The translations under genes and the position numbers were made by a program. This document shows, in pieces, positions 1-64,000 of a DNA stretch of 64,000 nucleotides; position 1 is the stretch's first letter, and each line of letters opens with the position of its first letter. The notes under the pieces are model-generated. The model was given only the letters and a program-made list of their open reading frames with translations. It did no database searches and was not told the origin of the DNA. The stretch is from Flavobacteriaceae bacterium PS02334 (GTDB lineage: Bacteria > Bacteroidota > Bacteroidia > Flavobacteriales > Flavobacteriaceae): the NCBI GenBank assembly GCA_029959295.1, contig JASCOH010000006.1, positions 124,001-188,000 of the forward strand, given 5' to 3'.

Positions 1-1
1 T

Positions 2-553
2 AATATTGATCAGTTTTCAGAATGGCGGGATTCCAGATATTACACAGTCTTTTCCGATGCGCTAGTTCGCCACACAAAAACTTTCAACGATAATTTTTCA
101 ATCAAAAATAACCGTGCCACTTTTCTAGCGCTTAAGCCGTACATGGATGAAGTCGAAGATCAATATCTTTTGTCAATGCTTGGCGCTTGTACTCTTGACA
201 TGTTGAAAAAACATACTCCTGATTCAATTATTACTAGCGCTCAAGTTCTAGCGCAAAAAGCATTGGTTGCACTTACGGTTGCGAAGGTTGCGGATACTGG
301 AATGTTTGCGTTTACTGAAACTTCTTTCACGATTGTTTATGACGAAGTTCCGTGGGAAAAATCTAAACTGGAGCTCGATGCGGAAAAATTGGAAAGATTA
401 CGAAAAGCTAGGCAAACTGCAGGTGAAGAATATTTGAAGCGACTTAAAAAAATGATTGTTGCAAATCCAACTATTTTTCATTGTTATGTAGATAAAATTG
501 AAACTGGATTGACTTCGAAATTAATTCTAAAAAAGTCCGGACTAACGCTTTAA
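2..553 (+). CDS. Phage connector-like structural protein, 5'-truncated
   Basis: The reading frame is open from the window edge. An internal ATG exists at 143, but the codons upstream of it are protein-like, so the gene most likely starts outside the window. About 183 residues are visible: mostly helical with no membrane segment, and a Lys/Glu-rich helix in the C-terminal half. Its composition and position before the tail genes recall the small head-tail connector proteins of Bacteroidota phages (DUF6712-like, from memory). A connector role is inference, and the connector candidate of prophage B at 51135 sits in an analogous place. Confidence 0.55.
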   Translation, partial: NIDQFSEWRDSRYYTVFSDALVRHTKTFNDNFSIKNNRATFLALKPYMDEVEDQYLLSMLGACTLDMLKKHTPDSIITSAQVLAQKALVALTVAKVADTGMFAFTETSFTIVYDEVPWEKSKLELDAEKLERLRKARQTAGEEYLKRLKKMIVANPTIFHCYVDKIETGLTSKLILKKSGLTL

Positions 554-584
554 TTGTGTCCTTTAAAAAAAGCAATTACAAAAA

Positions 585-592
585 TACTTTTG
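585..592 (+). promoter_or_regulatory. Possible TAnnTTTG promoter -7 box (TACTTTTG)
   Basis: TACTTTTG lies in the 55-nt gap before the gene at 609 and fits the Bacteroidota -7 consensus. The same octamer stands before the small terminase gene at 43167. The leader would be only about 10 nt, and no convincing -33 element is seen. Confidence 0.3.
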
Positions 593-608
593 ATAAAAAT
601 AATTCAAA

Positions 609-1166
609 ATGAAAGTACAAAGAACCGAAAACGCTTCAGGCATTGACGATATAAAATTGATTGCTGAAGATGCATCTGAAAGAACTTTTTTAAGACAGCT
701 CGCTGAAGCGGGAACGCTTTCTGCTTTGAATGGAAATGCTGTTTCGTCATTGAATTTTAGAGCGATTTCTGTTGCTTCAATGACTTCGAATAGTTACACA
801 TCTGAAAGTTCTATTCCTAAATATAATTTTGATTTGCGCCAAAATGAATCGAAAGCTTTAGATCTGACTTTTAATACTCATAACTCTGATCCTGCAGAAC
901 CTTTGAATCTTACTCAGTTTGAAAAAATTAAACTTCAAATTAAACCAACAAAAGGATCGCCAGCATTAATTAGCTTGACTGTAGGTTCAGGTTTGACAAT
1001 CATTGGAGTTGACAGTAATGTTTTATCGATTGTGATTAGGCCAGAACTAACAGCGATTCTAAATCTTCAGGAATATTATTATGATATCATGTTTTCTACT
1101 CCAGGATCCAACAAATATTATTTAGAAGGAAAAATTAAAGTTTCTAAAACCGTAACGAGATCATGA
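609..1166 (+). CDS. Beta-rich phage structural protein
   Basis: 185 residues, no signal peptide, no membrane segment. The C-terminal half alternates short beta-strand-like segments ending in a Tyr-rich strand (EYYYDIMF). This pattern resembles the beta-sandwich domain of baseplate upper/BppU-like proteins. The stop overlaps the start of the large fibre gene at 1163 (ATGA), so the two are translationally coupled. A baseplate or fibre-anchoring role is inferred from this coupling. Confidence 0.5.
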   Translation: MKVQRTENASGIDDIKLIAEDASERTFLRQLAEAGTLSALNGNAVSSLNFRAISVASMTSNSYTSESSIPKYNFDLRQNESKALDLTFNTHNSDPAEPLNLTQFEKIKLQIKPTKGSPALISLTVGSGLTIIGVDSNVLSIVIRPELTAILNLQEYYYDIMFSTPGSNKYYLEGKIKVSKTVTRS

Positions 1167-3199
1167 GTTTTGAAGTTATCATAACCGATCCTGAAGAAAA
1201 TTCGAATCAGATTATTGTTAATCAGGTCACGGAAGAAATTGCTATTGAAATCAAAGACCAGGATTCACCAGATAAGATTGAAATTATAATTGATGAAGAT
1301 GCTTCGCAACGAGCGGTTGACGCCGCTAACGCAGCGCAAGCGATTCTTGATCATATTGAAGATTTAATCGCAGGAAGAAATCACTATCGTGGAGAGTTTG
1401 TTTCTGAAGCGGCTTTAAATTTAGCGATTCCTGTAGGCGTTGCGGGTGATTATGCGACTATATCTCGAGACGGATTCCCGGATCAAAATGCTGTCTGGGA
1501 TGATGGTGATCAGCTTTGGCGTGTTCAAAATTTTGCCGGTGGATCTTCAGAATTAATTTCGATTGGAATTATCACGAGAGTGGGAAATCAATTTACAGTT
1601 CCTGCAGGAGCTCGATGGATGATCAACGGAAATGCGTATACAAATACACTGCCTTTCATCTTTACAGTTGCAAATGAATCAACTGGATTTAAAAGAATTG
1701 ACGCTTTAATTGCAACTACTTTAGGGTTTCAATTGGCAATAGGTGTTCATTATACAGATATTATTACATCTCCAGAAATTCCTGAAAATGCAATCGAGGT
1801 CAAAGAATATAGGATTGACGGAAATGATATTGATGATACTGTTCCGGTTCTGCTTGGCCAGTATGTAAAAAGATCGTGGTCTGGAGATATCATAATTAAT
1901 ACTGCAGGGAATAATGTTTCTCTTCCTAATCAGGAAAAATCAAACTTTATTATAAAAAAAATCGGCAACAATACAATTAAAGGTATGTCGACTTTCTTTC
2001 TTGAAACTGTTGATGGTTCTTGGTTGTCCGTTGGTCAATTAATTTCAATAGAGATTGATAGTGGATTTGCTACAACTTTAAAAAATGGTGTTACTGAAAA
2101 TTTCACTATACCAATGAAATTGCCTGGAGGCGTTGATATGGTCGTTGGCGATAAAACTATAACATATTTCAGGTACACAGGAACTTCACTTGCTTTTGTA
2201 GCTTATAGCCATGTCGCTGTAGAAGTAAAAGCTTATGCAGATTCTCAAGATGTTGTAAAGCTTAACGCTGCAAAAGCATATGCTGATTCTCAAGATGTCA
2301 TTACACTAAATACTGCAAAATCATACTCAGATACCCAAGATACAGCAACCTTGAACGCTGCTAAGAGCTATGCTGAAGGTTTAGTTACTGGCTTGGTCGA
2401 TTTACGAGGTAATTATAATCCTGCATTGAATTCAAACCTATATCCGACATCCGGGGGTAGCGGAAATTCTGGAGCGGTTAAAAAAGGTGATGTTTGGATA
2501 ATTTCTGGTTTAGGAGTAGGGGCTTTTGCAATAATAGGAACAAAGTTAGTTTCTGACGGTGATGAGATTATGTCTTTGATAGATGCGCCGGTCAATTCTG
2601 ATTCCAACTGGAATATCACCGAACATAATTTTACATACGTTCCTGAAAATACCACTAATAAATCAAATGGACCTTTAGGAGATTCTGCAGTTTTGTTTCC
2701 GACAGAGCATAGCGTTAGGGCATATTTTGAATCCATAAGTAAAAAAAGAAGTTTTTGTTTATATGGTCCAGACTTTTCTGCAGTTGGAAGTCCTAATGGT
2801 TATTTCATGGCTAAATTTGGTCAGGCTTATACGTTTTTAACAACAATGAGTACTTCGGATCATCTTGCGCTTGTTGGAGTTAATGCTTATAACACACAGT
2901 TGGTTACGCCTTATAAATGCAAAATTTCTAACATTCAAATGGACCTGAATTCCGGTAGTTTTATTACAAATACTGAAATTTCAATTTGGGGTCGGGCAGA
3001 AACTGCAGTTCCGTCAGTCAATGCTGTTGAATATTTATTTGCATCAAAACCAGGTACTCAAAGATTGAGTTTTGCGGATGTCTTATCAAATGTTGTGATA
3101 CCTGCAAACACGGCGTTAAGAATTTATGTTAAATCTGGATCATCAGCAACGAGTGCTAGCATTGGATTTTTAAATATTTTTTTTGAGGAAGAATATTAA
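1163..3199 (+). CDS. Tail fibre / receptor-binding candidate
   Basis: 678 residues. An acidic N-terminal segment is followed by a helical Ala-rich stretch, beta-rich domains, then three 15-residue repeats of the type KAYADSQDVVKLNAA (residues 356-400), and a C-terminal beta domain of about 150 residues rich in Ser, Gly and aromatic residues. Short AYADSQD-type repeats are common in trimeric tail fibres, where they form the shaft. Position just before the lysis genes fits a fibre. Receptor binding would be expected in the C-terminal domain. No enzyme motif is visible. Confidence 0.6.
   Translation: MSFEVIITDPEENSNQIIVNQVTEEIAIEIKDQDSPDKIEIIIDEDASQRAVDAANAAQAILDHIEDLIAGRNHYRGEFVSEAALNLAIPVGVAGDYATISRDGFPDQNAVWDDGDQLWRVQNFAGGSSELISIGIITRVGNQFTVPAGARWMINGNAYTNTLPFIFTVANESTGFKRIDALIATTLGFQLAIGVHYTDIITSPEIPENAIEVKEYRIDGNDIDDTVPVLLGQYVKRSWSGDIIINTAGNNVSLPNQEKSNFIIKKIGNNTIKGMSTFFLETVDGSWLSVGQLISIEIDSGFATTLKNGVTENFTIPMKLPGGVDMVVGDKTITYFRYTGTSLAFVAYSHVAVEVKAYADSQDVVKLNAAKAYADSQDVITLNTAKSYSDTQDTATLNAAKSYAEGLVTGLVDLRGNYNPALNSNLYPTSGGSGNSGAVKKGDVWIISGLGVGAFAIIGTKLVSDGDEIMSLIDAPVNSDSNWNITEHNFTYVPENTTNKSNGPLGDSAVLFPTEHSVRAYFESISKKRSFCLYGPDFSAVGSPNGYFMAKFGQAYTFLTTMSTSDHLALVGVNAYNTQLVTPYKCKISNIQMDLNSGSFITNTEISIWGRAETAVPSVNAVEYLFASKPGTQRLSFADVLSNVVIPANTALRIYVKSGSSATSASIGFLNIFFEEEY
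2228..2362 (+). repeat. Three 45-bp (15-residue) tail-fibre repeats
   Basis: Three consecutive units begin KAYADSQD, KAYADSQD and KSYSDTQD, each ending in L-N-A/T-A. A fourth truncated unit (KSYAEG) follows. They probably build a trimeric shaft. Confidence 0.7.
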
Positions 3200-3209
3200 A
3201 TAATTAGAA

Positions 3210-3632
3210 ATGAAAATAAGAATAAGTAGTGGGTATTTTAGGGGACAATTTTCTGATGAATTTATACTTGAAAATTGGAATAATGAAGTCAATGGTAGTT
3301 TGGTATCTGAATGGGAGTTGATTGAGGCTGAATTGCCTAATGAAAATTTTATGAAACCAAAATGGGAGGGAAGTCAGTGGACTGAAGGAGCTTCATGGCA
3401 GGAAATAACAGACAGAAATAAAACTTTAATTGATGCTATTAGTGCAGATTATCGTGGAAGAATTAGTGCTTTGGTATTGCCTTATCTTCCAGATTTTGTG
3501 ATCGATGCTATTCCGATACCTTCTCATGTTTTAACTCAAAGATTGGCTTTGCAAGCAGAATGCGATTTCCTAATAAAAGCAATAGATCCGAACCAGTCAA
3601 TGTCTAGGCCTGCAGTTAAAAATCAAAAATAA
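3210..3632 (+). CDS. Small protein following tail fibre
   Basis: 140 residues, no membrane segment. The N-terminal half is Trp-rich (several W and E/N-W pairs), the C-terminal half helical. It sits 10 nt after the fibre gene and 5 nt before the endolysin gene. Small genes just after fibres often encode fibre-assembly chaperones or fibre tips, but I do not recognise a family here, so the role is inference. Confidence 0.5.
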   Translation: MKIRISSGYFRGQFSDEFILENWNNEVNGSLVSEWELIEAELPNENFMKPKWEGSQWTEGASWQEITDRNKTLIDAISADYRGRISALVLPYLPDFVIDAIPIPSHVLTQRLALQAECDFLIKAIDPNQSMSRPAVKNQK

Positions 3633-3637
3633 AAAAT

Positions 3638-4135
3638 ATGACACCAGAAAACTTTGTGAAGACATACTATCCATTTGCTGAAAAAGTGGAGAAAAAAACA
3701 GGAATCTCAGCCGTTTTTATAATGGCTCAATCCGCTTTAGAGTCAGGTTGGGGAGAAAAAGCAGTTGGAAATATGATGTTTGGCGTAAAAGCAAATAGCA
3801 AAACTCCTGAAGATAAAAGGCAATTAATTACAACTACCGAATATCTGAGAACGGCAACGGCCAAGTTTCCTGTTGTAATTTCAGTTTCAAAACAACCAAA
3901 TGGCTTGTATAAATACAAAGTCAAGGATTGGTTCAGAAAATATAATACTCCAGAGGAAAGCTTTTCGGATCATGCGGATTTCTTTTTTGCTAATCCAAGA
4001 TATGCTGAAGCTTTGAAAGTAAAATCAGATCCAGTTCTTTTTGCTGAAGCAATTGCAAAAGCGAAATACGCAACGGATCCAAATTATGCAGCAACATTAA
4101 AACTAATGATTAATTCAATAAAAAAAAGATTATGA
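3638..4135 (+). CDS. Endolysin, glucosaminidase (GH73-type)
   Basis: 165 residues. Peptidoglycan hydrolase of the mannosyl-glycoprotein endo-beta-N-acetylglucosaminidase/FlgJ type. The signature is AQSALESGWGEKAVGNMMFG (residues 30-49), with the likely catalytic Glu35, and a later FSDHADFF block. No signal peptide is seen, so export would depend on the holin encoded next. The stop overlaps the holin start by 4 nt. Together with the genes at 4132 and 4518 this forms the lysis cassette of prophage A. Confidence 0.85.
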   Translation: MTPENFVKTYYPFAEKVEKKTGISAVFIMAQSALESGWGEKAVGNMMFGVKANSKTPEDKRQLITTTEYLRTATAKFPVVISVSKQPNGLYKYKVKDWFRKYNTPEESFSDHADFFFANPRYAEALKVKSDPVLFAEAIAKAKYATDPNYAATLKLMINSIKKRL

Positions 4136-4515
4136 TCGACTGGCTACAACGGTTTTATGATACTTATAAATTCGAAGTTCATGAAGGTCTTTTCTTTTCC
4201 GGATTTGTCATGTTTGGAGTTGTCGTTAAAACGATTCGAGCTTTGCAAAAAGGAACAAAGCTCTCGTTTGCATGGTTCTTTTCTGAATCCTTGATTTCTT
4301 TTTTTATAGCGCTTTTCGTCTACGCTGTTGTGGATCAATTTTTTCAACTTAAGCCATTGTTTACGTATGCAATTTGTGCGTTACTGGGTTCGATGTCTAC
4401 GATTGTAAATAAAAAATTAGAAGAATTGTTAGAGACTGCTTTTGATAGCGCAAAAAGCGGAATTTCGGATTTATTTAAAGCGTTAGTTGAAAAAATTAAA
4501 CCAAAAAAATCTTAA
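4132..4515 (+). CDS. Putative holin
   Basis: 127 residues with about three hydrophobic segments (roughly residues 20-36, 47-70 and 77-92) and a highly charged C-terminus rich in Lys, typical for phage holins. It overlaps the endolysin stop and is followed 2 nt later by the spanin gene. Holin identity rests on topology and cassette position. Confidence 0.7.
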   Translation: MIDWLQRFYDTYKFEVHEGLFFSGFVMFGVVVKTIRALQKGTKLSFAWFFSESLISFFIALFVYAVVDQFFQLKPLFTYAICALLGSMSTIVNKKLEELLETAFDSAKSGISDLFKALVEKIKPKKS

Positions 4516-4517
4516 TT

Positions 4518-5060
4518 ATGAAATCAATTTTGAAAATACTTTTTTTATTCTTGGCATTGACTTTTGCCGTGAGTTGTGGCTCTAAAAAAATAATCAATCA
4601 AACTTCAGTAAAGGAAAATACTTCGGTGTATAAAACTGATAGTATTAAGATCAGTGAAAGAAATAGGGCTATAATTGACAGCCTAAAATTGAAAATTGCT
4701 CAAAGTGCGACTGGAGATAAAAAATTTGATGAAGCGGTAAATAAGTCTATCTCTGAAATTTTGGAAAAATTAAACACTTCAAAATCTTCTGGAGATAATT
4801 CTTATTCATTGGTTTATGATGACGTTTTAAAAGAGTTGCGAGCTGTAATGAAAATCGGTCCGACTGAAAATTTGACTACAATCAATAATGCAACGGTTCA
4901 CACAAAAGAAATTATAAAAGATACGCGCGAAATCCCAGTTAAGTTTATACCTAAATGGGTCTTGGTGGCTTCAATTTTTGGAGGTTGTTGCGCATTTGGG
5001 CTTTTGGCTTTTATAATTTATAAAGTATCAAGATTTTTTAAACCAAAGCTTCCGGTATAA
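4518..5060 (+). CDS. Unimolecular spanin-like lipoprotein
   Basis: 180 residues with a membrane anchor at both ends. The N-terminus is a lipoprotein signal peptide with the lipid-accepting cysteine at residue 20 (FAVSC then GSKK). The C-terminus has a strong transmembrane segment at about residues 148-171 followed by Lys/Arg. The middle is a periplasmic, charged, partly helical region. An outer-membrane lipid at one end and an inner-membrane helix at the other is the layout of u-spanins such as T1 gp11, which fuse the two membranes after peptidoglycan is cut. Position behind endolysin and holin supports this. Confidence 0.75.
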   Translation: MKSILKILFLFLALTFAVSCGSKKIINQTSVKENTSVYKTDSIKISERNRAIIDSLKLKIAQSATGDKKFDEAVNKSISEILEKLNTSKSSGDNSYSLVYDDVLKELRAVMKIGPTENLTTINNATVHTKEIIKDTREIPVKFIPKWVLVASIFGGCCAFGLLAFIIYKVSRFFKPKLPV

Positions 5061-5239
5061 TGAATTTTGAAGAATACCTCCGAGAACTTAAGCTTCAAAA
5101 AGTGAAAGTAAAAACAGAAATTGAAACTGCAGGCGCTTCTCAAGAACTTATCTTGATTTTGGGATGTGTGGAAATGCAGGTCGGTTTAGTCCAGAACCTG
5201 GTACTTAAAAATGTAAAAAACGAATTAAATGAGGATTAA
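5060..5239 (+). CDS. Small hypothetical protein
   Basis: 59 residues. The ATG at 5060 overlaps the spanin stop and the end overlaps the next start by 11 nt, so it is embedded in the operon. Acidic/basic helical N-terminus, then a hydrophobic helix (residues 30-50, ILILGCVEMQVGLVQNLVL) that is amphipathic rather than clearly transmembrane. Unknown function; the tight overlaps on both sides are the main reason to call it. Confidence 0.6.
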   Translation: MNFEEYLRELKLQKVKVKTEIETAGASQELILILGCVEMQVGLVQNLVLKNVKNELNED

Positions 5240-6044
5240 TATTAAAATAGCGGAAAAGTGGAATGATTTGACGCCTTGGCAACTCCGAATGATTGGCCGA
5301 ACTCTTTATAAAAATGAATCTTTCGAACCGAAAGCATTTGTTTTGTTATTGCTTGTAATCTTGACAATTCAAAAGCCGTCTATAATTGCATTTTTAAAAA
5401 CAGCGCGTTTGCTTCTTAAAGTCCCGGTTAGCGATCTAAAACATTATACAGATTTTGTCCTGGATGATTCTGCATTTTTAACCAAGTTTCCGGTTTATCT
5501 GAAATCAGGAAGAAAAAAGCTTTACGGTCCAGCGCCACGTCTTTCAAATATTTCAATTTCAGAGTTGTCTTATGCTGATACATTTTATTATAATTGGAAA
5601 ACTGCCGGCAATGATGTAGATCTTGAAAGATTGGTCGCTGTTTTGTACAGACTGCCTATTAAATCGGACAAAACTCATATCGATGATATCAGAGTTCCGT
5701 TTAATAAATTGCTTCTGCCTGAACGTGCGAAATTGACAGATAAAATTTCAATGGCTGAAAAATATATTGTCGGATTAGCTTATGAAGGTTCCAGACAAAT
5801 ATTAATAAATAGATATAAAAATGTTTTTCCAAAATCACCTAAATCTGATGATGAAACTAGTGTTAAGCCTAAAGCTAAAGTTTATCATCCGTTTTCTGAA
5901 ATTATAACGACGATGGTTCTGGACGAAACGCAGCCTTTCGGATCGCTTCCTGAAGCTGAAATTGCTAATGCAGTTTCTTTCTTGGAAATTTATGACGAAA
6001 GCATCGCCAGACAAAGGGAACGTGAACGAAAATTTAAAAAATAG
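5229..6044 (+). CDS. Phage tail-region protein, unknown
   Basis: 271 residues. The N-terminal 30 residues are basic, then comes a hydrophobic helix pair (about residues 36-60), then a mixed helical body. The C-terminal tail is highly charged (RQRERERKFKK). It precedes another conserved-looking tail gene by 5 nt. I do not recognise a family. In this position it could be a tail assembly or tail-tube-associated protein, but nothing in the sequence shows it directly. Confidence 0.5.
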   Translation: MRINIKIAEKWNDLTPWQLRMIGRTLYKNESFEPKAFVLLLLVILTIQKPSIIAFLKTARLLLKVPVSDLKHYTDFVLDDSAFLTKFPVYLKSGRKKLYGPAPRLSNISISELSYADTFYYNWKTAGNDVDLERLVAVLYRLPIKSDKTHIDDIRVPFNKLLLPERAKLTDKISMAEKYIVGLAYEGSRQILINRYKNVFPKSPKSDDETSVKPKAKVYHPFSEIITTMVLDETQPFGSLPEAEIANAVSFLEIYDESIARQRERERKFKK

Positions 6045-6049
6045 AACTT

Positions 6050-6565
6050 ATGGCCAGAACGATGACTTATTTAGATTCTACTGATTTTTTTAAAGATATA
6101 GTCGCAAAAAGTGTGCATCTTAAAGATTATATCGGGCCATCTGAAGCTGAATTAAGAGATAGAATGTCTACTGTTGATGGAATTAAATCGCCATTTCTTT
6201 GTTATTTCAATTACTCGAGTAAGCTTTTAGGCAATAAACAAAGAACTTTAACCGACAAAACTCTCGGATTTTCTATTCTTTTTTCCGGTATAGATGCAAT
6301 GGATTTTCAAGCTCAAAATGTTGCTATTTCTGAAGCGGAAAACATTGGTATAAAAGTACTATCGCGTATCAATATTTCGAGCAAAATGCCAACTATTCCT
6401 TGGCTGTATAATAATTTTGAACAAAGTACCGTACGATTTGAAACGCTTTACGGTGAGGAGGCTGAGGGCTTTTTCGGGATGGAATTTTTCTTTGATTTGC
6501 AACTTCCTGAACCATTAATTGTGGATCCTGCAGACTGGACCGACGGAAATATTTTTTGTACGTAA
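6050..6565 (+). CDS. Phage tail-region protein, unknown
   Basis: 171 residues, no membrane segment. Mixed alpha/beta with a C-terminal region rich in Phe and Pro. Size and place (between spanin and tape measure) would fit a tail terminator or tail completion protein, which is inference. A possible TTG-initiated extension of the next frame overlaps its end, but the next gene more likely starts at 6610. Confidence 0.5.
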   Translation: MARTMTYLDSTDFFKDIVAKSVHLKDYIGPSEAELRDRMSTVDGIKSPFLCYFNYSSKLLGNKQRTLTDKTLGFSILFSGIDAMDFQAQNVAISEAENIGIKVLSRINISSKMPTIPWLYNNFEQSTVRFETLYGEEAEGFFGMEFFFDLQLPEPLIVDPADWTDGNIFCT

Positions 6566-6609
6566 AAATTCTTACTTTTTTTTCGTTATCATTGGTAAAG
6601 ACCAATCAT

Positions 6610-6837
6610 ATGACAAACCAAAATTCCTCCACCATGCCATTAGAAGAAGCTCTTTCTCCGCTTCTTGATGGCAAAATCGACTTAAAGTCTGCCCGGATCC
6701 TTTTAAGCGAAATGTTCACCACTGCAGTATCTCATGCTCCAGATGATGAAATTGACAACTTCACGGCAAAGCGATTGACGCCATTGTATTTGGCGCTCTT
6801 GCAAACCCTTGAAAATCTTGACTTAACCGAAAAATAA
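6610..6837 (+). CDS. Small helical protein, last gene before accessory block
   Basis: 75 residues from ATG 6610. The frame is open to a TTG at 6556, but that start overlaps the previous gene and adds a poorly compatible N-terminus. The protein is helical and acidic (EALSPLLDGKIDLKSARI). It ends 4 nt before a strong terminator, so it closes the first late transcription unit seen in prophage A. Function unknown. Confidence 0.55.
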   Translation: MTNQNSSTMPLEEALSPLLDGKIDLKSARILLSEMFTTAVSHAPDDEIDNFTAKRLTPLYLALLQTLENLDLTEK

Positions 6838-6840
6838 ATT

Positions 6841-6868
6841 AAGCCACTCATATCGAGTGGTTTTTTTT
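6841..6868 (+). terminator. Rho-independent terminator (CCACTC/GAGTGG)
   Basis: Stem CCACTC (6844-6849) and GAGTGG (6855-6860), loop of five, flanked by AAG on the left and eight T on the right. It ends the unit closing at 6837. Confidence 0.8.
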
Positions 6869-6875
6869 ATATTTG
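6868..6875 (+). promoter_or_regulatory. Bacteroidota promoter -7 box (TATATTTG) of the RNA at 6880
   Basis: TATATTTG matches TAnnTTTG exactly. It overlaps the end of the T-run of the preceding terminator. A start site 5-8 nt downstream would fall at the 5' strand of the long-range stem of the RNA candidate. Confidence 0.6.
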
Positions 6876-6879
6876 CACC

Positions 6880-7014
6880 GACCAATTGCATAACGAGGAG
6901 TGCTCCATATTAAGATTCTTAATACTGGAGCTCTCAAGGTTCGGGTTAACTTAAGAGTCCCGGGTTTCATTCCTCGTAGTGATTGGTCAGCCGTAAAAGG
7001 GAGCTCCTTTTTTT
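6880..7014 (+). ncRNA. Candidate structured phage RNA: three-way junction with pseudoknot
   Basis: No credible ORF lies here, but the sequence folds in a nested way. P1 GACCAAT 6880-6886 pairs with ATTGGTC 6982-6988. P2 ACGAGGA 6893-6899 pairs with TCCTCGT 6971-6977. P3 is a 13-bp hairpin: 6902-6914 with 6918-6931, one bulged C and a three-base ATT loop. P4 is 6931-6938 with 6950-6957, one C-A mismatch. The P4 loop TTCGGG (6940-6945) can pair with CCCGGG (6959-6964), giving a pseudoknot. A TATATTTG promoter precedes it and a terminator follows. I could not assign a known RNA class. It may be a trans-acting RNA or a leader of the gene at 7067. Confidence 0.65.
6995..7014 (+). terminator. Terminator of the structured RNA
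   Basis: AAAAGGG (6995-7001) and TCCTTTT (7005-7011) form a stem with a three-base loop, followed by a T-rich tract. The GGAGC inside it could alternatively pair with GCTCC at 6902-6906 of P3, so a switch between structures is conceivable. Confidence 0.6.
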
Positions 7015-7041
7015 CTTTTCTTGTACTCCGGATAATTATTT

Positions 7042-7049
7042 TATATTTA
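7042..7049 (+). promoter_or_regulatory. Weak promoter -7 box (TATATTTA) before 7067
   Basis: It differs from TAnnTTTG at one base and lies 17 nt before the ATG at 7067. It would allow the accessory genes to be expressed independently of the RNA upstream. Confidence 0.35.
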
Positions 7050-7066
7050 TGAACTAAATTTTAGAT

Positions 7067-7582
7067 ATGAAATACTTAATTTTTTTATCAGTGGCCATGT
7101 TTCACCTAGTGGCAAAATCTCAAAATTGTGATTTTAAGATAAATGAAGTCGATGCTTTTACAAAAACAGAAAAAATAAGAACTCAAGACCAGGTTATTTC
7201 TGTGAAAACTTCTGAGGCTATTTATTTTTCTTTTTACTCGAGTAATTCAATTTATATTGATTTTTCTTATCGATTAAGCGGAATAAAATCGATCGTGATT
7301 GGAAGAGATAGCACTTTGATGATATTGTTGAAAAATGAAGAAGTTATTGAATTGTTGCCTTTGCAAACTGAAACTTCAACAATAAATTCGATAAATAATA
7401 CTGAAATTACTTGCATGTACCCGGTTACGGTTGAGCAATTAGAAAAAATTAAATCCGTTGGTTTGAAGAAAGTTCGTTTAAACGCTTTGAGGTTTTATTA
7501 CGAATTTGATATCACAAAAGAAAAATGGGTTAAAAAACTAAATGCTGATATAGATTGCTTTATTAGGAAAATCAATAAATAA
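7067..7582 (+). CDS. Secreted protein, accessory gene
   Basis: 171 residues with a typical signal peptide (residues 1-19, ending VAKSQ) and a beta-rich mature part. No lipobox and no known catalytic motif. It sits with two small cytosolic proteins in a block bounded by terminators at 6841 and 8087, unlike the tightly packed structural genes around it. That layout suggests a moron expressed from the prophage. Function unknown. Confidence 0.6.
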   Translation: MKYLIFLSVAMFHLVAKSQNCDFKINEVDAFTKTEKIRTQDQVISVKTSEAIYFSFYSSNSIYIDFSYRLSGIKSIVIGRDSTLMILLKNEEVIELLPLQTETSTINSINNTEITCMYPVTVEQLEKIKSVGLKKVRLNALRFYYEFDITKEKWVKKLNADIDCFIRKINK

Positions 7583-7591
7583 AACTCTATT

Positions 7592-7837
7592 ATGCCAGAA
7601 ATTCTAAATTACAAAGAAGAAGTGAAGCGGTTAATTTCAGAAATGTATGAACCTGCAGATTCAATTAGCAAGGAATTCAAAATGACCACTGCTAAGCTAC
7701 TGCTCAATCTTCATAGAATTTTGCCGTATAATGCAATTGATGATCACTTGATTTATGAAGCTCTTATCGAGTTGGATTTTCAACCTAAAGAAGAGAAACC
7801 ATTGCAGTTTTATTGGTATTTTAGAAGAAAGTTTTAA
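7592..7837 (+). CDS. Small hypothetical protein, accessory block
   Basis: 81 residues, helical, no signal peptide or membrane segment. It starts 9 nt after the secreted-protein gene and is followed 16 nt later by the gene at 7854, so the three are probably cotranscribed. Not recognised. Confidence 0.55.
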   Translation: MPEILNYKEEVKRLISEMYEPADSISKEFKMTTAKLLLNLHRILPYNAIDDHLIYEALIELDFQPKEEKPLQFYWYFRRKF

Positions 7838-7853
7838 TTTAAAAGTTATTATT

Positions 7854-8081
7854 ATGAATCATGAATTAGATAAAATGAAATTGCCAATTGTAAATGAAGA
7901 ATTAGCGAAATCTAATTCAATGAGCTTGAAATTAGATATTGCCGTATTTGAAGCAATAAAAAAGGTCGAACTAGAAAATAACTATAAATTTGAGACTTAT
8001 GAAATTGATAGTGTTTTGCTGAAAATGATTTCCAAAAGGCATGATAGATATGTTCTAGCTCGATTCAAAGAGAAAGAATAA
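7854..8081 (+). CDS. Small hypothetical protein, accessory block
   Basis: 75 residues from ATG 7854. An upstream in-frame start at 7755 would overlap the previous gene by 83 nt and is disfavoured. Charged and helical. Its end (SKRHDRYVLARFKEKE) is strongly basic and acidic and could bind a partner or nucleic acid, which is speculation. It ends 5 nt before a perfect palindromic terminator. Confidence 0.55.
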   Translation: MNHELDKMKLPIVNEELAKSNSMSLKLDIAVFEAIKKVELENNYKFETYEIDSVLLKMISKRHDRYVLARFKEKE

Positions 8082-8086
8082 AAATA

Positions 8087-8113
8087 AAAACCACTCAATT
8101 GAGTGGTTTTTTT
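8087..8113 (+). terminator. Terminator closing the accessory block
   Basis: AAAACCACTC (8087-8096), AATT, GAGTGGTTTT (8101-8110), extended by T to 8113. The core CCACTC/GAGTGG is the same as at 6841 and 47961. Confidence 0.8.
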
Positions 8114-8166
8114 ATGTCCTTTTTTTCGGTCCGTTGAACTCGGAATTTGCATCAAAATTCAATTTG

Positions 8167-8643
8167 ATGGAAACTCAAGATATTGCACAATTCGAAAGAA
8201 AAGCAGGGCAAACCGCTTCTATAATTCTTACTGCTTCTTTGCGATCTCATATCGGATCTACTTTTAAACGTAGAACTGGAGCAATGGCCAAAACCAATGT
8301 CAAGCCTCGTTACAAAGATGGTCGCCTAGATCGTTTGATCATAAATTCTCCACATTATTCTTTCAAACACCATTTTGGTTCGGTAAAAAAAGGCAAAACT
8401 ATGAGTACGCGTCGACGTGAATCTCAAATAAAAGCCTTTACTCGTCATATCGGGTCAGTGACTATTGCGGTTAAGGCTCACAAAAGAAAAGGTGGCCATG
8501 TTTCTTCTCATGTGAAAAACATAGATTACAAGGCGACAAATCATATTGCAAAATCTTTGCAAACGACTAATGCTCTTGAAAATTTAGCTACTACTTTGGC
8601 AGAAAATCGTGCTGTTTTAATCACTTCTCAAATCGACTTCTAA
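8167..8643 (+). CDS. Tail completion-like protein preceding tape measure
   Basis: 158 residues from ATG 8167; a TTG at 8134 in the same frame would add 11 residues. Strongly basic: many Lys, Arg and His in the middle, including FKRRTGAM and KTMSTRRRES. The stop overlaps the tape measure start (TAATG). A basic protein of this size directly before the tape measure resembles HK97 gp10-like tail completion proteins in length and position only; identity not proven. The equivalent in prophage B could be the gene at 53433. Confidence 0.55.
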   Translation: METQDIAQFERKAGQTASIILTASLRSHIGSTFKRRTGAMAKTNVKPRYKDGRLDRLIINSPHYSFKHHFGSVKKGKTMSTRRRESQIKAFTRHIGSVTIAVKAHKRKGGHVSSHVKNIDYKATNHIAKSLQTTNALENLATTLAENRAVLITSQIDF

Positions 8644-11600
8644 TGGCAGGTGAAAACATAAACAGGCGGTTAAATATATACATTAACGATAAGCAGATCG
8701 TAAATTCTCAGCGAGGAATTGCGAACGAAATGGCTAAAGTTAAAAATGAACTGAGAAATTTAGATAAAGGTGCTGCTGATTATAACGATCGTTTGGCTGA
8801 GCTTACTGATACTTATAGAATGCTTCGTGCGGAACATCAGGATTTCGCTAATTCCTTAAATGAAACTCCAAGCCTGTTAGGTTCTATTAAAGATGCGCTT
8901 GGACCTGTTGCTTCTGGAATCCTTACTGCTTTTTCGGTGGAGGCAATTTTTGAAAAATTTGTTGGTTCCATTAGCCAGGCAATTGAAATCATTATCGACT
9001 TTGACCAAAAGCAAGCGGATCTTGCTGCCATTATGGGTAAAAGCAGAACCGGTATTGCAAAATTAACGGCTGATGCTTTGAAATATGGAGCTTCGACGGC
9101 TTATAATTCTGCTCAAGTTTCAGAACTGCAGACAGAATTGGCTCGTCTTGGAAAAACAGAAAAAGAGATCCGCGCAATGACGGAATCTGTTTTGACCGCG
9201 GCAACTGCTTTGGAGGCGGAACTTGGACCAGCGGCAGAACTTATCGGTGGGCAATTGAATTCTTATGGTGCTGATGCTCGTGAGTCTGCAAGATATTCCG
9301 ATATCATGGCGAATTCGGTTAATATTTCTGCAACGAGTTTCGAAAGCTTGAGTACTGCTTTGCCAAAAGTATCTAAAGTTGCCTACTTGAATAATGTTTC
9401 ATTTGAAAAATTGAATGCGACTCTTGGTGTTTTGGCAGATGAAAATATTGCTGCTGAAACTGCAGGTACTGGATTTAGAAATATTTTACTTGAGTCAGCT
9501 AAGACTGGAAAGCCTTACGAAAAAATGCTTCAGCAAATCAAGAATTCAACCGATCAGAGTAAAACTGCAACTGAATTATTTGGAAAAGAAAACGCAACTG
9601 TTGCAGTTATTCTAGCAAATTCTACTCAAAAAATTAAAGACAATACTGTTGCATTGGAAAATTCTGCAGGTGCGGCCGATAAACTTGCAAAAGAAAAGAT
9701 GAATTCAATAGCCGGATCTTTAGAGCTTTTCTCTGGAGCATGGGAAGGTTTCATTTTGAACATTGAAAAAGGTGACGGTATCATTGGAAAAGCAATTAAA
9801 GGAGTAATCGATATGGGAGCCGGTCTTTTGGGATTGATTACGCCTACGCGCCAACTTTCTGATGAATTGAAAGAAGAGCAATTTAATTTGAACATGTTGG
9901 TTCAAAAAATTCAGTCTTCAAATACTACCAATGAAGAAAGAAAACGTCTTCTTCAGGAATTGAAATCAGAATATCCTGCCTTTAACAAATACTTGGATGT
10001 TGAAAATGCAACTACGGCTCAAATTTGGGAAGCGCTTAGAAGGGTTAATGAAGAATATGTTAAGAGAATTGCTTTGCAAGGTCAAGTTGAAAGAGTTGAA
10101 AAAGCTTCAGGAAAAGTTGCTGAGAAAATATTAAAACAACAGGAGAAACTATTTAAGATTTCTCAAGAATTGACAAAATACAATCTGAATTATAAGCTTA
10201 ATGTTCAGATTGACGAAGGTAATTTAGTCGGTTCTGCTAAGAAAATGCGTGAAGTTCTTCAGAAGCGTGGCGGGGTTATGGAGGAAGGTGCTTCTGATGT
10301 GATTTTGAGCATGATTAAAAATTTAGGTCAAATTAATGGAGAAATAAAAAGCCTGCAGGGAGATCTCGACGAGGAAATGAAAAAACAGCAATTCATGGAG
10401 AAATCTTTGAATATTCAGACCGAAGCTCAGCGTGCTGATAATGATGCCATCAAAGAAAAAATCAAGCTTCGAGAAGAATTGATTAAACAGGCTCGGGAAA
10501 TGGGAATGAAAGATCCTGAGAAAAAAACTTATGATGAGTTAAAGCGTTGGATTGAGCTTGAGAAAGAAAGGCGAATGTACACTGATGAAATGTCTGAAGA
10601 AGATAAAAAGAAATTAGCGAAAGCGATTGCTGATGCTAAAAAACATGCTGAAGATCTTTTGAAAACTGAACAGGATTTGCAGAAAAAACTCTTAGAAGCT
10701 AAAAGAAGCGGTCAAGATTTAGCAAATGAAAGCCTAAAAGATGGTTATGATCGCGAGCGCACACTTTTAAATCAGGATTACGATCGTAAAATCGAAGATG
10801 CAAAAAATAATATAGCAAAAGAAGATCAGGAAATTGCCAAATTAAGAAAAGCTATTGCTGATAAATCGACTTCTCAGGTTGACCGGACTTCGTTTAAAAA
10901 GCAAATGGAAACGAGAAAACAGATTGCTCGTGAAATGGACGCGACACTTCTTTCTTTAGAGCAAACTCGAAATTTAAAACTTGCTGCTCTCCAGGAGAAA
11001 TATTTAGATCTGGAATTCAAAAAACAGGAAGAGGCAAATGCTCGAGAAGTTGCAGAACTGCAAAACAAGCAAAATATTGAGTTGTCTGCAATTATTAGTC
11101 TTAAACAAGCCAAGGAGCTTTTAGATGATAGTCTTAGTGAAAAAGAGCTTTTCAAAATTAAAACTCTTGAAGATGCCAAAAAGAAAATAAAGGAGCAATA
11201 CCTGAAAGAACAATATACGCTTCAGGAAAAGCAACTTATTGATTTGATGGCACGCGTTCAGGAAATTTTTAATACAGAAAATGACAATGAAATTCAGCTT
11301 ATTTCGCCAGAGAAACGAGACGAGCTTTTAAAATTCTTAGATGAATTAGCACTTAAGTTGTCATCTCTCGGTGTTAATAAGGCAGAACTTAAGCCCGATT
11401 CGACTGGTGCTGAAAAAACGGCTTATAGTGGTCTAGACATTCTAGGTTTTACGACTGAAGAATGGGAAGCGGCATTTAATGCGCTTGATACGTTTGAAGG
11501 AAAGCTGAAAGCAATTAAAATGGTAACGGAGTCAATGGGTAAGGCTTTCGGTTCTTTCTTTGATTTTTTAGATGCTCGAGATGCAAGGTCGTTGCAAAAA

Positions 11601-12314
11601 TACCAGGGCGGAATTGATAGGAGAAAAAAAGAGCAGCAAACTCTTTTGGATAAAGGTTATATCAGTCAAGAAGTCTATTCAGCAAGAATTGAGAAGCTTG
11701 ATGCTGAAATGGCTAAAAAGAAAGCCGAAATTGAATATAAAGAGGCGAAAAGAAGAAAAATTTTATCTCTTGCTCAAGCTGTTATTTCAACAGCTCAAGG
11801 TGTGGCAGCTGCTTTATCTGGTCCGCCACCAACGAGTTATATTTTCGCAGGAATTACGGCCGCAATGGGTGCTTTGGAAATCGCAACAATTGCTTCTACA
11901 CCTTTGCCATCAAGAAGCGGATTTAAAAAAGGAGGTTATACCGGTGACGGTTCTGCAGATACTGAAGCGGGTCCGGTTCATAAAGGAGAATATGTTATTC
12001 CTAAAAATGTTCTTTTCGATAAAGATCCCGTGATGCCTCATATTGTAGGGTATGTGGAGGCGAAAAGAACTGGGAAAAAACCAACATTTGATTTCCCTGA
12101 AGACAATCCGGAAGAAAAAGGAAATGCAAGCGCTGGAGATAGTTCTGCTTTGACTCTGCTTTGCGTTCAGGCTTTAGATCGAAATTCAGCAATCTTGGAA
12201 AAAATTGAAGAAAACGGCATGATTGCGTATGTCGAATTAGATATTAAAACCGCCAAAAAAATAAGAACAAAAATCAAAGAATTAGAAACAATTGAAAATA
12301 CATCTAAAAAATGA
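8643..12314 (+). CDS. Tail tape measure protein (prophage A)
   Basis: 1223 residues. The N-terminal 100 residues are helical, followed by a hydrophobic region with a TP901-1-type tape-measure core (about residues 110-380; GKSRTGIAKL, LARLGKTEKEI). Then comes a long charged coiled-coil of about 500 residues rich in Lys and Glu. Near the C-terminus is a hydrophobic stretch (about 1040-1090; AQAVISTAQGVAAALSG) and a Gly-rich end with HKGEYVIPK. The protein sets tail length and is injected with DNA. Its length predicts a long flexible tail; no sheath gene is seen, so siphovirus morphology is likely. Confidence 0.85.
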   Translation: MAGENINRRLNIYINDKQIVNSQRGIANEMAKVKNELRNLDKGAADYNDRLAELTDTYRMLRAEHQDFANSLNETPSLLGSIKDALGPVASGILTAFSVEAIFEKFVGSISQAIEIIIDFDQKQADLAAIMGKSRTGIAKLTADALKYGASTAYNSAQVSELQTELARLGKTEKEIRAMTESVLTAATALEAELGPAAELIGGQLNSYGADARESARYSDIMANSVNISATSFESLSTALPKVSKVAYLNNVSFEKLNATLGVLADENIAAETAGTGFRNILLESAKTGKPYEKMLQQIKNSTDQSKTATELFGKENATVAVILANSTQKIKDNTVALENSAGAADKLAKEKMNSIAGSLELFSGAWEGFILNIEKGDGIIGKAIKGVIDMGAGLLGLITPTRQLSDELKEEQFNLNMLVQKIQSSNTTNEERKRLLQELKSEYPAFNKYLDVENATTAQIWEALRRVNEEYVKRIALQGQVERVEKASGKVAEKILKQQEKLFKISQELTKYNLNYKLNVQIDEGNLVGSAKKMREVLQKRGGVMEEGASDVILSMIKNLGQINGEIKSLQGDLDEEMKKQQFMEKSLNIQTEAQRADNDAIKEKIKLREELIKQAREMGMKDPEKKTYDELKRWIELEKERRMYTDEMSEEDKKKLAKAIADAKKHAEDLLKTEQDLQKKLLEAKRSGQDLANESLKDGYDRERTLLNQDYDRKIEDAKNNIAKEDQEIAKLRKAIADKSTSQVDRTSFKKQMETRKQIAREMDATLLSLEQTRNLKLAALQEKYLDLEFKKQEEANAREVAELQNKQNIELSAIISLKQAKELLDDSLSEKELFKIKTLEDAKKKIKEQYLKEQYTLQEKQLIDLMARVQEIFNTENDNEIQLISPEKRDELLKFLDELALKLSSLGVNKAELKPDSTGAEKTAYSGLDILGFTTEEWEAAFNALDTFEGKLKAIKMVTESMGKAFGSFFDFLDARDARSLQKYQGGIDRRKKEQQTLLDKGYISQEVYSARIEKLDAEMAKKKAEIEYKEAKRRKILSLAQAVISTAQGVAAALSGPPPTSYIFAGITAAMGALEIATIASTPLPSRSGFKKGGYTGDGSADTEAGPVHKGEYVIPKNVLFDKDPVMPHIVGYVEAKRTGKKPTFDFPEDNPEEKGNASAGDSSALTLLCVQALDRNSAILEKIEENGMIAYVELDIKTAKKIRTKIKELETIENTSKK

Positions 12315-12724
12315 AACAACCGGTTTACTACTTGAAATTTACAGAAAATGCAATTTTCACTGATGCAAAATTGAATATTTTCTTCAATCAGCTTTACACT
12401 TTTTTAATGAATTCCTTGACGGAATCAGAAGTCGATCATGAATTTCTGATTGATGGATATGTTGCTTTGATTCTTCAGAATTCGGTTGATTCTAAAGCTT
12501 CTGCTGATTTAAGATTTTCAACTTCCTCAAAAAACATTTTCAATCTTTTGAAATCGTCAATGAGTTCATTGCCTGTTTCTGAATTTGAAATTGGAGAAGG
12601 AGAAATAAGGCTTCGTTTTGCACAAAAATTAATAACTATTGCATTTAATAGCAATGTAATGAATAGGGTTGATGTCGATGGAATGGGAGTCAGAGACAAA
12701 TCAGAAATAATTAAAACAAAATAG
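12311..12724 (+). CDS. Small tail protein after tape measure
   Basis: 137 residues, no membrane segment. It overlaps the tape measure stop by 4 nt and ends 1 nt before the next gene. Mixed alpha/beta with a Ser-rich centre. It could be a tail-tip assembly protein by position. Not recognised. Confidence 0.5.
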   Translation: MKQPVYYLKFTENAIFTDAKLNIFFNQLYTFLMNSLTESEVDHEFLIDGYVALILQNSVDSKASADLRFSTSSKNIFNLLKSSMSSLPVSEFEIGEGEIRLRFAQKLITIAFNSNVMNRVDVDGMGVRDKSEIIKTK

Positions 12725-12725
12725 T

Positions 12726-14963
12726 ATGCCAATTACTTTAGATGATAATAATGGGGTTTTATACCAAATTCCAACAATCAATTCCGATAATTGGAAGTTG
12801 AGCCCTCCAATGTTTTTTTTCTATTGGATAAATTCTCGTCCAATTCCAACAGATTTCACCAATACAATTTTATATCCGAGATATGATGAAATTGCCGATT
12901 TTGATGACTTTACTGACTGGAAGTTTGAAACTTCCATTATTTGTAATTCGCCGGCACCGTTTGTTCAAGTAGAATTTGGAGATTCTCACATTTCTAATCT
13001 CGGAGCTCCGGTAAATTCAAACGGCGCTTTTTATGAAAAAGTAATCAATTTCAATTTCAGTCAAGCAACTTATTTGCTGTCTGAAGGGCAATATTTAGGG
13101 AATGTAAAATATAAGGTTACGGCTTTCAATCCAAATTCTGGAGTAAGAGAATTGATATCAGAAAAAATAATGGTAATTGAATTTTGGTCAAACAATTACA
13201 CTTTTTTGATAGAACCGCCGATTGCAGTCGTATACCAAAATCGTGTGTTTACATTTACTTCTGGAGGTTCTCCAGAAGCTTTGAATTTCAATTATAATTT
13301 GAATGGATCTATTCCTCCAGGAGAAGAAATTTACTATTTTGTGTTACCTCGATCTGATTTCGATTGGACTGCTACAGATAATTATAATAATGGTCTTGGA
13401 CTAATGTATCCTATTCATCCATACTATTCAAAAGTTGTGGCCACATTTGACAATGGCATTACCGGTTTTGCCGTTGGCCAATATCCTTATACTTTATCGC
13501 TTAATAATTTCCATGTTCCAAAGATGTTGATTCCTGTGATTTTGAACGTTTCTGATGAAGCAATAAGCGCATTTGAAGTATCGCCAAATCCAATTGAATT
13601 TGATATAAATATTGGAGTTTCATCACCACAACCAAAAGTAGTAAGTATTGTTTCAGCATTGCCTTGGCTAATTTCAAGCGCTTTGCCAAATTGGTTACAA
13701 GTCTCGGTTTTTAATGGTTCTGGGAACGCTACATTGCTTTTGACAATTGTGATTTATGAGGAAATGATTGCAGGGATTTATAATTACAACTTGGTTTTTG
13801 TGTCTGGAATAGAAACTTTGACCGTTCCAGTTGTTTTAGATCTGAAATTTTTTATACAAAATCCATTTGCTTCAGGAAAGCTTTTTTTTACTGAAAATCT
13901 TGATTTCATAAACTTTAAATCAGAGCTTCAAAATACTTTTATCGATTTAAATGTAGATATCAAACTTTTTAAATTGAATACATACGAGCCAGTTATTTAT
14001 AATAGAAAGTATAATATTCCGCTTTATAAAGGGATTGGTGAGTTTCATCCAGGAACCGTGATTCATGATCTGTTTGAAAAAGCAGAATCGTTAGATGAGA
14101 TTGTCCCGGTTTTGGAAGGTAGCTATTCCAGAACGCAGTACAAGCCTGCTGAAATTTCTATCACTTATCTGGAGAAAACTTATCCTGGTACTTTTTATCT
14201 GGATGAATATTTGGGCAAAGGAACTATTCCTGCTTTTAGAATGGCTAAAGGAAAAAAACCATTTATAACAAGTTCTCAACTTTCTTTACTGACAGTTGGC
14301 CAACAGGAGTTTATGCGAATTTCTCCGCAATCACCTTTATGCATTTCTTTTTCACACTTTGGCACGCCCCAAATTATCGTTAAAAAAAATAATGTAAAAA
14401 TTGAAGATATTATTATACCGGCGTTTCCGGAAGATAATTCAGAAAGAAAAGTATTATACTCCTTTTTTAGATTTTTGAATGATCTAAAGCCTGGAGATGT
14501 AATTGAAGTTATGATCGTTTCTGCTTTAGAGACGAGAACTCAGCGATATCTTGTTTTTCATCCCGGCAAGGAAAGTACTTTTTTTATTTTCTTGAACAAT
14601 AATGATCTGCCAGAATTTGTAGAATTGACTGGACGTCGCAGAATCAGCTCAAAATATGCTCATAAGCTGAATTCAAAATTCAAGAAGCTTTATTCTTATG
14701 AATCAAAAGTCGATACCGATAATGTGCAAGGAATGATCGTTAATTCTGGCCAGTTGCTTCCTAGCGATCATGTCTTACTGGATGCACTAATCAAAAGTAA
14801 ATCGGTTTGGTGTAGCTTGGATGATTCTTCAGGACCTTATTTTATGGTTGATGCCACAAATAGTGAAATACAGAATCAAGATACTGACTCTGGAGAAATC
14901 AGTTTAAACATTGAATTTAATATTTTAGAAAACTCAAATGATATACTTTATCCTAGACAATAA
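12726..14963 (+). CDS. Large distal tail protein with Ig-like domains
   Basis: 745 residues. The first 400 are beta-strand-rich and aromatic, with at least one BACON/Ig-like repeat-like stretch near residues 280-375 (phrases SPNPIEFDINIGVSSPQP and ALPNWLQVSVFNGSGNATL). The C-terminal part has a more globular character. BACON-type domains are frequent in Bacteroidota phage and surface proteins and may bind glycans or mucin-like surfaces. Probably part of the distal tail or adhesion structure. It overlaps the next gene by 26 nt. Confidence 0.55.
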   Translation: MPITLDDNNGVLYQIPTINSDNWKLSPPMFFFYWINSRPIPTDFTNTILYPRYDEIADFDDFTDWKFETSIICNSPAPFVQVEFGDSHISNLGAPVNSNGAFYEKVINFNFSQATYLLSEGQYLGNVKYKVTAFNPNSGVRELISEKIMVIEFWSNNYTFLIEPPIAVVYQNRVFTFTSGGSPEALNFNYNLNGSIPPGEEIYYFVLPRSDFDWTATDNYNNGLGLMYPIHPYYSKVVATFDNGITGFAVGQYPYTLSLNNFHVPKMLIPVILNVSDEAISAFEVSPNPIEFDINIGVSSPQPKVVSIVSALPWLISSALPNWLQVSVFNGSGNATLLLTIVIYEEMIAGIYNYNLVFVSGIETLTVPVVLDLKFFIQNPFASGKLFFTENLDFINFKSELQNTFIDLNVDIKLFKLNTYEPVIYNRKYNIPLYKGIGEFHPGTVIHDLFEKAESLDEIVPVLEGSYSRTQYKPAEISITYLEKTYPGTFYLDEYLGKGTIPAFRMAKGKKPFITSSQLSLLTVGQQEFMRISPQSPLCISFSHFGTPQIIVKKNNVKIEDIIIPAFPEDNSERKVLYSFFRFLNDLKPGDVIEVMIVSALETRTQRYLVFHPGKESTFFIFLNNNDLPEFVELTGRRRISSKYAHKLNSKFKKLYSYESKVDTDNVQGMIVNSGQLLPSDHVLLDALIKSKSVWCSLDDSSGPYFMVDATNSEIQNQDTDSGEISLNIEFNILENSNDILYPRQ

Positions 14964-16818
14964 CGAGAAGATTGAGCTTACACATAGAAAAATCACTTTT
15001 ACAGAAACAAACTCCTGGTTCGAATCTGAATTTAAATCTGAATTTTCTTTTCCTTTTGAAATGCGAAAAGAAGATTTTGTAAAAGTCAGCGATTTCTCAA
15101 ATTATCTTTCTGCAGGTTCAAAAACTCAATTCAAGGGAAAGCTCTATCGCGATGGCGATCTTATTGATGCTACGCTGAAAATTCAGCAGCAAAAAGGGAA
15201 TGTGATATCGGGTATTATTTTCGCAGGAATGGAAGCGTTTCCGAATTTTGATAAAGACTTGAAAGATTTGCCTTTGGATAAGTTCAATGTCGCAGATTTA
15301 AAAGCTCATGCGCTGATAACTATTAGAAAAGATTATCCAGAAGTGAGCCATCAATTTCCAATGATTCACACTGACAAATACGATCCAGCTTCAGATGAAT
15401 TTCACGGTTTTGGAAAATTTTACAATAATTATTCCGAAGGTGAATTTAGAACCAATATTGTACAGTCTGAATCTAATATAGATCTGATCCGAAATATAAT
15501 GCAACCGTTTCCTTATTTGATGCATGTGGTCAAAGCGGGAATAGCTGATGCAGGTTATGAATTGGCAGGTGATATTTTGGAGATTGAAGATTTTAAAAAA
15601 GCGCTAATTTTTAGAGATGGCAGTTATTTTAAAAGTACGACCACAGAGAATATTCCATTTGTTTTGAAAATTAATGAGTGGAGTAGGATTTCTTATATTC
15701 TTGCGGGGCGTGAACATGTGGAATTTAATAAAGATTTAGTAATTGATCGTAAAGGCAATTATTTGATTTTTGGCACAATTTTCAACGTGATGATGAGAAA
15801 CGTTCTTTCATGGCGATCAGATTTGCAGTTGCAATTAAAGCATGTTCGAAATGGGGTTGAAACTATGCTTTTTTCGCGAGATAGAATTCATGGCGGTTCT
15901 GGCGATGGCGCTATTGTCCAAATGTGGAATTTTGATATTGAGATACCAATTTCTATAGAGCCAGGTGATATCATTCGGTTATGGAAAATTGAAGTGAGGC
16001 GTGATGTAGTTCCAGTTCGAGCACCAGACTATCCTGAAGCTTGCTCTTTAGAAATTATTCCTTTAAGATATCTCAATGCCGATGGTTCTCCAATCGTTTC
16101 CGTGTTAGATTTGAACGAAGTAGATTTAACGAGAGTTGTTCCGGATATGAAATTTGGCGAACTGATATCCAATTTGAGAGCTGCTAAAAATTTAGATTTG
16201 ACTATTTCAGGAAATACGGTTTATATGAATTTTATCCAGGATCAATTAAATAGAAATTCTGCTATAGATCTATCTGATTTTGACATTGAGGAGCCTCTCA
16301 GGACTTTTCACGATGAGAGGAGTTACGAGCTCTCATTTTCTGACGGTAATAAGGATTCTCAATATCCTTATGATTCGGTATTTGTACAAAAAGATTTAGT
16401 GGCGACTTCGAATTATAGGATTAATAAAAATACTACCGAATTAAAGCTTGATTTTTTACCATATCCGACAATTGTCAGAAATGGTATTTCTACTTCTTTT
16501 GCTTTCGATGATGAACCTAGCAAGCTTAGGCTTGTTTTCTATAATTCGTCAATTGATGGCCCACCGGTAACGTTTAATAATTTAAATATGACTATTGCTG
16601 CCATTTATCAGCAATGCTATGCAAATTGGATTAATTTTTTAGTGAACTCAATCGGCTATCAGTGGGACTTTATTATTTCCGTTGAGAAATTCAAGTCCAT
16701 AGTAATTCAGTCGCTTATTTATTCTTACTCAAATTTCCATGTTTTTACAGAAATTGAAAAGGAAAGGATCAGCAGATTGTCCTGGCGCGTTTCTGCAAAA
16801 TCAGAATCTTTAATCTGA
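14938..16818 (+). CDS. Distal tail protein, last late gene of prophage A
   Basis: 626 residues, mixed alpha/beta. An N-terminal domain of about 120 residues begins with a short beta hairpin and the block SEFSFPFEMRKEDF. The layout resembles the tail-hub-like gene at 59417 in prophage B (both follow the tape measure region and are about 600-750 residues), but no clear sequence match is seen by eye. Its stop overlaps the integrase stop by 9 bp on the other strand, without a terminator between them. Confidence 0.55.
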   Translation: MIYFILDNNEKIELTHRKITFTETNSWFESEFKSEFSFPFEMRKEDFVKVSDFSNYLSAGSKTQFKGKLYRDGDLIDATLKIQQQKGNVISGIIFAGMEAFPNFDKDLKDLPLDKFNVADLKAHALITIRKDYPEVSHQFPMIHTDKYDPASDEFHGFGKFYNNYSEGEFRTNIVQSESNIDLIRNIMQPFPYLMHVVKAGIADAGYELAGDILEIEDFKKALIFRDGSYFKSTTTENIPFVLKINEWSRISYILAGREHVEFNKDLVIDRKGNYLIFGTIFNVMMRNVLSWRSDLQLQLKHVRNGVETMLFSRDRIHGGSGDGAIVQMWNFDIEIPISIEPGDIIRLWKIEVRRDVVPVRAPDYPEACSLEIIPLRYLNADGSPIVSVLDLNEVDLTRVVPDMKFGELISNLRAAKNLDLTISGNTVYMNFIQDQLNRNSAIDLSDFDIEEPLRTFHDERSYELSFSDGNKDSQYPYDSVFVQKDLVATSNYRINKNTTELKLDFLPYPTIVRNGISTSFAFDDEPSKLRLVFYNSSIDGPPVTFNNLNMTIAAIYQQCYANWINFLVNSIGYQWDFIISVEKFKSIVIQSLIYSYSNFHVFTEIEKERISRLSWRVSAKSESLI

Positions 16819-18021
16819 TTCCATATCCATATTATCAAGGAGCATGATTTCACGATCCTGATCTTCCTGGACAATTTTCACATAGATCATTGTTTCTTGG
16901 ATATCACTATGGCCCAGTATTTTCTGCAATACTGTCACATCGCCACCTTGCCTAATAAAATTGGTGGCGAATGTGTGACGGCCAACGTGAAAAGTGACCA
17001 CTTTGTTAATGCGTACTTGTGATGCGCACTCTTTCAATTTTTTATTAATTGTCTGTTCAGCAATTGGAACATCAAATAAATCTGGACGTTTAGCCATGAT
17101 CTTAATGGCGTAAGTACTGAGTTTTACATTCTGATTTTTATTTGTTTTGATTGAAGTAAATTTCAGAGCTCCGTTTACTACTTTGCTCGAAGTCATTTGC
17201 AACGCATCACTGATTCTTATTCCCGTAAAACAGGAAACAAGAAAAAGTCCTAAGGGAATTTCATGATTTTCTCTAAGGAATTCTGAAAAATAATATTTAT
17301 ATAGTTTTTTCACTTCATCAGCAAGCAGGTATTCTCGGTTGCCGTTTGTTGATCCCACTTTGATCTGTTTCATTTCTATTGGTATTACAATTCCTGAATC
17401 AAGCGCCTTTCCAATGTATTTTTTTATGCAGGCTAAATCTGTATTTATTGTAGTGTCTTTTCTTCCTTTCGTTCTTGAGAATTTAATATAATTCATGATC
17501 ATGTTGATGTCTAGGTCAGCAAAAAGAATTTTAGACTTAAATATTCTTAGATTTTTAAGTACCGATTTTTGTTTTTTAATAGTATTCGGATGAAGGTTTT
17601 CTGGATTCTCCTTTACTAAATAATCATAGAAAGTTATAAAATCGATTCTTGGTATTCCATTATTAAATTCATCTAGAAACTTATCCATCGTTAGCATTTT
17701 TTTAGCTAAAAAGAAATAAGTTTTTATAGCAGTTATTTTGGAATCAATATTATCCAGGATTAAATTAAGTCCTACGTCTTTTTCTGTTTTTCCAGTCGTG
17801 CGTTGTGATTTTTTGTCCCACTCGCTTGCCTTTGTTTCAAGTTCTAGCGAAATTCTCTCTCGATGACCTATAGTTATGTGTAGAATTATAGGCGAAAAGC
17901 CTTTTTTGTTAATGTATTTTCGAAGTACAAAATCGTATTTCATTGGCACAAATATTTTTTTTGTGTCAACTTGTGTGTCAAAAATGGATGGAAGTGGTGT
18001 CAGAATTCTCATTTCTTTCAA
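16810..18021 (-). CDS. Tyrosine recombinase integrase
   Basis: 403 residues. N-terminal arm-binding domain (about 25-75), SAM-like core-binding domain (about 100-210) and C-terminal catalytic domain. Visible catalytic residues: Arg269 (TGIRISDAL), His345 and Arg348 (HVGRHT), His371 (GHSDI) and the nucleophile Tyr380 (MIYVK). The start may be at 18021 or at an ATG three codons in. The 5' end faces the tRNA-Phe fragment at 18094, the usual position for an integrase next to its attachment site. It is convergent with the tail gene and therefore assigned to prophage A. Confidence 0.9.
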   Translation of the reverse strand: MKEMRILTPLPSIFDTQVDTKKIFVPMKYDFVLRKYINKKGFSPIILHITIGHRERISLELETKASEWDKKSQRTTGKTEKDVGLNLILDNIDSKITAIKTYFFLAKKMLTMDKFLDEFNNGIPRIDFITFYDYLVKENPENLHPNTIKKQKSVLKNLRIFKSKILFADLDINMIMNYIKFSRTKGRKDTTINTDLACIKKYIGKALDSGIVIPIEMKQIKVGSTNGNREYLLADEVKKLYKYYFSEFLRENHEIPLGLFLVSCFTGIRISDALQMTSSKVVNGALKFTSIKTNKNQNVKLSTYAIKIMAKRPDLFDVPIAEQTINKKLKECASQVRINKVVTFHVGRHTFATNFIRQGGDVTVLQKILGHSDIQETMIYVKIVQEDQDREIMLLDNMDMESD

Positions 18022-18032
18022 ATTGAATTAAT

Positions 18033-18080
18033 AGAAAAAGCGCATAGTTACAGGTGTTTAATCTGTTTTGCTATGCGCTT
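18033..18080 (-). terminator. Terminator downstream of the tRNA-Phe fragment
   Basis: AAGCGCATAG (18038-18047) and CTATGCGCTT (18071-18080) form 10-bp arms with a 23-nt spacer. On the minus strand the distal arm runs into TTTTT. It lies just downstream of the tRNA 3' end and upstream of the integrase, so it probably separates tRNA and integrase transcription. Confidence 0.55.
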
Positions 18081-18093
18081 GAGAATTTAAAAG

Positions 18094-18139
18094 TGGTACC
18101 TCCAGGGATCGAACCAGGGACACATGGATTTTCAGTCCG
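18094..18139 (-). tRNA. tRNA-Phe 3' fragment, probable att core
   Basis: Read on the minus strand this gives the 3' half of a tRNA: anticodon loop CTGAAAA with anticodon GAA, a T arm with TTCGATC, and acceptor strand AGGTACCA. The 5' half (D arm, 5' acceptor) is missing, and the match stops within the anticodon stem. The T stem carries one U-U mismatch. Such 3' fragments mark integrase attachment junctions. Given the orientation, the intact tRNA-Phe should lie to the right of the window. Confidence 0.7.
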
Positions 18140-18334
18140 AAAGCCTTTATTTCAAAATTTTGTAACTACAATTAAATCAATGATTTAGTAAAATGTAATC
18201 GGCAGATTTATTTAATATTTATTGTTTTTTGTTTTCTTTTCGCATTGTCGGCAATACATCATCGTGAATGCCTATGTTTGTTGAAGTTTTTAGAGTTTTT
18301 AAACTTTTATTTTTTGATTAAATAAAAAAACTAA
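18140..18334. other. AT-rich att-flanking region without genes
   Basis: No ORF of note. A 15-bp palindrome, TAAATCA-A-TGATTTA, lies at 18173-18187 and could be an integrase arm or excisionase site. The end is a T/A-rich tract that may terminate the leftward operon of prophage B. Confidence 0.4.
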
Positions 18335-18949
18335 TTATTTTTTTGAGATTTTAAAAACATCAGGATGTTCTTTTTCAATTAATCGATAATTGGCATTTGC
18401 CCAATCACCATTGCCCAATCTGTTAATTACTACTTCAATCACTTCTGAAGGTAATTGTTTTAATGAATATTCAAATTGTTTATTTTCTAATTTACAATTT
18501 GTACAGACAGCCATATTTCGCGCAAAGTTATGAATCTTCATAGAGTGGTTACATGATGGGCATTTTGGAACGGCATCACTTATATTTAGCATTTGTCTTA
18601 TAGAATCCCATTTATTTGACCATGTCCATACTGCTTTATCTGTTCCAAAAACATCCTCTCTATAATCCTCTCCTGTTTGTTGATCAAAAACCTCCTTAGT
18701 TTTTGGTGACATTCTAATAACTTTAGTTTTTTTAAAAAGTATAACTAAAATAAAAAATACCGATAGCAAACCAACTTGCCAAACAGATATCTTATAAGTT
18801 AAAATAGATGTAAGCCATGAAAAGTCAAAAAAATTTGCTTTTTCTGTTGCTGGTAATTCATAATAAATTTTTGCAAAAAAGAAAAGAGTACCCGTTAACA
18901 AGCTGGCAAGCCACTTATCTATAATCCAATCAAATATTTTTTTAATCAT
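18335..18949 (-). CDS. Membrane protein with zinc ribbon
   Basis: 204 residues. Two transmembrane helices (about residues 13-31 and 55-74) are followed by a cytosolic part containing a four-cysteine ribbon (CPSC, then CTNC about 20 residues later) and a C-terminal helical segment. It is the last gene of the leftward operon starting at the repressor and overlaps the preceding gene by 4 nt. Expression in the lysogen is therefore likely. A role in superinfection exclusion or host modulation is possible, but no family is recognised. Confidence 0.6.
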   Translation of the reverse strand: MIKKIFDWIIDKWLASLLTGTLFFFAKIYYELPATEKANFFDFSWLTSILTYKISVWQVGLLSVFFILVILFKKTKVIRMSPKTKEVFDQQTGEDYREDVFGTDKAVWTWSNKWDSIRQMLNISDAVPKCPSCNHSMKIHNFARNMAVCTNCKLENKQFEYSLKQLPSEVIEVVINRLGNGDWANANYRLIEKEHPDVFKISKK

Positions 18950-19209
18950 ACATCCTTTATTTCAATACTATTATTCTCATTGTAGACCTTATCCTGGATT
19001 CCAAAAATCCAATTGGCATTTACATTAAACTCTTCGCAGATCTTCTGGATATTTACAGCTGTAAAATATTGTTTTTTATTCCTTATTTTGGTTAGGCGCT
19101 GAGGTAACATTTCAATTTTCCTGCAAAAATCAGCTTCCGATTTTATTTTTTTTTCAAACCGTAGCAAATCAATAAGCTTTAATATTCTTTCATCGAAATT
19201 CATTACCAA
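18946..19209 (-). CDS. XRE-type HTH protein
   Basis: 87 residues with a helix-turn-helix of the XRE/Cro type (SEADFCRKIEMLPQRLTKIR, then FNVNANWIFGI, typical for Bacteroidota regulators). It overlaps both neighbours (7 nt and 4 nt). It may regulate the operon or act as an antitoxin-like partner of the membrane protein encoded next; the latter is only an idea from the overlap. Confidence 0.7.
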   Translation of the reverse strand: MVMNFDERILKLIDLLRFEKKIKSEADFCRKIEMLPQRLTKIRNKKQYFTAVNIQKICEEFNVNANWIFGIQDKVYNENNSIEIKDV

Positions 19210-19748
19210 TCACTTTTTTTAAGGCTTTCACTTGACATTGATTTTTTTAATGAAGAAATTAAATTAGTTGTAACCTCTAAAGTGTTGTCAAGATATTGTT
19301 TGTAATATTTATTAGGCTTATTCTTTTTCTTGTAATATAATTTTTCATCAAAAGCATTCTCAGCAGGCGCATCACCATATGTGCCAGAAAATATCAAATC
19401 ATAAATTTCATATTTATACCTTCCTTCTTTTGCTTGAATTTTTAAAGTGTAATTTAAATTTAAGGGTAAGTATACGCCCATCCCACCACTAACAGAAAAG
19501 CGAGAAGAAGCCTTGCCTATTAAAGTTGCGTTTTCTACGTCTTCTAATTGGATAACGTAATTTGCTGATTTATAATATTCAACAAAAAATATTTTAGCTC
19601 TTCTAAATAACTCATTTTTGTCTATTGAATCAACAATTATAATTTCAGTAAAAACGATTTTACCTTCTTCATTTGTAGGCAATTCTTTTATTATTTGACC
19701 GGAAGACATAAATGAATAAAAGAATATTATATAGTAAAAATTTTTCAT
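19203..19748 (-). CDS. Secreted DUF4468-like protein
   Basis: 181 residues with an N-terminal signal peptide (about residues 1-17). The following alpha/beta domain shows the pattern of DUF4468, a Bacteroidota periplasmic family: an initial strand, a helix with KNELFRRAKIFF, and a strand with LIGKAS. Function of that family is unknown. It lies 19 nt after the lipoprotein gene in the repressor operon, pointing to lysogenic expression. Confidence 0.6.
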   Translation of the reverse strand: MKNFYYIIFFYSFMSSGQIIKELPTNEEGKIVFTEIIIVDSIDKNELFRRAKIFFVEYYKSANYVIQLEDVENATLIGKASSRFSVSGGMGVYLPLNLNYTLKIQAKEGRYKYEIYDLIFSGTYGDAPAENAFDEKLYYKKKNKPNKYYKQYLDNTLEVTTNLISSLKKSMSSESLKKSDW

Positions 19749-19767
19749 AAGTCGGTATATATAAGTT

Positions 19768-20451
19768 TTAAATTGTGTTCTTTGCTTCTTTCGTAAGTTT
19801 TAAACTTTCTTCTACATCTATTTTTTCCACTAAATCATTTATTACAGAATTGTAAATTGACAAATCAATCGTATAAGAATAGTTTCTTTCTTGAATTTGT
19901 ATTTCTATATTTTTTTTCCCTACTTTCCAAGATCTTACATTATAGACATATCCTTTTTCAATTTCTAATCTGTCAGGTATTTGAAAATCAACAGTTGGTT
20001 GTCCATATTGTTGAATAATAACATCACTTAAATAATTTACCTGTTCAGGAACTTCAACAGGATAAGATTCTAAGTTTATTGGAATACCAATCAATCTTAA
20101 ATAATATAATTTGTCCTGATAATAAAGGTCGACTGCACCAAATTCAGAAAATATATAGTTTCCAATTTGTGGATTGTTGGTTAAATGTTTAGAATCTTTC
20201 TGTTTACTATTTTTAATAAAACTTGAAAACTTTTTTGTAAAAATATTTTGAGTGTCATCAAAATTTATGTCGCCTAAAATTTTATTTTCTATTGCAGGGC
20301 TTATATATTTATTTGATATACTAGTTTCTGTTTCTTTGAGTGAATCTAAATTATCTAATATTACAGGATTATTTTTTGAATTTAAAGACGCATTGTCTTG
20401 ACATCCTAAAATTGAAAAACAAGAAAATATAATAATTGCAATTATTCTCAT
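19768..20451 (-). CDS. Lipoprotein in the repressor operon
   Basis: 227 residues. Lipoprotein signal peptide with the cysteine at residue 17 (SILGC, then QDN). The mature part is mixed alpha/beta with many Lys and Asn, and no enzyme motif. The gene follows the repressor with a 9-nt gap, so it should be made in lysogens. Exported lipoproteins encoded beside phage repressors are sometimes superinfection exclusion factors; here this is inference. Confidence 0.6.
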   Translation of the reverse strand: MRIIAIIIFSCFSILGCQDNASLNSKNNPVILDNLDSLKETETSISNKYISPAIENKILGDINFDDTQNIFTKKFSSFIKNSKQKDSKHLTNNPQIGNYIFSEFGAVDLYYQDKLYYLRLIGIPINLESYPVEVPEQVNYLSDVIIQQYGQPTVDFQIPDRLEIEKGYVYNVRSWKVGKKNIEIQIQERNYSYTIDLSIYNSVINDLVEKIDVEESLKLTKEAKNTI

Positions 20452-20460
20452 ATTCTTAAT

Positions 20461-21168
20461 TTAAAAAGTTCTTTTAATAATTTTAAAAATCTGCTTTACT
20501 TCATTCAAATTTACTTCAAAATCAGGATATTCCGGACTTGTATTTCTTGAATGGCATTTAATAATTCCATTAACAAGATCCTGTTCAATTATATCTTTAC
20601 ATAAGATTGTGTCTTGATGAACAATAATCCAGCCATACTGTGCATCTCTGAAACCATCTCTCCAATGCTGCTTTCCTAATTCACGGCATAGCGTTATACA
20701 TCCTTCAGGATTATCATATAAGCCTCCATTGTCCATGCTATCACCTTTGATCTCAAATGCTACATAATTTCCACGCGCATATTGATCTACGTAAAAGTTA
20801 ACTTCATTAAATCCATCTATAGTTTCACCTTCACAACATTCGCTAATGTAAGTAGCATATGCTTTAGCTGGAACTAACGGAACCGTCATAATAAACTTAC
20901 CGTTTTCTAGCTCTTTGAACTTATTTCCATTCTTGTTTTGCAAAACTTCTTCTTTTGGTAAAGTGTCAAGTTCTGTATTGTTAGATTTTAGACCATAATA
21001 GTTACGCAAAAATTCTGCAAGTGTAATTAAGGTTGATTTCCTTGGGTTTTTAGAAGTGCCATTTAGTATTTTATTTACTCCAACTTCCGTAAGCCCCGTT
21101 TTTTGGGCTATTTGATAACCAGTGATGTCGTTTTTTTTGATAAAATCTATTATCTCGTTCAGTTCCAT
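20461..21168 (-). CDS. CI/LexA-like repressor with S24 peptidase domain
   Basis: 235 residues. N-terminal HTH (about 15-50; GYQIAQKTGLTEVGVNKILN) and a C-terminal S24 peptidase-like domain with the catalytic serine in GDSM (Ser144) and a candidate lysine at 191 (ILCKDI). No clear Ala-Gly cleavage site is visible in the linker, so induction by self-cleavage is uncertain. It is transcribed divergently from the early genes across two palindromic operators at 21190 and 21233. It should maintain lysogeny of prophage B. Confidence 0.85.
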   Translation of the reverse strand: MELNEIIDFIKKNDITGYQIAQKTGLTEVGVNKILNGTSKNPRKSTLITLAEFLRNYYGLKSNNTELDTLPKEEVLQNKNGNKFKELENGKFIMTVPLVPAKAYATYISECCEGETIDGFNEVNFYVDQYARGNYVAFEIKGDSMDNGGLYDNPEGCITLCRELGKQHWRDGFRDAQYGWIIVHQDTILCKDIIEQDLVNGIIKCHSRNTSPEYPDFEVNLNEVKQIFKIIKRTF

Positions 21169-21189
21169 TTATTTAGAATAATTATAAAC

Positions 21190-21206
21190 TACATAACTAT
21201 TATGTA
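21190..21206. promoter_or_regulatory. Operator O1
   Basis: TACATAAC-T-ATTATGTA, a 17-bp palindrome with one mismatched pair. Its centre lies 43 bp from the centre of O2, about four helical turns. It lies 21 bp upstream of the repressor start, so autoregulation is likely. Confidence 0.7.
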
Positions 21207-21232
21207 ATTATTTGAATAATTGTTTTGTATAA

Positions 21233-21249
21233 TACATAACAGTTATGTA
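21233..21249. promoter_or_regulatory. Operator O2
   Basis: TACATAAC-A-GTTATGTA, a perfect 17-bp palindrome that overlaps the first two bases of the early promoter -7 box. Repressor bound here would block RNA polymerase. Confidence 0.75.
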
Positions 21250-21255
21250 TATTTG
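21248..21255 (+). promoter_or_regulatory. Early rightward promoter (-7 TATATTTG)
   Basis: Exact TAnnTTTG match, with TTTTG at 21222-21226 about 21 nt upstream as a possible -33 element. Predicted start near 21262. This rules out the TTG start at 21220 for the first early gene. Confidence 0.7.
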
Positions 21256-21360
21256 TCCTGTCTAAAGAAAACAACGATACAAATATATCAAAAAGCATTA
21301 GATAATGCTTACGGTTTTCCACAAGCAGTTAATAATTATTCAAACTTAATTTTTTACAAC

Positions 21361-21519
21361 ATGGAATCACTTTCAAAAGTATTGGTCTCATTAAGAGAAA
21401 AGAATGTAAAAAGCCCGGAGGTTATTCTTCTTCCGATGGCAATGTCTAAAAAAGATGAAATGCCGAAACGCTCATTTCACTTTTACATGAAAATGGCGCA
21501 TAACGTAATCTGTCTTTAA
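21361..21519 (+). CDS. First early gene, small protein
   Basis: 52 residues from ATG 21361. The frame is open to 21220, but that start lies upstream of the predicted transcription start. Leader of about 100 nt. The protein is basic (SLREKNVKSPEVI, KKDEMPKRSFHF). The first gene after an operator is often a Cro-like or antirepressor protein, but no HTH is evident. A TAATAATTATTCAA element ends 17 nt before the ATG. Confidence 0.5.
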   Translation: MESLSKVLVSLREKNVKSPEVILLPMAMSKKDEMPKRSFHFYMKMAHNVICL

Positions 21520-21521
21520 TT

Positions 21522-21791
21522 ATGAAAGCAATATTATACCAAATAGCACACATCGAGAGGCTGATAATCGAAACCAAGTCAGAAATACTGACGGTAAACA
21601 AACTGCCATTCTTTAAGATTTTCAGCAGGAACGAATCAAAGGAGATAGAAATCAGCTGTCTGCAAAAATCGCTGAACGACTATTACGGTATCAAGCATTC
21701 TCTACTTGAGAATCTTGAAATCGAAATCAGGAAGGAAAAAATAAAACTAGCAATCCAGATGAGGGAAAACACCTTAAAAAAAGTAGGATGA
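21522..21791 (+). CDS. Small early protein, coiled-coil-like
   Basis: 89 residues, charged and helical (ESKEIEISCLQKSLNDYYG; EIEIRKEKIKLAIQ). It starts 2 nt after the previous gene and overlaps the next by 4 nt. Not recognised. Confidence 0.55.
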   Translation: MKAILYQIAHIERLIIETKSEILTVNKLPFFKIFSRNESKEIEISCLQKSLNDYYGIKHSLLENLEIEIRKEKIKLAIQMRENTLKKVG

Positions 21792-21901
21792 TGAAAAAGC
21801 CTGATCTGGAATACAAGATTTTAAGAGCAATGTTCATAGCATGCATCATAGGAGTGGCCGTCTGCATTGGACTGCTGATTTACTTTAACTTTTATAAATA
21901 A
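21788..21901 (+). CDS. Small single-pass membrane peptide
   Basis: 37 residues starting ATGATG, overlapping the previous stop. A charged N-terminus is followed by one transmembrane helix (FIACIIGVAVCIGLLIYF). Early phage membrane peptides can affect host envelope or superinfection, but no function can be read here. Confidence 0.5.
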   Translation: MMKKPDLEYKILRAMFIACIIGVAVCIGLLIYFNFYK

Positions 21902-21906
21902 ACAAG

Positions 21907-22191
21907 ATGATAGAAATAGGAAAACCAATTCCCGACGAATTGAGGGAAGCGATAAAAGAAGAGACAAGCTTTACGGACTGGGTTGTCATCTGTAACCAGG
22001 AAGGAAATAAAACTTCGGCTTACAGCATCAGGGATATCGTTCGAGGAGCAAATGTTGGAGAAAACAGCATGAGCACATTAGAATGCCTTATCAGGGCTTC
22101 AATTGTCAAGCTTGACGAATCGATAACCAAAAAGGAAAAATGCAAGGGAGTCTTGAAAATGTACAACAGGTTAAGCCAGATAAAAGCTTAG
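21907..22191 (+). CDS. Small early protein, unknown
   Basis: 94 residues, helical and charged, no membrane segment. It is separated from the membrane peptide by 5 nt and from the next ATG by 2 nt. A phrase DIVRGANVGENSMSTLECL may form a helix-turn-helix-like unit, but I would not assign it. Confidence 0.5.
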   Translation: MIEIGKPIPDELREAIKEETSFTDWVVICNQEGNKTSAYSIRDIVRGANVGENSMSTLECLIRASIVKLDESITKKEKCKGVLKMYNRLSQIKA

Positions 22192-22193
22192 AA

Positions 22194-22433
22194 ATGACCA
22201 AAAGAGATCAAATATCATTCTACAAAAGGCAGGTAAAAACTTCTGAAGAATTAAAGGAAGTTGCTATGCAGAATTACAATCTAGCTGCACGTCTCGAAAC
22301 TGAAGCAAGATCTGCCCTTCTGGAGTTGGGAGCAAAAGAAGGGCAGGGCCGAAAGGTCAAATATGAACTCCCCAATGACGTGAAAGCATCATTATTAGGA
22401 AATCTTACAGCAAGTACAAATAAAAAAGCCTGA
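22194..22433 (+). CDS. Small early protein, unknown
   Basis: 79 residues from ATG 22194. An ATG at 22140 in frame would overlap the preceding gene by 52 nt. Helical, rich in Ala, Glu and Lys. An inverted repeat AGCCTG/CAGGCT (22427-22450) overlaps the stop, without a T-run. Confidence 0.5.
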   Translation: MTKRDQISFYKRQVKTSEELKEVAMQNYNLAARLETEARSALLELGAKEGQGRKVKYELPNDVKASLLGNLTASTNKKA

Positions 22434-22503
22434 TGCTCGAACACCAGGCTATCATTAAAAAACATTAACAAGTAATATTTAATAATTATTCAACAACAAA
22501 TTT

Positions 22504-24525
22504 ATGGAAAATCAAATCAAAATCGAGAGCATCTCTCTGGTAAATTTCAAAGGCTTAAAAAATCAAACGATTAATTTCTCTAAAGATCAGACGAATATCT
22601 TCGGAGCTAACGGAACCGGAAAAACTACAATCTTTGATGCATTCACTTGGTTGCTTTTTGGAAAAGACAGCAGCGACAGAAAAGATTTCGAAGTAAAGCA
22701 TTTGGATTCAAACAACAAAAAGACTGACAATGCTGAAATAGAAGTTTCGGCTGGCTTGTGGGTTAATGGAACTCAAATCGAGGTTAAGAGAATCCTTAAA
22801 GAAAACTGGGTAAAAAAGAGAGGTTCCCTTGAGCCTGAATTTAAAGGGAATGAGACCGTATACTACTGGGATAATGTTCCGATGCAGCAAAAAGAATTTC
22901 TTTCAAAAATCACTGCTTTGCTTGATGAAAGCGTTTTCAAGCTTATCACAAATCCATTGGCATTTAATTCTTTGAAATGGCAGGATAAAAGAAATGTTTT
23001 AATTGAAATCACAGGCGAATTGACTAATGAAGCATTAGCCGGCTCAAATCCTGATTACCTAGAATTGGTTGCAAAGCTTACTAATGGAAAATCTCTTGAA
23101 GATTACCGCAAGCAGATCAATGCTTCTATTAAAAAATCTAAGGATGATTTAAAAGACATTCCAACAAGAGTTGATGAGGTCTTGAGAAGCAAGCCGGAAA
23201 GCAAAGACTTTGAAGCAATAAGATCCCAGATCAATTCTAAGAATGAAGAACTTAGAAGTGTTGATTTGAAAATCCAAAACAAATCAGCTGCATTTGATGC
23301 TGAACTTGACAAGAATAGCCAAAAGAAGCTTCATGCTAGAACTTTGAGAGATGATATTGATGCTATCGAGAGAAACGCAAAAAGCGTAGCTAAGGATAAA
23401 GTAAAGCCAGATGATTCTACCTTGATGCTGATGCAGAATACTCTTGATTCAAAAACAGGAGAATTGGTTGCTGCTCAAAATGGCATCAAGACTTTGGAAG
23501 CCAAAAAAGCTACAATCCAGAATGATATTGCTCAGGTAGTTTTAAAAATTGAAGGCAAGCGAAAAGAATGGGAAACTGAAAATGCAAAAGAACTTTCGTT
23601 TGATGATTCTTCATTCTGTTGCCCTACGTGCAAAAGAGCCTTTGAGGAATCTGATGTAGAAGTGAAAAAAGAGCAAATGATTGCTCAATTCAAATCAAAC
23701 AAGCAAGCTGCATTAAATAACATCACTTCGCAAGGCCAGGCTTTAGCGAATGAAAAAACAAATCTTGAAACAGAATTAAGAGCTTTAATTTCAAGAGCTG
23801 AAAACGGAAACAATCTGATAACAAAACTTGAATCAGATATCGCAAAGGCAAAAACAGATATCCAAGCAGAAACTGAAAAGCATTCTAATGCTGCAGAAAT
23901 GCCAAGCGAGGAATCAGTATATGAATCGCTTCTTTCTAACAATTCTCTTTACATCGATAAAAAAATAGAATTGAAAAAAGTAGAAGAATCAATTGTTGAA
24001 ATTCCAGCTGTTGATATTAATGACTTGAAAACTGAAAGAAATCAGATCATTTCTGAGATTGACGCACTTAAAAATGAGCTGCAGGTTGAAACTCAGATCA
24101 AAGCTGTGGATTCAAGGGTAAATACCCTTAGAGATGAAGAAAGCAAATTGGCTCAATATATTGCAGATGTGGAAAAAGAGCAGTTCGTTATTGAAAACTT
24201 CAACAAGTTGAGAATTGACAGGCTTGAGGGAGAGATCAACAGCAAATTCACTTTTGTCAAATTCAAATTATTTGAAACCCAAATTAACGGTGGCGAGGTT
24301 GAGTGCTGTGAAGCCTTGATAAACGGTGTGCCATTTTCTGATGCAAATACCGCTTCAAAAATCAATGCTGGGCTTGATATCATAAATACGCTTTGCGACT
24401 ATTACAAAGTATCAGCTCCAATTTTCATCGACAACCGTGAAAGCATTGTTGATGTTATTTCTACAGAATCTCAGATTGTAAATCTGATCGTATCAAAAGA
24501 TGATAAAAAATTGCGTGTAGCATAA
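22504..24525 (+). CDS. SbcC/Rad50-like ATPase
   Basis: 673 residues. Walker A GANGTGKT at residues 34-41, long coiled-coil arms, a CxxC zinc hook (CPTCKR near residue 373), and a C-terminal ABC-type half. The Walker B-like strand reads IFIDNRES, a form seen in phage members of this family rather than the usual DE. It probably organises DNA ends or recombination during replication. RecT and an MBL-fold probable nuclease follow, suggesting one recombination module. No SbcD-like nuclease is encoded beside it. Confidence 0.8.
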   Translation: MENQIKIESISLVNFKGLKNQTINFSKDQTNIFGANGTGKTTIFDAFTWLLFGKDSSDRKDFEVKHLDSNNKKTDNAEIEVSAGLWVNGTQIEVKRILKENWVKKRGSLEPEFKGNETVYYWDNVPMQQKEFLSKITALLDESVFKLITNPLAFNSLKWQDKRNVLIEITGELTNEALAGSNPDYLELVAKLTNGKSLEDYRKQINASIKKSKDDLKDIPTRVDEVLRSKPESKDFEAIRSQINSKNEELRSVDLKIQNKSAAFDAELDKNSQKKLHARTLRDDIDAIERNAKSVAKDKVKPDDSTLMLMQNTLDSKTGELVAAQNGIKTLEAKKATIQNDIAQVVLKIEGKRKEWETENAKELSFDDSSFCCPTCKRAFEESDVEVKKEQMIAQFKSNKQAALNNITSQGQALANEKTNLETELRALISRAENGNNLITKLESDIAKAKTDIQAETEKHSNAAEMPSEESVYESLLSNNSLYIDKKIELKKVEESIVEIPAVDINDLKTERNQIISEIDALKNELQVETQIKAVDSRVNTLRDEESKLAQYIADVEKEQFVIENFNKLRIDRLEGEINSKFTFVKFKLFETQINGGEVECCEALINGVPFSDANTASKINAGLDIINTLCDYYKVSAPIFIDNRESIVDVISTESQIVNLIVSKDDKKLRVA

Positions 24526-24550
24526 GGCAACACTGAGAGGGGAAACTTTA

Positions 24551-24655
24551 GGTGATGGAAGTTCAGAATAGTTTATAAATCACCAGCTCATAAAATTGTG
24601 TTTGAATAAAACTTATGCCGGCGGAAGTTACATCGTTTTACAAGTCGGCTTTTTA
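24551..24655 (+). terminator. Intergenic hairpins with terminator before recT
   Basis: The 149-nt gap holds two possible hairpins: GGTGAT (24551-24556) with ATCACC (24579-24584), and GCCGGC (24617-24622) with GTCGGC (24644-24649) including one G-U pair and followed by TTTTT. This may be an attenuator between the ATPase and recT genes or a small structured RNA. Confidence 0.45.
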
Positions 24656-24674
24656 ATCTTAAAAATTATTCTTC

Positions 24675-25733
24675 ATGAATACTCAAAATAACACAGCTGA
24701 AAATACAGCTAAAGAAAATAAAGCAAATACTCAAGTTTCAGTTCCTAAACCAACAGCTAGTGAACGATTCACAAATATGGTGATGGCTGAATTTTCAACA
24801 GGAGTTAGCGATGTAAATCTGACTAATTTCCAAAAGAAGCTTTGTCAAAGTTATTTTATAAAACTGGACCAAACTTTAAAAGAAGCTGAAAAGAAGAGAC
24901 TTGCAACAAGTGAGCAGTATCGAGATGGTTTAGCTTATATATGGGAAAATGTAAACATGCAAAGACTGGCAGTTGACGTTGTTTGCTACTCTGCAGTTGG
25001 ACTGGATCCTTTACAACCAAATCACATCAACATTATTCCTTTCAAAAACAGCAATAGTCAAAAGTTTGACATTGGCTTCATCATGGGCTACAAAGGAATT
25101 GAGATCAAGGCAAAAAAATACGGCTTTGATGTTCCTGATGATGTCATTATCGAGATCGTCTATTCTACGGATGATTTCAAGCAGTTTAAAAAGGACCGTG
25201 AAACGGAAGTTGAAACTTACTCCTTTAAAATTACAAACGACTTTAACCGAGGTGATATCATCGGAGGGTTTTACTATCACGTTTATAATAACGACCCTAG
25301 AAAGAACAAAATACGAGTATTCACGCTCGCCGACATAACAAAAAGAATGCCGGCTAAAGCTTCTGCAGAATTTTGGGGAGGTGAAAAGGACGAATATGTA
25401 AGCGGACGCAAGACTGGTAACAAAATAAAAGTTGAAGGCTGGTTTTATGAAATGGCATTCAAGACAATCGCAAAAGCAGCTTACAATGTTATCACAATCG
25501 ATAGCCAGAAAATTGATGATTCTTATGTTCAAGTAATCAAAAGAGATGCTGAAATGATTGATAACAAAGTGGCTGAGGAAATTCTTTTAAATGCTAATAA
25601 AGAAAATCTGGATTTTGAAGAGGCAGAATTGGTTGATGATGATATGAGAGGTGATCAATCAGAAAACCTAGAAATCAAAGATAATCAATCTGAAAACCTA
25701 GGTCAACAACAAATTGGAGGACCTGGATTCTAA
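24675..25733 (+). CDS. recT: RecT-family single-strand annealing protein
   Basis: 352 residues. Characteristic RecT core: LDPLQPNHINIIPF and FDIGFIMGYKGIEIKAKKYG around residues 113-153, then a conserved FKTIAKAAYN block near 257. The N-terminal 40 residues and the C-terminal 60 are low-complexity and acidic. RecT proteins anneal complementary strands in phage recombination. The stop overlaps the MBL-fold gene start (TAATGG), so expression is coupled. Confidence 0.85.
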   Translation: MNTQNNTAENTAKENKANTQVSVPKPTASERFTNMVMAEFSTGVSDVNLTNFQKKLCQSYFIKLDQTLKEAEKKRLATSEQYRDGLAYIWENVNMQRLAVDVVCYSAVGLDPLQPNHINIIPFKNSNSQKFDIGFIMGYKGIEIKAKKYGFDVPDDVIIEIVYSTDDFKQFKKDRETEVETYSFKITNDFNRGDIIGGFYYHVYNNDPRKNKIRVFTLADITKRMPAKASAEFWGGEKDEYVSGRKTGNKIKVEGWFYEMAFKTIAKAAYNVITIDSQKIDDSYVQVIKRDAEMIDNKVAEEILLNANKENLDFEEAELVDDDMRGDQSENLEIKDNQSENLGQQQIGGPGF

Positions 25734-26470
25734 TGGAACTTAAAGTAATAGGAACCGGCTCAACAGGCAATGCTTATGTTTTGGAAAATGAAAAGGAAGC
25801 ATTGCTTATCGAGTGCGGGGTTAGGTTTTCTGAGATAAAAAAAGCCTTGAATTTCAACATCAGAAAAGTTGCTGGATGTTTGGTTTCCCACTCTCACGGC
25901 GATCATGCCAAAAGCATATCAGATGTTTTAAAAGTGGGAATTGATGTTTACGCATCAACAGACACGTTCACAAATACAAATACTGGAATCATTCATAGAA
26001 CTCATTTTATATTTCCTAAAACGACATATAAAATCGGAGGATTTACGGTAATGCCATTTGATGTTAAGCATGATGTTCCATGTCTTGGATTTTTGATTTC
26101 GCATGTAGACTGCGGCAAAGTTCTTTTCATTACAGACACCTATTATTGCAAGTATACGTTCCCAGGTCTAAATAATATAATCGTTGAAGCCAATTATTCT
26201 AAGGAAATTATCATGCAGAAAATGGGACCGGAAAGTGGCAAAGAGTTTTTGAAAAACAGGATTATCCAAAGCCATTTCTCTATTGAAAACTGCAAGGATC
26301 TTTTGAAGGCAAATGATTTAAGTTCTGTAAATAATATTGTTCTGATTCACCTATCTGATGGTAATTCCAATGAGAAAAATTTTCAAAGTGAAGTATTTGA
26401 ACTAACTGGAAAAAATGTGAGTGTAGCGAGTAACGGAATGTCTATTCCATTTAATAAAACACCTTTTTGA
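25733..26470 (+). CDS. MBL-fold hydrolase, YycJ/WalJ-like, probable nuclease
   Basis: 245 residues of metallo-beta-lactamase fold. The metal motif is HSHGDHAKS (residues 53-61), with further His/Asp positions at GFLISHVDC and LFITDTYY and a C-terminal VLIHLSD. The YycJ/WalJ family includes a 5'-3' exonuclease. Placed directly after recT, it may supply the resected DNA on which RecT acts, replacing RecE or lambda Exo. The protein is about the usual length for the family. Confidence 0.75.
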   Translation: MELKVIGTGSTGNAYVLENEKEALLIECGVRFSEIKKALNFNIRKVAGCLVSHSHGDHAKSISDVLKVGIDVYASTDTFTNTNTGIIHRTHFIFPKTTYKIGGFTVMPFDVKHDVPCLGFLISHVDCGKVLFITDTYYCKYTFPGLNNIIVEANYSKEIIMQKMGPESGKEFLKNRIIQSHFSIENCKDLLKANDLSSVNNIVLIHLSDGNSNEKNFQSEVFELTGKNVSVASNGMSIPFNKTPF

Positions 26471-26471
26471 T

Positions 26472-26750
26472 ATGGCAAAAGATAAAAAAAAGAAGAAGAA
26501 AAAGGAGCACGTACCGTTCAGCAAAAAGATATTTCTGGCACCTGAAAGCCACACGTCAATGAGTGCCATCCATGCTAAAATTAGAAAGGATGGGACTTCT
26601 GAATTAAGACTTTCGGACTGTAACGGATCTATCAGATGGTTAAATGATCTGAATGAACAGGACCAAGCAAGGGAAATGCTTACAAAACTGGACTCGGCAA
26701 TGTCAATCATATTGGAATTCAGGAAAGAAGTCGCACTTAAAATACCATAA
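26472..26750 (+). CDS. Small basic early protein
   Basis: 92 residues beginning with a very Lys-rich stretch (KDKKKKKKKE). A Ser/His segment and a helical C-terminus follow. Probably nucleic-acid-associated by charge. It lies 1 nt after the MBL gene and before the NinB-like gene. No family recognised. Confidence 0.5.
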   Translation: MAKDKKKKKKKEHVPFSKKIFLAPESHTSMSAIHAKIRKDGTSELRLSDCNGSIRWLNDLNEQDQAREMLTKLDSAMSIILEFRKEVALKIP

Positions 26751-26753
26751 GCA

Positions 26754-27188
26754 ATGTGGTATAATCCGGAGAATAAGGCTGATGTGCAAAAAGCCATTGA
26801 CAAAATCAAATATCTGGTTATGCACAATAAGGTTTTTGAAATAAAGGAAAAGCGCAAAAGACGGTCAATCTCTCAAAATAGTTACCTGCATCTAATTTTA
26901 GGCTGGTTTGCAGTCCAGACAGGATATACAGCTGAAGAAGTAAAGCAGGAAATATTTAAAAAGATTGTCAACCCAAACACTTTCTATGAAGGTGAATTTG
27001 GGAAGTTCGTAAAAATTGAAAGATGGAGAAGCACGGCCAGTCTTGATACCGCTGAGCTTAGCTTGTGCATTGAACGGTTTAGGGATTATTCATCAAAAGA
27101 AGCTGGAATTTATCTCCCAGAGCCAAATGACTTAACCCTGTTGAGGGAATTAGAAATACAAATTGAAAATAATAAGCAATACTTATGA
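26754..27188 (+). CDS. NinB/Orf-like recombination protein
   Basis: 144 residues. The central block RSISQNSYLHLILGWFAVQT and the later WRSTASLDTAE with GIYLPEPND at the end follow the layout of lambda NinB (Orf) proteins, which assist single-strand loading in recombination. Location within the RecT module agrees. The assignment is from pattern memory and would need a profile search. Confidence 0.6.
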   Translation: MWYNPENKADVQKAIDKIKYLVMHNKVFEIKEKRKRRSISQNSYLHLILGWFAVQTGYTAEEVKQEIFKKIVNPNTFYEGEFGKFVKIERWRSTASLDTAELSLCIERFRDYSSKEAGIYLPEPNDLTLLRELEIQIENNKQYL

Positions 27189-27442
27189 ATATTTTACACG
27201 GAAAAATACAGTCTATACATACAGAAGGAACTGCTGAATTCAAAAAGAAGATTTTAACCTTGAGCGTTTCTTCTGAAGAAAGATGTTTCATCGAGGTCAG
27301 AAATGAAATGCTAAGGGAAATATTAAAAAACCTGAAAAAAGGCGACAAAGTCCAAGTAGCAGTTTCTTATGAAGGCAAGATTTCAAAGTCCAACGGCAAC
27401 AGGTTTAACAATATAATTGCCAAAACACTAGACAAATTATGA
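27185..27442 (+). CDS. OB-fold-like small protein
   Basis: 85 residues, beta-rich, alternating strands and a basic loop (LKNLKKGDKVQVAVSYEGK). Reminiscent of DUF3127, an OB-fold-like family of Bacteroidota, so single-stranded DNA binding is possible. It overlaps both neighbours by 4 nt. Confidence 0.5.
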   Translation: MNILHGKIQSIHTEGTAEFKKKILTLSVSSEERCFIEVRNEMLREILKNLKKGDKVQVAVSYEGKISKSNGNRFNNIIAKTLDKL

Positions 27443-27651
27443 GCATAGAAACTACAATTTTGGATCTGGCAGAATTAAAAAAGAGAAATAGCAAAATTGG
27501 TGCAAAATTTCTAAATGATAGTGCTCCATTACATCTCACGGATATTTCTAAATATCTAAAGCCTTTTGTTGATATCGAAGCTCAAATAGAGAAAGCCATG
27601 AAGACATTGGAAAACCAGAGAAGTATTCCAAAAACTTCTCAAATTAAATAA
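27439..27651 (+). CDS. Small early protein, unknown
   Basis: 70 residues, helical. It overlaps the previous gene and precedes the next by 22 nt. No motif seen. Confidence 0.5.
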   Translation: MSIETTILDLAELKKRNSKIGAKFLNDSAPLHLTDISKYLKPFVDIEAQIEKAMKTLENQRSIPKTSQIK

Positions 27652-27673
27652 ATTTTAATCTTAAATATATTTT

Positions 27674-28210
27674 ATGGAAATCACAAAAGAAGTTGAAATC
27701 AAGAATGCATCAATCAAAGATATGCAGTGCACTTACGGTTATGAATTGCTAACCGGTAAAACTAAAGGCGACACCTTGAGCCGTGGCGGTGTCCATGTAA
27801 TCCATGAAGACCTTCAAGAATCATTCAATGAACTTACGATCTTCATTGCTCATGTTGACGGCGCTTTTTCAAGCTGGGCAAACAATCAAACACCATTGGC
27901 AGAACTCGAAGAAAAAGAAGAACTCGAAAAATACAGTATTTCTGGATTTAGAATTTCTGGTGCTGAGGAAAACCGTTCAGTAATTATTTCTGGTTCAAAA
28001 GAAACTCCATACGGTACAATGGCGGTTACAACTCCAAAACTAAAGATGAATGGAAATTATCTGTATCTGGATGAATTGGAAGTTAGATTAGTTGCTGCAA
28101 TTTCAGAAGTCGAGGAATATATGGACGGCAAGACAGCTCCTCAATTCGAACAGGAAGAAATTGAATTTGTTGAAGCTGATGATAATGATTTTGAAAACAA
28201 TAAAGTTTAA
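27674..28210 (+). CDS. Early protein, unknown
   Basis: 178 residues, acidic C-terminus (FEQEEIEFVEADDNDFE). Mixed alpha/beta core, no membrane segment. Located directly before the SF2 helicase with a 5-nt gap, so probably part of replication or recombination. An acidic tail is common in proteins recruiting partners to ssDNA, but this is inference. Confidence 0.55.
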   Translation: MEITKEVEIKNASIKDMQCTYGYELLTGKTKGDTLSRGGVHVIHEDLQESFNELTIFIAHVDGAFSSWANNQTPLAELEEKEELEKYSISGFRISGAEENRSVIISGSKETPYGTMAVTTPKLKMNGNYLYLDELEVRLVAAISEVEEYMDGKTAPQFEQEEIEFVEADDNDFENNKV

Positions 28211-28215
28211 ATAGC

Positions 28216-29370
28216 ATGGCTTTCCAGTTACGACCATATCAGCAAGATGCTGTAACAGCAGGTGTTGATTATTTTAAAAGCAAGTCTAAAAAGAATGCAA
28301 TCTTAATACTTCCTACCGGAGCTGGAAAGTCAATTGTTATTTCAAATATAATTGCTCCTCTAGATGGAAAAACAATCATCCTACAGCCTTCAAAAGAAAT
28401 CTTAGAACAGAATTTCGCAAAGTATGTCAGCTATGGATATTATGCAACAGTTTACAGCGCGTCTGCTGGACAAAAGAAAATTGACAGAGTAACATTTTGC
28501 ACAATAGGAAGCATTATCAAAAAGAAGCATTTATTTACTGGCTTAAAAAATATAATTATTGATGAATGCCATCTGGTAAATGCCAAAGGGGGAATGTATG
28601 AAGAATTCATTAAGTCGTTTCCAGAAGCTAAAGTTTTGGGATTGACAGCAACTCCTTACAGGCTCACAAATGATTCTTATGGTGCTCAGTTAAAATTTCT
28701 AACCAGAACGCGACCAAAGATATTTTCAAGCATTCTATACTACGTGCAGAATGCGGTTCTTTTTGATGCTGGATATCTTTCAAAGCTTGAATATTTTTCA
28801 TTTGATGTTGTTGACAGATCAGCACTACAGATGAACAGTTCAGGAACTGATTTTACAGAAGCAAGTTTAAAGAGGTATTACAAGATAATCGACATGCCAT
28901 CCATAATTGTTAAGTATTCTAATCAGCTGCTTGCCAAAAGAAAAAACCTTTTAATCTTTTGTTCTCTGATTGAAGAAGCTCAAAGTGTTGTAAAGAGAAT
29001 TCCAGGAGCTGTAATTCTGACCGGAGAAACAAAAAAAGATGAGCGCGAAAGAATTCTAAGCAGGTTTAAAAAAGGAATAATAAAATGCTTGGTCAATGTT
29101 GGAGTGCTGACAACCGGATTTGATTATCCAGAGCTAGAGACTGTTTTGATAGCAAGAAGTACAATGTCTTTATCTCTTTATTATCAGATTGTGGGACGTG
29201 GAATGAGAATTGCACCCACAAAGGAAAATGCTTGGATAGTTGACCTTGGAGGCAATATTAAATTCTTCGGTAAAGTTGAAACTATGGAAATCAGGAAAAC
29301 GGAAAAAGGATTGTTTTCAATATGGAATAATGGGCGGCAATTGACAAATGTTGCATTTGAAAAGAAATAA
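28216..29370 (+). CDS. SF2 DNA helicase (DEAD/DEAH type)
   Basis: 384 residues. Motif I LPTGAGKS (32-39), motif II DECH (near 116), motif III LTATPYR, and motif VI QIVGRGMR near 325. Size and compactness match small phage helicases such as those of the UvsW/Res type that remodel forks and recombination intermediates. It lies between the recombination and replication-initiation genes and ends 2 nt before the initiator-like gene. Confidence 0.8.
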   Translation: MAFQLRPYQQDAVTAGVDYFKSKSKKNAILILPTGAGKSIVISNIIAPLDGKTIILQPSKEILEQNFAKYVSYGYYATVYSASAGQKKIDRVTFCTIGSIIKKKHLFTGLKNIIIDECHLVNAKGGMYEEFIKSFPEAKVLGLTATPYRLTNDSYGAQLKFLTRTRPKIFSSILYYVQNAVLFDAGYLSKLEYFSFDVVDRSALQMNSSGTDFTEASLKRYYKIIDMPSIIVKYSNQLLAKRKNLLIFCSLIEEAQSVVKRIPGAVILTGETKKDERERILSRFKKGIIKCLVNVGVLTTGFDYPELETVLIARSTMSLSLYYQIVGRGMRIAPTKENAWIVDLGGNIKFFGKVETMEIRKTEKGLFSIWNNGRQLTNVAFEKK

Positions 29371-29372
29371 CT

Positions 29373-30203
29373 ATGGCAAGAGAGCAAAGAAAAGATGTAG
29401 ACTACTTTCCACACGACTGTTCGCATGGAAGAAAGATGCATATTATAGAAACAAAATACGGGAATGACGGATATTCGACTTGGTTTAAACTTTTGGAACA
29501 GCTAGGAAAGGCTAATAATCATTACATCGATATTTCAAATGAAATGAATCTGATGTATCTGACTTCTACTTTTAAAATAAGTGAGGAAAAAACTCTTTCA
29601 ATTTTGGGAGATTTGGCAAAATTAGGAGCGATTGACAAATTATTATTTGAAGAATATAATGTGATTTTTAGCTTAAAATTTATTGAAAGCATTCGCGATG
29701 CTTATCGTCAAAGAAAAAATAAAATAATTGAATACAACGATGTTTTAATTGAAATTAAGCATAAAAACGGTCAATCCATCGCTGGTTTGACACCTGTAGG
29801 CGATAATACAGCGGAAGTTATCCGTAAAGAAAAGAAGAGTAAAGTAAAGGAAATAAAAGAAGAAGAAAGCATAGAAGAAAAAGAAAAAAATGTCGTCGCC
29901 AATTCTGAATTAAATTCTGAAATTAAAAATGAAAATCACTTAAATGCTATCGTCTTAAAATCTTCTGAACAGCAATCCTGGCTAGAAGCAGTTGCAATGC
30001 AGAATCGGAAAACTCCAGATGAAATAAAAACTAAGATTGATGATTTTGTTGCTTTCCTAATAACAGTCGATAAAATCCATAAATCAAAAAGGGAGTTCCT
30101 AGAGCATTTTATTAACTGGCTTAAGAAAAATATAGAAAATCCTAGTCCAGATTTTAACAACAGAGGACCGACAGCAAATCCAAAATTTTCAATAAACCAG
30201 TAG
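29373..30203 (+). CDS. Replication initiator-like protein (DUF4373 N-terminus)
   Basis: 276 residues. The N-terminal about 95 residues (DYFPHDCSHGRKMHIIETKY, then DGYSTWFKLLEQLGKA) look like the winged-helix domain called DUF4373/Lin1244 that occurs at the front of phage replication proteins. A Lys/Glu-rich linker follows, then a C-terminal DnaD-like helical domain (about 190-260). With the DnaC-like ATPase next to it, it probably recruits the host DnaB helicase to the phage origin. Confidence 0.7.
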   Translation: MAREQRKDVDYFPHDCSHGRKMHIIETKYGNDGYSTWFKLLEQLGKANNHYIDISNEMNLMYLTSTFKISEEKTLSILGDLAKLGAIDKLLFEEYNVIFSLKFIESIRDAYRQRKNKIIEYNDVLIEIKHKNGQSIAGLTPVGDNTAEVIRKEKKSKVKEIKEEESIEEKEKNVVANSELNSEIKNENHLNAIVLKSSEQQSWLEAVAMQNRKTPDEIKTKIDDFVAFLITVDKIHKSKREFLEHFINWLKKNIENPSPDFNNRGPTANPKFSINQ

Positions 30204-30206
30204 CAA

Positions 30207-31112
30207 ATGGAAGATATTAATAAAATAATCGAAAGTATGCCAATTAAAAAAGGCATTATAACCCGAAGAGAGTACGAATGGCTTAAGAGCTTTGAAAAGC
30301 TAGAACCTCATGAAGAAGAGAAGGTTAGGGAGTTTGAAGAAAATTTAGCTAAATCTTTGATTTTAAATTCTGAAAAAGTTGATAAAGAAAAGAAATCTAC
30401 AATTCCAGGACTTTTGCCAGATAAAAAAACGATCTGGAAAGGTTTTATAGAAGCTTTTGAATTCATTGAAAAAAAATCATTTTTGCAAAATCCGGATACT
30501 CTTGCCAATATTGAGCCGATCATAAAATATTTCGCTAAAGATGAAAGTTTTTTCCAGTGCCAAAATCTTGTAAAGAGCTTTAATGGCAAAAATCTGGAAA
30601 ATAATTTTGAAAAAGGCTTGCTTGTAATTGGTGACTATGGAAACGGTAAAACGACAATCATGTCATGCTTAGAACTGCTTTTTTTACAAAATTATAAAAT
30701 CGCTGTCAGGGATGGCTGGGAAACTGTGAAACTTTGGAATGAACTTCGTTTTAAGGGAATTAAATCACATGATCTAGTTACAGAATTTGAGATTTTGGAC
30801 CCAAAGCAGGCTGGATTTACAAAAGAAATGTTTTACAAGAAGTTTTCAGGTTTCCGCTACTATTTCGATGATTTAAAAAAAGAAAAAGTAGCTTCAAATT
30901 TCGGCAAGACTGAAATTGTTAGGGAAATTCTTGAAAAGCGATATGATGCCAAAGCAAAGACATTCGGGACATGCAATTACAAAGAAGGGCAATCTGGAAA
31001 TCTTCAGCAAGCTTTGTATGAATTCGGTGAGAGGTACGGGGGACATATTTACGACAGGATATTTGAAATGTTCAATATCATTGAATTCAAGGGCAAATCT
31101 TTCAGAAAATGA
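30207..31112 (+). CDS. DnaC-like helicase loader ATPase
   Basis: 301 residues. Walker A GDYGNGKTT near residues 143-151; a YFDDLKKE block near 211-219 as Walker B. The N-terminal 130 residues are helical and may contact the helicase. The protein resembles DnaC/IstB-type AAA+ loaders. It follows the initiator-like gene by 3 nt and overlaps the next start by 4 nt. No replicative helicase is encoded in the window, so the host DnaB is the likely partner. Confidence 0.75.
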   Translation: MEDINKIIESMPIKKGIITRREYEWLKSFEKLEPHEEEKVREFEENLAKSLILNSEKVDKEKKSTIPGLLPDKKTIWKGFIEAFEFIEKKSFLQNPDTLANIEPIIKYFAKDESFFQCQNLVKSFNGKNLENNFEKGLLVIGDYGNGKTTIMSCLELLFLQNYKIAVRDGWETVKLWNELRFKGIKSHDLVTEFEILDPKQAGFTKEMFYKKFSGFRYYFDDLKKEKVASNFGKTEIVREILEKRYDAKAKTFGTCNYKEGQSGNLQQALYEFGERYGGHIYDRIFEMFNIIEFKGKSFRK

Positions 31113-31348
31113 ATCACATTATGCAGCGTAATATTCTAGAGCTGCAACTAAAAAAATATATGGATTTCCTTGAAATATGCCCTACATCGGATATTGAAAA
31201 GCTTGTAGTTGAAATGTTGAAGTTAAACGGAAGAATTCAAAAGCTTAAAGAATTAAACGGTGACGAGCTCTTGAATAAAGTTGAATTCTTCTATGAAACA
31301 AAGCAAAGCAAATTGAATTTTAAAACACTCAAAATTATAAGCCAATGA
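31109..31348 (+). CDS. Small coiled-coil-like protein
   Basis: 79 residues, helical and charged, with Leu/Glu/Lys-rich segments. It overlaps the loader stop and the nuclease-like start by 4 nt each. Not recognised. Confidence 0.5.
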   Translation: MNHIMQRNILELQLKKYMDFLEICPTSDIEKLVVEMLKLNGRIQKLKELNGDELLNKVEFFYETKQSKLNFKTLKIISQ

Positions 31349-31737
31349 AAAAGTGGAAAATTAGCGATGTGGAGAAATTCCAAAAGGTACCGCCACATTC
31401 AAGGGCTGTGAAAATTCCGAAAGAGCTGCCGAAAGGGGTGCAGCATATTAAAAACCATCTCACGCTTTTAAAAATACCGTTCGTTCAAGAATTGAAATTC
31501 CATTCAGTCCGAAAATTCAGATTTGATTTTGCAATTCCAGATAGCAAAATTGCTATTGAATACGAAGGCTTGAACAGCGAAAAAAGCGGACATACTACTT
31601 TGATGGGATATACTGAAGATTGCGTAAAGTACAACCTAGCAGCAATCGACGGATGGAGAATATTGAGATACACCGCAGTTAACGTGGAAGATTTCGCAAA
31701 TGATTTGCGGGAATTGATTGAGAATAAAAGAAAATAG
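31345..31737 (+). CDS. PD-(D/E)XK nuclease-like protein (DUF559/Vsr-like core)
   Basis: 130 residues. The core RFDFAIPDSKIAIEYEG (residues 59-75) has the D-x(10)-E-x-E arrangement of PD-(D/E)XK nucleases, with Asp61, Glu72 and Glu74 as candidates, followed by GWRILRYTA near residue 107. The family includes Vsr-like and DUF559 proteins and phage resolvases. A role in branch resolution is plausible from its position. Confidence 0.6.
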   Translation: MKKWKISDVEKFQKVPPHSRAVKIPKELPKGVQHIKNHLTLLKIPFVQELKFHSVRKFRFDFAIPDSKIAIEYEGLNSEKSGHTTLMGYTEDCVKYNLAAIDGWRILRYTAVNVEDFANDLRELIENKRK

Positions 31738-31800
31738 ATTGCCAGGCGAACAGCCGCTAATTATTCAACCATAATTTTTCTTGAAAACATTTCAGAAAAA

Positions 31801-34446
31801 ATGGACAACTACACAGAATTTCTAGAATCAAAGATTTTAGAAGTCAAAAATACGGGATTTGAATATTCCGAATTTCATCCAAATACTTTCGACCATCAAA
31901 AGGATGTATGCCAGTGGGCATTGCACGGAGGGAGAAGAGCTATATTCTGCAGTTTCGGTTTAGGAAAGACTGTTATCCAATTAGAAATCGCCAAAGCTGT
32001 TATTAAGCAAACCGGAAAACCATTTCTTATCGGACTTCCATTGGGGGTTGTTGGAGAATTTCGCGAGGATGCTAAAAATATTCTGGGTTTAGAAATCAAC
32101 TATGTTTTGGACCAAAAAGATGCTGAACACGCATTGAGTTTCGAAGGAGAATCTAAAATTCTGCTATCAAACTATGACAGGATCCGAGAGGGCAAATTTG
32201 ATGTTGATTTCTTTGGAGGAGTTTCTTTTGATGAAGGAGATGCAATTCGAAATCTGGACACTATCACAGCTGATTATATCTTGAAAGAGATGTCAAAAAT
32301 CGAATACCGATTTATTGCTACAGCAACTCCAGCGCCAAACGAGTATACTGAAATATTAAACTATGCTCAGTTTCTTGGAGTATGCGACAGAGGTCAGGCG
32401 CTTACAAGATTCTTCCAGCGCGACAGCACGACAGCCGGCAACTTGACACTCTATCCTCACAAGGAAAAAGAATTCTGGATGTGGGTTCGCAGTTGGGCGA
32501 TTTTTATCGAGTATCCATCAGATTTGGGTTATTCCGATGAAGGCTACAAGTTGCCGGAGCTTAAAGTGCATTATCACCAGATTGACTTGAAAGGAAGATC
32601 ACAGAGCATCGATCGCGACGGTAACGTGAAAATGTTCACCGATCCTTCTAAAAGCCTGCCTGATGCAGCAAGGGAAAAAAGAGATTCTTTAATTGCCAGA
32701 TGTGAAAAATCGGTAGAGATTGCCGCTGAAACTCCAGATAGAAATTTCATTTTCTGGCATGATCTGGAAGATGAGCGAAAATTGCTTGAAGATCTTCTTC
32801 CAAAAGAAAAAACCAAATCTGTTTTTGGAAGCCAGTCTGCTGATATCAAAGAGAGATACCTCAACGAGTTCAAGCACGGAAATTATCAGTATCTGGCAAC
32901 AAAACCATCAATCGCTGGAGCTGGTTGCAATTTTCAAGGTCATTGCTCTGATGCTATATTCACAGGCATAGGTTATAAGTTCAAGGATTTCATTCAGGCA
33001 ATCCACAGGATCCTGCGATTCAGACAGAAAAACGAGGTCAATATCCATCTGGTTTATACAGATGTTGAGGTTGAGATTTTGAAGAAACTGCTTGAAAAGT
33101 GGGCAAACCATAAGAAAATGATTGCTGAAATGACATCGCTTATGAAAAAATATGGCCTTGATCAAAAAGCACAAATTGAAGAATTGAAGCGTGCGATTAA
33201 TATCGAGCGCCAAGAATGGAAAGGCAAAAAAGCAACTTTGATCAATAATGACTGCATTGAAGAAGTAAAAACGATGGAAGATAATTCTATCCAGATGGTT
33301 TTGACTTCAATACCCTTCAGCGATCAGTATGAGTACTGCGAGAATTACCGAGACTTCGGACATAACGACGGCAATGAAGGCTTTTTCAAACAGATGGATT
33401 TCCTTGTGCCGGAATTGTTGAGAGTTCTGGAACCAGGAAGAATTGCGGCAATACATGTCAAAAACAGAATTCAGTTCAGCTATCAGAATGGAGTTGGTTT
33501 TACTTCTTTAATTGATTTCCGAGGATTGACAACCGAAAGCTTTTTAAAACACGGGTTTTTCCTTTTGGGAGAACATTATATCACGACGGATGTTGTCAGA
33601 GAAAACAACCAGACTTATCGATTGGGATGGAGTGAAAACTGTAAGGATGGTTCAAAAATGGGATGCGGTTCGCCAGAGTATCTTCTGATTTTTAGAAAGG
33701 CGCCAACGGATATTAAAAATGCTTACGCTGACAATCCTGTGCTAAAAATGAAAGCTGGACACTATATCTGCCCAAAATGCAATGCCAAGCAAAAGCAAAC
33801 TAAAAAATGGGAGCTCGTAAGTGAAAACGCTGCTATATGCCCTGACTGCAAAGAGCAAAGCAACTTAGAAGATCTAATGCCACACAAACAATTGAGCCGC
33901 GGGCATTGGCAGATGGACGCTCATTCCCATTGGAAAAGTTCAGGAAACAGGCTGATGAAGCCGGAAGAATTGAGATCATTAAATCTTTCTCAAATTTCTA
34001 AGCGTTGGAAAGAATACTGCCAAAACACACCGTATGATTTTGAAGAGCATATTGCCCTATGCGAATCGCTGGATGAAATAAATAAGCTTCCATCTGGATT
34101 TATGGCATTGAGTCCGTGGACGCACACACAGAATGATTTTGTGTGGGATGATATCAACCGAATGAATACGCTGAATACTCAGCAGTCATCTAAAAAGAAA
34201 GAAAAGCATGTTTGCCCATTGCAGTTCGATATTGTCGATCGTGCAATTGACAGGTACTCAAACCCAGATGACCTGATTTATGATCCATTTGGAGGAATTG
34301 GAACTGTACCGCTAAGAGCAATCAAAGCTGGCCGTAGAGGAATTGCAACTGAACTTAATGAATTGTATTGGAAAGATTCTGTCGAGTACCTCAGCGCTGA
34401 AGAATATCACCAATCGGTACCTACATTATTTGATGTTATACAATAA
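31801..34446 (+). CDS. Helicase-DNA methyltransferase fusion
   Basis: 881 residues in two halves. N-terminal SF2/SNF2-like helicase: Walker A FGLGKT (52-57), motif II DEGD (144-147), and a C-terminal RecA lobe with IQAIHRILRFRQK near 400. C-terminal amino-methyltransferase of the beta order: motif IV TSIPF (near 502) comes before the AdoMet motif DPFGGIGT (near 827). A four-cysteine ribbon (CPKC, CPDC) sits at about 657-684. Motif IV reads SIPF instead of S/DPPY. Probably an antirestriction or modification enzyme that translocates on DNA, by analogy with helicase-MTase fusions like P1 DarB. Confidence 0.75.
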   Translation: MDNYTEFLESKILEVKNTGFEYSEFHPNTFDHQKDVCQWALHGGRRAIFCSFGLGKTVIQLEIAKAVIKQTGKPFLIGLPLGVVGEFREDAKNILGLEINYVLDQKDAEHALSFEGESKILLSNYDRIREGKFDVDFFGGVSFDEGDAIRNLDTITADYILKEMSKIEYRFIATATPAPNEYTEILNYAQFLGVCDRGQALTRFFQRDSTTAGNLTLYPHKEKEFWMWVRSWAIFIEYPSDLGYSDEGYKLPELKVHYHQIDLKGRSQSIDRDGNVKMFTDPSKSLPDAAREKRDSLIARCEKSVEIAAETPDRNFIFWHDLEDERKLLEDLLPKEKTKSVFGSQSADIKERYLNEFKHGNYQYLATKPSIAGAGCNFQGHCSDAIFTGIGYKFKDFIQAIHRILRFRQKNEVNIHLVYTDVEVEILKKLLEKWANHKKMIAEMTSLMKKYGLDQKAQIEELKRAINIERQEWKGKKATLINNDCIEEVKTMEDNSIQMVLTSIPFSDQYEYCENYRDFGHNDGNEGFFKQMDFLVPELLRVLEPGRIAAIHVKNRIQFSYQNGVGFTSLIDFRGLTTESFLKHGFFLLGEHYITTDVVRENNQTYRLGWSENCKDGSKMGCGSPEYLLIFRKAPTDIKNAYADNPVLKMKAGHYICPKCNAKQKQTKKWELVSENAAICPDCKEQSNLEDLMPHKQLSRGHWQMDAHSHWKSSGNRLMKPEELRSLNLSQISKRWKEYCQNTPYDFEEHIALCESLDEINKLPSGFMALSPWTHTQNDFVWDDINRMNTLNTQQSSKKKEKHVCPLQFDIVDRAIDRYSNPDDLIYDPFGGIGTVPLRAIKAGRRGIATELNELYWKDSVEYLSAEEYHQSVPTLFDVIQ

Positions 34447-34452
34447 CAAGAG

Positions 34453-35841
34453 ATGGAAAATAAAAATGGAAATATGTTAGATTCTTTAAAAAAAGAGGTA
34501 ACACTTTTAGAACTTTTTAGCGGTATAGGTGGTTTTTCAGAAGGTTTTATTCGAGCTGGATATACATTAAAAAATCATTTTTTTAGCGAAGTTGATAATC
34601 ACGCAATAGCTAATTACAAGTACAATTATAAAAACGCAAAATATGTCGGATCAGTTAAAAATGTTCGAGGAATCATCAGAACTATCGAAAACATCGGGAG
34701 TACTAAGCTCATTATTACTTTCGGAAGTCCTTGCCAAGATTTTAGTTTGGCTGGAAAAGGACTTGGGCTTGATGGAAATAAATCATCCCTTATCAAATAT
34801 GCCATATTTCTTATCAAATGGCTTAAACCTGACGTTTTTATCTGGGAAAATGTTAAAGGAGCTTTCTCCACAAATGATGGCGCAGACTATTGGGCGATTA
34901 TCCAAGCCTTTGCCAACCTTAATGGTTACGGATTTGAACAGCAATTGCTTAATACTTCATGGTTTCTACCCCAAAATAGAGAGCGGATTTACATTGTCGG
35001 ACATCTTACAGGAAGAAGTGAGCCAGGAATATTTCCTTTCACAGAATCAGATGAATTACATTTTGAAAGAAACAGCAAGGTCACAAGTAACATTGCATCA
35101 ACTTTAAATGCAAATGACAATAAATCTTGGGTTGGAAATTTTATCAGTAAAGAGAACCATTCTAATTGGAAATGCGGATTTGACATTCACGCAAAGAATG
35201 ATGAAAAATATGCAGCCAAGAAGGGTGGCATAAAAAAACTTGGAAGTTTGAACTCTAGTCAAGATGGAGCTGTGTTCTCACTTGAAGGTGATTCCCAAAT
35301 ACTAAGTGCGGGTCACGGAAATGTTCCTAAGATTCAAATAAAGGCTAATACTGCAAATGGATTTCAAGAGGCAAAAGAAGGAGATAGTATCAATTTATCA
35401 AACCCAAATTCAAAAACCAGAAGAGGAAGAGTTGGAAATGGAGTTGCAAACACATTAGATACTTCAAGCAATCAAGGTGTAGTTGTCGGTGACTTCAGAA
35501 GTGATGAAGGGTTCAGAGAAAGAAAAGACGGAAACAGTTCAACTCTTCAAGCAAGTGCTAGGGAATATTCAAGCGGATCACCGATTTTAAAAATAAATTC
35601 AAATATTAGAAGATTAACTGAAATTGAATGCGAGAGGCTCCAGGGGTTTTCGGATAATTGGACAAAATATGGAATTTATCAAAAACAAGTTTGGATTAAT
35701 AAAAAGGAGAAAACTTATGAAATCGTCGAAAATCTTAGAGAGATTCCAAAAACTCAGCGATATAAAATGTGCGGCAATGCTGTAACGGTTATTGTTGTGC
35801 ATGCTATTGCATCAAAATTAAAATTACTAAACACTAAATAA
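34453..35841 (+). CDS. C5-cytosine DNA methyltransferase
   Basis: 462 residues with all main motifs: FSGIGG (22-27), catalytic GSPCQDFS with Cys94, ENVKG (132-136), QNRERIYIVG (174-183) and the C-terminal GNAVTV. The target-recognition region (about 195-400) is long and made of short N/S/G-rich repeats, common in phage members. No restriction enzyme is encoded nearby, so it probably protects phage DNA from host restriction. It follows the helicase-MTase fusion by 6 nt. Confidence 0.85.
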   Translation: MENKNGNMLDSLKKEVTLLELFSGIGGFSEGFIRAGYTLKNHFFSEVDNHAIANYKYNYKNAKYVGSVKNVRGIIRTIENIGSTKLIITFGSPCQDFSLAGKGLGLDGNKSSLIKYAIFLIKWLKPDVFIWENVKGAFSTNDGADYWAIIQAFANLNGYGFEQQLLNTSWFLPQNRERIYIVGHLTGRSEPGIFPFTESDELHFERNSKVTSNIASTLNANDNKSWVGNFISKENHSNWKCGFDIHAKNDEKYAAKKGGIKKLGSLNSSQDGAVFSLEGDSQILSAGHGNVPKIQIKANTANGFQEAKEGDSINLSNPNSKTRRGRVGNGVANTLDTSSNQGVVVGDFRSDEGFRERKDGNSSTLQASAREYSSGSPILKINSNIRRLTEIECERLQGFSDNWTKYGIYQKQVWINKKEKTYEIVENLREIPKTQRYKMCGNAVTVIVVHAIASKLKLLNTK

Positions 35842-35848
35842 ATAAATT

Positions 35849-36967
35849 ATGAAATTCATCTTAAACAGTAAAACTTTACTAGAAAAGTTACTATTGCTAA
35901 ACGGAGTTATCAACTCAAAAAGCACACTTCCAATCCTTGAAAATTTTCTTTTCGAAATTGATGGAAAGTCTTTGAAGCTGACGGCTTCAGATTTGGAAAC
36001 AACAATGATCACCGAACTCGAAATTGATTCCGAGATTAAAACAGGAGTTGCAATAAATGCCAGAATCATTATTGAAATTTTAAAAACATTGCCGGAACAG
36101 CCTCTGACTTTTACAATACAAAGTTCCAGCAATACAATTGAAATGAGTTCTAGTTCTGGTAAATATGCTCTAGCGTATGCAAATGCAGATGAATTTCCAA
36201 AATCAATTCAGGTTGAGGATCCTGCAAAGATACTTATCCCTTCAAAAGTATTAGGAACTGCAATCAGCAAAACGCTTTTCGCAACCGGGAGCGATGACCT
36301 TAGGCCAATGATGGCTGGCGTATTTTTTAAATTTTCACCAGAAGGATTTGTTTTCGTTGCAACTGACGCTCATAAATTGGTAAAATATATGCGTAAGGAT
36401 ATGACTGCACATCAGGAAGCAGAATTCATTATGCCTAAGAAACCGCTAGGAATCTTAAAAGGGATTTTAGGTAATGCCAGTGAGAACGTTGTAATCGAAT
36501 TCAACAATTCAAATGCCACATTTAGGCTTGAAAAGTTTGAATTGACCTGCAGGCTTATTGATGCAAAATATCCGAATTATGAAGCGGTTATCCCTAAAGA
36601 AAATCCAAACAGATTACTGATCAACAGAACTCAATTTCTTAATTCAGTTAAATGCGTGGCCCTTTTTTCGAATAAAACAACTCATCAGGTAGCCCTTAGC
36701 CTTGGCGGCAACGAATTGAACATTTTTGCAGAAGATGTCGATTACTCCAATAAAGCTGACGAGCGCATTTCATGCAATTATTCTGGGGATGAAATGAAAA
36801 TCGGTTTCAATTCCAGATTTCTAATTGAAATGCTAGGCAACTTGCAATCGGAAGAAGTACAGCTGGAAATGTCTTTTCCAAATAGAGCCGGAATTCTTTC
36901 GCCGACTGATGGAAACGATGAAGGCGAGCTTATCACAATGCTTTGTATGCCTGTAGTTTTAAAATAA
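35849..36967 (+). CDS. dnaN: DNA polymerase sliding clamp (beta subunit)
   Basis: 372 residues, full length for a bacterial beta clamp. The start KFILNSKTLLEKLLLLNGVI, the phrase LPILENFLFEI, and the typical C-terminus MLCMPVVLK are visible, and three clamp domains fit the length. No DNA polymerase is encoded in the window. The phage clamp probably recruits host polymerase III or other clamp-binding proteins to phage DNA. The gene starts 7 nt after the cytosine methyltransferase gene. Confidence 0.9.
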   Translation: MKFILNSKTLLEKLLLLNGVINSKSTLPILENFLFEIDGKSLKLTASDLETTMITELEIDSEIKTGVAINARIIIEILKTLPEQPLTFTIQSSSNTIEMSSSSGKYALAYANADEFPKSIQVEDPAKILIPSKVLGTAISKTLFATGSDDLRPMMAGVFFKFSPEGFVFVATDAHKLVKYMRKDMTAHQEAEFIMPKKPLGILKGILGNASENVVIEFNNSNATFRLEKFELTCRLIDAKYPNYEAVIPKENPNRLLINRTQFLNSVKCVALFSNKTTHQVALSLGGNELNIFAEDVDYSNKADERISCNYSGDEMKIGFNSRFLIEMLGNLQSEEVQLEMSFPNRAGILSPTDGNDEGELITMLCMPVVLK

Positions 36968-36973
36968 TAACCA

Positions 36974-37007
36974 GTTCACGTTTTCGCCAAAAACCGGAAA
37001 CGTGAAC
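36974..37007 (+). other. Hairpin after dnaN
   Basis: GTTCACGTTT (36974-36983) and AAACGTGAAC (36998-37007) form 10-bp arms around 14 nt. An A-run, not a T-run, follows on the plus strand, so it is not a typical terminator. It may stabilise the clamp mRNA or be a protein-binding site. Confidence 0.5.
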
Positions 37008-37021
37008 ATAAAAAAAATCAT

Positions 37022-37615
37022 ATGAAAATATTTTATTACCAGCCGATAGTGAAAACTATTGCGGCAAACAGATCCGAAAGATTAGGAGCACAAGCAACAA
37101 CAAAATATTGGGCGGAAGATAATCCGGCAATGAAAATTGAGATAACGCAAAACGGTAAAACAATCATTGAGGCACAAGAAAAACTTAAAATATTTCTATC
37201 TCATGGAAAATATGAAATAGTTGAATTACCGTGCGAGTATTATTTATGTTCAAAAGCTGTAATTGATTTTTTCAAGCCTTTCGAAGTGTCAAAACCAATT
37301 ATCAGCGGTTACGATTGGGATAAAGATGATTCGTATTTTGTAGCGTGGTTAAATTTTGTTGAAGTGGATACTTACTACAACAGTGAATTTATTTCAGCAT
37401 CTGACTTACAAGACTTCTCATGTTGGGAATGTGTAGAAGGTACTATGGAGGTTGATAAGATTTCGCTTTCTAAAGCTAGAAAAAACGGGTTTTATGTTGA
37501 AATGGAAAATAAAGTTGGACTGACATTGGATAAGAACAGGGCAATGGTTATACGTAACATGGCAGATTATCGAAGTATTACATCGGTTGAGCTTATCAAT
37601 TTAATTTATAAATAA
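37022..37615 (+). CDS. Unknown phage protein next to DUF5131 gene
   Basis: 197 residues, acidic, aromatic-rich (SGYDWDKDDSYFVAWLNF). It overlaps the DUF5131 start by 1 nt, so the two are probably coupled. No membrane segment or nucleotide-binding motif seen. Unknown. Confidence 0.55.
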   Translation: MKIFYYQPIVKTIAANRSERLGAQATTKYWAEDNPAMKIEITQNGKTIIEAQEKLKIFLSHGKYEIVELPCEYYLCSKAVIDFFKPFEVSKPIISGYDWDKDDSYFVAWLNFVEVDTYYNSEFISASDLQDFSCWECVEGTMEVDKISLSKARKNGFYVEMENKVGLTLDKNRAMVIRNMADYRSITSVELINLIYK

Positions 37616-38415
37616 TGGCTGAAACAAGTAAAATACAATGGACGGATGCAACATGGAATATTGCCAGAGGTTGCAGCAAGGTAGATGCAGACTGCAAATT
37701 TTGCTACATGTATCGTGATGCGAATCGATTTAAGTTTGATGCCCGCCAAATCATTCGAACAAAATCAGTTTTCAATCTTCCTTTAAAATTAAAGGAACCT
37801 TCGAAAATTTTCACCTCATCTCTCACAGATGTTTTCCACGAAGAAATAGATTCTTTCCGAGATGAGATGTGGGATATTATCAGAAAGTGCCCACAGCATA
37901 CATTCCAGATATTGACCAAAAGACCAGAAAGAATAAATGATCACTTGCCATCTGATTGGGGTGAAGGGTGGGACAACGTCTGGCTCGGAACTTCTGTCGG
38001 AAGTGATGCGGGAATGCAAAGGGCTATCGATTTGTGTGATGTTGAAACTAAAGTTCGATTTCTTTCACTGGAACCACTTCACGGAGAGGTAAATCTGAAA
38101 GTTGTAAAAAAATATTTTGAAGAATTACAAGACAGTTTATTCATTCTTCCTGCTTTTGATTGGGTAATTGTAGGAGGCGAGAGCGGAAACGAAAACGGGA
38201 AGTATAAATACAGACCGTGTCAACTTGCTTGGATAGAAAAAATTGTAAAAGACTGCGAGCTCGAAAGAATTCCAGTTTTTGTAAAACAGTTAGGAACTCA
38301 TCTCGCAAAAGAGATGGGACTTAAAGACCGACATGGCGGTAACATTGAAGAATTTCCAGAACATTTAAAAATTAGACAATTTCCAAAAACAAAACAATGG
38401 CAACACTTACTATAA
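37615..38415 (+). CDS. DUF5131 (phage Gp37/Gp68) radical-SAM-like protein
   Basis: 266 residues. The N-terminus SKIQWTDATWNIARGCSKVD followed by C-K-F-C gives three cysteines spaced C-x6-C-x2-C, with typical KRPERI and VGGESG blocks later. This is the DUF5131 family, common in phages and plasmids. The Cys cluster suggests an iron-sulphur/radical-SAM-type chemistry, though the spacing differs from the classical C-x3-C-x2-C. Substrate unknown; DNA or tRNA modification or repair is possible. Confidence 0.75.
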   Translation: MAETSKIQWTDATWNIARGCSKVDADCKFCYMYRDANRFKFDARQIIRTKSVFNLPLKLKEPSKIFTSSLTDVFHEEIDSFRDEMWDIIRKCPQHTFQILTKRPERINDHLPSDWGEGWDNVWLGTSVGSDAGMQRAIDLCDVETKVRFLSLEPLHGEVNLKVVKKYFEELQDSLFILPAFDWVIVGGESGNENGKYKYRPCQLAWIEKIVKDCELERIPVFVKQLGTHLAKEMGLKDRHGGNIEEFPEHLKIRQFPKTKQWQHLL

Positions 38416-38675
38416 AATTAGAAGAAAGCAAAACCGAATCAAAAGGGATTCTTATGATTGAATGTACGAACGACATAGCAGAAAGCATTATTGTCGATAC
38501 CGAGGATTGGTTTGCTGATGATATAAAAAACACCGGAGGAATAATACCAGGAGAATTTACAACCAAAATTCAAATGATTCTAACGGATCCTGATAAAATA
38601 AACCATATGAGAAAGTGGCTTGGATTCAAGCTTAAAGAAACGCTTGGAATAGAAAACCCAAAAACCTCAAAGTAA
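38397..38675 (+). CDS. Small early protein
   Basis: 92 residues; overlaps the DUF5131 gene by 19 nt and the next start by 1 nt. Mixed alpha/beta, with a basic C-terminus. Not recognised. Confidence 0.5.
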   Translation: MATLTIKLEESKTESKGILMIECTNDIAESIIVDTEDWFADDIKNTGGIIPGEFTTKIQMILTDPDKINHMRKWLGFKLKETLGIENPKTSK

Positions 38676-38899
38676 TGGAAGCAAATACAAAAGCAAAATA
38701 TTTATTAAATCTTTTCAATCCTATTGCTCTAAAAAGCGACAATGATAAATCTCGCGCTGGAGAGTATAACGCTAAACAAAGTGCGCTTTTATTAGCTGAA
38801 GAAATGCTAAACGAATTATCAGATTTGCCCCGAATCCCCTACAACGAAAGACGGGAAAAATACTGGCAGGAAGTAACGAAAGAAATTCACAAAATTTAA
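38675..38899 (+). CDS. Small early protein
   Basis: 74 residues, helical, charged. It starts on the last base of the previous stop. Not recognised. Confidence 0.5.
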   Translation: MEANTKAKYLLNLFNPIALKSDNDKSRAGEYNAKQSALLLAEEMLNELSDLPRIPYNERREKYWQEVTKEIHKI

Positions 38900-38910
38900 A
38901 CCTCAGCATT

Positions 38911-39045
38911 ATGAAGAAAAAAACAATAATAAAGGCAATTAGTGCTCTTTCAAAAGTTGTAGAAGCAAATAAAGGACTGTTAGGGACTGAAAGAGTTTCT
39001 AGAGAAGCAAACGAGATGATTTCGGAACTTATAAAAAAAATATAG
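38911..39045 (+). CDS. Small peptide
   Basis: 44 residues from ATG 38911, basic N-terminus (MKKKTIIKAI), helical. Part of a densely packed chain of tiny genes. Not recognised. Confidence 0.45.
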   Translation: MKKKTIIKAISALSKVVEANKGLLGTERVSREANEMISELIKKI

Positions 39046-39046
39046 T

Positions 39047-39142
39047 ATGACACATTTCACTTTAATGGAATTCATTTACGGATTCATAATATTCTGCGTG
39101 CTGATTGCACTATTGGAACAACTATTTAAAAAAGGAAGATGA
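39047..39142 (+). CDS. Single-pass membrane micropeptide
   Basis: 31 residues from ATG 39047, one hydrophobic helix (FIYGFIIFCVLIALLEQLF) and a basic end. It overlaps the ASCH gene start by 1 nt (or 4 nt if that gene starts at 39139). Translation not proven. Confidence 0.4.
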   Translation: MTHFTLMEFIYGFIIFCVLIALLEQLFKKGR

Positions 39143-39711
39143 TGAAAGCATTATCAATAAAACAGCCGTGGGCGAGCCTAATTGCTCACGGTATCAAAGA
39201 TGTGGAAAACAGAACTTGGAAAACAAAGTTTCGCGGGAAAATATTTATCCATGCTTCGGCGAAAAAAGTAGAACTAAATGTGATGAAAATATTAAATGAG
39301 AAAAATATGCTGGATGCTATATCTGAGAAGCAGTATTTCTTTTTATTAAATGACACTGTTAGATCTGCAATCATTGGAGAAGTTGAAATAGTTGACTGTG
39401 TTATCAATCATGAAAGTATTTGGGCAGAAAAGGGATTTAATTATGCATCATGGGATGGAACTGGATACAAAGAGGTTTATAACTGGGTTCTGGCAAATCC
39501 TGTTTTGTACGATAAGCCAATCCTAAATGTTAAAGGAAAGCTAAGTTTTTGGGAACCCGATATTGATATTGTGGAATGCATCGGATGTTCAGGCAAATTC
39601 AATTTTGAAGAAATGGAGCAAGATGATGCAAGTGAAAACTATTGCAATGAATGCTGGGAAGTTTTATCTCCTATTATGGCACAAGAAGCGAGAGAATGTA
39701 GGGAAAACTAA
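39142..39711 (+). CDS. ASCH-domain protein with C-terminal zinc ribbon
   Basis: 189 residues from ATG 39142 (an ATG one codon upstream at 39139 is possible). The ASCH domain is clear: LSIKQPWASLIAHGIKDVEN, then RTWKTKFRG and IFIHASAKK. ASCH domains bind RNA or modified nucleotides, and a relative, YqfB, is an N4-acetylcytidine amidohydrolase. The C-terminal 40 residues carry two CxxC pairs (CIGC, CNEC), a zinc ribbon. Possibly acts on RNA during infection. Confidence 0.7.
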   Translation: MKALSIKQPWASLIAHGIKDVENRTWKTKFRGKIFIHASAKKVELNVMKILNEKNMLDAISEKQYFFLLNDTVRSAIIGEVEIVDCVINHESIWAEKGFNYASWDGTGYKEVYNWVLANPVLYDKPILNVKGKLSFWEPDIDIVECIGCSGKFNFEEMEQDDASENYCNECWEVLSPIMAQEARECREN

Positions 39712-39782
39712 ATTTAGAAAGTATAGTAAAATCAATACTTCAGTCTACTTCTTACACAGGCTGGAGACAAAACAATTTGATC

Positions 39783-40136
39783 ATGGATGAAGAAACAAAA
39801 CAAAAATTAAAAGAAGCCGGACGTGAAGATTTAATAGAAATCTTCGAGATCAATCAAAGCGGTTATGCGGGGGTATTATCAAATGGAAATATTGTTGACA
39901 GGAGAATATTCCCTGAAGCAATTGCAGTTCAAAAGAATTCTATGTTTGGAATACCAGAACCTAAAGATTTGATTGGGATGGAAGCAGGTGAAACTTGTAA
40001 TCGGGATGGATGCAAAGGCGTTATTGCATTAAAAGATAAAGATCCTTGTTATTGCCATATAATAGCGCCATGCAGTTCATGTTGCCAAAATTATGAGTAT
40101 TGTCCAGAATGTGGATATGAACCAGATCAACCTTAG
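39783..40136 (+). CDS. Cysteine-rich zinc-binding early protein
   Basis: 117 residues from ATG 39783; the open frame begins at a TTG at 39777. The C-terminal half holds ten cysteines in pairs (CNRDGC, CYC, CSSCC, CPEC), a probable double zinc site. Not recognised. Confidence 0.55.
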   Translation: MDEETKQKLKEAGREDLIEIFEINQSGYAGVLSNGNIVDRRIFPEAIAVQKNSMFGIPEPKDLIGMEAGETCNRDGCKGVIALKDKDPCYCHIIAPCSSCCQNYEYCPECGYEPDQP

Positions 40137-40192
40137 TATTTAATCTGTAAATAAATATAAACCCGATTGCAAGGATAAGTGCTACTAATATT

Positions 40193-40351
40193 ATGAAAAA
40201 AATAAGACAAATATTTTTGGATTTTCCACATGTATCGGAAATCAAGATTATAGATTCAGGAGAAACTATTAAATGCAAAACAAATAATGGAGGAATCTAT
40301 TTGTGTACAACATTCAAAGAGCTCAAGAGAGAATTAAAAAAAGATTATTAA
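40193..40351 (+). CDS. Small early protein
   Basis: 52 residues from ATG 40193, basic at both ends, a beta-rich centre (VSEIKIIDSGETIKC). Not recognised. Confidence 0.45.
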   Translation: MKKIRQIFLDFPHVSEIKIIDSGETIKCKTNNGGIYLCTTFKELKRELKKDY

Positions 40352-40368
40352 TGTAATTCAAAAATATT

Positions 40369-40551
40369 ATGAAACCAAAATTTATCAAAGTAACCGATAA
40401 AAGAGGAACTGACATTGTTGAAGGAGAAGTGAAGCCAGGGAAAGTATTTTCAATTAAAAGATTTATTTGTACAGTTCAGTCGCAGGAAACCGAAAAGGAA
40501 ACTCAAGAGGTTGCTGATTTAATTGTGGATGCTCTTAATGCTCATGGATAG
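40369..40551 (+). CDS. Small early protein
   Basis: 60 residues, basic N-terminal half, acidic end. It overlaps the next gene by 8 nt. Not recognised. Confidence 0.5.
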   Translation: MKPKFIKVTDKRGTDIVEGEVKPGKVFSIKRFICTVQSQETEKETQEVADLIVDALNAHG

Positions 40552-40906
40552 CGAAGAAGAAGCCATCAAAGAACTGATGGAGATGTCACGGGAGCAACTT
40601 GACTTGGTCCCGTTTGATACGCTGAAATGGATTTGCGGTTTTAAAAAATGCAACTGCCATACGAAAATTAGAGATTATGGATTGGGCGATTTATTTTATC
40701 ATCCAAAAATGGCAACACTTCCAAATTTCTTTAATCCTTTTAATGTTTTTTTCGTTTGCGGCAAGCATTGGAAATTTTACAATAAGCTTGTTAAGATTTA
40801 CGGGCAAAGGAAAACAATCAATAAAGTTATCGATTTGGAGAAAGAACGATTAATACCGATTATTAAAAATGATGAACGAAAGAAAAATACAAAGCGCCCT
40901 TTTTAA
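40544..40906 (+). CDS. Small early protein with Cys-His cluster
   Basis: 120 residues from ATG 40544; the frame is open to 40523, but the first seven residues (MWMLLML) look like readthrough of the previous gene's other frame. A CGFKKCNCH cluster and a later CGKHW suggest metal binding. It overlaps the next gene by 38 nt. Not recognised. Confidence 0.5.
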   Translation: MDSEEEAIKELMEMSREQLDLVPFDTLKWICGFKKCNCHTKIRDYGLGDLFYHPKMATLPNFFNPFNVFFVCGKHWKFYNKLVKIYGQRKTINKVIDLEKERLIPIIKNDERKKNTKRPF

Positions 40907-41528
40907 AGCATTCCACTCTCATCCTTACAAATTCACAAATGCTTATTATTTCAACAACGAGAGTGACTGGCTTAGTTTTCTTGCATCCGGTTTCTGCTAT
41001 GAAGTCGAAATCAAAATAAGCCGATCAGATTTCAAAGCTGATTTCAAGAAAGAAAAACATGTTGTTCATAAAAGCCATGAATCGAAAGGAAAAACATTTT
41101 TGAGAAAAACTTATGATCAGATAGATGCAAATCCAAGTTGGGATTTTTGTCGCCAATTTCCAGAACTGATTACGTCTCGAGAATATTTCATCAATGAATC
41201 TGTCAGCATAGATAATGAATGGGATTTGCGTCAAGTTGCAAAAATAAGATATCACATGCAACTTTCTTCTGGAATAGAATTCGTGCCAACTGAACAAAAG
41301 ATGCTGCCAAATAAGTTCTTTTATGCTGTTCCAGTCGGATTGATTTCAAAAGAAGAAGTTCCTGATTACGCGGGACTTTTATATGTTGATGAACTAGGAC
41401 GCGTCACCAAAATCAAAGACGGCAAGTTTCTACACAAAGAAAAGCTTGATGTGAAAAAGCTTTTTAGTAAAACTTATTATGTATACGAGAGAGAATTGCT
41501 GAATAAACTCACCCTTAATAACAATTAA
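40869..41528 (+). CDS. Probable PD-(D/E)XK-type nuclease-like protein
   Basis: 219 residues. The segment YEVEIKISRSDFKADFKKEK (about 44-63) has the E-x-K core of PD-(D/E)XK enzymes with a preceding Asp (NESDW), as in MmcB-like DNA repair proteins. The rest is mixed. It is the last gene of the tight early chain and precedes an AT-rich 70-nt gap. Role unknown; nuclease function is inferred from this motif only. Confidence 0.5.
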   Translation: MMNERKIQSALFKAFHSHPYKFTNAYYFNNESDWLSFLASGFCYEVEIKISRSDFKADFKKEKHVVHKSHESKGKTFLRKTYDQIDANPSWDFCRQFPELITSREYFINESVSIDNEWDLRQVAKIRYHMQLSSGIEFVPTEQKMLPNKFFYAVPVGLISKEEVPDYAGLLYVDELGRVTKIKDGKFLHKEKLDVKKLFSKTYYVYERELLNKLTLNNN

Positions 41529-41599
41529 AATTAAATCAAATAGTATTAATTAATATATTTAGCTTTTAATACCCTAATTTAATTACAGATGTGTTTATT

Positions 41600-42367
41600 A
41601 TGAAAAATCTATTTATTAAATATTTTACTCCTGAAACATTAAAAAAAATATTTGCCGGTTTATTTGCTCTTTATGCATTCTTTTGGATAAGAATTGATAG
41701 TTTAGAAGATGAATATGCAACCAATTTAGAAGATGTTAATGAGTTTATAATTAAAGAAAATTCAATTCTAAGTAGAATATATTTAAAAGCAAATAATGAA
41801 AGGATATCCCATCAAAATTGTGAATCATGCAAGGATTCTATAGCATCAGCATATTATATGTTAATAACGAAAAAACCAGTGTTTACATCCAAAGTTTATG
41901 ATAGTATTAAAAGTGTTTTAGTCAATCAAAAATATCATCTCAATGATTGCATTGATAAAATATATAAATTTGAGAGTGCAAATGATTCAATATTAAAGGT
42001 GGATATGGATTATGTAAAATATTATCGACAACTAAATAATTTAGCAGATAATGGTTTGTTACTTTTAAAAGATCATAAAAATAATTATGATCAAGAAATG
42101 TGGATTGATAGATATAGTGATAGTTTAGTTAATATAACAAAACATTTGTCGTTTAAGTTAGAACAAATAAATGGTCAAAGGCAAACCGATAGCCTTAGGA
42201 ATATTAAAATAGATAACGAATATAAAGCGAAAATAACTAAGACAGAGTTGGTTAATGATAAAATCTGGTTGTTTAAATTGTATCGACTGCTTATAATCTC
42301 AACGATAGTTATTTTGGTTATCATGACTATTAATTATTCTAAAAACACAGAAAATGTTGAAAGTTGA
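41600..42367 (+). CDS. Membrane protein with periplasmic helical domain
   Basis: 255 residues from ATG 41600; a GTG start at 41591 is possible. One transmembrane helix near the N-terminus (about 12-30) and one at the C-terminus (about 228-248), with a long helical, Asn/Lys-rich region of nearly 200 residues between. It has a possible promoter in the AT-rich gap before it (TATATTTA near 41551). Its lower codon-packing and own promoter region mark it as an accessory gene. Exclusion function is conceivable, not shown. Confidence 0.55.
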   Translation: MKNLFIKYFTPETLKKIFAGLFALYAFFWIRIDSLEDEYATNLEDVNEFIIKENSILSRIYLKANNERISHQNCESCKDSIASAYYMLITKKPVFTSKVYDSIKSVLVNQKYHLNDCIDKIYKFESANDSILKVDMDYVKYYRQLNNLADNGLLLLKDHKNNYDQEMWIDRYSDSLVNITKHLSFKLEQINGQRQTDSLRNIKIDNEYKAKITKTELVNDKIWLFKLYRLLIISTIVILVIMTINYSKNTENVES

Positions 42368-42383
42368 AAATTGGCAAATTCAA

Positions 42384-42617
42384 ATGTCGATTATCAAAGA
42401 AATCGCAAAGCAAAAAGGATTTACTGTTCAAGAAATTGCAAATAAATCAGGATTGCTTGCTTCAACTATAAAAAGAGTATTCGATTTAAAATTTGAACCG
42501 CCATTTGAAGTGTTTTTAAAAATTGCTGATGCAATTGAAGCGGAAGTATTATATTCTAAAATAGACGGCAAAATTGAAATACATAATATTCTGCCTAAAA
42601 TAAAACCCCTCACATAG
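42384..42617 (+). CDS. XRE-type HTH protein
   Basis: 77 residues from ATG 42384; the frame extends to 42354, overlapping the membrane-protein gene. HTH: QEIANKSGLLASTIKRVFDL, followed by a helical part. A bidirectional terminator overlaps its stop. It might regulate the divergently read gene at 42633-43004, whose promoter carries a palindrome, or be a late-gene regulator. Confidence 0.65.
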   Translation: MSIIKEIAKQKGFTVQEIANKSGLLASTIKRVFDLKFEPPFEVFLKIADAIEAEVLYSKIDGKIEIHNILPKIKPLT

Positions 42618-42627
42618 AGGGGTTTTT
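42602..42627. terminator. Bidirectional terminator
   Basis: AAAACCCCTC (42602-42611), ACATA, GAGGGGTTTTT (42617-42627). It serves the rightward early unit and the leftward gene ending at 42633. Confidence 0.8.
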
Positions 42628-42632
42628 AAATC

Positions 42633-43004
42633 TTAATTTAAGATTACAAATTGTGAATTACCGTGCTTGTAATCTCTTTTAATACCGTTATCGTCTGTTA
42701 TAAAGAAATGAGTTGAATTTTGCTTTAAAATAGGGTAATCTTTCCCTTTTGTTAAATTAGTGCTTCTGTCGAAAGGACTAACACATTTTGCAATCCCATT
42801 CTTTAAACTTTCGTTTCTTAAAGAAAACTGTTCATTAACTAAATCAGCGTAAATGACTGGAGTTTCTTCGTCCATGTTGACCGTTAAGCCGTCAATTAAG
42901 TATTTGTTTCCATTTACAATTACCTTCCAACCTAACTGAGGAGAATATTCTGAATTATTCTCTCTTGTCAAATCACTTCCATCGATTCTATAAACTATAT
43001 CCAT
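42633..43004 (-). CDS. Leftward accessory protein between early and late regions
   Basis: 123 residues from ATG 43004. The frame is open to 43085, but the predicted promoter lies at 43055-43062, so the longer start is not transcribed. Mixed alpha/beta with no signal peptide or membrane segment; a GWKVIVNGNKYLIDG hairpin-like block is visible. Its orientation opposes all surrounding genes. Unknown; a lysogenically expressed accessory gene is likely. Confidence 0.6.
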   Translation of the reverse strand: MDIVYRIDGSDLTRENNSEYSPQLGWKVIVNGNKYLIDGLTVNMDEETPVIYADLVNEQFSLRNESLKNGIAKCVSPFDRSTNLTKGKDYPILKQNSTHFFITDDNGIKRDYKHGNSQFVILN

Positions 43005-43054
43005 TTTAAATGCCGTATTGCTGTTGCCGCCAGATCTAATTGTTATAACTGGTA

Positions 43055-43062
43055 CAAATATA
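43055..43062 (-). promoter_or_regulatory. Leftward promoter (-7 TATATTTG)
   Basis: Exact TAnnTTTG on the minus strand, 51 nt before the ATG at 43004. Confidence 0.65.
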
Positions 43063-43082
43063 CGATACAAAAAAGTATCGTA
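43061..43082. promoter_or_regulatory. Palindrome overlapping the leftward promoter
   Basis: TACGATAC-AAAAAA-GTATCGTA, a perfect 22-bp inverted repeat just upstream of, and overlapping by 2 bp, the leftward -7 box. Probable operator. Confidence 0.6.
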
Positions 43083-43108
43083 CAAATGTTTTGAAAGAAA
43101 TATTTATT

Positions 43109-43126
43109 ATAATCTATTAGGTTATA
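43109..43126. promoter_or_regulatory. Late-region site 1 (pseudo-palindrome)
   Basis: ATAATCTATTAGGTTATA; its reverse complement matches site 2 at 43681-43698 in 17 of 18 bases. It lies just upstream of the -7 box of the small terminase gene. Confidence 0.55.
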
Positions 43127-43132
43127 ATTTCA

Positions 43133-43140
43133 TACTTTTG
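43133..43140 (+). promoter_or_regulatory. Promoter of small terminase gene (-7 TACTTTTG)
   Basis: TAnnTTTG match, 26 nt before the ATG at 43167. Probably a late promoter, with site 1 in the -33 to -15 region. Confidence 0.6.
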
Positions 43141-43166
43141 TTTCAATATAATTCCTATCAAAAAAA

Positions 43167-43619
43167 ATGTCTCAGAAATCGACCAAGATCGTGACGCAAA
43201 AACGTGTTTTCGAAATCCATGATTGGATTCTGGAAGGCAAGCCGGATTATAAGATCCTGCGAGATTGCGTTGAACAATTTGGCATCGGTGAGCGCCAGGC
43301 TAAAAACCTTCTCGAAAAGGCATATAAGATTTGGTATGATGCTGTCAAGGTTGACAAGGAGCATAAGAGAATGTTGAAAATCGGGGAGCTAAAGAGTAGA
43401 ATGCAAAAGATGAAAGAAGAATATAAGAATACACCGATGGGAATGCGGGTTCTTCTTCAATATGATAAACACATTGACAAGCTTGAGGGAATCATTCCGG
43501 ATAAATCTCATGTCATAAAAGGGGATAATGAAAATCCAATTGTATTTACAAATCTGGATGATGCAGAAAAAAGAGAAGCCAGAATCGCTGAACTTTTGAA
43601 AAAAGCAATGGGAAAATAA
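43167..43619 (+). CDS. Terminase small subunit
   Basis: 150 residues. The N-terminal part contains an HTH-like unit (DYKILRDCVEQFGIGERQAK) and a basic coiled-coil region follows (KRMLKIGELKSRMQKMKEEY), typical of small terminases that bind the packaging site. A short acidic C-terminus follows. The gene has its own promoter and terminator and lies 1.4 kb before the large terminase, separated by an accessory lipoprotein gene. Confidence 0.65.
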   Translation: MSQKSTKIVTQKRVFEIHDWILEGKPDYKILRDCVEQFGIGERQAKNLLEKAYKIWYDAVKVDKEHKRMLKIGELKSRMQKMKEEYKNTPMGMRVLLQYDKHIDKLEGIIPDKSHVIKGDNENPIVFTNLDDAEKREARIAELLKKAMGK

Positions 43620-43640
43620 ATATTAGTTTATTGATTTTAA

Positions 43641-43671
43641 GAGGAGTATTTAAATATACTCCTCTTTTTTT
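43641..43671 (+). terminator. Terminator after small terminase
   Basis: GAGGAGTAT (43641-43649), TTAAAT, ATACTCCTC (43656-43664), then seven T. Confidence 0.85.
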
Positions 43672-43680
43672 GCTTAAAAA

Positions 43681-43698
43681 TATAACCTATTAGATTAT
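43681..43698. promoter_or_regulatory. Late-region site 2 (pseudo-palindrome)
   Basis: TATAACCTATTAGATTAT, an inverted near-copy of site 1. It lies upstream of the -7 box at 43716, 10 bp further out than site 1 is from its own box. Confidence 0.55.
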
Positions 43699-43715
43699 TG
43701 TGTAATCAAATAACT

Positions 43716-43723
43716 TATATTTG
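43716..43723 (+). promoter_or_regulatory. Promoter (-7 TATATTTG) before 43747
   Basis: Exact TAnnTTTG match 23 nt before the ATG at 43747. It drives the small gene and the lipoprotein gene. Confidence 0.65.
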
Positions 43724-43746
43724 TGATGTCTTAAAACCACCTCCAT

Positions 43747-43914
43747 ATGTTAGAAATAGTAAACGGCCGAATATTCTTTAACGGTATAGAAACAACAGAT
43801 CCTGAGCTTATTGGTTATGCAATGCTTGATTTTGCTGAATCAACTCAGGGCGATATGTATAGCATGCAGCTTAAAGAATCTGACGTGTTTGTGCAATACA
43901 TCAGTCAAAAATAA
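43747..43914 (+). CDS. Small protein upstream of lipoprotein
   Basis: 55 residues from ATG 43747, acidic, mixed alpha/beta (NGRIFFNGIETTDPELIGYA). Well placed behind a promoter. Not recognised. Confidence 0.5.
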   Translation: MLEIVNGRIFFNGIETTDPELIGYAMLDFAESTQGDMYSMQLKESDVFVQYISQK

Positions 43915-43965
43915 ACAGGGAAGCCGAAAACTGAATAGAGTAGGCAAATCAAAACCAAATTTACA

Positions 43966-44676
43966 ATGAAGAAATTTTTATTAATGGGTGCTTTCGCCTT
44001 AATGTTGACCGGTGTATCGTGTTCGAATGATGACACGCAAACTGAAAATACTAAAACAGAAACTAATGATGAGAATGTTGTAGCGCGTCCTTACTTAGGA
44101 CAAGCGCCAGTTTTAGATGAAAACGGCAATATGTTTGATCCTAATAATCCAGATTTGTACACCAGATACGTGAAGTGCGGTGGAGGTGGAACGCTGGTAG
44201 ATGGTTGGGCGGTTTATACCGATGGCGTAAACACTTACACAACAATTCACTCAACATCACCATTTATTCACAATACTGCTAGTACACATTGGCAAAGTTT
44301 TACTAATGGAATATGGCTTTTTTGGGAATCAAATTGGGGAGGCTCGTGTTCAGCTGGAAGACCGGCGACAATTCCATTATCAGAAGTCAAGATTGATTTA
44401 GCTGCAAGACCTTATTTGGGAAATCCTCCTTTAGCTGATGATAATGGAAATTCATTAGATCCTAATGATCCATTACTATATACAAAATATGTGAGATGTA
44501 ATTCTGGAGGTACTAGGCAAAACGGTTGGGCTGTGTATACGGATGGTGTTCGTACATATACCGCAAGTTGGAGTACGACAATGTGGGATGTTAACCCAGC
44601 AAATTCGCAATGGTGGACGTTTGACGGTGTTAATTCTTTATGGTGGGAATCATCTTGGGGAGGTAGTTGTAATTAA
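43966..44676 (+). CDS. Phage lipoprotein with duplicated domain
   Basis: 236 residues. Lipoprotein signal peptide with Cys19 (LTGVSC, then SNDD), an acidic Asn/Thr linker, then two copies of a domain of about 90 residues. Each begins RPYLG, has a DPN-P-LYT-YV-C block, then GWAVYTDGV and ends WES-WGGSC. The two copies are related but diverged, so the duplication is not recent. The paired cysteines suggest disulphides. A surface-exposed lipoprotein between the terminase genes is probably lysogenic cargo, for example altering the receptor or binding an external ligand. Family not recognised. Confidence 0.65.
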   Translation: MKKFLLMGAFALMLTGVSCSNDDTQTENTKTETNDENVVARPYLGQAPVLDENGNMFDPNNPDLYTRYVKCGGGGTLVDGWAVYTDGVNTYTTIHSTSPFIHNTASTHWQSFTNGIWLFWESNWGGSCSAGRPATIPLSEVKIDLAARPYLGNPPLADDNGNSLDPNDPLLYTKYVRCNSGGTRQNGWAVYTDGVRTYTASWSTTMWDVNPANSQWWTFDGVNSLWWESSWGGSCN

Positions 44677-44694
44677 TATCTATAAAATAAAAAT

Positions 44695-44722
44695 AACCTG
44701 CATAGAGATATGCGGGTTTTTT
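44695..44722 (+). terminator. Terminator after lipoprotein gene
   Basis: AACCTGCATA (44695-44704), GAGA, TATGCGGGTT (44709-44718), then T-run. One G-T wobble. Confidence 0.75.
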
Positions 44723-44728
44723 GGGTAA

Positions 44729-44926
44729 ATGACAATTTCAATGAATATAGCAAACGATTTTCAAATTGAGGATATAGTATTTCTGAAGCATGACATCGAG
44801 CATTTGCCTAGAATGGTAGTCGAAATCCGAATACAAAAGGATTGTATTATTTATGAAGTTCAATCTGGAACCGATATTTCAAGCCATCATTCATTTGAAA
44901 TGAGCAAAACAAAAATTGTTTGGTAA
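44729..44926 (+). CDS. Small protein before large terminase
   Basis: 65 residues, mainly beta (DIVFLKHDIEHLPRMVVEIR; KDCIIYEVQSG), which could be a small SH3-like fold. Overlaps the next start by 1 nt. Not recognised. Confidence 0.5.
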   Translation: MTISMNIANDFQIEDIVFLKHDIEHLPRMVVEIRIQKDCIIYEVQSGTDISSHHSFEMSKTKIVW

Positions 44927-45057
44927 TGAATGATCTTATAAAAGAGCTGCAAGAATCTCTTGATAAACGTGAAATATATCTGCTTTCTGGTCATAATGAT
45001 GAGGTTTTAAATGATCGAATTAAAGAATTAAGAAATCTAATAGAAAATGCTGACTAA
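44926..45057 (+). CDS. Small helical protein overlapping terminase
   Basis: 43 residues from ATG 44926, helical, charged (KELQESLDKREIYLLSG). Overlaps the terminase start by 11 nt. Not recognised. Confidence 0.45.
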   Translation: MNDLIKELQESLDKREIYLLSGHNDEVLNDRIKELRNLIENAD

Positions 45058-46522
45058 TGATGAGATAATTGAGTTGGAAGAGCTTTTAAATAAGCGCGAA
45101 ATTGACAATATGCGCATTGGACTTACTATTGACAATGGAGGAAGTTGGAATCCAAATTATAACTATCTCAATCAAGCAATCACTTCACAATTATATGATG
45201 AACATCAAAAACTATTAGGCGGTTTTCGTGGATGTCTTTTGGAAGGATCATCAAGATCTGGCAAAACTTGGGCCGGTGTCGATATTATCATCTGGCTTTG
45301 CCTTTTCGTTGAAACATCATGTACTATAAACATCTATCGTGAGACCTACAATGAATTTAAAACCACATTGTATGATGATTTCAAGCGCCGACTTGATGAT
45401 TATGGCTTGCCAAATCCTTTCCACAAAAACCAAGAAGTAAAAAGCTTCAAAATAGGCAAGAATACAATATACTTTTTGGGGGACGGTAAGCATGGGGGAG
45501 GTTGCGATTATGCTTTCTTCAATGAGATGATGCACATAAAGCAAAGCGTATTTGATCAGGTTGAAATGCGTTGTCGTAAATTCTGGTGGGGAGATTACAA
45601 TCCAAGTTTCACCGAGCATTGGGTTTTTGACAAAATTAGCCATAGGCCGGATGTCGGTTTCCTTAGAACGACCTTCCTTAATAATCTATCTCACATTTCT
45701 GTTGGAGAAAAGAATAAGATCCTATCTTATGAACCATGGAAGCCAGGATCTTACATTGTTTTGGACAGCGAAATATTCTGTTTGAATAAAAACACCGGCA
45801 AAGTTGAGCCAATCAGCAAAACGAATATTCCCCTGCCTCATCCGACTAACATATCGAATGGTACTGCTGATGAGTTCATGTGGAAAGTTTACGGATTAGG
45901 TCTTCGAGGCGCAATGAAAGGTGTTATTTTCAATTACGTTGAATGGATAGATGAATTCCCTGAAATGGCCTACATCTATACGAACGATTTTGGATTTACT
46001 ACGGATCCTAATGCCTTTAACAAATATGCTGAAGATACTTATAATATTTGGATAGAGCCTTTGGTTTATTCTCCGATTGAAACATCTGAGGAGCTGGCTG
46101 AGGTATATAAAACATTAGGTGTTAAGCCTAATTCAGATGAATTTAAGAAAGATGGAGATATTATTATTTGCGATAGTTCAGATAAATATACTGGCGAAAA
46201 TAAGGGAACTGTTGAGATGGTAAAATCTCTTAAAAAGTTAGGATATAATGCTAAAAAAGTAAGCAAGACAAAAAGTGTGATCTTCCATCTGAACTCTATG
46301 AAAAGTAAAAAAATACACATTGTAAAGAATCACCTTTATGCCGAAGTAAAAAAAGAAAAGGAAAATTACAAGATGAAAGAAGTTGGGGGCATGGCAATCA
46401 ATCAGCCAAATGATGCTTTCAACCACTTCTGGGATTCGGCAAGGTATGGTCATATGGAATATAATACTCCAACGAGAACTTTAAAAACTGATCAGGATAC
46501 AATAAACAGCATAAATTACTAG
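45047..46522 (+). CDS. terL: Terminase large subunit
   Basis: 491 residues. N-terminal ATPase with Walker A GSSRSGKT (67-74) and a Walker B-like strand (YAFFNEMMH near 157). The C-terminal nuclease domain has an Asp in YTNDFGFTTDPNAF (near 312) and IIICDSSDKY (near 375). It pumps DNA into proheads and cuts concatemers. The length fits the PBSX/XtmB-type large terminases. Confidence 0.9.
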   Translation: MLTNDEIIELEELLNKREIDNMRIGLTIDNGGSWNPNYNYLNQAITSQLYDEHQKLLGGFRGCLLEGSSRSGKTWAGVDIIIWLCLFVETSCTINIYRETYNEFKTTLYDDFKRRLDDYGLPNPFHKNQEVKSFKIGKNTIYFLGDGKHGGGCDYAFFNEMMHIKQSVFDQVEMRCRKFWWGDYNPSFTEHWVFDKISHRPDVGFLRTTFLNNLSHISVGEKNKILSYEPWKPGSYIVLDSEIFCLNKNTGKVEPISKTNIPLPHPTNISNGTADEFMWKVYGLGLRGAMKGVIFNYVEWIDEFPEMAYIYTNDFGFTTDPNAFNKYAEDTYNIWIEPLVYSPIETSEELAEVYKTLGVKPNSDEFKKDGDIIICDSSDKYTGENKGTVEMVKSLKKLGYNAKKVSKTKSVIFHLNSMKSKKIHIVKNHLYAEVKKEKENYKMKEVGGMAINQPNDAFNHFWDSARYGHMEYNTPTRTLKTDQDTINSINY

Positions 46523-46524
46523 CT

Positions 46525-47958
46525 ATGGAAAATTTAGGACAAGAATTACAAAGGGATGCTCAGAAGACAATAGATCTTTTGAAAGAAAACGCAAAAAAGC
46601 CAGCGGACATTGAGAAAATTATCAAGGAATATTCTAAAATAGACAGAACCATCCGCATGTCACAGATTGGAAATATCCAAAAAAATAAGACTGTAGGAAA
46701 AGGCGATAAAAAAAAGATAGTTGAAGGTGTTAGGATTCCCGTTCAATTTCAAAAAAAGATAGTAGAGACTTCGGTTGCATTTGAAGTTGGAGAACCGTCA
46801 ACTTTAATTCCTAATGTAAAAAACAATCTTTCTGAATTGATTTCTAAGCTATGGAAAACAAACAGATTGGATAGCAAAATACAAAAGCTAAAGACCCTGC
46901 AGAAAAGCCAGACGCAGGGCGCAATCCAATTCTATATGAAGGAAATTGAAGCGGGATCTTTAACTCAAAGGGTTTTGGCTTTCTTCGGAATAAAGGACCA
47001 GAAGCTGGAAATCAAGAGCAACATCCTAGACAATTCTAAAGGCACGATGGCGCCTTACTTTGATGCTTTTGGAGATATGACGGCATTTGTTTGGTCTTTT
47101 ACCCTAAAAAATTCTGATGCCAGAGAAATCAAGCATTCATGGGTTTATGATGAGGTTAATGTCTACAAGTGTTCAGATGCTTCGGGTTCATTTGTATTGG
47201 ATGCTACAGAAAAACATGGGTTTTCTAAAATACCGATCGTCTACATGTCTCAAGATAATCCAGAATCATTCGATGTTCAGGCCATGATTGACAGGTATGA
47301 GGTAGCAATGTCAAAGCTTGGTGCCTCAAATGACTATTCTGGCCATCCCCTGCTGATTATAGAAGGAAAGGTTGAGAATGCACCAGATAAAGATGAAGAC
47401 GGAAAGGCTTTTATTATTCCTGTAACCATCGATGACAATGACAAGCCGGTGAAGGGCGATGTACGTTTCCTTACAAATGATAATGCTCCTGAAAGCGTTG
47501 CTCTGGAACTCGAAAAACTGGAAGACCTCATCTGGGCAATATCATCAACGCCTAATCTGTCATTGAATAATTTGAAAGACCTCGGAGCTCTTTCCGGCAT
47601 TGCTATCAAGCTGCTGTTCTTGGAACCTATCTTGAAGGCAAAGCTGAACGAAGGTGATAATCGTACGATGTATGAGAGGATCATCAATGTGCTTATTTCT
47701 GGAATTGTTACGACTACAAACGTAAAGCTGGGCAAGGAATCTGAAAGCTTGTTCTATGAGATTCAATTCAATTCCATTCTTCCGGATGATTTGAAAGAAA
47801 CTGTTGAAACTTTGGCATCAGGTGTTGAGGCAGGAATTATTTCTAAGGAAACAGCGGTTGGGATTCTGGATATGACGGAGGATGGAGAGGTTGAGATGGA
47901 AATGATTAAGAAGGGATTGGAGGCTAAGGCTGTTAAGGACCCGGAAGTTGTTGATTAA
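46525..47958 (+). CDS. Portal protein (SPP1 gp6-like)
   Basis: 477 residues. The layout and phrases such as VAFEVGEPSTLIPN and LSLNNLKDLGALSGIAIKLL are those of SPP1-like portal proteins, which form the dodecameric DNA gate. The gene is 2 nt after the terminase and is followed by a terminator at 47961 and the leftward cassette. Confidence 0.85.
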   Translation: MENLGQELQRDAQKTIDLLKENAKKPADIEKIIKEYSKIDRTIRMSQIGNIQKNKTVGKGDKKKIVEGVRIPVQFQKKIVETSVAFEVGEPSTLIPNVKNNLSELISKLWKTNRLDSKIQKLKTLQKSQTQGAIQFYMKEIEAGSLTQRVLAFFGIKDQKLEIKSNILDNSKGTMAPYFDAFGDMTAFVWSFTLKNSDAREIKHSWVYDEVNVYKCSDASGSFVLDATEKHGFSKIPIVYMSQDNPESFDVQAMIDRYEVAMSKLGASNDYSGHPLLIIEGKVENAPDKDEDGKAFIIPVTIDDNDKPVKGDVRFLTNDNAPESVALELEKLEDLIWAISSTPNLSLNNLKDLGALSGIAIKLLFLEPILKAKLNEGDNRTMYERIINVLISGIVTTTNVKLGKESESLFYEIQFNSILPDDLKETVETLASGVEAGIISKETAVGILDMTEDGEVEMEMIKKGLEAKAVKDPEVVD

Positions 47959-47960
47959 AG

Positions 47961-47985
47961 AAAGCCACTCGACTGAGTGGCTTTT
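47961..47985 (+). terminator. Terminator after portal gene
   Basis: AAAGCCACTC (47961-47970), GACT, GAGTGGCTTTT (47975-47985). Probably bidirectional, since the leftward gene ends at 47990. Same core as the terminators at 6841 and 8087. Confidence 0.75.
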
Positions 47986-47989
47986 AAGT

Positions 47990-48136
47990 TTATTTGTCTT
48001 CACTCTTTCTTGGAGGAGGCGGAGTGTATTTGTAATCGGGAATTTTACTTTTATTTAATTCGCCTCTTTGTGTAGAACCGTTCTGAGAGCTAGAGCCAGA
48101 ACCAGAACCCCCGTTGTTTTTTTCTTTGTCAGACAT
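47990..48136 (-). CDS. Gly/Ser/Pro-rich small protein, partner of 2TM protein
   Basis: 48 residues from ATG 48136. The N-terminal half is low-complexity (NNGGSGSGSSSQNGSTQ), the C-terminal part is KIPDYKYTPPPPRKSEDK, a proline-rich motif. It follows the 2TM protein gene by 9 nt on the minus strand, so the two form one operon inside the head gene cluster. A proline-rich tail with one Tyr pair suggests a binding peptide. Function unknown; its association with the 2TM protein is the interesting part. Confidence 0.6.
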   Translation of the reverse strand: MSDKEKNNGGSGSGSSSQNGSTQRGELNKSKIPDYKYTPPPPRKSEDK

Positions 48137-48145
48137 AATTTGAAT

Positions 48146-48643
48146 TTAAGATTGATTAATATTATAATTACTTTTTAAAAAAATGTTCATTTTAGCTTCA
48201 GCTTTCTTTTCAATTTCAGACGAAACTTTGAATATTGTGTCATCTGCAAATTTCAATATTTCAATACTTTCTTTCTTGTATTCATAATATAGTTCAGATG
48301 CTTCGTCCTCGGTAATTTTTGAAGCTTGTATTTTATCCCATAATTTTTCATATTCTAAATTGAGACTTGCTAATCGTAGGCTTTTTAGGCTCAACTCTTT
48401 AACATATTTGTAATAAGGAAAATATGGTTTAATTACCGTCATTATCTGAGAGACAGCTATAATTATAGCCCATAGCATCTCTAAATCTTTCCATATTGCC
48501 CACGCTGCAATACTTGTGGAAGATGCGATGGCTAGATAGATATTAATATTACGTTCGAATCTTTGAAATTGCTCTGTTTGTAGATCGATCACAAAGCTTT
48601 TAAATTGCATATTAACTAGACAGCCCCATATTTTTTCATTCAT
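48146..48643 (-). CDS. Two-TM protein with C-terminal helices, SLATT-like
   Basis: 165 residues. Two transmembrane helices (about 33-51 and 54-77) with a short turn, then about 85 residues of charged helices (LEYEKLWDKIQASKITEDEA). This is the layout of SLATT-type 2TM proteins found as membrane effectors in bacterial conflict systems. Family membership is not proven, as only topology and a Trp/Pro pattern are visible. It is transcribed against the late genes, with a possible -7 box TATATTCG upstream at about 48669-48676. Confidence 0.6.
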   Translation of the reverse strand: MNEKIWGCLVNMQFKSFVIDLQTEQFQRFERNINIYLAIASSTSIAAWAIWKDLEMLWAIIIAVSQIMTVIKPYFPYYKYVKELSLKSLRLASLNLEYEKLWDKIQASKITEDEASELYYEYKKESIEILKFADDTIFKVSSEIEKKAEAKMNIFLKSNYNINQS

Positions 48644-48701
48644 TTCCCTTAATTTAGGTAAAAATAGCGAATATATTTACTAAAATTTTGAAAATATATT
48701 T

Positions 48702-48720
48702 ATTTAGAATGATTCTAAAT
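48702..48720. promoter_or_regulatory. 19-bp palindrome upstream of capsid operon
   Basis: ATTTAGAAT-G-ATTCTAAAT, perfect, between the leftward cassette and the late promoter at 48737, 16 bp upstream of its -7 box. Probable regulator site. Confidence 0.55.
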
Positions 48721-48736
48721 AGTAACGAAATTTTAT

Positions 48737-48744
48737 TACATTTG
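48737..48744 (+). promoter_or_regulatory. Late promoter of head genes (-7 TACATTTG)
   Basis: Exact TAnnTTTG match 35 nt before the scaffold start at 48780. Confidence 0.65.
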
Positions 48745-48779
48745 TGATTATTAAATCAATAACATAAATGTAAACGATT

Positions 48780-49433
48780 ATGGCTGTAAAACCAGAAAAG
48801 ATCAAGGAACGACTTAAGGCACTTTTCCCTAAGGCGAACTTATCACAAAAGAGGATAGACGAGATTTCGGCTAAACTCGCAACCAAACCGGCAGATGATG
48901 CGGATGATGCTGCAGTTGATGCTTTTATCAATGATGCAAATGAGCTTATGGGATTTGAGGCTATGGCAAAAGAGGATGATCGTGTTCGAACTCTTGAAGC
49001 TAATCAGAAACCAAAGCAAGAAGCTGCTAAAACTGATGACAAGGTTGAAATTGAGGCAACAAAAACCGATGATAAAGAAACTCCAGCTTGGGCTAAGACT
49101 ATCATCGAAACAAACCAAAAGCTTTCCAAGGAAATTGAGGACATGAAACAAGGTAAAATTACCGATGCCAAAAGACAGACTGCACAGCAGGCTATCGAAG
49201 CTTCGGAAGTTTTCAAGGGACTCAAGCCTGAGGTACAGGCTAAATGGGCAGGAAGAATCGACATCAACAGCGAGACTTCTTTCGAAGATCAGGTGAAGGA
49301 TTTTGAAACCGAGTTTACAGACATAAAACAAACATTGGCCAATTCTACAAGTTACTCAGGCTCTTCGCCAAATGGGGGGACAGACGGAAAGCCATCTGAT
49401 AAAGAATTAGATTCTGTTATTGAAGGTCTTTAA
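48780..49433 (+). CDS. Scaffold / capsid assembly protein
   Basis: 217 residues, very charged, coiled-coil with Lys/Glu/Asp-rich centre (about 55-130) and a Ser/Gly-rich C-terminus. Located between portal and decoration/capsid genes, the classic place of scaffolding proteins. It begins a new transcription unit after the promoter at 48737. No protease domain is seen. Confidence 0.65.
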   Translation: MAVKPEKIKERLKALFPKANLSQKRIDEISAKLATKPADDADDAAVDAFINDANELMGFEAMAKEDDRVRTLEANQKPKQEAAKTDDKVEIEATKTDDKETPAWAKTIIETNQKLSKEIEDMKQGKITDAKRQTAQQAIEASEVFKGLKPEVQAKWAGRIDINSETSFEDQVKDFETEFTDIKQTLANSTSYSGSSPNGGTDGKPSDKELDSVIEGL

Positions 49434-49461
49434 ATATTACTAACAAAAAAAAGAAATTATT

Positions 49462-49851
49462 ATGGCTCAAGCTAGCTTAAACAGCTCTCCGGTCCAAATA
49501 GACACATCTAACGACAGCATTGTCATTAGAAAGATTCTTTTGGATATCCCTGGAGGTAAAACTTTGGATGTATCAGGCTATACTCCAACGGACGGTGTTT
49601 TAAGAGCAGGGCATATCCTTATCGAGCAGACATCTAACAAAGAGGTAAAACCTCTCGATGTATCTGCTGGGGCATATGTGGCTCTTCCAACTGGACACAC
49701 CTACAAAGGTGTTTTGATCGCAACAATCTTAAAAGCAAAACCTCAAGCAGCAGTGATGCTGGGAGGAGATGTGAATGAGGTTGCTTCACCTTATCCTGTG
49801 CCATCCGGCGCAAAAACTGCATTAACTCACATTTTATTTACTCAAGACTAA
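49462..49851 (+). CDS. Head decoration protein candidate (gpD-like)
   Basis: 129 residues, beta-rich with turns rich in Gly, Thr and Pro (GYTPTDGVLRAGHILIEQ; SAGAYVALPTGHTYKG). Size, fold pattern and place directly before the major capsid gene match lambda gpD-type decoration proteins that stabilise the expanded head. Confidence 0.65.
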   Translation: MAQASLNSSPVQIDTSNDSIVIRKILLDIPGGKTLDVSGYTPTDGVLRAGHILIEQTSNKEVKPLDVSAGAYVALPTGHTYKGVLIATILKAKPQAAVMLGGDVNEVASPYPVPSGAKTALTHILFTQD

Positions 49852-49852
49852 T

Positions 49853-51133
49853 ATGGAAAAGTCATTATTTGCACAGTGGGTTGATAAATGGTTTGGCCCA
49901 TTATCCCGCAAAGTGGTAGAAACTATCAATGGAACAAAGAACCCCTTAACTTATCTGCATCTTGTGATGCTAAGACCTGAGTTTTCAACAACTCTAAAAT
50001 GGGGCTCTTTATCTTCAAATAATACGATGGTATCAGCGGATGTAGTAGCAATGGATTCTTCTCTTCCTTTAAAAAGAAGAGATTCATTGAAGAAATATGA
50101 AGGCGATATTCCTAAACTGGGAATGAAGCTTTATCTGAACGAAAAAACAATGTCAGATATCGGTATTCTTCAGAGAACAACAGGACAGGATAACGAAATT
50201 GTAAGAAAGCTTTTTGCTGATACAAAAAAAGTAACTGTCGGTATTTATGAGATGCTTGAATTTATGTTTCTGCAGGCTCTTTCTTCTGGAGTGACATCTA
50301 TTACAGACGAATCTAATCCAGGTCAGGAAATCAGAATTGATTTCGGGCATCCTGCTTCCAATAAATTTGGAGCGGTTAAGAAATGGAGCGATCCAGATTC
50401 TAAGCCGATCGATGATATTGAAAGAATTACAGCATTTGCCAGAACAAAAGGTGATACTATCCCATATATCTATATGGATAGAACGACTTTCAACAGCTTC
50501 AAGAAAAATGCTCAGGTACGAGAAATGTTTGCTTTCAGTTTAGGTTTTACAGGTACTAACGTGCCAATTCCTTCATTGCAGCAGGTTAATGATTTCCTTA
50601 CTTCTAACTATGGCATCACGATTACAATCATCGAAAGATCTGTAACATTCGAGAAAAACGGTGAAAGAACTGTGAAAACGCCATGGGCAGAGAATGCTGT
50701 TGTTTTCTTGACTACTCAGCAAATCGGTACGCTTACATATGGCAGGCTGGCTGAGGAAGATCACCCTGCAAAACAGGTTGACTACCAAAAAGTAGCTAAC
50801 TATATCCTTTTGTCTAAATACCACAAGAATGATCCTATCAGGGAGTTTACTTCTTCTCAGGCTCTTGTTCTTCCGGTTATCGACAATATGGACAGCATCT
50901 ATATCATGGATGCTGAGGAAGCTGTTGCTGATGTACAAACTGAAGGTGATGCTAATTTCTCTTACAAAACTGTGAGCTACACAAAAGCCTCTGTTTTAGC
51001 AGGAATCAAAGCCGCAAAACCTACAACTAAGCTTTTGATCACATCGACAGATGCTAAAATGCTTGAGACTATCAACGAATTCTCAGAAGAGCAGATTGCT
51101 TTGTTTGAGGCTAAACTTGTAGCATCAGCATAA
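49853..51133 (+). CDS. Major capsid protein
   Basis: 426 residues. The pattern of HK97-fold capsid proteins of the lambda gpE-like group is visible: helical N-terminus, a region with PLKRRDSLKKYEGDIPKLGM (near 68), IYEMLEFMFLQALSSG (near 128) and a beta-rich A domain (RSVTFEKNGERTVKTPW, near 262). It is the largest of the head genes and follows the decoration protein by 1 nt. Confidence 0.85.
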   Translation: MEKSLFAQWVDKWFGPLSRKVVETINGTKNPLTYLHLVMLRPEFSTTLKWGSLSSNNTMVSADVVAMDSSLPLKRRDSLKKYEGDIPKLGMKLYLNEKTMSDIGILQRTTGQDNEIVRKLFADTKKVTVGIYEMLEFMFLQALSSGVTSITDESNPGQEIRIDFGHPASNKFGAVKKWSDPDSKPIDDIERITAFARTKGDTIPYIYMDRTTFNSFKKNAQVREMFAFSLGFTGTNVPIPSLQQVNDFLTSNYGITITIIERSVTFEKNGERTVKTPWAENAVVFLTTQQIGTLTYGRLAEEDHPAKQVDYQKVANYILLSKYHKNDPIREFTSSQALVLPVIDNMDSIYIMDAEEAVADVQTEGDANFSYKTVSYTKASVLAGIKAAKPTTKLLITSTDAKMLETINEFSEEQIALFEAKLVASA

Positions 51134-51134
51134 T

Positions 51135-51713
51135 ATGTATTTTGCCACCGCCATAGAAGCATTGGTTGACAGAATCAGCTGGAACAAAGCTCTGGATCCT
51201 GATTATCCTGAATTAGATGAAACTAATTTGACAGGAGAATCGGGAAGAAATTTCCAGAGCTTTCACCAGCTTGTGACTGTTGAAAATATCTATGATGCAG
51301 TGCCGGAAGTTGAAATGGAGGCTGGTGCATTCAATGCGTATCTGTCAGAAGTCAGAATTCAGGCTGTTTTAGCCATCCTTCCTGAAATAATGGACAAGAA
51401 CCTGAAGTATGAAAATGCAACGGACTATACAGATACTATTATACAGAATGCTGCCCTTTTTGATGATGCAATCGGCTACAAGGCAGCAATGATGGTTCTG
51501 GAGCTTTTTATGTCTACCAAAAGGAGCAATCTGGCAGAAAGAAATGCAAAGCTTGCGGTATCTAACCTGAAGCTGGAGATTGAAGGCTTCAGAAATGATA
51601 ACGGTGTATTAGTTGCCAAGGGAATCACCCAGAAGCTTGAAAAGGCCATCAGGACAGCGACCAATAAGATTTTCCCGAAAGAGATAATCGTAACCTCTGA
51701 AGTAATATGGTAA
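51135..51713 (+). CDS. Head-tail connector-like protein
   Basis: 192 residues, helical with an acidic N-terminal half. Located immediately after the capsid gene, as head-tail adaptors are. Similar in style to the truncated protein at the left edge of the window in prophage A, although no direct alignment was made. Overlaps the next gene by 7 nt. Confidence 0.55.
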   Translation: MYFATAIEALVDRISWNKALDPDYPELDETNLTGESGRNFQSFHQLVTVENIYDAVPEVEMEAGAFNAYLSEVRIQAVLAILPEIMDKNLKYENATDYTDTIIQNAALFDDAIGYKAAMMVLELFMSTKRSNLAERNAKLAVSNLKLEIEGFRNDNGVLVAKGITQKLEKAIRTATNKIFPKEIIVTSEVIW

Positions 51714-52246
51714 TGAATCATACGATAGAAAATCCAGTCGGAATCGATGCCAAAATCCAGATGGTACAGAACGTCATATTCGATAAGATAGGATGGGATA
51801 ATATCGAGGTTTTCGGCAAGGTTTTCAAGAATCCGTCCAAAGGCAAAAAGGGAGATACCGTTGAAGCTTATATCGGTAAAAACGAATATGCAGACGTTTT
51901 CACCAATGACAAAAAGAACGCGAATATCTTTTTCATTGAAGATTCAAGCCATTCGACTAATGAGGGGATTCTTTATAAGAATGAGGTGCTGGTTGTTTTT
52001 ATGGTCAACCTGAAAAAGCTCTATCCGGAAATAGCACACCGTGCTGATATGGAAGCGGAACAGGATGCAATGAAAGCGGTTAAGCTTTCAAGGATATTGA
52101 GAAATCCTGAAATTGAAAAAGATGTAACGGCTATATTTTCAAAGCTGAACATCGAATCGATAAAACTCTCAAACATGCAGCCACAACATGTATTTGCCCT
52201 AAAGGGGGAAGTGGCATATTACCTGAATTCAAAATGCAATAATTAA
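51707..52246 (+). CDS. Tail completion or head closure candidate
   Basis: 179 residues, mixed alpha/beta. Blocks such as IVYIEDSS-like strands (NIFFIEDSSHSTNEG) and EVLVVFMVNLKKL are visible. Position between connector and tail-tube candidate suggests a tail terminator or closure protein. Not recognised by family. Confidence 0.5.
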   Translation: MVMNHTIENPVGIDAKIQMVQNVIFDKIGWDNIEVFGKVFKNPSKGKKGDTVEAYIGKNEYADVFTNDKKNANIFFIEDSSHSTNEGILYKNEVLVVFMVNLKKLYPEIAHRADMEAEQDAMKAVKLSRILRNPEIEKDVTAIFSKLNIESIKLSNMQPQHVFALKGEVAYYLNSKCNN

Positions 52247-52265
52247 TAACTAAAAAATAGATACT

Positions 52266-53156
52266 ATGGGAGTATATCCGTACGTAGAATGTGATGATGA
52301 AGAAAAAGGCTTCAGAAACACTGGAAGCACAGAAGAGTGCCTAGAAAGCGTCACCATAAAGACTGCAGTTGCAAGGCCAGACTTTGCATTTGCTTCTATT
52401 GCTGATGCTAAGAATCTGGAAAAGTGGAAAGATGCTATTGCAGAAAAAAAACTATTTCCATTGTATGATGTGGAAGAACTTGCAAATGCAAATACGGAAG
52501 ATACCGTGTTTGAAGGAAGAAACAAGACTTATACAACGGCGAAAGGCAAAAAAGTTAACACTTACAACAGCTTCTTGGGACTATGTTCCCATAATGCACT
52601 GACATCTTTCGATAGCAAAGAACTGCAGCTGTTTGAGTTTACTGAGGATGGCGAAATTAAAGCTGTCGTTCAGGATGAGACTGGGAAAATCAAAGGCCAG
52701 TCGGTAACTCTTGGAATCGGTAAAAGAGTGGATGCAATGCCGGACAAACCGCCATTTACTCCGGTAACTGTTACCTACAAAGATTTCAGAGAATATGAAA
52801 ACAGAGGAGCTCTTTTGAGACCTGGATTTACTGCTTCTGATGTCGTAGGCATCTTTGACGTTCACTTGAAACAAGTTTTGGCGACTGCAACAAGAATTGA
52901 ATTTACCGCAACTACCAGCTGTGCCGGAGGTTCTGCCAAAAATAAGGCTTTGATTGCTGGAGATGTAATCGTTAGAAACCTTTTGGGTGCAGTAGTGACA
53001 ACTTCTTTCATTACTGCTGATCCTGTAACAGGAATTTATGCTTTGACTGGAACTGGATTCGCAACCGGTTATACTGTTAATCTTAACGGTGTAATTACAC
53101 AGGTTGAAATGATCATCGAGGCTGTTGAGCCTTTGAAAATTACAGTAACTCCATAA
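52266..53156 (+). CDS. Major tail protein candidate
   Basis: 296 residues, beta-rich, with an Ig-like C-terminal domain of about 85 residues (GDVIVRNLLGAVVTT; LTGTGFATGYTVNLNG). Major tail tube proteins commonly have such an appended domain. Position between head closure and tape measure genes fits. Overlaps the next start by 1 nt. Confidence 0.6.
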   Translation: MGVYPYVECDDEEKGFRNTGSTEECLESVTIKTAVARPDFAFASIADAKNLEKWKDAIAEKKLFPLYDVEELANANTEDTVFEGRNKTYTTAKGKKVNTYNSFLGLCSHNALTSFDSKELQLFEFTEDGEIKAVVQDETGKIKGQSVTLGIGKRVDAMPDKPPFTPVTVTYKDFREYENRGALLRPGFTASDVVGIFDVHLKQVLATATRIEFTATTSCAGGSAKNKALIAGDVIVRNLLGAVVTTSFITADPVTGIYALTGTGFATGYTVNLNGVITQVEMIIEAVEPLKITVTP

Positions 53157-53365
53157 TGAAAGCGGTATACGGGGGGATAACTTTTGCAGAAGGCTATAAA
53201 AAGTCTTTTGCAGATTTTAAGACTGAGTTTGCTTCAACTCATGTCTTTAGAAATATCCCAGAACACGAAAGAGAAGCCGAGCTTGAAAAAGCTTATGATA
53301 TTGCGACAGACGGCGGGAAGAATCTTTCTCCAAAATCCAAAGCAATCGATACTGAAAAAAAGTAA
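53156..53365 (+). CDS. Small protein after tail tube candidate
   Basis: 69 residues, helical, charged. It overlaps the previous stop. A terminator follows at 53384, so it ends one late unit. Not recognised. Confidence 0.5.
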   Translation: MKAVYGGITFAEGYKKSFADFKTEFASTHVFRNIPEHEREAELEKAYDIATDGGKNLSPKSKAIDTEKK

Positions 53366-53383
53366 TCTTTAAGATTATAATCT

Positions 53384-53420
53384 AAAATGGCAGCAGGTCA
53401 AACTGTCTGCCATTTTTTTA
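53384..53420 (+). terminator. Terminator inside the tail gene cluster
   Basis: AAATGGCAG (53385-53393) and CTGCCATTT (53407-53415), 13-nt loop, T-run 53413-53419. It separates head/tube genes from the genes leading into the tape measure. Confidence 0.75.
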
Positions 53421-53432
53421 TAAGACAAGCCC

Positions 53433-53882
53433 ATGGCCACACTTTACCAGCAATTGCAGAAATCTAAAAAGCTCAAGCGGGAAAATATCAAGCGAGATCT
53501 TTCCAGATTCATCAGGAGCATTGAAAAGCAGATTGTCGACCTGAACAAAGAACAGATCGAAGTTGACAGCAAGGACATACATGGCAATGCCATCGGTTTT
53601 TATTCTTATGCGACTGACCTGATTTCAGGAGGCAAGAAAAAGCAGGGAGATCCTTTTACAGGAGTCGATACTGGCAACTGGTTTAAGGGATTTTACATGC
53701 AGGAAGTATCAGGAGTTATAAGTTTAGGATCAAGCGACCCTAAAACACATGATATTCTTTCAAGCGAGCATTGGCTTTCTGAGGATTTATTCGGATTGAC
53801 CGATGAAAATCTAGACAAGGTAATCGAAGAAAATATACTTCCTTTTGTTATCCAAAATTCACGACTAATCCTAAATATATAA
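53433..53882 (+). CDS. Tail completion-like protein
   Basis: 149 residues. Basic N-terminus (QKSKKLKRENIKRDLSRF), mixed alpha/beta. Begins 13 nt after the terminator, so it depends on readthrough or a promoter not recognised here. By place it may match the gene at 8167 in prophage A. Not recognised. Confidence 0.5.
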   Translation: MATLYQQLQKSKKLKRENIKRDLSRFIRSIEKQIVDLNKEQIEVDSKDIHGNAIGFYSYATDLISGGKKKQGDPFTGVDTGNWFKGFYMQEVSGVISLGSSDPKTHDILSSEHWLSEDLFGLTDENLDKVIEENILPFVIQNSRLILNI

Positions 53883-54478
53883 TGTACGATACACTTGACA
53901 GGCTTCGGTTAAAAACATACTACGAAATATTAGAAACAGGAAATCATGCACTTCTGCTTAAGAAAGATGAAAAGCAGGATGATGAAGTCTTGACAGCATT
54001 ATGGGAAAAACTTTTTATTGAGTTCTCTGAAGCGAATGAAGATGCTGAGACTAAGAAAACACTTAGAATATTGAAGGATATCGAGAGAAGCCAGCTTAAA
54101 TATAGTTTGGTTGAAAACTTCTGCATCGCGCTTGATTTTGAATGGGATGAGGAGATTGTAACGATACTGCGAGAGTGGGGATATACTCTGAGAGAAGATC
54201 AGGAATACTATTATGATGATCTGGACAGAATAAAGCGAGAAGCTGAAGGTCTCCTTTTAAAAGCTGAAAATAGCAGAAAGCAACTACCTCAAATATCTGA
54301 AAATGAAAACTTGACAGTCGATGACATTCTGGCCAGCTATTCATCGATTATGGGTTTTGATTTTGATTACGATAAAATAACATGCAGAAAATATCTGGCA
54401 ATAAAAAGACAGATCAATGTGAAGATTAAAATGGCTTCAGAAGTTAACGCTCAAAATAAAAAAAACAATGGCAAGTAG
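53882..54478 (+). CDS. Tail assembly chaperone candidate
   Basis: 198 residues, acidic, helical (EEKLFIEFSEANEDAE-like stretches), directly before and overlapping the tape measure gene by 11 nt. Acidic chaperones occupy this slot. A heptamer A-AAA-AAC lies at 54460-54466 in the right phase for a -1 frameshift, but the -1 frame continues for only about 13 codons and does not enter the tape measure frame. Confidence 0.5.
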   Translation: MYDTLDRLRLKTYYEILETGNHALLLKKDEKQDDEVLTALWEKLFIEFSEANEDAETKKTLRILKDIERSQLKYSLVENFCIALDFEWDEEIVTILREWGYTLREDQEYYYDDLDRIKREAEGLLLKAENSRKQLPQISENENLTVDDILASYSSIMGFDFDYDKITCRKYLAIKRQINVKIKMASEVNAQNKKNNGK

Positions 54479-57400
54479 AACCGGAGTTATTACAAGAAAA
54501 GATATAATTACAGATCAAGCTCTTGAGTTTGGCGGTGTATATGCAAAGAATGTCCAAAAAGCTATTGATGCCAATAAAAAAATGGTCACTGGAGCAAAAG
54601 CACTCCATAAGGTTTTTTTAGATATCAATTCAATTCAGGGAAATGCAAATTTCAATACATTTCTTCAAAATACACATACTTTACTAGCACAGATAAATGT
54701 GGATGTATTGCAGCAGAATACTGCGTTGCGTGAAAACCAAACTATCTTAAATAGATTAAACGTTGGACAGAGAGAGGTTAACCTCACTAGAATACAGCAG
54801 TTGAGAATTGACCGTGACCTAGAAAGAGTAGGAACGGCAGCGGCACAACGTAAAAAAGCTGAAATATTGGCGCAAGGAGCCGAAAGAAGGAATATTGAAG
54901 CCTTGACTAGAGCTCAGCAAAGACAGGCGCGTGAAACCACAAATCAGTCAAGTGCTTATATACAACTTCAAGTTAAAAGAAATCAAGCGCAAAGGACTTT
55001 GGCTGATCTTCTTTCTGCTGAAAACAGGAATATCCAGCAGATCAGGGTTGCACAAAGAGAGTTCGATGCTTTAAATGCAAGGCTTACTGCTGTTGATACC
55101 GCCGTAAGAAACTATTCAAGGAATATTGGCAATTACCGAAGCGCTTTCCAAGGATTGACCGGTACTATGCGTGAGCTTGCATCCACATTTGGAGTAGCAA
55201 CGGGACTTGCTTTATTCGGACAGATAATAAAGGATATTTTTAATGTAATCAAAGATTTTGACAGACAGCTGATTGCTGTCGGAAAAACCACAAATATAAC
55301 TGGAGAAGATTTAAAACAGTTCGGAAGGGAAGTTGTTTCACTTGGTGACAGGCTTGACGGTATTTCTGTTGAAGGCTTGTTGAAATCTGCTGAGGTAGCA
55401 GGACAGCTAGGTGTTAGAGGTACTGAAAATATCTTGAAATTTTCAACCGCAATCGAGAAATTGAAACTTACATCAAACATAATCTCTGATGAGCAAGTTC
55501 AGAACTTTGCGAAATTCATAGAGGTATCTTCAGACAGTTTTGAAAATGCGGACAGGCTCGCTTCAGTAATTACTCAATTAGGTAACAACTTTGCGGCAAC
55601 AGAAGCTGAGGTCCTGGCAAATGCAACTGAAATACAAAAAGGTACAGCTGTATATAAATCTTCAGCTCAGGGTATTTTGGGGCTTGGTGCCGCAACAGCT
55701 GCTTTGGGTTCTGAAGCAGAATCATCTAGAAGCGCGATACAATCCACTTTTGCTGTAATTAATAAGGCTATTGCATTAGGATCTAATCTTGAATCTGTTT
55801 TAAAGATTACAGGACTGACCCAGCAGGAGCTTTCGGACCAGTTCAAGCAGGATGCCAGCGGTGTATTTGTGAAATTCGTTGCCGGATTGAATAAGGCCCA
55901 AAACGAGGGACAAAATCTAGCTTTGGTATTGAATGATCTGGGCATTAAAGAAAAAAGAGCCTTCACGGTAGTCGGTTCGCTAGCAACAAATTATAATCTG
56001 CTAGAAAGATCAATGATTCAGGCTAATGATGAGTACAAGGCAAATTCGGCTTTGAATACTGAAGTTGAAGCTGCAGCGCAAAGCGTTTCTTCAATTTTAG
56101 GAGATATAAAAGATAAATGGAATGCTCTTATTCTTACTACAAATGATGCAAATAACGGAACCAAAAAGATAACTTCTGTACTTAAGTTCTTAAGAGATAA
56201 TCTTTCTACAATAATCAATCTTCTTGTAAAAGCAGGTATCGCATGGGGAGGTTATAAATTTTTTATAGCAACATCAAGAATACAATCTCAATTGATGACT
56301 TGGGCATTAGGCATGCAGACTACCGCTCAGACTGCAAATACTGCGGCTGCACAGGCTAACGTAGAAGTAATGGCAGAAAACGCTTCAACAGTCGAGGATA
56401 ATATCCAAGCTGAATTAGAGAATACTGTTACTACTGAGGCAAATACATTAGCTACTGCTGAAAACACAATTGCTGAACAAGCAGAAACGCTTGCAGATAC
56501 AGAAAATACGCTTGCAACAGAGGCTAATAGTTTGGCTGAGCTTGAAAATACTTTGGTAACTGATGCCAACACAGTCGCAACTGTTGAAAATATTGCAACT
56601 GAACAGGCTGATACTGTGGCCAGCATAGAAAATACCGTTGCAACTGAAGCAAATACTGTTGCGGATGTTCAGAATACTTTAGCAACTGAAGCTAATACTA
56701 TTGCTGAGGCAGGTAATACAGTAGCAACCGAAGCAAACGTTGCATCTACGATTACGAACACAGTTGCCACTGAAGCTTCTACAGTCGCTCAAGCCGGTAA
56801 TGCCGTAGCCACAAACATTGCAAGCACAGCTTGGGCAAGATTTACAGCAATTTTAAAAGCTAATGCTTTAGGATTGGCAATTGCCGCCATAGTAGCAATT
56901 ATTTATTACGTTGATAAATTCAATGTTTCATTGGAAGAACAGCTGAAACAGTTGCGCGCACATCAGGCTGAGGTTAAAAAAAATACCACCGAGCTGTTAA
57001 AAAACAGGGATATAAATGACCAGAATGCTATTGCCATCGCAAGGCTTTCTGATAGGTATGATGAGCTTGTAAAAAAGACAAAGCTCAATTCTGCCGAACA
57101 GAAAGAGCTTAATGATATCATGGCTATTCTTAGCAAGACTGTTCCGGGTGCTACTACAGCCATGAACAAATATGGAGAAGCAACTGCTATAAGTACCGTA
57201 AAGACAAGGGCCTATATTGAATCGAAACGTAAACTTTATGAGATTGAAACCAGTAAAAAAATTAAGGAAAACTATGAACTTCTTAAACAGTATGAAGCGG
57301 ATCAGCGTATTTTGAATGTTACCGAAAAAGACACCAACGGCTTGAGACTTGAGGGCATAGGATTTATTACACGCCGGAATAATGTTCTTAAAGTTCAAAA

Positions 57401-59417
57401 TACTATTTCCCGTGTATGGAGAGATCTGACACAAGATGAGCTGGCAATCTATCTTAAAGCGAGAATATCTAATGAGGAAAATATCGGAATTGTCACTAGA
57501 AATATTGAATTATTAAAAAATAGGCTTGTTGTTCAAAAAGAGGTAAATAAGGAAACTTTAAAACAAGAAGAAAAGAAAAAAGGACCTCGAACTATCGATG
57601 ATATCGATGCAGAAATCAAAGCTCAAGAGGATCTTATCGGAACGCTTTCTGATAAAAGCGGTAAAGAAGGAGAGGCTATTAAAAGAAAAGTTGCTGCCCT
57701 GAAAGCAGAACGAGAATTGATTTATTCTACTACAAAAGCTGACAAAGATAAAACAAATACAGCTTTGAGAAATATGATCAGGGTTCGTGATGCTATCTAT
57801 CAATTATCTCAGTTCAGGTATTCTAGAGAAATCGAAATAAATCAGCAAATCCTAGATGATGACAAATCCACGCTTGAACAGAGGTTAAACGCTTATACTG
57901 AGAATCTGCAATTAATGGAGTCTAAGAATCTTGAGACTTTGCAAAAAGAGTTAAGCGATTATGCATTTTCTAAAGAAGGTCTGGACAAATTAAGCAAATC
58001 AAAGCTCCAGATTTACATTAAAGAAAAGGATGCGCGGATAAAAAGCCTTTTGGATGGAGCTTTAGCAGTTGATAAATTAACCAAAGCTGAACTTCTCATC
58101 TATGAAAAATATCAGTTTGAAAAGTTGAATATTGCTAAAAAAGGAGAAGTTGAAAGCCAAAAAATAATTGACAATGAAGTTGATCGTGTTCATAAATCAT
58201 TAGAAAAGGAAACTGCTCTTTATGAGCGATTCTCGGATGTTGAATTAAAAAACGAAAATGAAAGATATAGAAAGTTATTGCAAGCCGGATTCAAAAATGA
58301 CAAACTACGTGAGCTCGCTGTCGAAGAGCACGAAAGAAACATCCAAAAAATAAAAAATAATTATGCGCAGAAAGAAGTTGAGAATCAAATTGATGACCTT
58401 GAAAAATTTTTAAAAAATGACCAATCTAAGCTATATTTTGAACGAATTAGTGCTGAAAAGCGAGCTGAAATATTAAATGAACTTGCTGCTCTTCGAAAAA
58501 GTAAAAGTGATGCTGAATTATCGGATGAAGAGCTTAAGCATGAAAAACTCATACAACTTCAGTTCGATGCTCTAGAGATGACTAAAGAGATTGCAATGGA
58601 ATTTAAAGATTCCCTTATTGATTTATCAAATACTCTTTTCGATGCTAGAATTTCAAACATAGATCGAGAAATTGAAAAAAGCGACGAATACTATAACCGC
58701 CAGATAGAACTTGCTGAAGGTGATGCAAAACAGCAAGAGCTTTTGCGAAATGAACAGCAGAAAAAGCGAGAGGAACTAGAAAAAAAGAAAAAGAAAGAAG
58801 AAATTAAAGCAGCTATATTTAATAAAGCACTTGCTCTAACTAATATTGCTCTAAATTTAGCTCAAACTTTAATAGCTATTCAATTAGCTGCCGCTCAAAT
58901 AGATGGTTTGACACTTGGTATAGGAGGATCAATATACAGAGCTGTCCAAATACCTTTAGCAATTGGAACTGCTGCAGTTCAAACAGCAACGGTGATCGCT
59001 ACTCCTCTTCCAAAATATAAAGATGGGAGAAAAGACGGTCCAGCAGAATTTGCTGAGGTTGGCGATGGTTTTGTGAATGAGGTAATTGAGAAAAAAGACG
59101 GTCGAGCATTTATCACTCCAAATATTCCGACACTAACTTTTCTAGAAAAAGGAGATAAGGTCCACAGTTCTGTTGATGATTACAAGAAAATACAAAAAGC
59201 ATCAATGATGGCATCTTTGGCGATGGAAAATAAAAAACTGAATGACTTTCAGGCATCTCAGCAATTCGATAAATCATACGGAAAAGAACTCTTAGAAGAA
59301 ATGGTTAAAACAAGATTATCTATTGAGAAAAACAAGCAGAATATTATTGTAAATGTTCCAAAATCGGACATGTCGCATGAAATTTGGAAATTCAAAAACA
59401 CTAACTGGAGATCATAA
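54468..59417 (+). CDS. Tail tape measure protein (prophage B)
   Basis: 1649 residues. N-terminal helical part (1-200) with Gln/Arg/Asn-rich coils; TP901-1-like core (about 210-560) with VGKTTNITGEDLKQFG and LGDRLDGISVEGLLKSAE; a 12-fold 14-residue repeat (624-791); a transmembrane-like helix (about 800-818, LGLAIAAIVAIIYYV); then a long charged coiled-coil; a hydrophobic segment near 1460-1505; and a Gly/Asp-rich end. It is one third longer than the tape measure of prophage A, so the tail should be longer. Confidence 0.85.
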   Translation: MASRTGVITRKDIITDQALEFGGVYAKNVQKAIDANKKMVTGAKALHKVFLDINSIQGNANFNTFLQNTHTLLAQINVDVLQQNTALRENQTILNRLNVGQREVNLTRIQQLRIDRDLERVGTAAAQRKKAEILAQGAERRNIEALTRAQQRQARETTNQSSAYIQLQVKRNQAQRTLADLLSAENRNIQQIRVAQREFDALNARLTAVDTAVRNYSRNIGNYRSAFQGLTGTMRELASTFGVATGLALFGQIIKDIFNVIKDFDRQLIAVGKTTNITGEDLKQFGREVVSLGDRLDGISVEGLLKSAEVAGQLGVRGTENILKFSTAIEKLKLTSNIISDEQVQNFAKFIEVSSDSFENADRLASVITQLGNNFAATEAEVLANATEIQKGTAVYKSSAQGILGLGAATAALGSEAESSRSAIQSTFAVINKAIALGSNLESVLKITGLTQQELSDQFKQDASGVFVKFVAGLNKAQNEGQNLALVLNDLGIKEKRAFTVVGSLATNYNLLERSMIQANDEYKANSALNTEVEAAAQSVSSILGDIKDKWNALILTTNDANNGTKKITSVLKFLRDNLSTIINLLVKAGIAWGGYKFFIATSRIQSQLMTWALGMQTTAQTANTAAAQANVEVMAENASTVEDNIQAELENTVTTEANTLATAENTIAEQAETLADTENTLATEANSLAELENTLVTDANTVATVENIATEQADTVASIENTVATEANTVADVQNTLATEANTIAEAGNTVATEANVASTITNTVATEASTVAQAGNAVATNIASTAWARFTAILKANALGLAIAAIVAIIYYVDKFNVSLEEQLKQLRAHQAEVKKNTTELLKNRDINDQNAIAIARLSDRYDELVKKTKLNSAEQKELNDIMAILSKTVPGATTAMNKYGEATAISTVKTRAYIESKRKLYEIETSKKIKENYELLKQYEADQRILNVTEKDTNGLRLEGIGFITRRNNVLKVQNTISRVWRDLTQDELAIYLKARISNEENIGIVTRNIELLKNRLVVQKEVNKETLKQEEKKKGPRTIDDIDAEIKAQEDLIGTLSDKSGKEGEAIKRKVAALKAERELIYSTTKADKDKTNTALRNMIRVRDAIYQLSQFRYSREIEINQQILDDDKSTLEQRLNAYTENLQLMESKNLETLQKELSDYAFSKEGLDKLSKSKLQIYIKEKDARIKSLLDGALAVDKLTKAELLIYEKYQFEKLNIAKKGEVESQKIIDNEVDRVHKSLEKETALYERFSDVELKNENERYRKLLQAGFKNDKLRELAVEEHERNIQKIKNNYAQKEVENQIDDLEKFLKNDQSKLYFERISAEKRAEILNELAALRKSKSDAELSDEELKHEKLIQLQFDALEMTKEIAMEFKDSLIDLSNTLFDARISNIDREIEKSDEYYNRQIELAEGDAKQQELLRNEQQKKREELEKKKKKEEIKAAIFNKALALTNIALNLAQTLIAIQLAAAQIDGLTLGIGGSIYRAVQIPLAIGTAAVQTATVIATPLPKYKDGRKDGPAEFAEVGDGFVNEVIEKKDGRAFITPNIPTLTFLEKGDKVHSSVDDYKKIQKASMMASLAMENKKLNDFQASQQFDKSYGKELLEEMVKTRLSIEKNKQNIIVNVPKSDMSHEIWKFKNTNWRS
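56337..56840 (+). repeat. Twelve 42-bp repeats in the tape measure gene
   Basis: Residues 624-791 are twelve consecutive 14-residue units of the type NTVATEANTVADVQ. Ala, Thr, Glu and Asn dominate. The units are all different in DNA and protein details, with the ends most diverged. The repeat lies directly before the hydrophobic helix. Confidence 0.85.
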
Positions 59418-61639
59418 TGGGAGCAATCAATCCAAATTTTAAAGATCGCGTAAAGTACGAGATCTTTCATGCAATTGAAGGAACCATGATAATTGAAGAG
59501 CCAATCGGATGGCAAAACGATGAAAAGGAATATTCGAGAAATAAAGATTATCATGGAGTAGTCGCGAAGTTTTCCAACACCTTGCAGTTTATAGGAAACG
59601 GTTCTGACTTTATCCTGTTTATTGACAGCATTTACGGAATAAATGCCGAAATCAAATTGACAAAATATGAAAAGCATCCGCTTACAGACCAATGGACAAC
59701 AGTTTACAATGGATATCTCGACTTATCTACTTTAGGAACTGATGACGGAAAGCTTTCAATTAAGTTTAATTCAGGAGGACTGGAACAGGCACTTAAAGCT
59801 AGAGAATCTACAGATGTAGAGATTGACAGGATTACGACTATTGACGGACTTCCATTGCCAGAACTTTCAACACAAACTGTGCTTCTGGAAGGAAGAAGAA
59901 TCTTTTTAAAATCGGAATGGGATTCTGATCCTGTAAGCACTTGGACAATGCTTGGAGTGCGTTCTGATGCCGGCAATACCAGAAGGCTTTCTTCTTCCTA
60001 TCCCCTAAAAAATGTTACTAAATCGCATGAGCAGGCTCACTCTATAATTCAGGGTGCGGAGGGAAATGAGAATATAGGAACTGCCGGAATGATGTTTTTT
60101 GCATTGGCAGACAGGACAAGAGTTTTAGATATTTCAATCAGCGAAATGTCATTCAAACCTTTATTCACTAATAATGACTGGCAATGGGCGGTTTTTTCTA
60201 TCTGCTTGACAGTTTATAAAGATGGTCCAGATTTCAATGTGAAAAATCGATACTATATATTCAATGCCAATGACGGTCAGATCTTTGGTATTCACAACAC
60301 AGTTGTAAATGTCCAGCCGTTCAGGCAGATAATCACTTTATTGGAAGGCGAAAGCCTTGGAGTCGATGTTTTCATTCAAGCTGATCTTGCCGGAGGTTCG
60401 AACCGTAGATTTTATGTGACGGTAACTGATATGAAAGGCAAGATGAAAATTGAAGAAGATAGTTTCTTCGAGCAGTCTACTGCAAAATTTGTTTTGGCAC
60501 ATGAACTAGCAGACAGGCTTGTTGCAATAAATACAAACAAGACCGGCGCCATGTATTCTGAATTTTTAGGAAGAACTGATATTGGTTATGCAGAAGATGG
60601 GCCAGGAGCCTTGACTGGAAATACTCACGGATTCTGGGTACGAGGTTTTGACAAGATTCCAATTCCATCTGAGGGACCGCCAAAAATTGAAAATCTATTC
60701 AAGCCATTGACAACTTCATTTAAAGATTTCATGGCCTCATATTCTTCTGTCTGGAATATGGGAATGGGAATTGAAACAATTGGGAGAAAAGAGCGAGTTA
60801 GGCTGGAACCGCTCTCATATTTCTATAATTTCAATGTAACTATAAAGCTACCTAACCAAGTAGAAAAGGTAAAGAGATTACGGGCTTCAGAATATTACTA
60901 TTCTTCATTGGAATTTGGATATGAGCAGGGCGGGGACTACCAAGAAGCGATGGGACTTGATGAATATAATGCAAGAACTTCTTTCACAACTATAATTAAC
61001 CGTGTTGATAATACCTATTCCCAAGTATCAAAATACAGGGCCGACAGTTACGGAAAAGAATTTGCAAGGAGAAAGCCGAAGCTATTGTTTTCAACTGAAG
61101 ATACGAGCTATGATGATTCTGTGTTTATGATGGACCTGAAAAAGGACGAACAGGGCATATTCAAGGAAAGGAAATGGCAGGATGATTTTAACATAGCGCC
61201 AAAAGGGATATTCAGTCCGGAAACGGCAACAAATTTGCGCTTTTCTCCATTAAACATGCTTTTCCGTCATGGTTGGGTAGTTGCTGCTGGACTGATAAAA
61301 TACCCGACTGATTATATTAGGTATGGAAGTTCAGTTGCTAACAGTTCGCTTAAGACTAGACTTTCAGGAAGGAATGAATATGCTGAAAACGGCAATATAA
61401 TAAATTCTGAACTTGACAAAGCTAGATTTAAGCCGGAGTGGGTTGAATTCGAGCATGTATGCGATTTCGATGTCATGAGGCAGGTCGAGGGTACATCTAA
61501 AATATTAGGAAAGGAAATCCGTAATTTTTATGGTTTGGTTGAATTTATAAATGAAGAAAATGAAAAAGAAAAAGGATTTCTATTCAACCTCAAGCCAAAC
61601 GGCCGCGGCCAGTGGAAATTATTAACAGCAAACAGATAG
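59417..61639 (+). CDS. Distal tail / hub-like protein
   Basis: 740 residues, beta-rich. It overlaps the tape measure stop by 1 nt. The N-terminal 150 residues (WQNDEKEYSRNKDYHGVVAK) look like the Dit-like domain seen in Bacteroidota phages. The rest is mixed, ending in a charged domain. Probably part of the tail tip. Confidence 0.6.
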   Translation: MGAINPNFKDRVKYEIFHAIEGTMIIEEPIGWQNDEKEYSRNKDYHGVVAKFSNTLQFIGNGSDFILFIDSIYGINAEIKLTKYEKHPLTDQWTTVYNGYLDLSTLGTDDGKLSIKFNSGGLEQALKARESTDVEIDRITTIDGLPLPELSTQTVLLEGRRIFLKSEWDSDPVSTWTMLGVRSDAGNTRRLSSSYPLKNVTKSHEQAHSIIQGAEGNENIGTAGMMFFALADRTRVLDISISEMSFKPLFTNNDWQWAVFSICLTVYKDGPDFNVKNRYYIFNANDGQIFGIHNTVVNVQPFRQIITLLEGESLGVDVFIQADLAGGSNRRFYVTVTDMKGKMKIEEDSFFEQSTAKFVLAHELADRLVAINTNKTGAMYSEFLGRTDIGYAEDGPGALTGNTHGFWVRGFDKIPIPSEGPPKIENLFKPLTTSFKDFMASYSSVWNMGMGIETIGRKERVRLEPLSYFYNFNVTIKLPNQVEKVKRLRASEYYYSSLEFGYEQGGDYQEAMGLDEYNARTSFTTIINRVDNTYSQVSKYRADSYGKEFARRKPKLLFSTEDTSYDDSVFMMDLKKDEQGIFKERKWQDDFNIAPKGIFSPETATNLRFSPLNMLFRHGWVVAAGLIKYPTDYIRYGSSVANSSLKTRLSGRNEYAENGNIINSELDKARFKPEWVEFEHVCDFDVMRQVEGTSKILGKEIRNFYGLVEFINEENEKEKGFLFNLKPNGRGQWKLLTANR

Positions 61640-61643
61640 CATT

Positions 61644-63686
61644 ATGGCACAGTCAAAAATGAAAATAACTTTTACTCAAAACCTGCCATTGGGTGCGCAG
61701 CTTGGTTTTGATCTTTTTAATAGCGGTGCTTCAGGTAGCCTTCCGTCAACAACAACATTTGTTTGGAACTGGGTAGCCGTCAGGACTGCAAATTTTCAAG
61801 TAAGGCAGATACAGAATGAGAATCCGAACATACAGCCGGGTTCCATGTCTATGATAAATTTCGTGAATGCGTTGCAGGCAGATTGCCCTGGCCAATTCAT
61901 CATTCAGGCTTCCAACAGCAATTATGTTACCATCATTGCAGAAAATGTAACTTCCAGAAGACAGTTTTTTGTCGGCGGGATCTTTGCGCCTTATGTAAAC
62001 CATCCGAGCATACAATTTGAAATATTGAATGATACCAGCGATATATTCAATATCCAGTCTTATTCATTTTCACAGGCAGATTCTAACCAGTGCGAGAAAA
62101 TAAAGATCTCCTTGCAGACGAGCGAGCTGGCCAAAAAAATGACATCTCCGATATCTATCACGAACAACAATGACAATCCATTGGTTTTTGAATATTTCAA
62201 GGGCCAATCAGTTCCTATCACTTTGGAAGATGTTTTTGGCAATGTAGCTTCAGTTACGCTTGATACGCCTGGACTTCTATCATTGAATGCTGACGTTTTC
62301 CAGATTATGATTGTAAATAGTCCAAACGGTTCGACTGTTACCTTTTTAATGCAGGCTCCTGACGGCCTAAATATCGAGTATTCACTTGACGACATAAACT
62401 GGCAGGCTGAAAACATTTTCAGCGGACTGCTTGAAGGAGATTATACTGTTTATGTTCGCGATCAGTACGGATGCAAAAAAAGCAAGGATTTTCATGTGGA
62501 TTCTATGGGAATAAATTCACCTTTCTTCTATATTTCAAAATCTATGTCGATCCGATTTGCAAATCGAGTTGTGTGGGGAGATTCTGGAAATTATAAGAAT
62601 GATGAGAATACTTTGAGTTATGAAACTTTAGTAAAGGAGAAGTTCTGTGAAGTCCAGCAATTCCAGTCTTCGGATTTAGTGACAACCCAATTTTTTTCTA
62701 ATTACTTGAATCTTGCTGCGACTGTTATTGAAAATGGAGGGAATGAGACTTCTATACCAATCGTAAAGAAAACCAACAACATAGGATTAAAAGACAGCAG
62801 GGATGCCAGAATTTATAGCTTAGGAGGCGGAAAAAACGGCATGTATTTTATTCAGGGAAATACCTATGATTATGATTCAGAATCACCGCTGTCAACATAT
62901 GTTTTAAATGGAGCTCTTCCCGAATGGGCAGAAGTAGGTAAGTTTTTTGCTATCGGTATGGCTTGGTTCCAGATTGAAGAAATTGTTTATGATGAAAGCA
63001 AGAATGCTGATATAATAGTATTTACAAATAGCTTTACCGGTTCAGATTCTGATATAATTGCAAAGGCTATCTATAACAGATTTGAGTATGAGGTCTATGA
63101 ATTTACTATCGATATGGTTGCCTTTTTGAATAAGACAATTCGGGTAAAACTGGAAAATACAGATCCTAATTTCCCAGCTGTCGAATACATAAGCGAAAAG
63201 ATAGATGTCAAGGTTAGACAGGAAGATACTGTTGAGATCAGATATAAAAATTTAAGCAATACAGATGTGGTCTACGCTACAGGAATCGAGAATATATTAA
63301 GGATTCCATTTACTGTAATCAACGGGCTTCTTGATGAAGAAAATGACACTTATAAAACCGATACTACGGTAAAGCTTCTCAAGTCTGAATTATATGAAGT
63401 CGATGAGTTTGTTTTTGAGCCATTGACAAAAGAACTCTGGAGGAAATTATGCCAAGCGCTATCCCATGAGATAGTATTTATTGATGGAGTAGGATATACG
63501 AAGAATTCTGATTTTGATACAGAAGGGCCATTGGGAGAATCTAATCTTTATGTATTGAAAGCAAAGATGATCAAGAATGGCAATGTTTACAATTCATCCG
63601 GATTGATAGATTCAGGATTCGGAGCTTCTCCGATTGAAGTGCCAGGATTTATAGAAACTGATAATAATGGATTCGTGAGATACTAA
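61644..63686 (+). CDS. Distal tail protein with SprB-like repeat domain
   Basis: 680 residues. The first 230 are beta-rich with aromatic and Asn-rich strands. Residues 242-279 (LNIEYSLDDINWQAEN, then GLLEGDYTVYVRDQYGCKK) match the layout of the SprB repeat, the Ig-like unit of the flavobacterial gliding adhesin SprB. The remaining 400 residues are beta-rich and acidic. It is the last tail gene of prophage B, so a receptor-binding role is likely; the SprB-like unit may interact with host gliding structures. Confidence 0.65.
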   Translation: MAQSKMKITFTQNLPLGAQLGFDLFNSGASGSLPSTTTFVWNWVAVRTANFQVRQIQNENPNIQPGSMSMINFVNALQADCPGQFIIQASNSNYVTIIAENVTSRRQFFVGGIFAPYVNHPSIQFEILNDTSDIFNIQSYSFSQADSNQCEKIKISLQTSELAKKMTSPISITNNNDNPLVFEYFKGQSVPITLEDVFGNVASVTLDTPGLLSLNADVFQIMIVNSPNGSTVTFLMQAPDGLNIEYSLDDINWQAENIFSGLLEGDYTVYVRDQYGCKKSKDFHVDSMGINSPFFYISKSMSIRFANRVVWGDSGNYKNDENTLSYETLVKEKFCEVQQFQSSDLVTTQFFSNYLNLAATVIENGGNETSIPIVKKTNNIGLKDSRDARIYSLGGGKNGMYFIQGNTYDYDSESPLSTYVLNGALPEWAEVGKFFAIGMAWFQIEEIVYDESKNADIIVFTNSFTGSDSDIIAKAIYNRFEYEVYEFTIDMVAFLNKTIRVKLENTDPNFPAVEYISEKIDVKVRQEDTVEIRYKNLSNTDVVYATGIENILRIPFTVINGLLDEENDTYKTDTTVKLLKSELYEVDEFVFEPLTKELWRKLCQALSHEIVFIDGVGYTKNSDFDTEGPLGESNLYVLKAKMIKNGNVYNSSGLIDSGFGASPIEVPGFIETDNNGFVRY

Positions 63687-63692
63687 AAAAAT

Positions 63693-63718
63693 AAAAGCCA
63701 CTGATTAAGTGGCTTTTA
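63693..63718. terminator. Bidirectional terminator after tail genes
   Basis: AAAAGCCACT (63693-63702) and AGTGGCTTTT (63708-63717). A T-rich tract follows on both strands. It shares the CCACT/AGTGG core with the terminators at 6841, 8087 and 47961. Confidence 0.75.
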
Positions 63719-63922
63719 TTTTCTAAGGAAATTTTCATCTAATTTAATACCATGAGTACAAAGTAGCGAAACTATCATCAATTCTTTATCTGATAACTTA
63801 CGTGTCGCTAAATTTTCGTAGTATTTAATATCATCAATTGAAAGCGCCGTTGTGTTTACTATATGCTTCTCATACAGATTCAAAGCTTCGTATTCTTTTT
63901 CATAATTCTCTAAATCAGTCAT
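63716..63922 (-). CDS. Small leftward protein
   Basis: 68 residues, helical and acidic (LENYEKEYEALNLYEK), no membrane segment. Its stop overlaps the terminator at 63693. It and the partial gene next to it begin a leftward accessory or lysogeny segment at the right end. Not recognised. Confidence 0.55.
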   Translation of the reverse strand: MTDLENYEKEYEALNLYEKHIVNTTALSIDDIKYYENLATRKLSDKELMIVSLLCTHGIKLDENFLRK

Positions 63923-63926
63923 ATTT

Positions 63927-64000
63927 TTATTTATTTAAATCCAAAACTTTCTTTTTTGTTTCATCATCAATTATAGTCAAATTCTGGTGATGGTGGACGT
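63927..64000 (-). CDS. Partial leftward gene at right edge
   Basis: The last 23 codons of a leftward gene (LTIIDDETKKKVLDLNK before the stop) that starts outside the window. It ends 4 nt before the ATG of the gene at 63922. Too short to identify. Confidence 0.4.
   Translation of the reverse strand, partial: VHHHQNLTIIDDETKKKVLDLNK

Follow-up and report, generated by a model that had tools for sequence, protein, structure and literature searches.

A conserved pseudoknotted RNA of Flavobacterium prophages and its possible role as an antisense regulator of a tail-region gene

A structured RNA in the prophage tail region

The DNA analysed here (the window) is a stretch of 64,000 nucleotides from Flavobacteriaceae bacterium PS02334 (GCA_029959295.1, contig JASCOH010000006.1, positions 124,001 to 188,000), of which positions 6868-7011 appear to encode a conserved, non-coding, structured RNA, termed RNA1, whose structural support is good enough for the family to be regarded as real and as absent from Rfam. 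RNA1 and its sister elements may be phage antisense or switch RNAs that control the translation of a tail-region gene, a reading suggested by sequence complementarity and given an even chance. The setting is a prophage, as indicated by PHROGs matches for a tape-measure gene (8643-12314) and an integrase (16810-18021); the other eight of the ten prophage proteins scanned gave no PHROGs match, and the names tube (6050-6565), chap1 (6610-6837), 81-aa gene (7592-7837) and moron used below are taken from position or appearance, not from matches.

Homologues and alignment

RNA1 is present in one copy in the window's genome. A direct DNA search with RNA1 of 50,697 phage records gave no match, and among 150 genus genomes, at E up to 1, the 50 matches are the window's own and 49 short, weak ones; a search for related loci from a single neighbouring protein found none. 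Of 398 genus genomes searched with the tube-position protein, ten gave a match; in four, among them that of the window itself, the match is close. The other three close genomes each carry an RNA near the tube-position gene, namely F. kayseriense F-47 (L034/L053), F. bernardetii F-372 (L033/L052) and L032, in which the RNA is strongly diverged. All six IMG/VR contigs found with the tube-position alignment carry RNA1, and two further IMG/VR members, L065 and L080, came from pattern scans; other pattern matches, among them L083, as well as L047, were judged unrelated to RNA1. The RNA1 model R1 matched 3 of 398 genus genomes, and model R2 matched one of 397 family genomes, the window's own, and missed L032, which had been found by synteny. 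Alignment A12, on which the structural statistics are based, comprises ten distinct RNA1 members from Flavobacterium prophages and IMG/VR contigs, with the promoter left out and without a duplicate of L053 (L044/L054/L061, one IMG/VR contig). The phages are interrelated, so that counts across members are not independent.

The elements of RNA1, all on the plus strand, are the following:
6868..6875, +, predicted promoter -7 box TATATTTG with fixed spacing to the predicted +1 at 6880 (G, first P1 base)
6880..7007, +, RNA1, structured non-coding RNA (P1, P2, P3, P4, linker, 3' pseudoknot strand), from fold and covariation
6880..6889, +, P1 5' strand GACCAATTGC; P1 is 100% paired in A12
6893..6901, +, P2 5' strand (9 bp), pairing with 6969-6977
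6902..6931, +, P3 hairpin, 6902-6907/6926-6931 and 6908-6914/6918-6924 (6+7 bp), with double changes in two pairs
6927..6935, +, pseudoknot 5' strand GGAGCTCTC, overlapping the P3 3' strand and pairing with 6999-7007
6940..6964, +, P4 hairpin, 6940-6945/6959-6964 and inner helix 6949-6951/6956-6958; P4 is 92% paired
6969..6977, +, P2 3' strand, pairing with 6893-6901
6979..6988, +, P1 3' strand GTGATTGGTC, the proposed antisense seed, complementary to 6600-6609
6999..7007, +, pseudoknot 3' strand GGGAGCTCC, followed by a T-run and pairing with 6927-6935

Fold, strand and covariation

The original prediction of a folded stretch without credible coding potential is borne out: 6868-7014 has a minimum free energy (MFE) of -49.8 kcal/mol (z -4.09), with none of 200 shuffles folding as well, and stops break each of the six frames in nine or ten of the ten A12 members. 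The minus strand of the region also folds (z -5.37), and as both strands fold well in isolation, a DNA element (for recombination, packaging or as a protein-binding palindrome) or a chance hairpin has to be considered in place of an RNA. This is, however, highly improbable in view of the fixed promoter distance, the compensatory changes, the non-nested pseudoknot and the one-strand preference for G-U over A-C. On the plus strand of A12, G-U cells outnumber A-C cells by 36 to 5 in the nested helices and by 18 to 1 in the pseudoknot, which indicates that the plus strand is the RNA.

Within A12, 93.2% of the 426 cells of the nested structure are paired, compared with 38-48% when the partner strand is slid by one to three columns. 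Seven pairs have changed on both sides, a number reached by 17 of 500 shuffles, while the covariation score and the number of cells changed on both sides are reached by none of the 500. Further pair types are no more numerous than in shuffles, 403 of 500 reaching the observed number for the nested helices and 452 of 500 for the pseudoknot. The closing stems foreseen from the letters are confirmed as P1 (10 bp) and P2 (9 bp), and the predicted 13-bp hairpin corresponds to P3 (6+7 bp). Six of the ten P1 pairs are invariant, P2 shows double changes from G-C to A-U at two pairs (in 4/10 and 1/10 members), and the inner helix of P4 is 88.9% paired with double changes in two of its three pairs. Compensatory changes, looked for among the homologues in A12, are thus present in P2, P3, the inner P4 helix and the pseudoknot. 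Two elements of the original prediction are lost: the 3' strand of an 8-bp hairpin (CTCTCAAG/CTTAAGAG) is missing from the other A12 rows, and the two segments thought to form a pseudoknot, 6940-6945 and 6959-6964, are both strands of the nested stem P4, with 92% of cells paired.

The pseudoknot that is conserved lies between 6927-6935 and 6999-7007, where 94% of the cells are paired, against 46-68% when slid by one to three columns, and three of ten pairs carry double changes, a number reached by 4 of 500 shuffles. What had been taken for a terminator is mainly the 3' strand of this pseudoknot. According to the alignment, L065 shows joint changes in the junction strand and the tail (GGGAGCATTC with GAGTGTTCCC) and no longer has the local 3' hairpin, while in L062 and L080 the hairpin is weak and the pseudoknot is kept, indicating that the conserved element is the pseudoknot and not a terminator. 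A conserved intrinsic terminator was rejected for RNA1, the local 3' hairpin not being kept across members; the T-run after the pseudoknot 3' strand is present in the window and absent from most of the nine sequences compared. The pseudoknot has bases in common with the foot of P3, so that the two compete; when each is evaluated as a separate duplex, the pseudoknot is the stronger one in every one of seven members. The proposed competition of a terminal GGAGC for the P3 strand therefore survives in altered form, in that the 3' tail does pair with the P3 3' strand, together with four more bases, as a conserved pseudoknot.

Promoter box and predicted transcription start

Sigma-A boxes of F. psychrophilum have the form TAnnTTTG and are located at -12 to -5 (excerpt of PMC9723704), a position that sets the predicted +1 of RNA1 at 6880, the first P1 base. 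In all ten aligned members, TATNTTTG followed by four nucleotides places the predicted start on the first closing-stem base pair, and the succession of box, 4 nt and first G of P1 recurs in 14/14 elements (ten RNA1, L032 and three RNA2, the latter described below), one RNA2 box deviating from the others (TACTTTAG). The earlier claims that RNA1 has a promoter box of its own (TATATTTG, with the same 4-nt gap in 14/14 elements) and starts on the first base pairs of the closing stem (predicted +1 at 6880) hold in this respect. A TTG 15 nt upstream of the box accompanies five of the 14 elements, all of which precede the long chap1 paralogue; the other nine, including that of the window, are without it, and for those nine the promoter claim is weakened. 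A relaxed grammar scan (box, 4 nt, P1, pseudoknot), written once the elements were known, finds 13 of the 14 elements (L063 is missed) and nothing else in 11 loci; a stricter scan finds 3 of 14, and 20 shuffled versions of the window give no match with either. The RNAs located ahead of the long paralogue have upstream of them a conserved block TTGGGGT..GCAC..TTG, followed by 15 nt and a TAnnTTTG-like box (L032 2560-2602, L052 5477-5519, L055 5281-5323, L056 5308-5350 and, in reverse-complement numbering, L080 3753-3795), which from its sequence could possibly be an activator-dependent promoter.

Genetic neighbourhood

RNA1 is placed between the tube-position gene and the 81-aa gene, on the same strand, in ten members, and its immediate neighbours vary. 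The order is chap1-RNA1-moron in the window and L080, moron-RNA1-81 aa in L053, L057, L062 and L063, another ORF-RNA1-81 aa in L065, long paralogue-RNA1-81 aa in L055 and L056, and moron-RNA1-long paralogue in L052, with the RNA of L032 placed likewise. This variation argues against a leader for one particular gene, and the suggestion of a riboswitch-like leader for the gene at 7067 is not upheld, since the directly downstream gene differs in most relatives. In a broader form, RNA1 would act in cis as the 5' leader of the tail genes that follow it, be it a riboswitch, an attenuator or an antiterminator-like element, with the 3' tail switching between pairing to the P3 strand and a local terminator hairpin. 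This is judged rather unlikely: RNA1 does stand upstream of the 81-aa tail gene in ten aligned members on the same strand, and directly precedes it in L053, L055, L056, L057, L062, L063 and L065, but the directly downstream gene is the moron in the window and L080 and the long paralogue in L052 and L032, against the 81-aa gene in those seven. Mutually exclusive pairings of the P3 3' strand would suit such a leader, as would the cis-type relation of RNA2 to its gene, whereas L065 has lost the local 3' hairpin and L062 and L080 have a weak one, with the pseudoknot kept, a separate terminator-like hairpin stands between RNA1 and the moron in L080, and the 81-aa start is not notably complementary to RNA1.

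Terminator-like sequences were read from the sequence on both sides of RNA1 in L080, where two such hairpins flank it, and after the upstream gene in the window:
6844..6868, +, terminator-like hairpin CCACTC/GAGTGG with T-run after the upstream gene, read from sequence

A hairpin of the CCACTC..GAGTGG type with a T-run and ATGTCC is also found before the gene upstream of the tape measure, and is similar in three phages (window about 8091-8120; L034 about 3465-3500; L080 about 4505-4550, reverse-complement numbering).

Complementarity to the start of chap1

The proposed target of RNA1 comprises two features:
6600..6609, +, proposed target GACCAATCAT, immediately ahead of the start codon at 6610, complementary to 6979-6988
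6610..6837, +, 75-aa tail-region gene chap1, the proposed regulated gene, with relatives aligned

The chap1 protein has no Pfam or PHROGs match, its AlphaFold model is all-helical (mean pLDDT 77.8), and its profile gives two matches among 397 genomes of the family, one being that of the window itself and the other a weak match to an open frame of 497 aa. All ten aligned RNA1 members share the invariant P1 sequence GACCAAT, a copy of which stands in the chap1 leader, at 6600-6609 in the window and further upstream of the ATG in L053, L055, L056 and L080; the leader in L065 reads GATCAAT. This match was noticed first and then tested on the same sequences. When the starts of ORFs of at least 60 aa on both strands are ranked by pairing with the P1 3' strand, chap1 comes first of 119 in the window (-15.5 vs -11.6 kcal/mol for the next), first in L053 (1/21), L055 (1/23), L065 (1/21) and L080 (1/23) and second in L056 (2/27), and thus ranks first or second in six of the eight phages tested, the window included. 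The suggestion that the stretch is a phage small RNA is accordingly retained as far as a phage regulatory RNA is likely; its supposed action on the host is replaced, on the ORF-start ranking, by the phage's own 6610-6837 as the candidate target.

The target match is missing in L057 and L063, where chap1 ranks 10/10 and 16/24 though RNA1 is kept, and inspection of the ORF list of L062 shows no short-form chap1, so that RNA1 persists without a chap1 target in three of nine phages. The best-ranked start in L063 belongs to the 81-aa gene, and the 60-nt window of that start overlaps with the 3' part of RNA1 itself. The persistence of RNA1 in these three phages would fit a structured RNA that works in trans, chiefly with a protein or with an RNA of the host or of a competing phage (as a decoy, sponge or anti-defence element), the match to the tail gene being secondary. 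The conserved junction and linker sequences and the terminator-like sequences that bound RNA1 in the window and L080 are in keeping with this, but none of the results obtained here links RNA1 to a defence system or a protein, the ORF-start ranking would then be a coincidence in most phages, and the proposal is considered unlikely.

Compared with background windows, which include RNA1's own 5' strand, the fraction for the 60-nt chap1 start is 0.0055-0.0216 in six of eight phages, 0.94 in L057 and 0.54 in L063. None of 11 tube-position starts and none of 5 tape-measure starts (2 further starts not found, 4 phages left out) reaches 0.05 as a control in 60-nt windows, and swapped RNA/gene pairs give 0.24-0.88 (6 tests). 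The start of the 81-aa gene was rejected as a target, being unremarkable in 9/10 members and at 0.079 in L053, with none of the ten below 0.05. For the long paralogue, the fractions are 0.0029-0.0040 with RNA2 (3 phages), 0.0236 in L052 and 0.0467 in L032, and its start ranks 1/20 in L052, 1/6 in L032, 1/23 for L055-RNA2, 1/27 for L056-RNA2 and 2/23 for L080-RNA2, where the top rank goes to an antisense ORF with a start window that, judged from the coordinates, overlaps with RNA2. When all 24-nt windows are scanned (the first 18 kb in the case of the window), the target ranks 1 in L053, L055 and L065, 2 in the window and 3 in L056, and is outside the top six in L080, L057 and L063, while for L062 an intergenic GACCAATGG is listed; L052 has rank 5, L032 rank 4 and the three RNA2 rank 1. 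The RNA1-chap1 match is therefore less outstanding over all windows than among ORF starts only.

The duplex energies bear on whether P1 could yield to the target. In the window the RNA1-target duplex is stronger than RNA1's own P1 (-15.5 vs -13.1), but P1 is the more stable in 7/11 pairs (the other five RNA1-chap1 pairs, L052 and L032), the exceptions being the window and the three RNA2, and unassisted displacement is doubtful in those seven. The invariance of six P1 pairs, while P2, P3, the inner P4 helix and the pseudoknot vary, is expected if P1 is tied to a target.

RNA2 and the RNA of L032

Three phages, namely L080, L055 and L056 (L059 and L060 come from the contigs of the latter two), have another conserved sequence, RNA2, directly upstream of the long chap1 paralogue, which is the gene directly downstream in 3/3:
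L080 3800-3925 (reverse-complement numbering), RNA2, conserved sequence with RNA1-like architecture
L055 5328-5456, RNA2, likewise
L056 5355-5483, RNA2, likewise

A pattern for RNA2 gave no match in 150 genus genomes. The order of parts is that of RNA1, with P1 from +1, P2, P3, a pseudoknot strand, P4, P2', P1', a linker and the second pseudoknot strand. In the three sequences 110/110 cells (100%) are paired, against at most 51% in slid versions, and double changes are found in nine pairs of P1, P2 and P4, with P3 invariant; the pseudoknot has no double change in the three sequences, and one of its pairs varies on one side only. The RNA of L032 is almost wholly different in sequence and has P1, P4 and a 7-bp pseudoknot, P3 being not evident. 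Its plain MFE structure is another fold (-44.0); with the pseudoknot strands reserved, the nested fold has -31.1 and the duplex adds -11.0.

The 3' strand of RNA2 P1 is complementary to the downstream start-codon region at 10/10 positions in L080, 11/11 in L055 and 10/10 in L056, and the P1 sequence varies between phages, co-varying with the start codon of the paralogue. In a 5x5 matrix of own against other pairings (three RNA2, L052, L032), the own start region pairs best in every row and column, and among 5000 shuffles of the sequence after the ATG, 7 (L052), 3 (L032), 1 (L080), 0 (L055) and 0 (L056) are as strong. For L080 and L056 the MFE structure of RNA2 is the start-codon hairpin, and for L055 it is one that includes P1. 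With the start-codon hairpin favoured in the first two, their P1 fold reaches a comparable energy only with the pseudoknot duplex added, before any pseudoknot penalty, which makes it plausible that RNA2 is a bistable cis translational switch.

Proposed mechanism

The antisense reading, in which RNA1 and its sisters control translation of a tail-region gene, builds on the conserved structure, the promoter spacing, the complementarity and the co-variation of sister-element P1 with the start codon, all of which can be read from the sequences. A sigma-A promoter of its own would drive RNA1, the transcript beginning with the first P1 base. Of the two P1 strands, the 3' one would act as antisense to the translation start region of chap1, while the 5' strand, as an internal copy of the target, would keep the antisense strand closed, and the 3' pseudoknot, in competition with the base of P3, would hold the fold. 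Opening of P1, or a target that out-competes the 5' strand, would allow the antisense strand to cover the start region and to block initiation. F. johnsoniae has been described as lacking Shine-Dalgarno sites, with structure at -20 to +20 lowering initiation (excerpt of PMC6847099). RNA1 would act on chap1 in trans, or over a long range on the same polycistronic mRNA, whereas in RNA2 and the RNAs of L052 and L032 the P1 3' strand would pair with the start codon of the long paralogue as a cis translational switch. That RNA1 is transcribed and affects translation, which way the switch works, what triggers it and whether it serves lysogeny or superinfection exclusion are matters of inference.

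A wider and more tentative proposal, considered somewhat doubtful, is that these elements form a new class of phage riboregulators with one grammar, in which the transcript opens with a copy of the target gene's start region, this copy forms P1 with its own antisense strand, and a pseudoknot at the 3' end secures the structure. There would be one RNA per tail-region paralogue, with RNA1 serving the short form and RNA2 the long one and changes in P1 bringing about retargeting, and the RNA of a lysogen would silence tail assembly from its own stray transcripts and from incoming relatives. If true, each RNA would carry an antisense inhibitor together with a built-in antidote. If right, Flavobacterium prophages would harbour an RNA family outside Rfam with a pseudoknotted architecture that is kept while sequence and target change, and RNA may serve phages as a means of regulating single tail-region genes. 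Because the predicted target is defined to the nucleotide and is not the same in every phage, it is directly testable by compensatory mutagenesis.

Relation to known RNAs

The original prediction placed the RNA outside known classes, in agreement with an Rfam scan (4227 models, gathering thresholds), which gave no RNA1 match in the whole window and none in ten loci that include the RNA1 relatives and RNA2; at E up to 10 there is no credible match in 6800-7100, and none to C4. Packaging-type pRNA, ribozyme, tRNA-like and guide-RNA identities were rejected for RNA1 after checks with Rfam and ARAGORN. Other phage RNAs, such as the HK022 put RNA and the lambda 6S/t-R' leader, likewise begin with a promoter-proximal fold at the head of a transcript; they are likened to RNA1 by this general description only, and nothing seen here points to antitermination. 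Translational riboswitches are comparable to RNA2, in which the P1 3' strand is common to an internal helix and a start-codon hairpin, but RNA1 and RNA2 have no Rfam riboswitch match and their helix copies the start region of the gene; the fixed single downstream gene of a riboswitch or attenuator is not seen with RNA1.

Among antisense RNAs, C4 of phages P1 and P7 (RF01695) belongs to an immunity system, where this small structured RNA interacts with its target mRNAs; it acts via its a' and b' loops and is cut by RNase P from a larger transcript (excerpt of PMC5320573). RNA1 is likewise a small structured phage RNA, and by its complementarity to the chap1 start a candidate antisense RNA, but differs from C4 as described there in having the proposed antisense strand in its closing stem, a promoter box of its own and a pseudoknot, and does not match RF01695. 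STnc6030 of prophage BTP1 is a late-region RNA complementary to a tailspike and a DNA-injection gene and confers superinfection exclusion (excerpt of PMC7067206; also named in an excerpt of PMC12197685). In that account it exceeds 700 nt and lies on the strand opposite its target, whereas RNA1 is about 130 nt long, highly structured, on the strand of its proposed target and complementary over about 10 bp. By analogy, RNA1 could possibly provide immunity against related phages. In the open-licence literature on small RNAs of Flavobacterium and temperate phages, structured phage RNAs and tail-chaperone regulation, no description of RNA1 appears in the titles and abstract openings among the matches listed.

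Further observations on the loci

The cargo genes adjoining the RNA vary, with a SHOCT domain in one phage and TM2 and HIRAN domains in another (L034 2377-2868; L033 2106-2678). Between the two paralogues of the gene at 6610, a 178-aa gene is found on the minus strand (L060 7547-8083; L059 7327-7863), which by eye looks antirepressor-like. Elsewhere in the window, a DUF805b RNA (RF02914) at 43914-43946 on the plus strand is the sole Rfam match at the gathering threshold.
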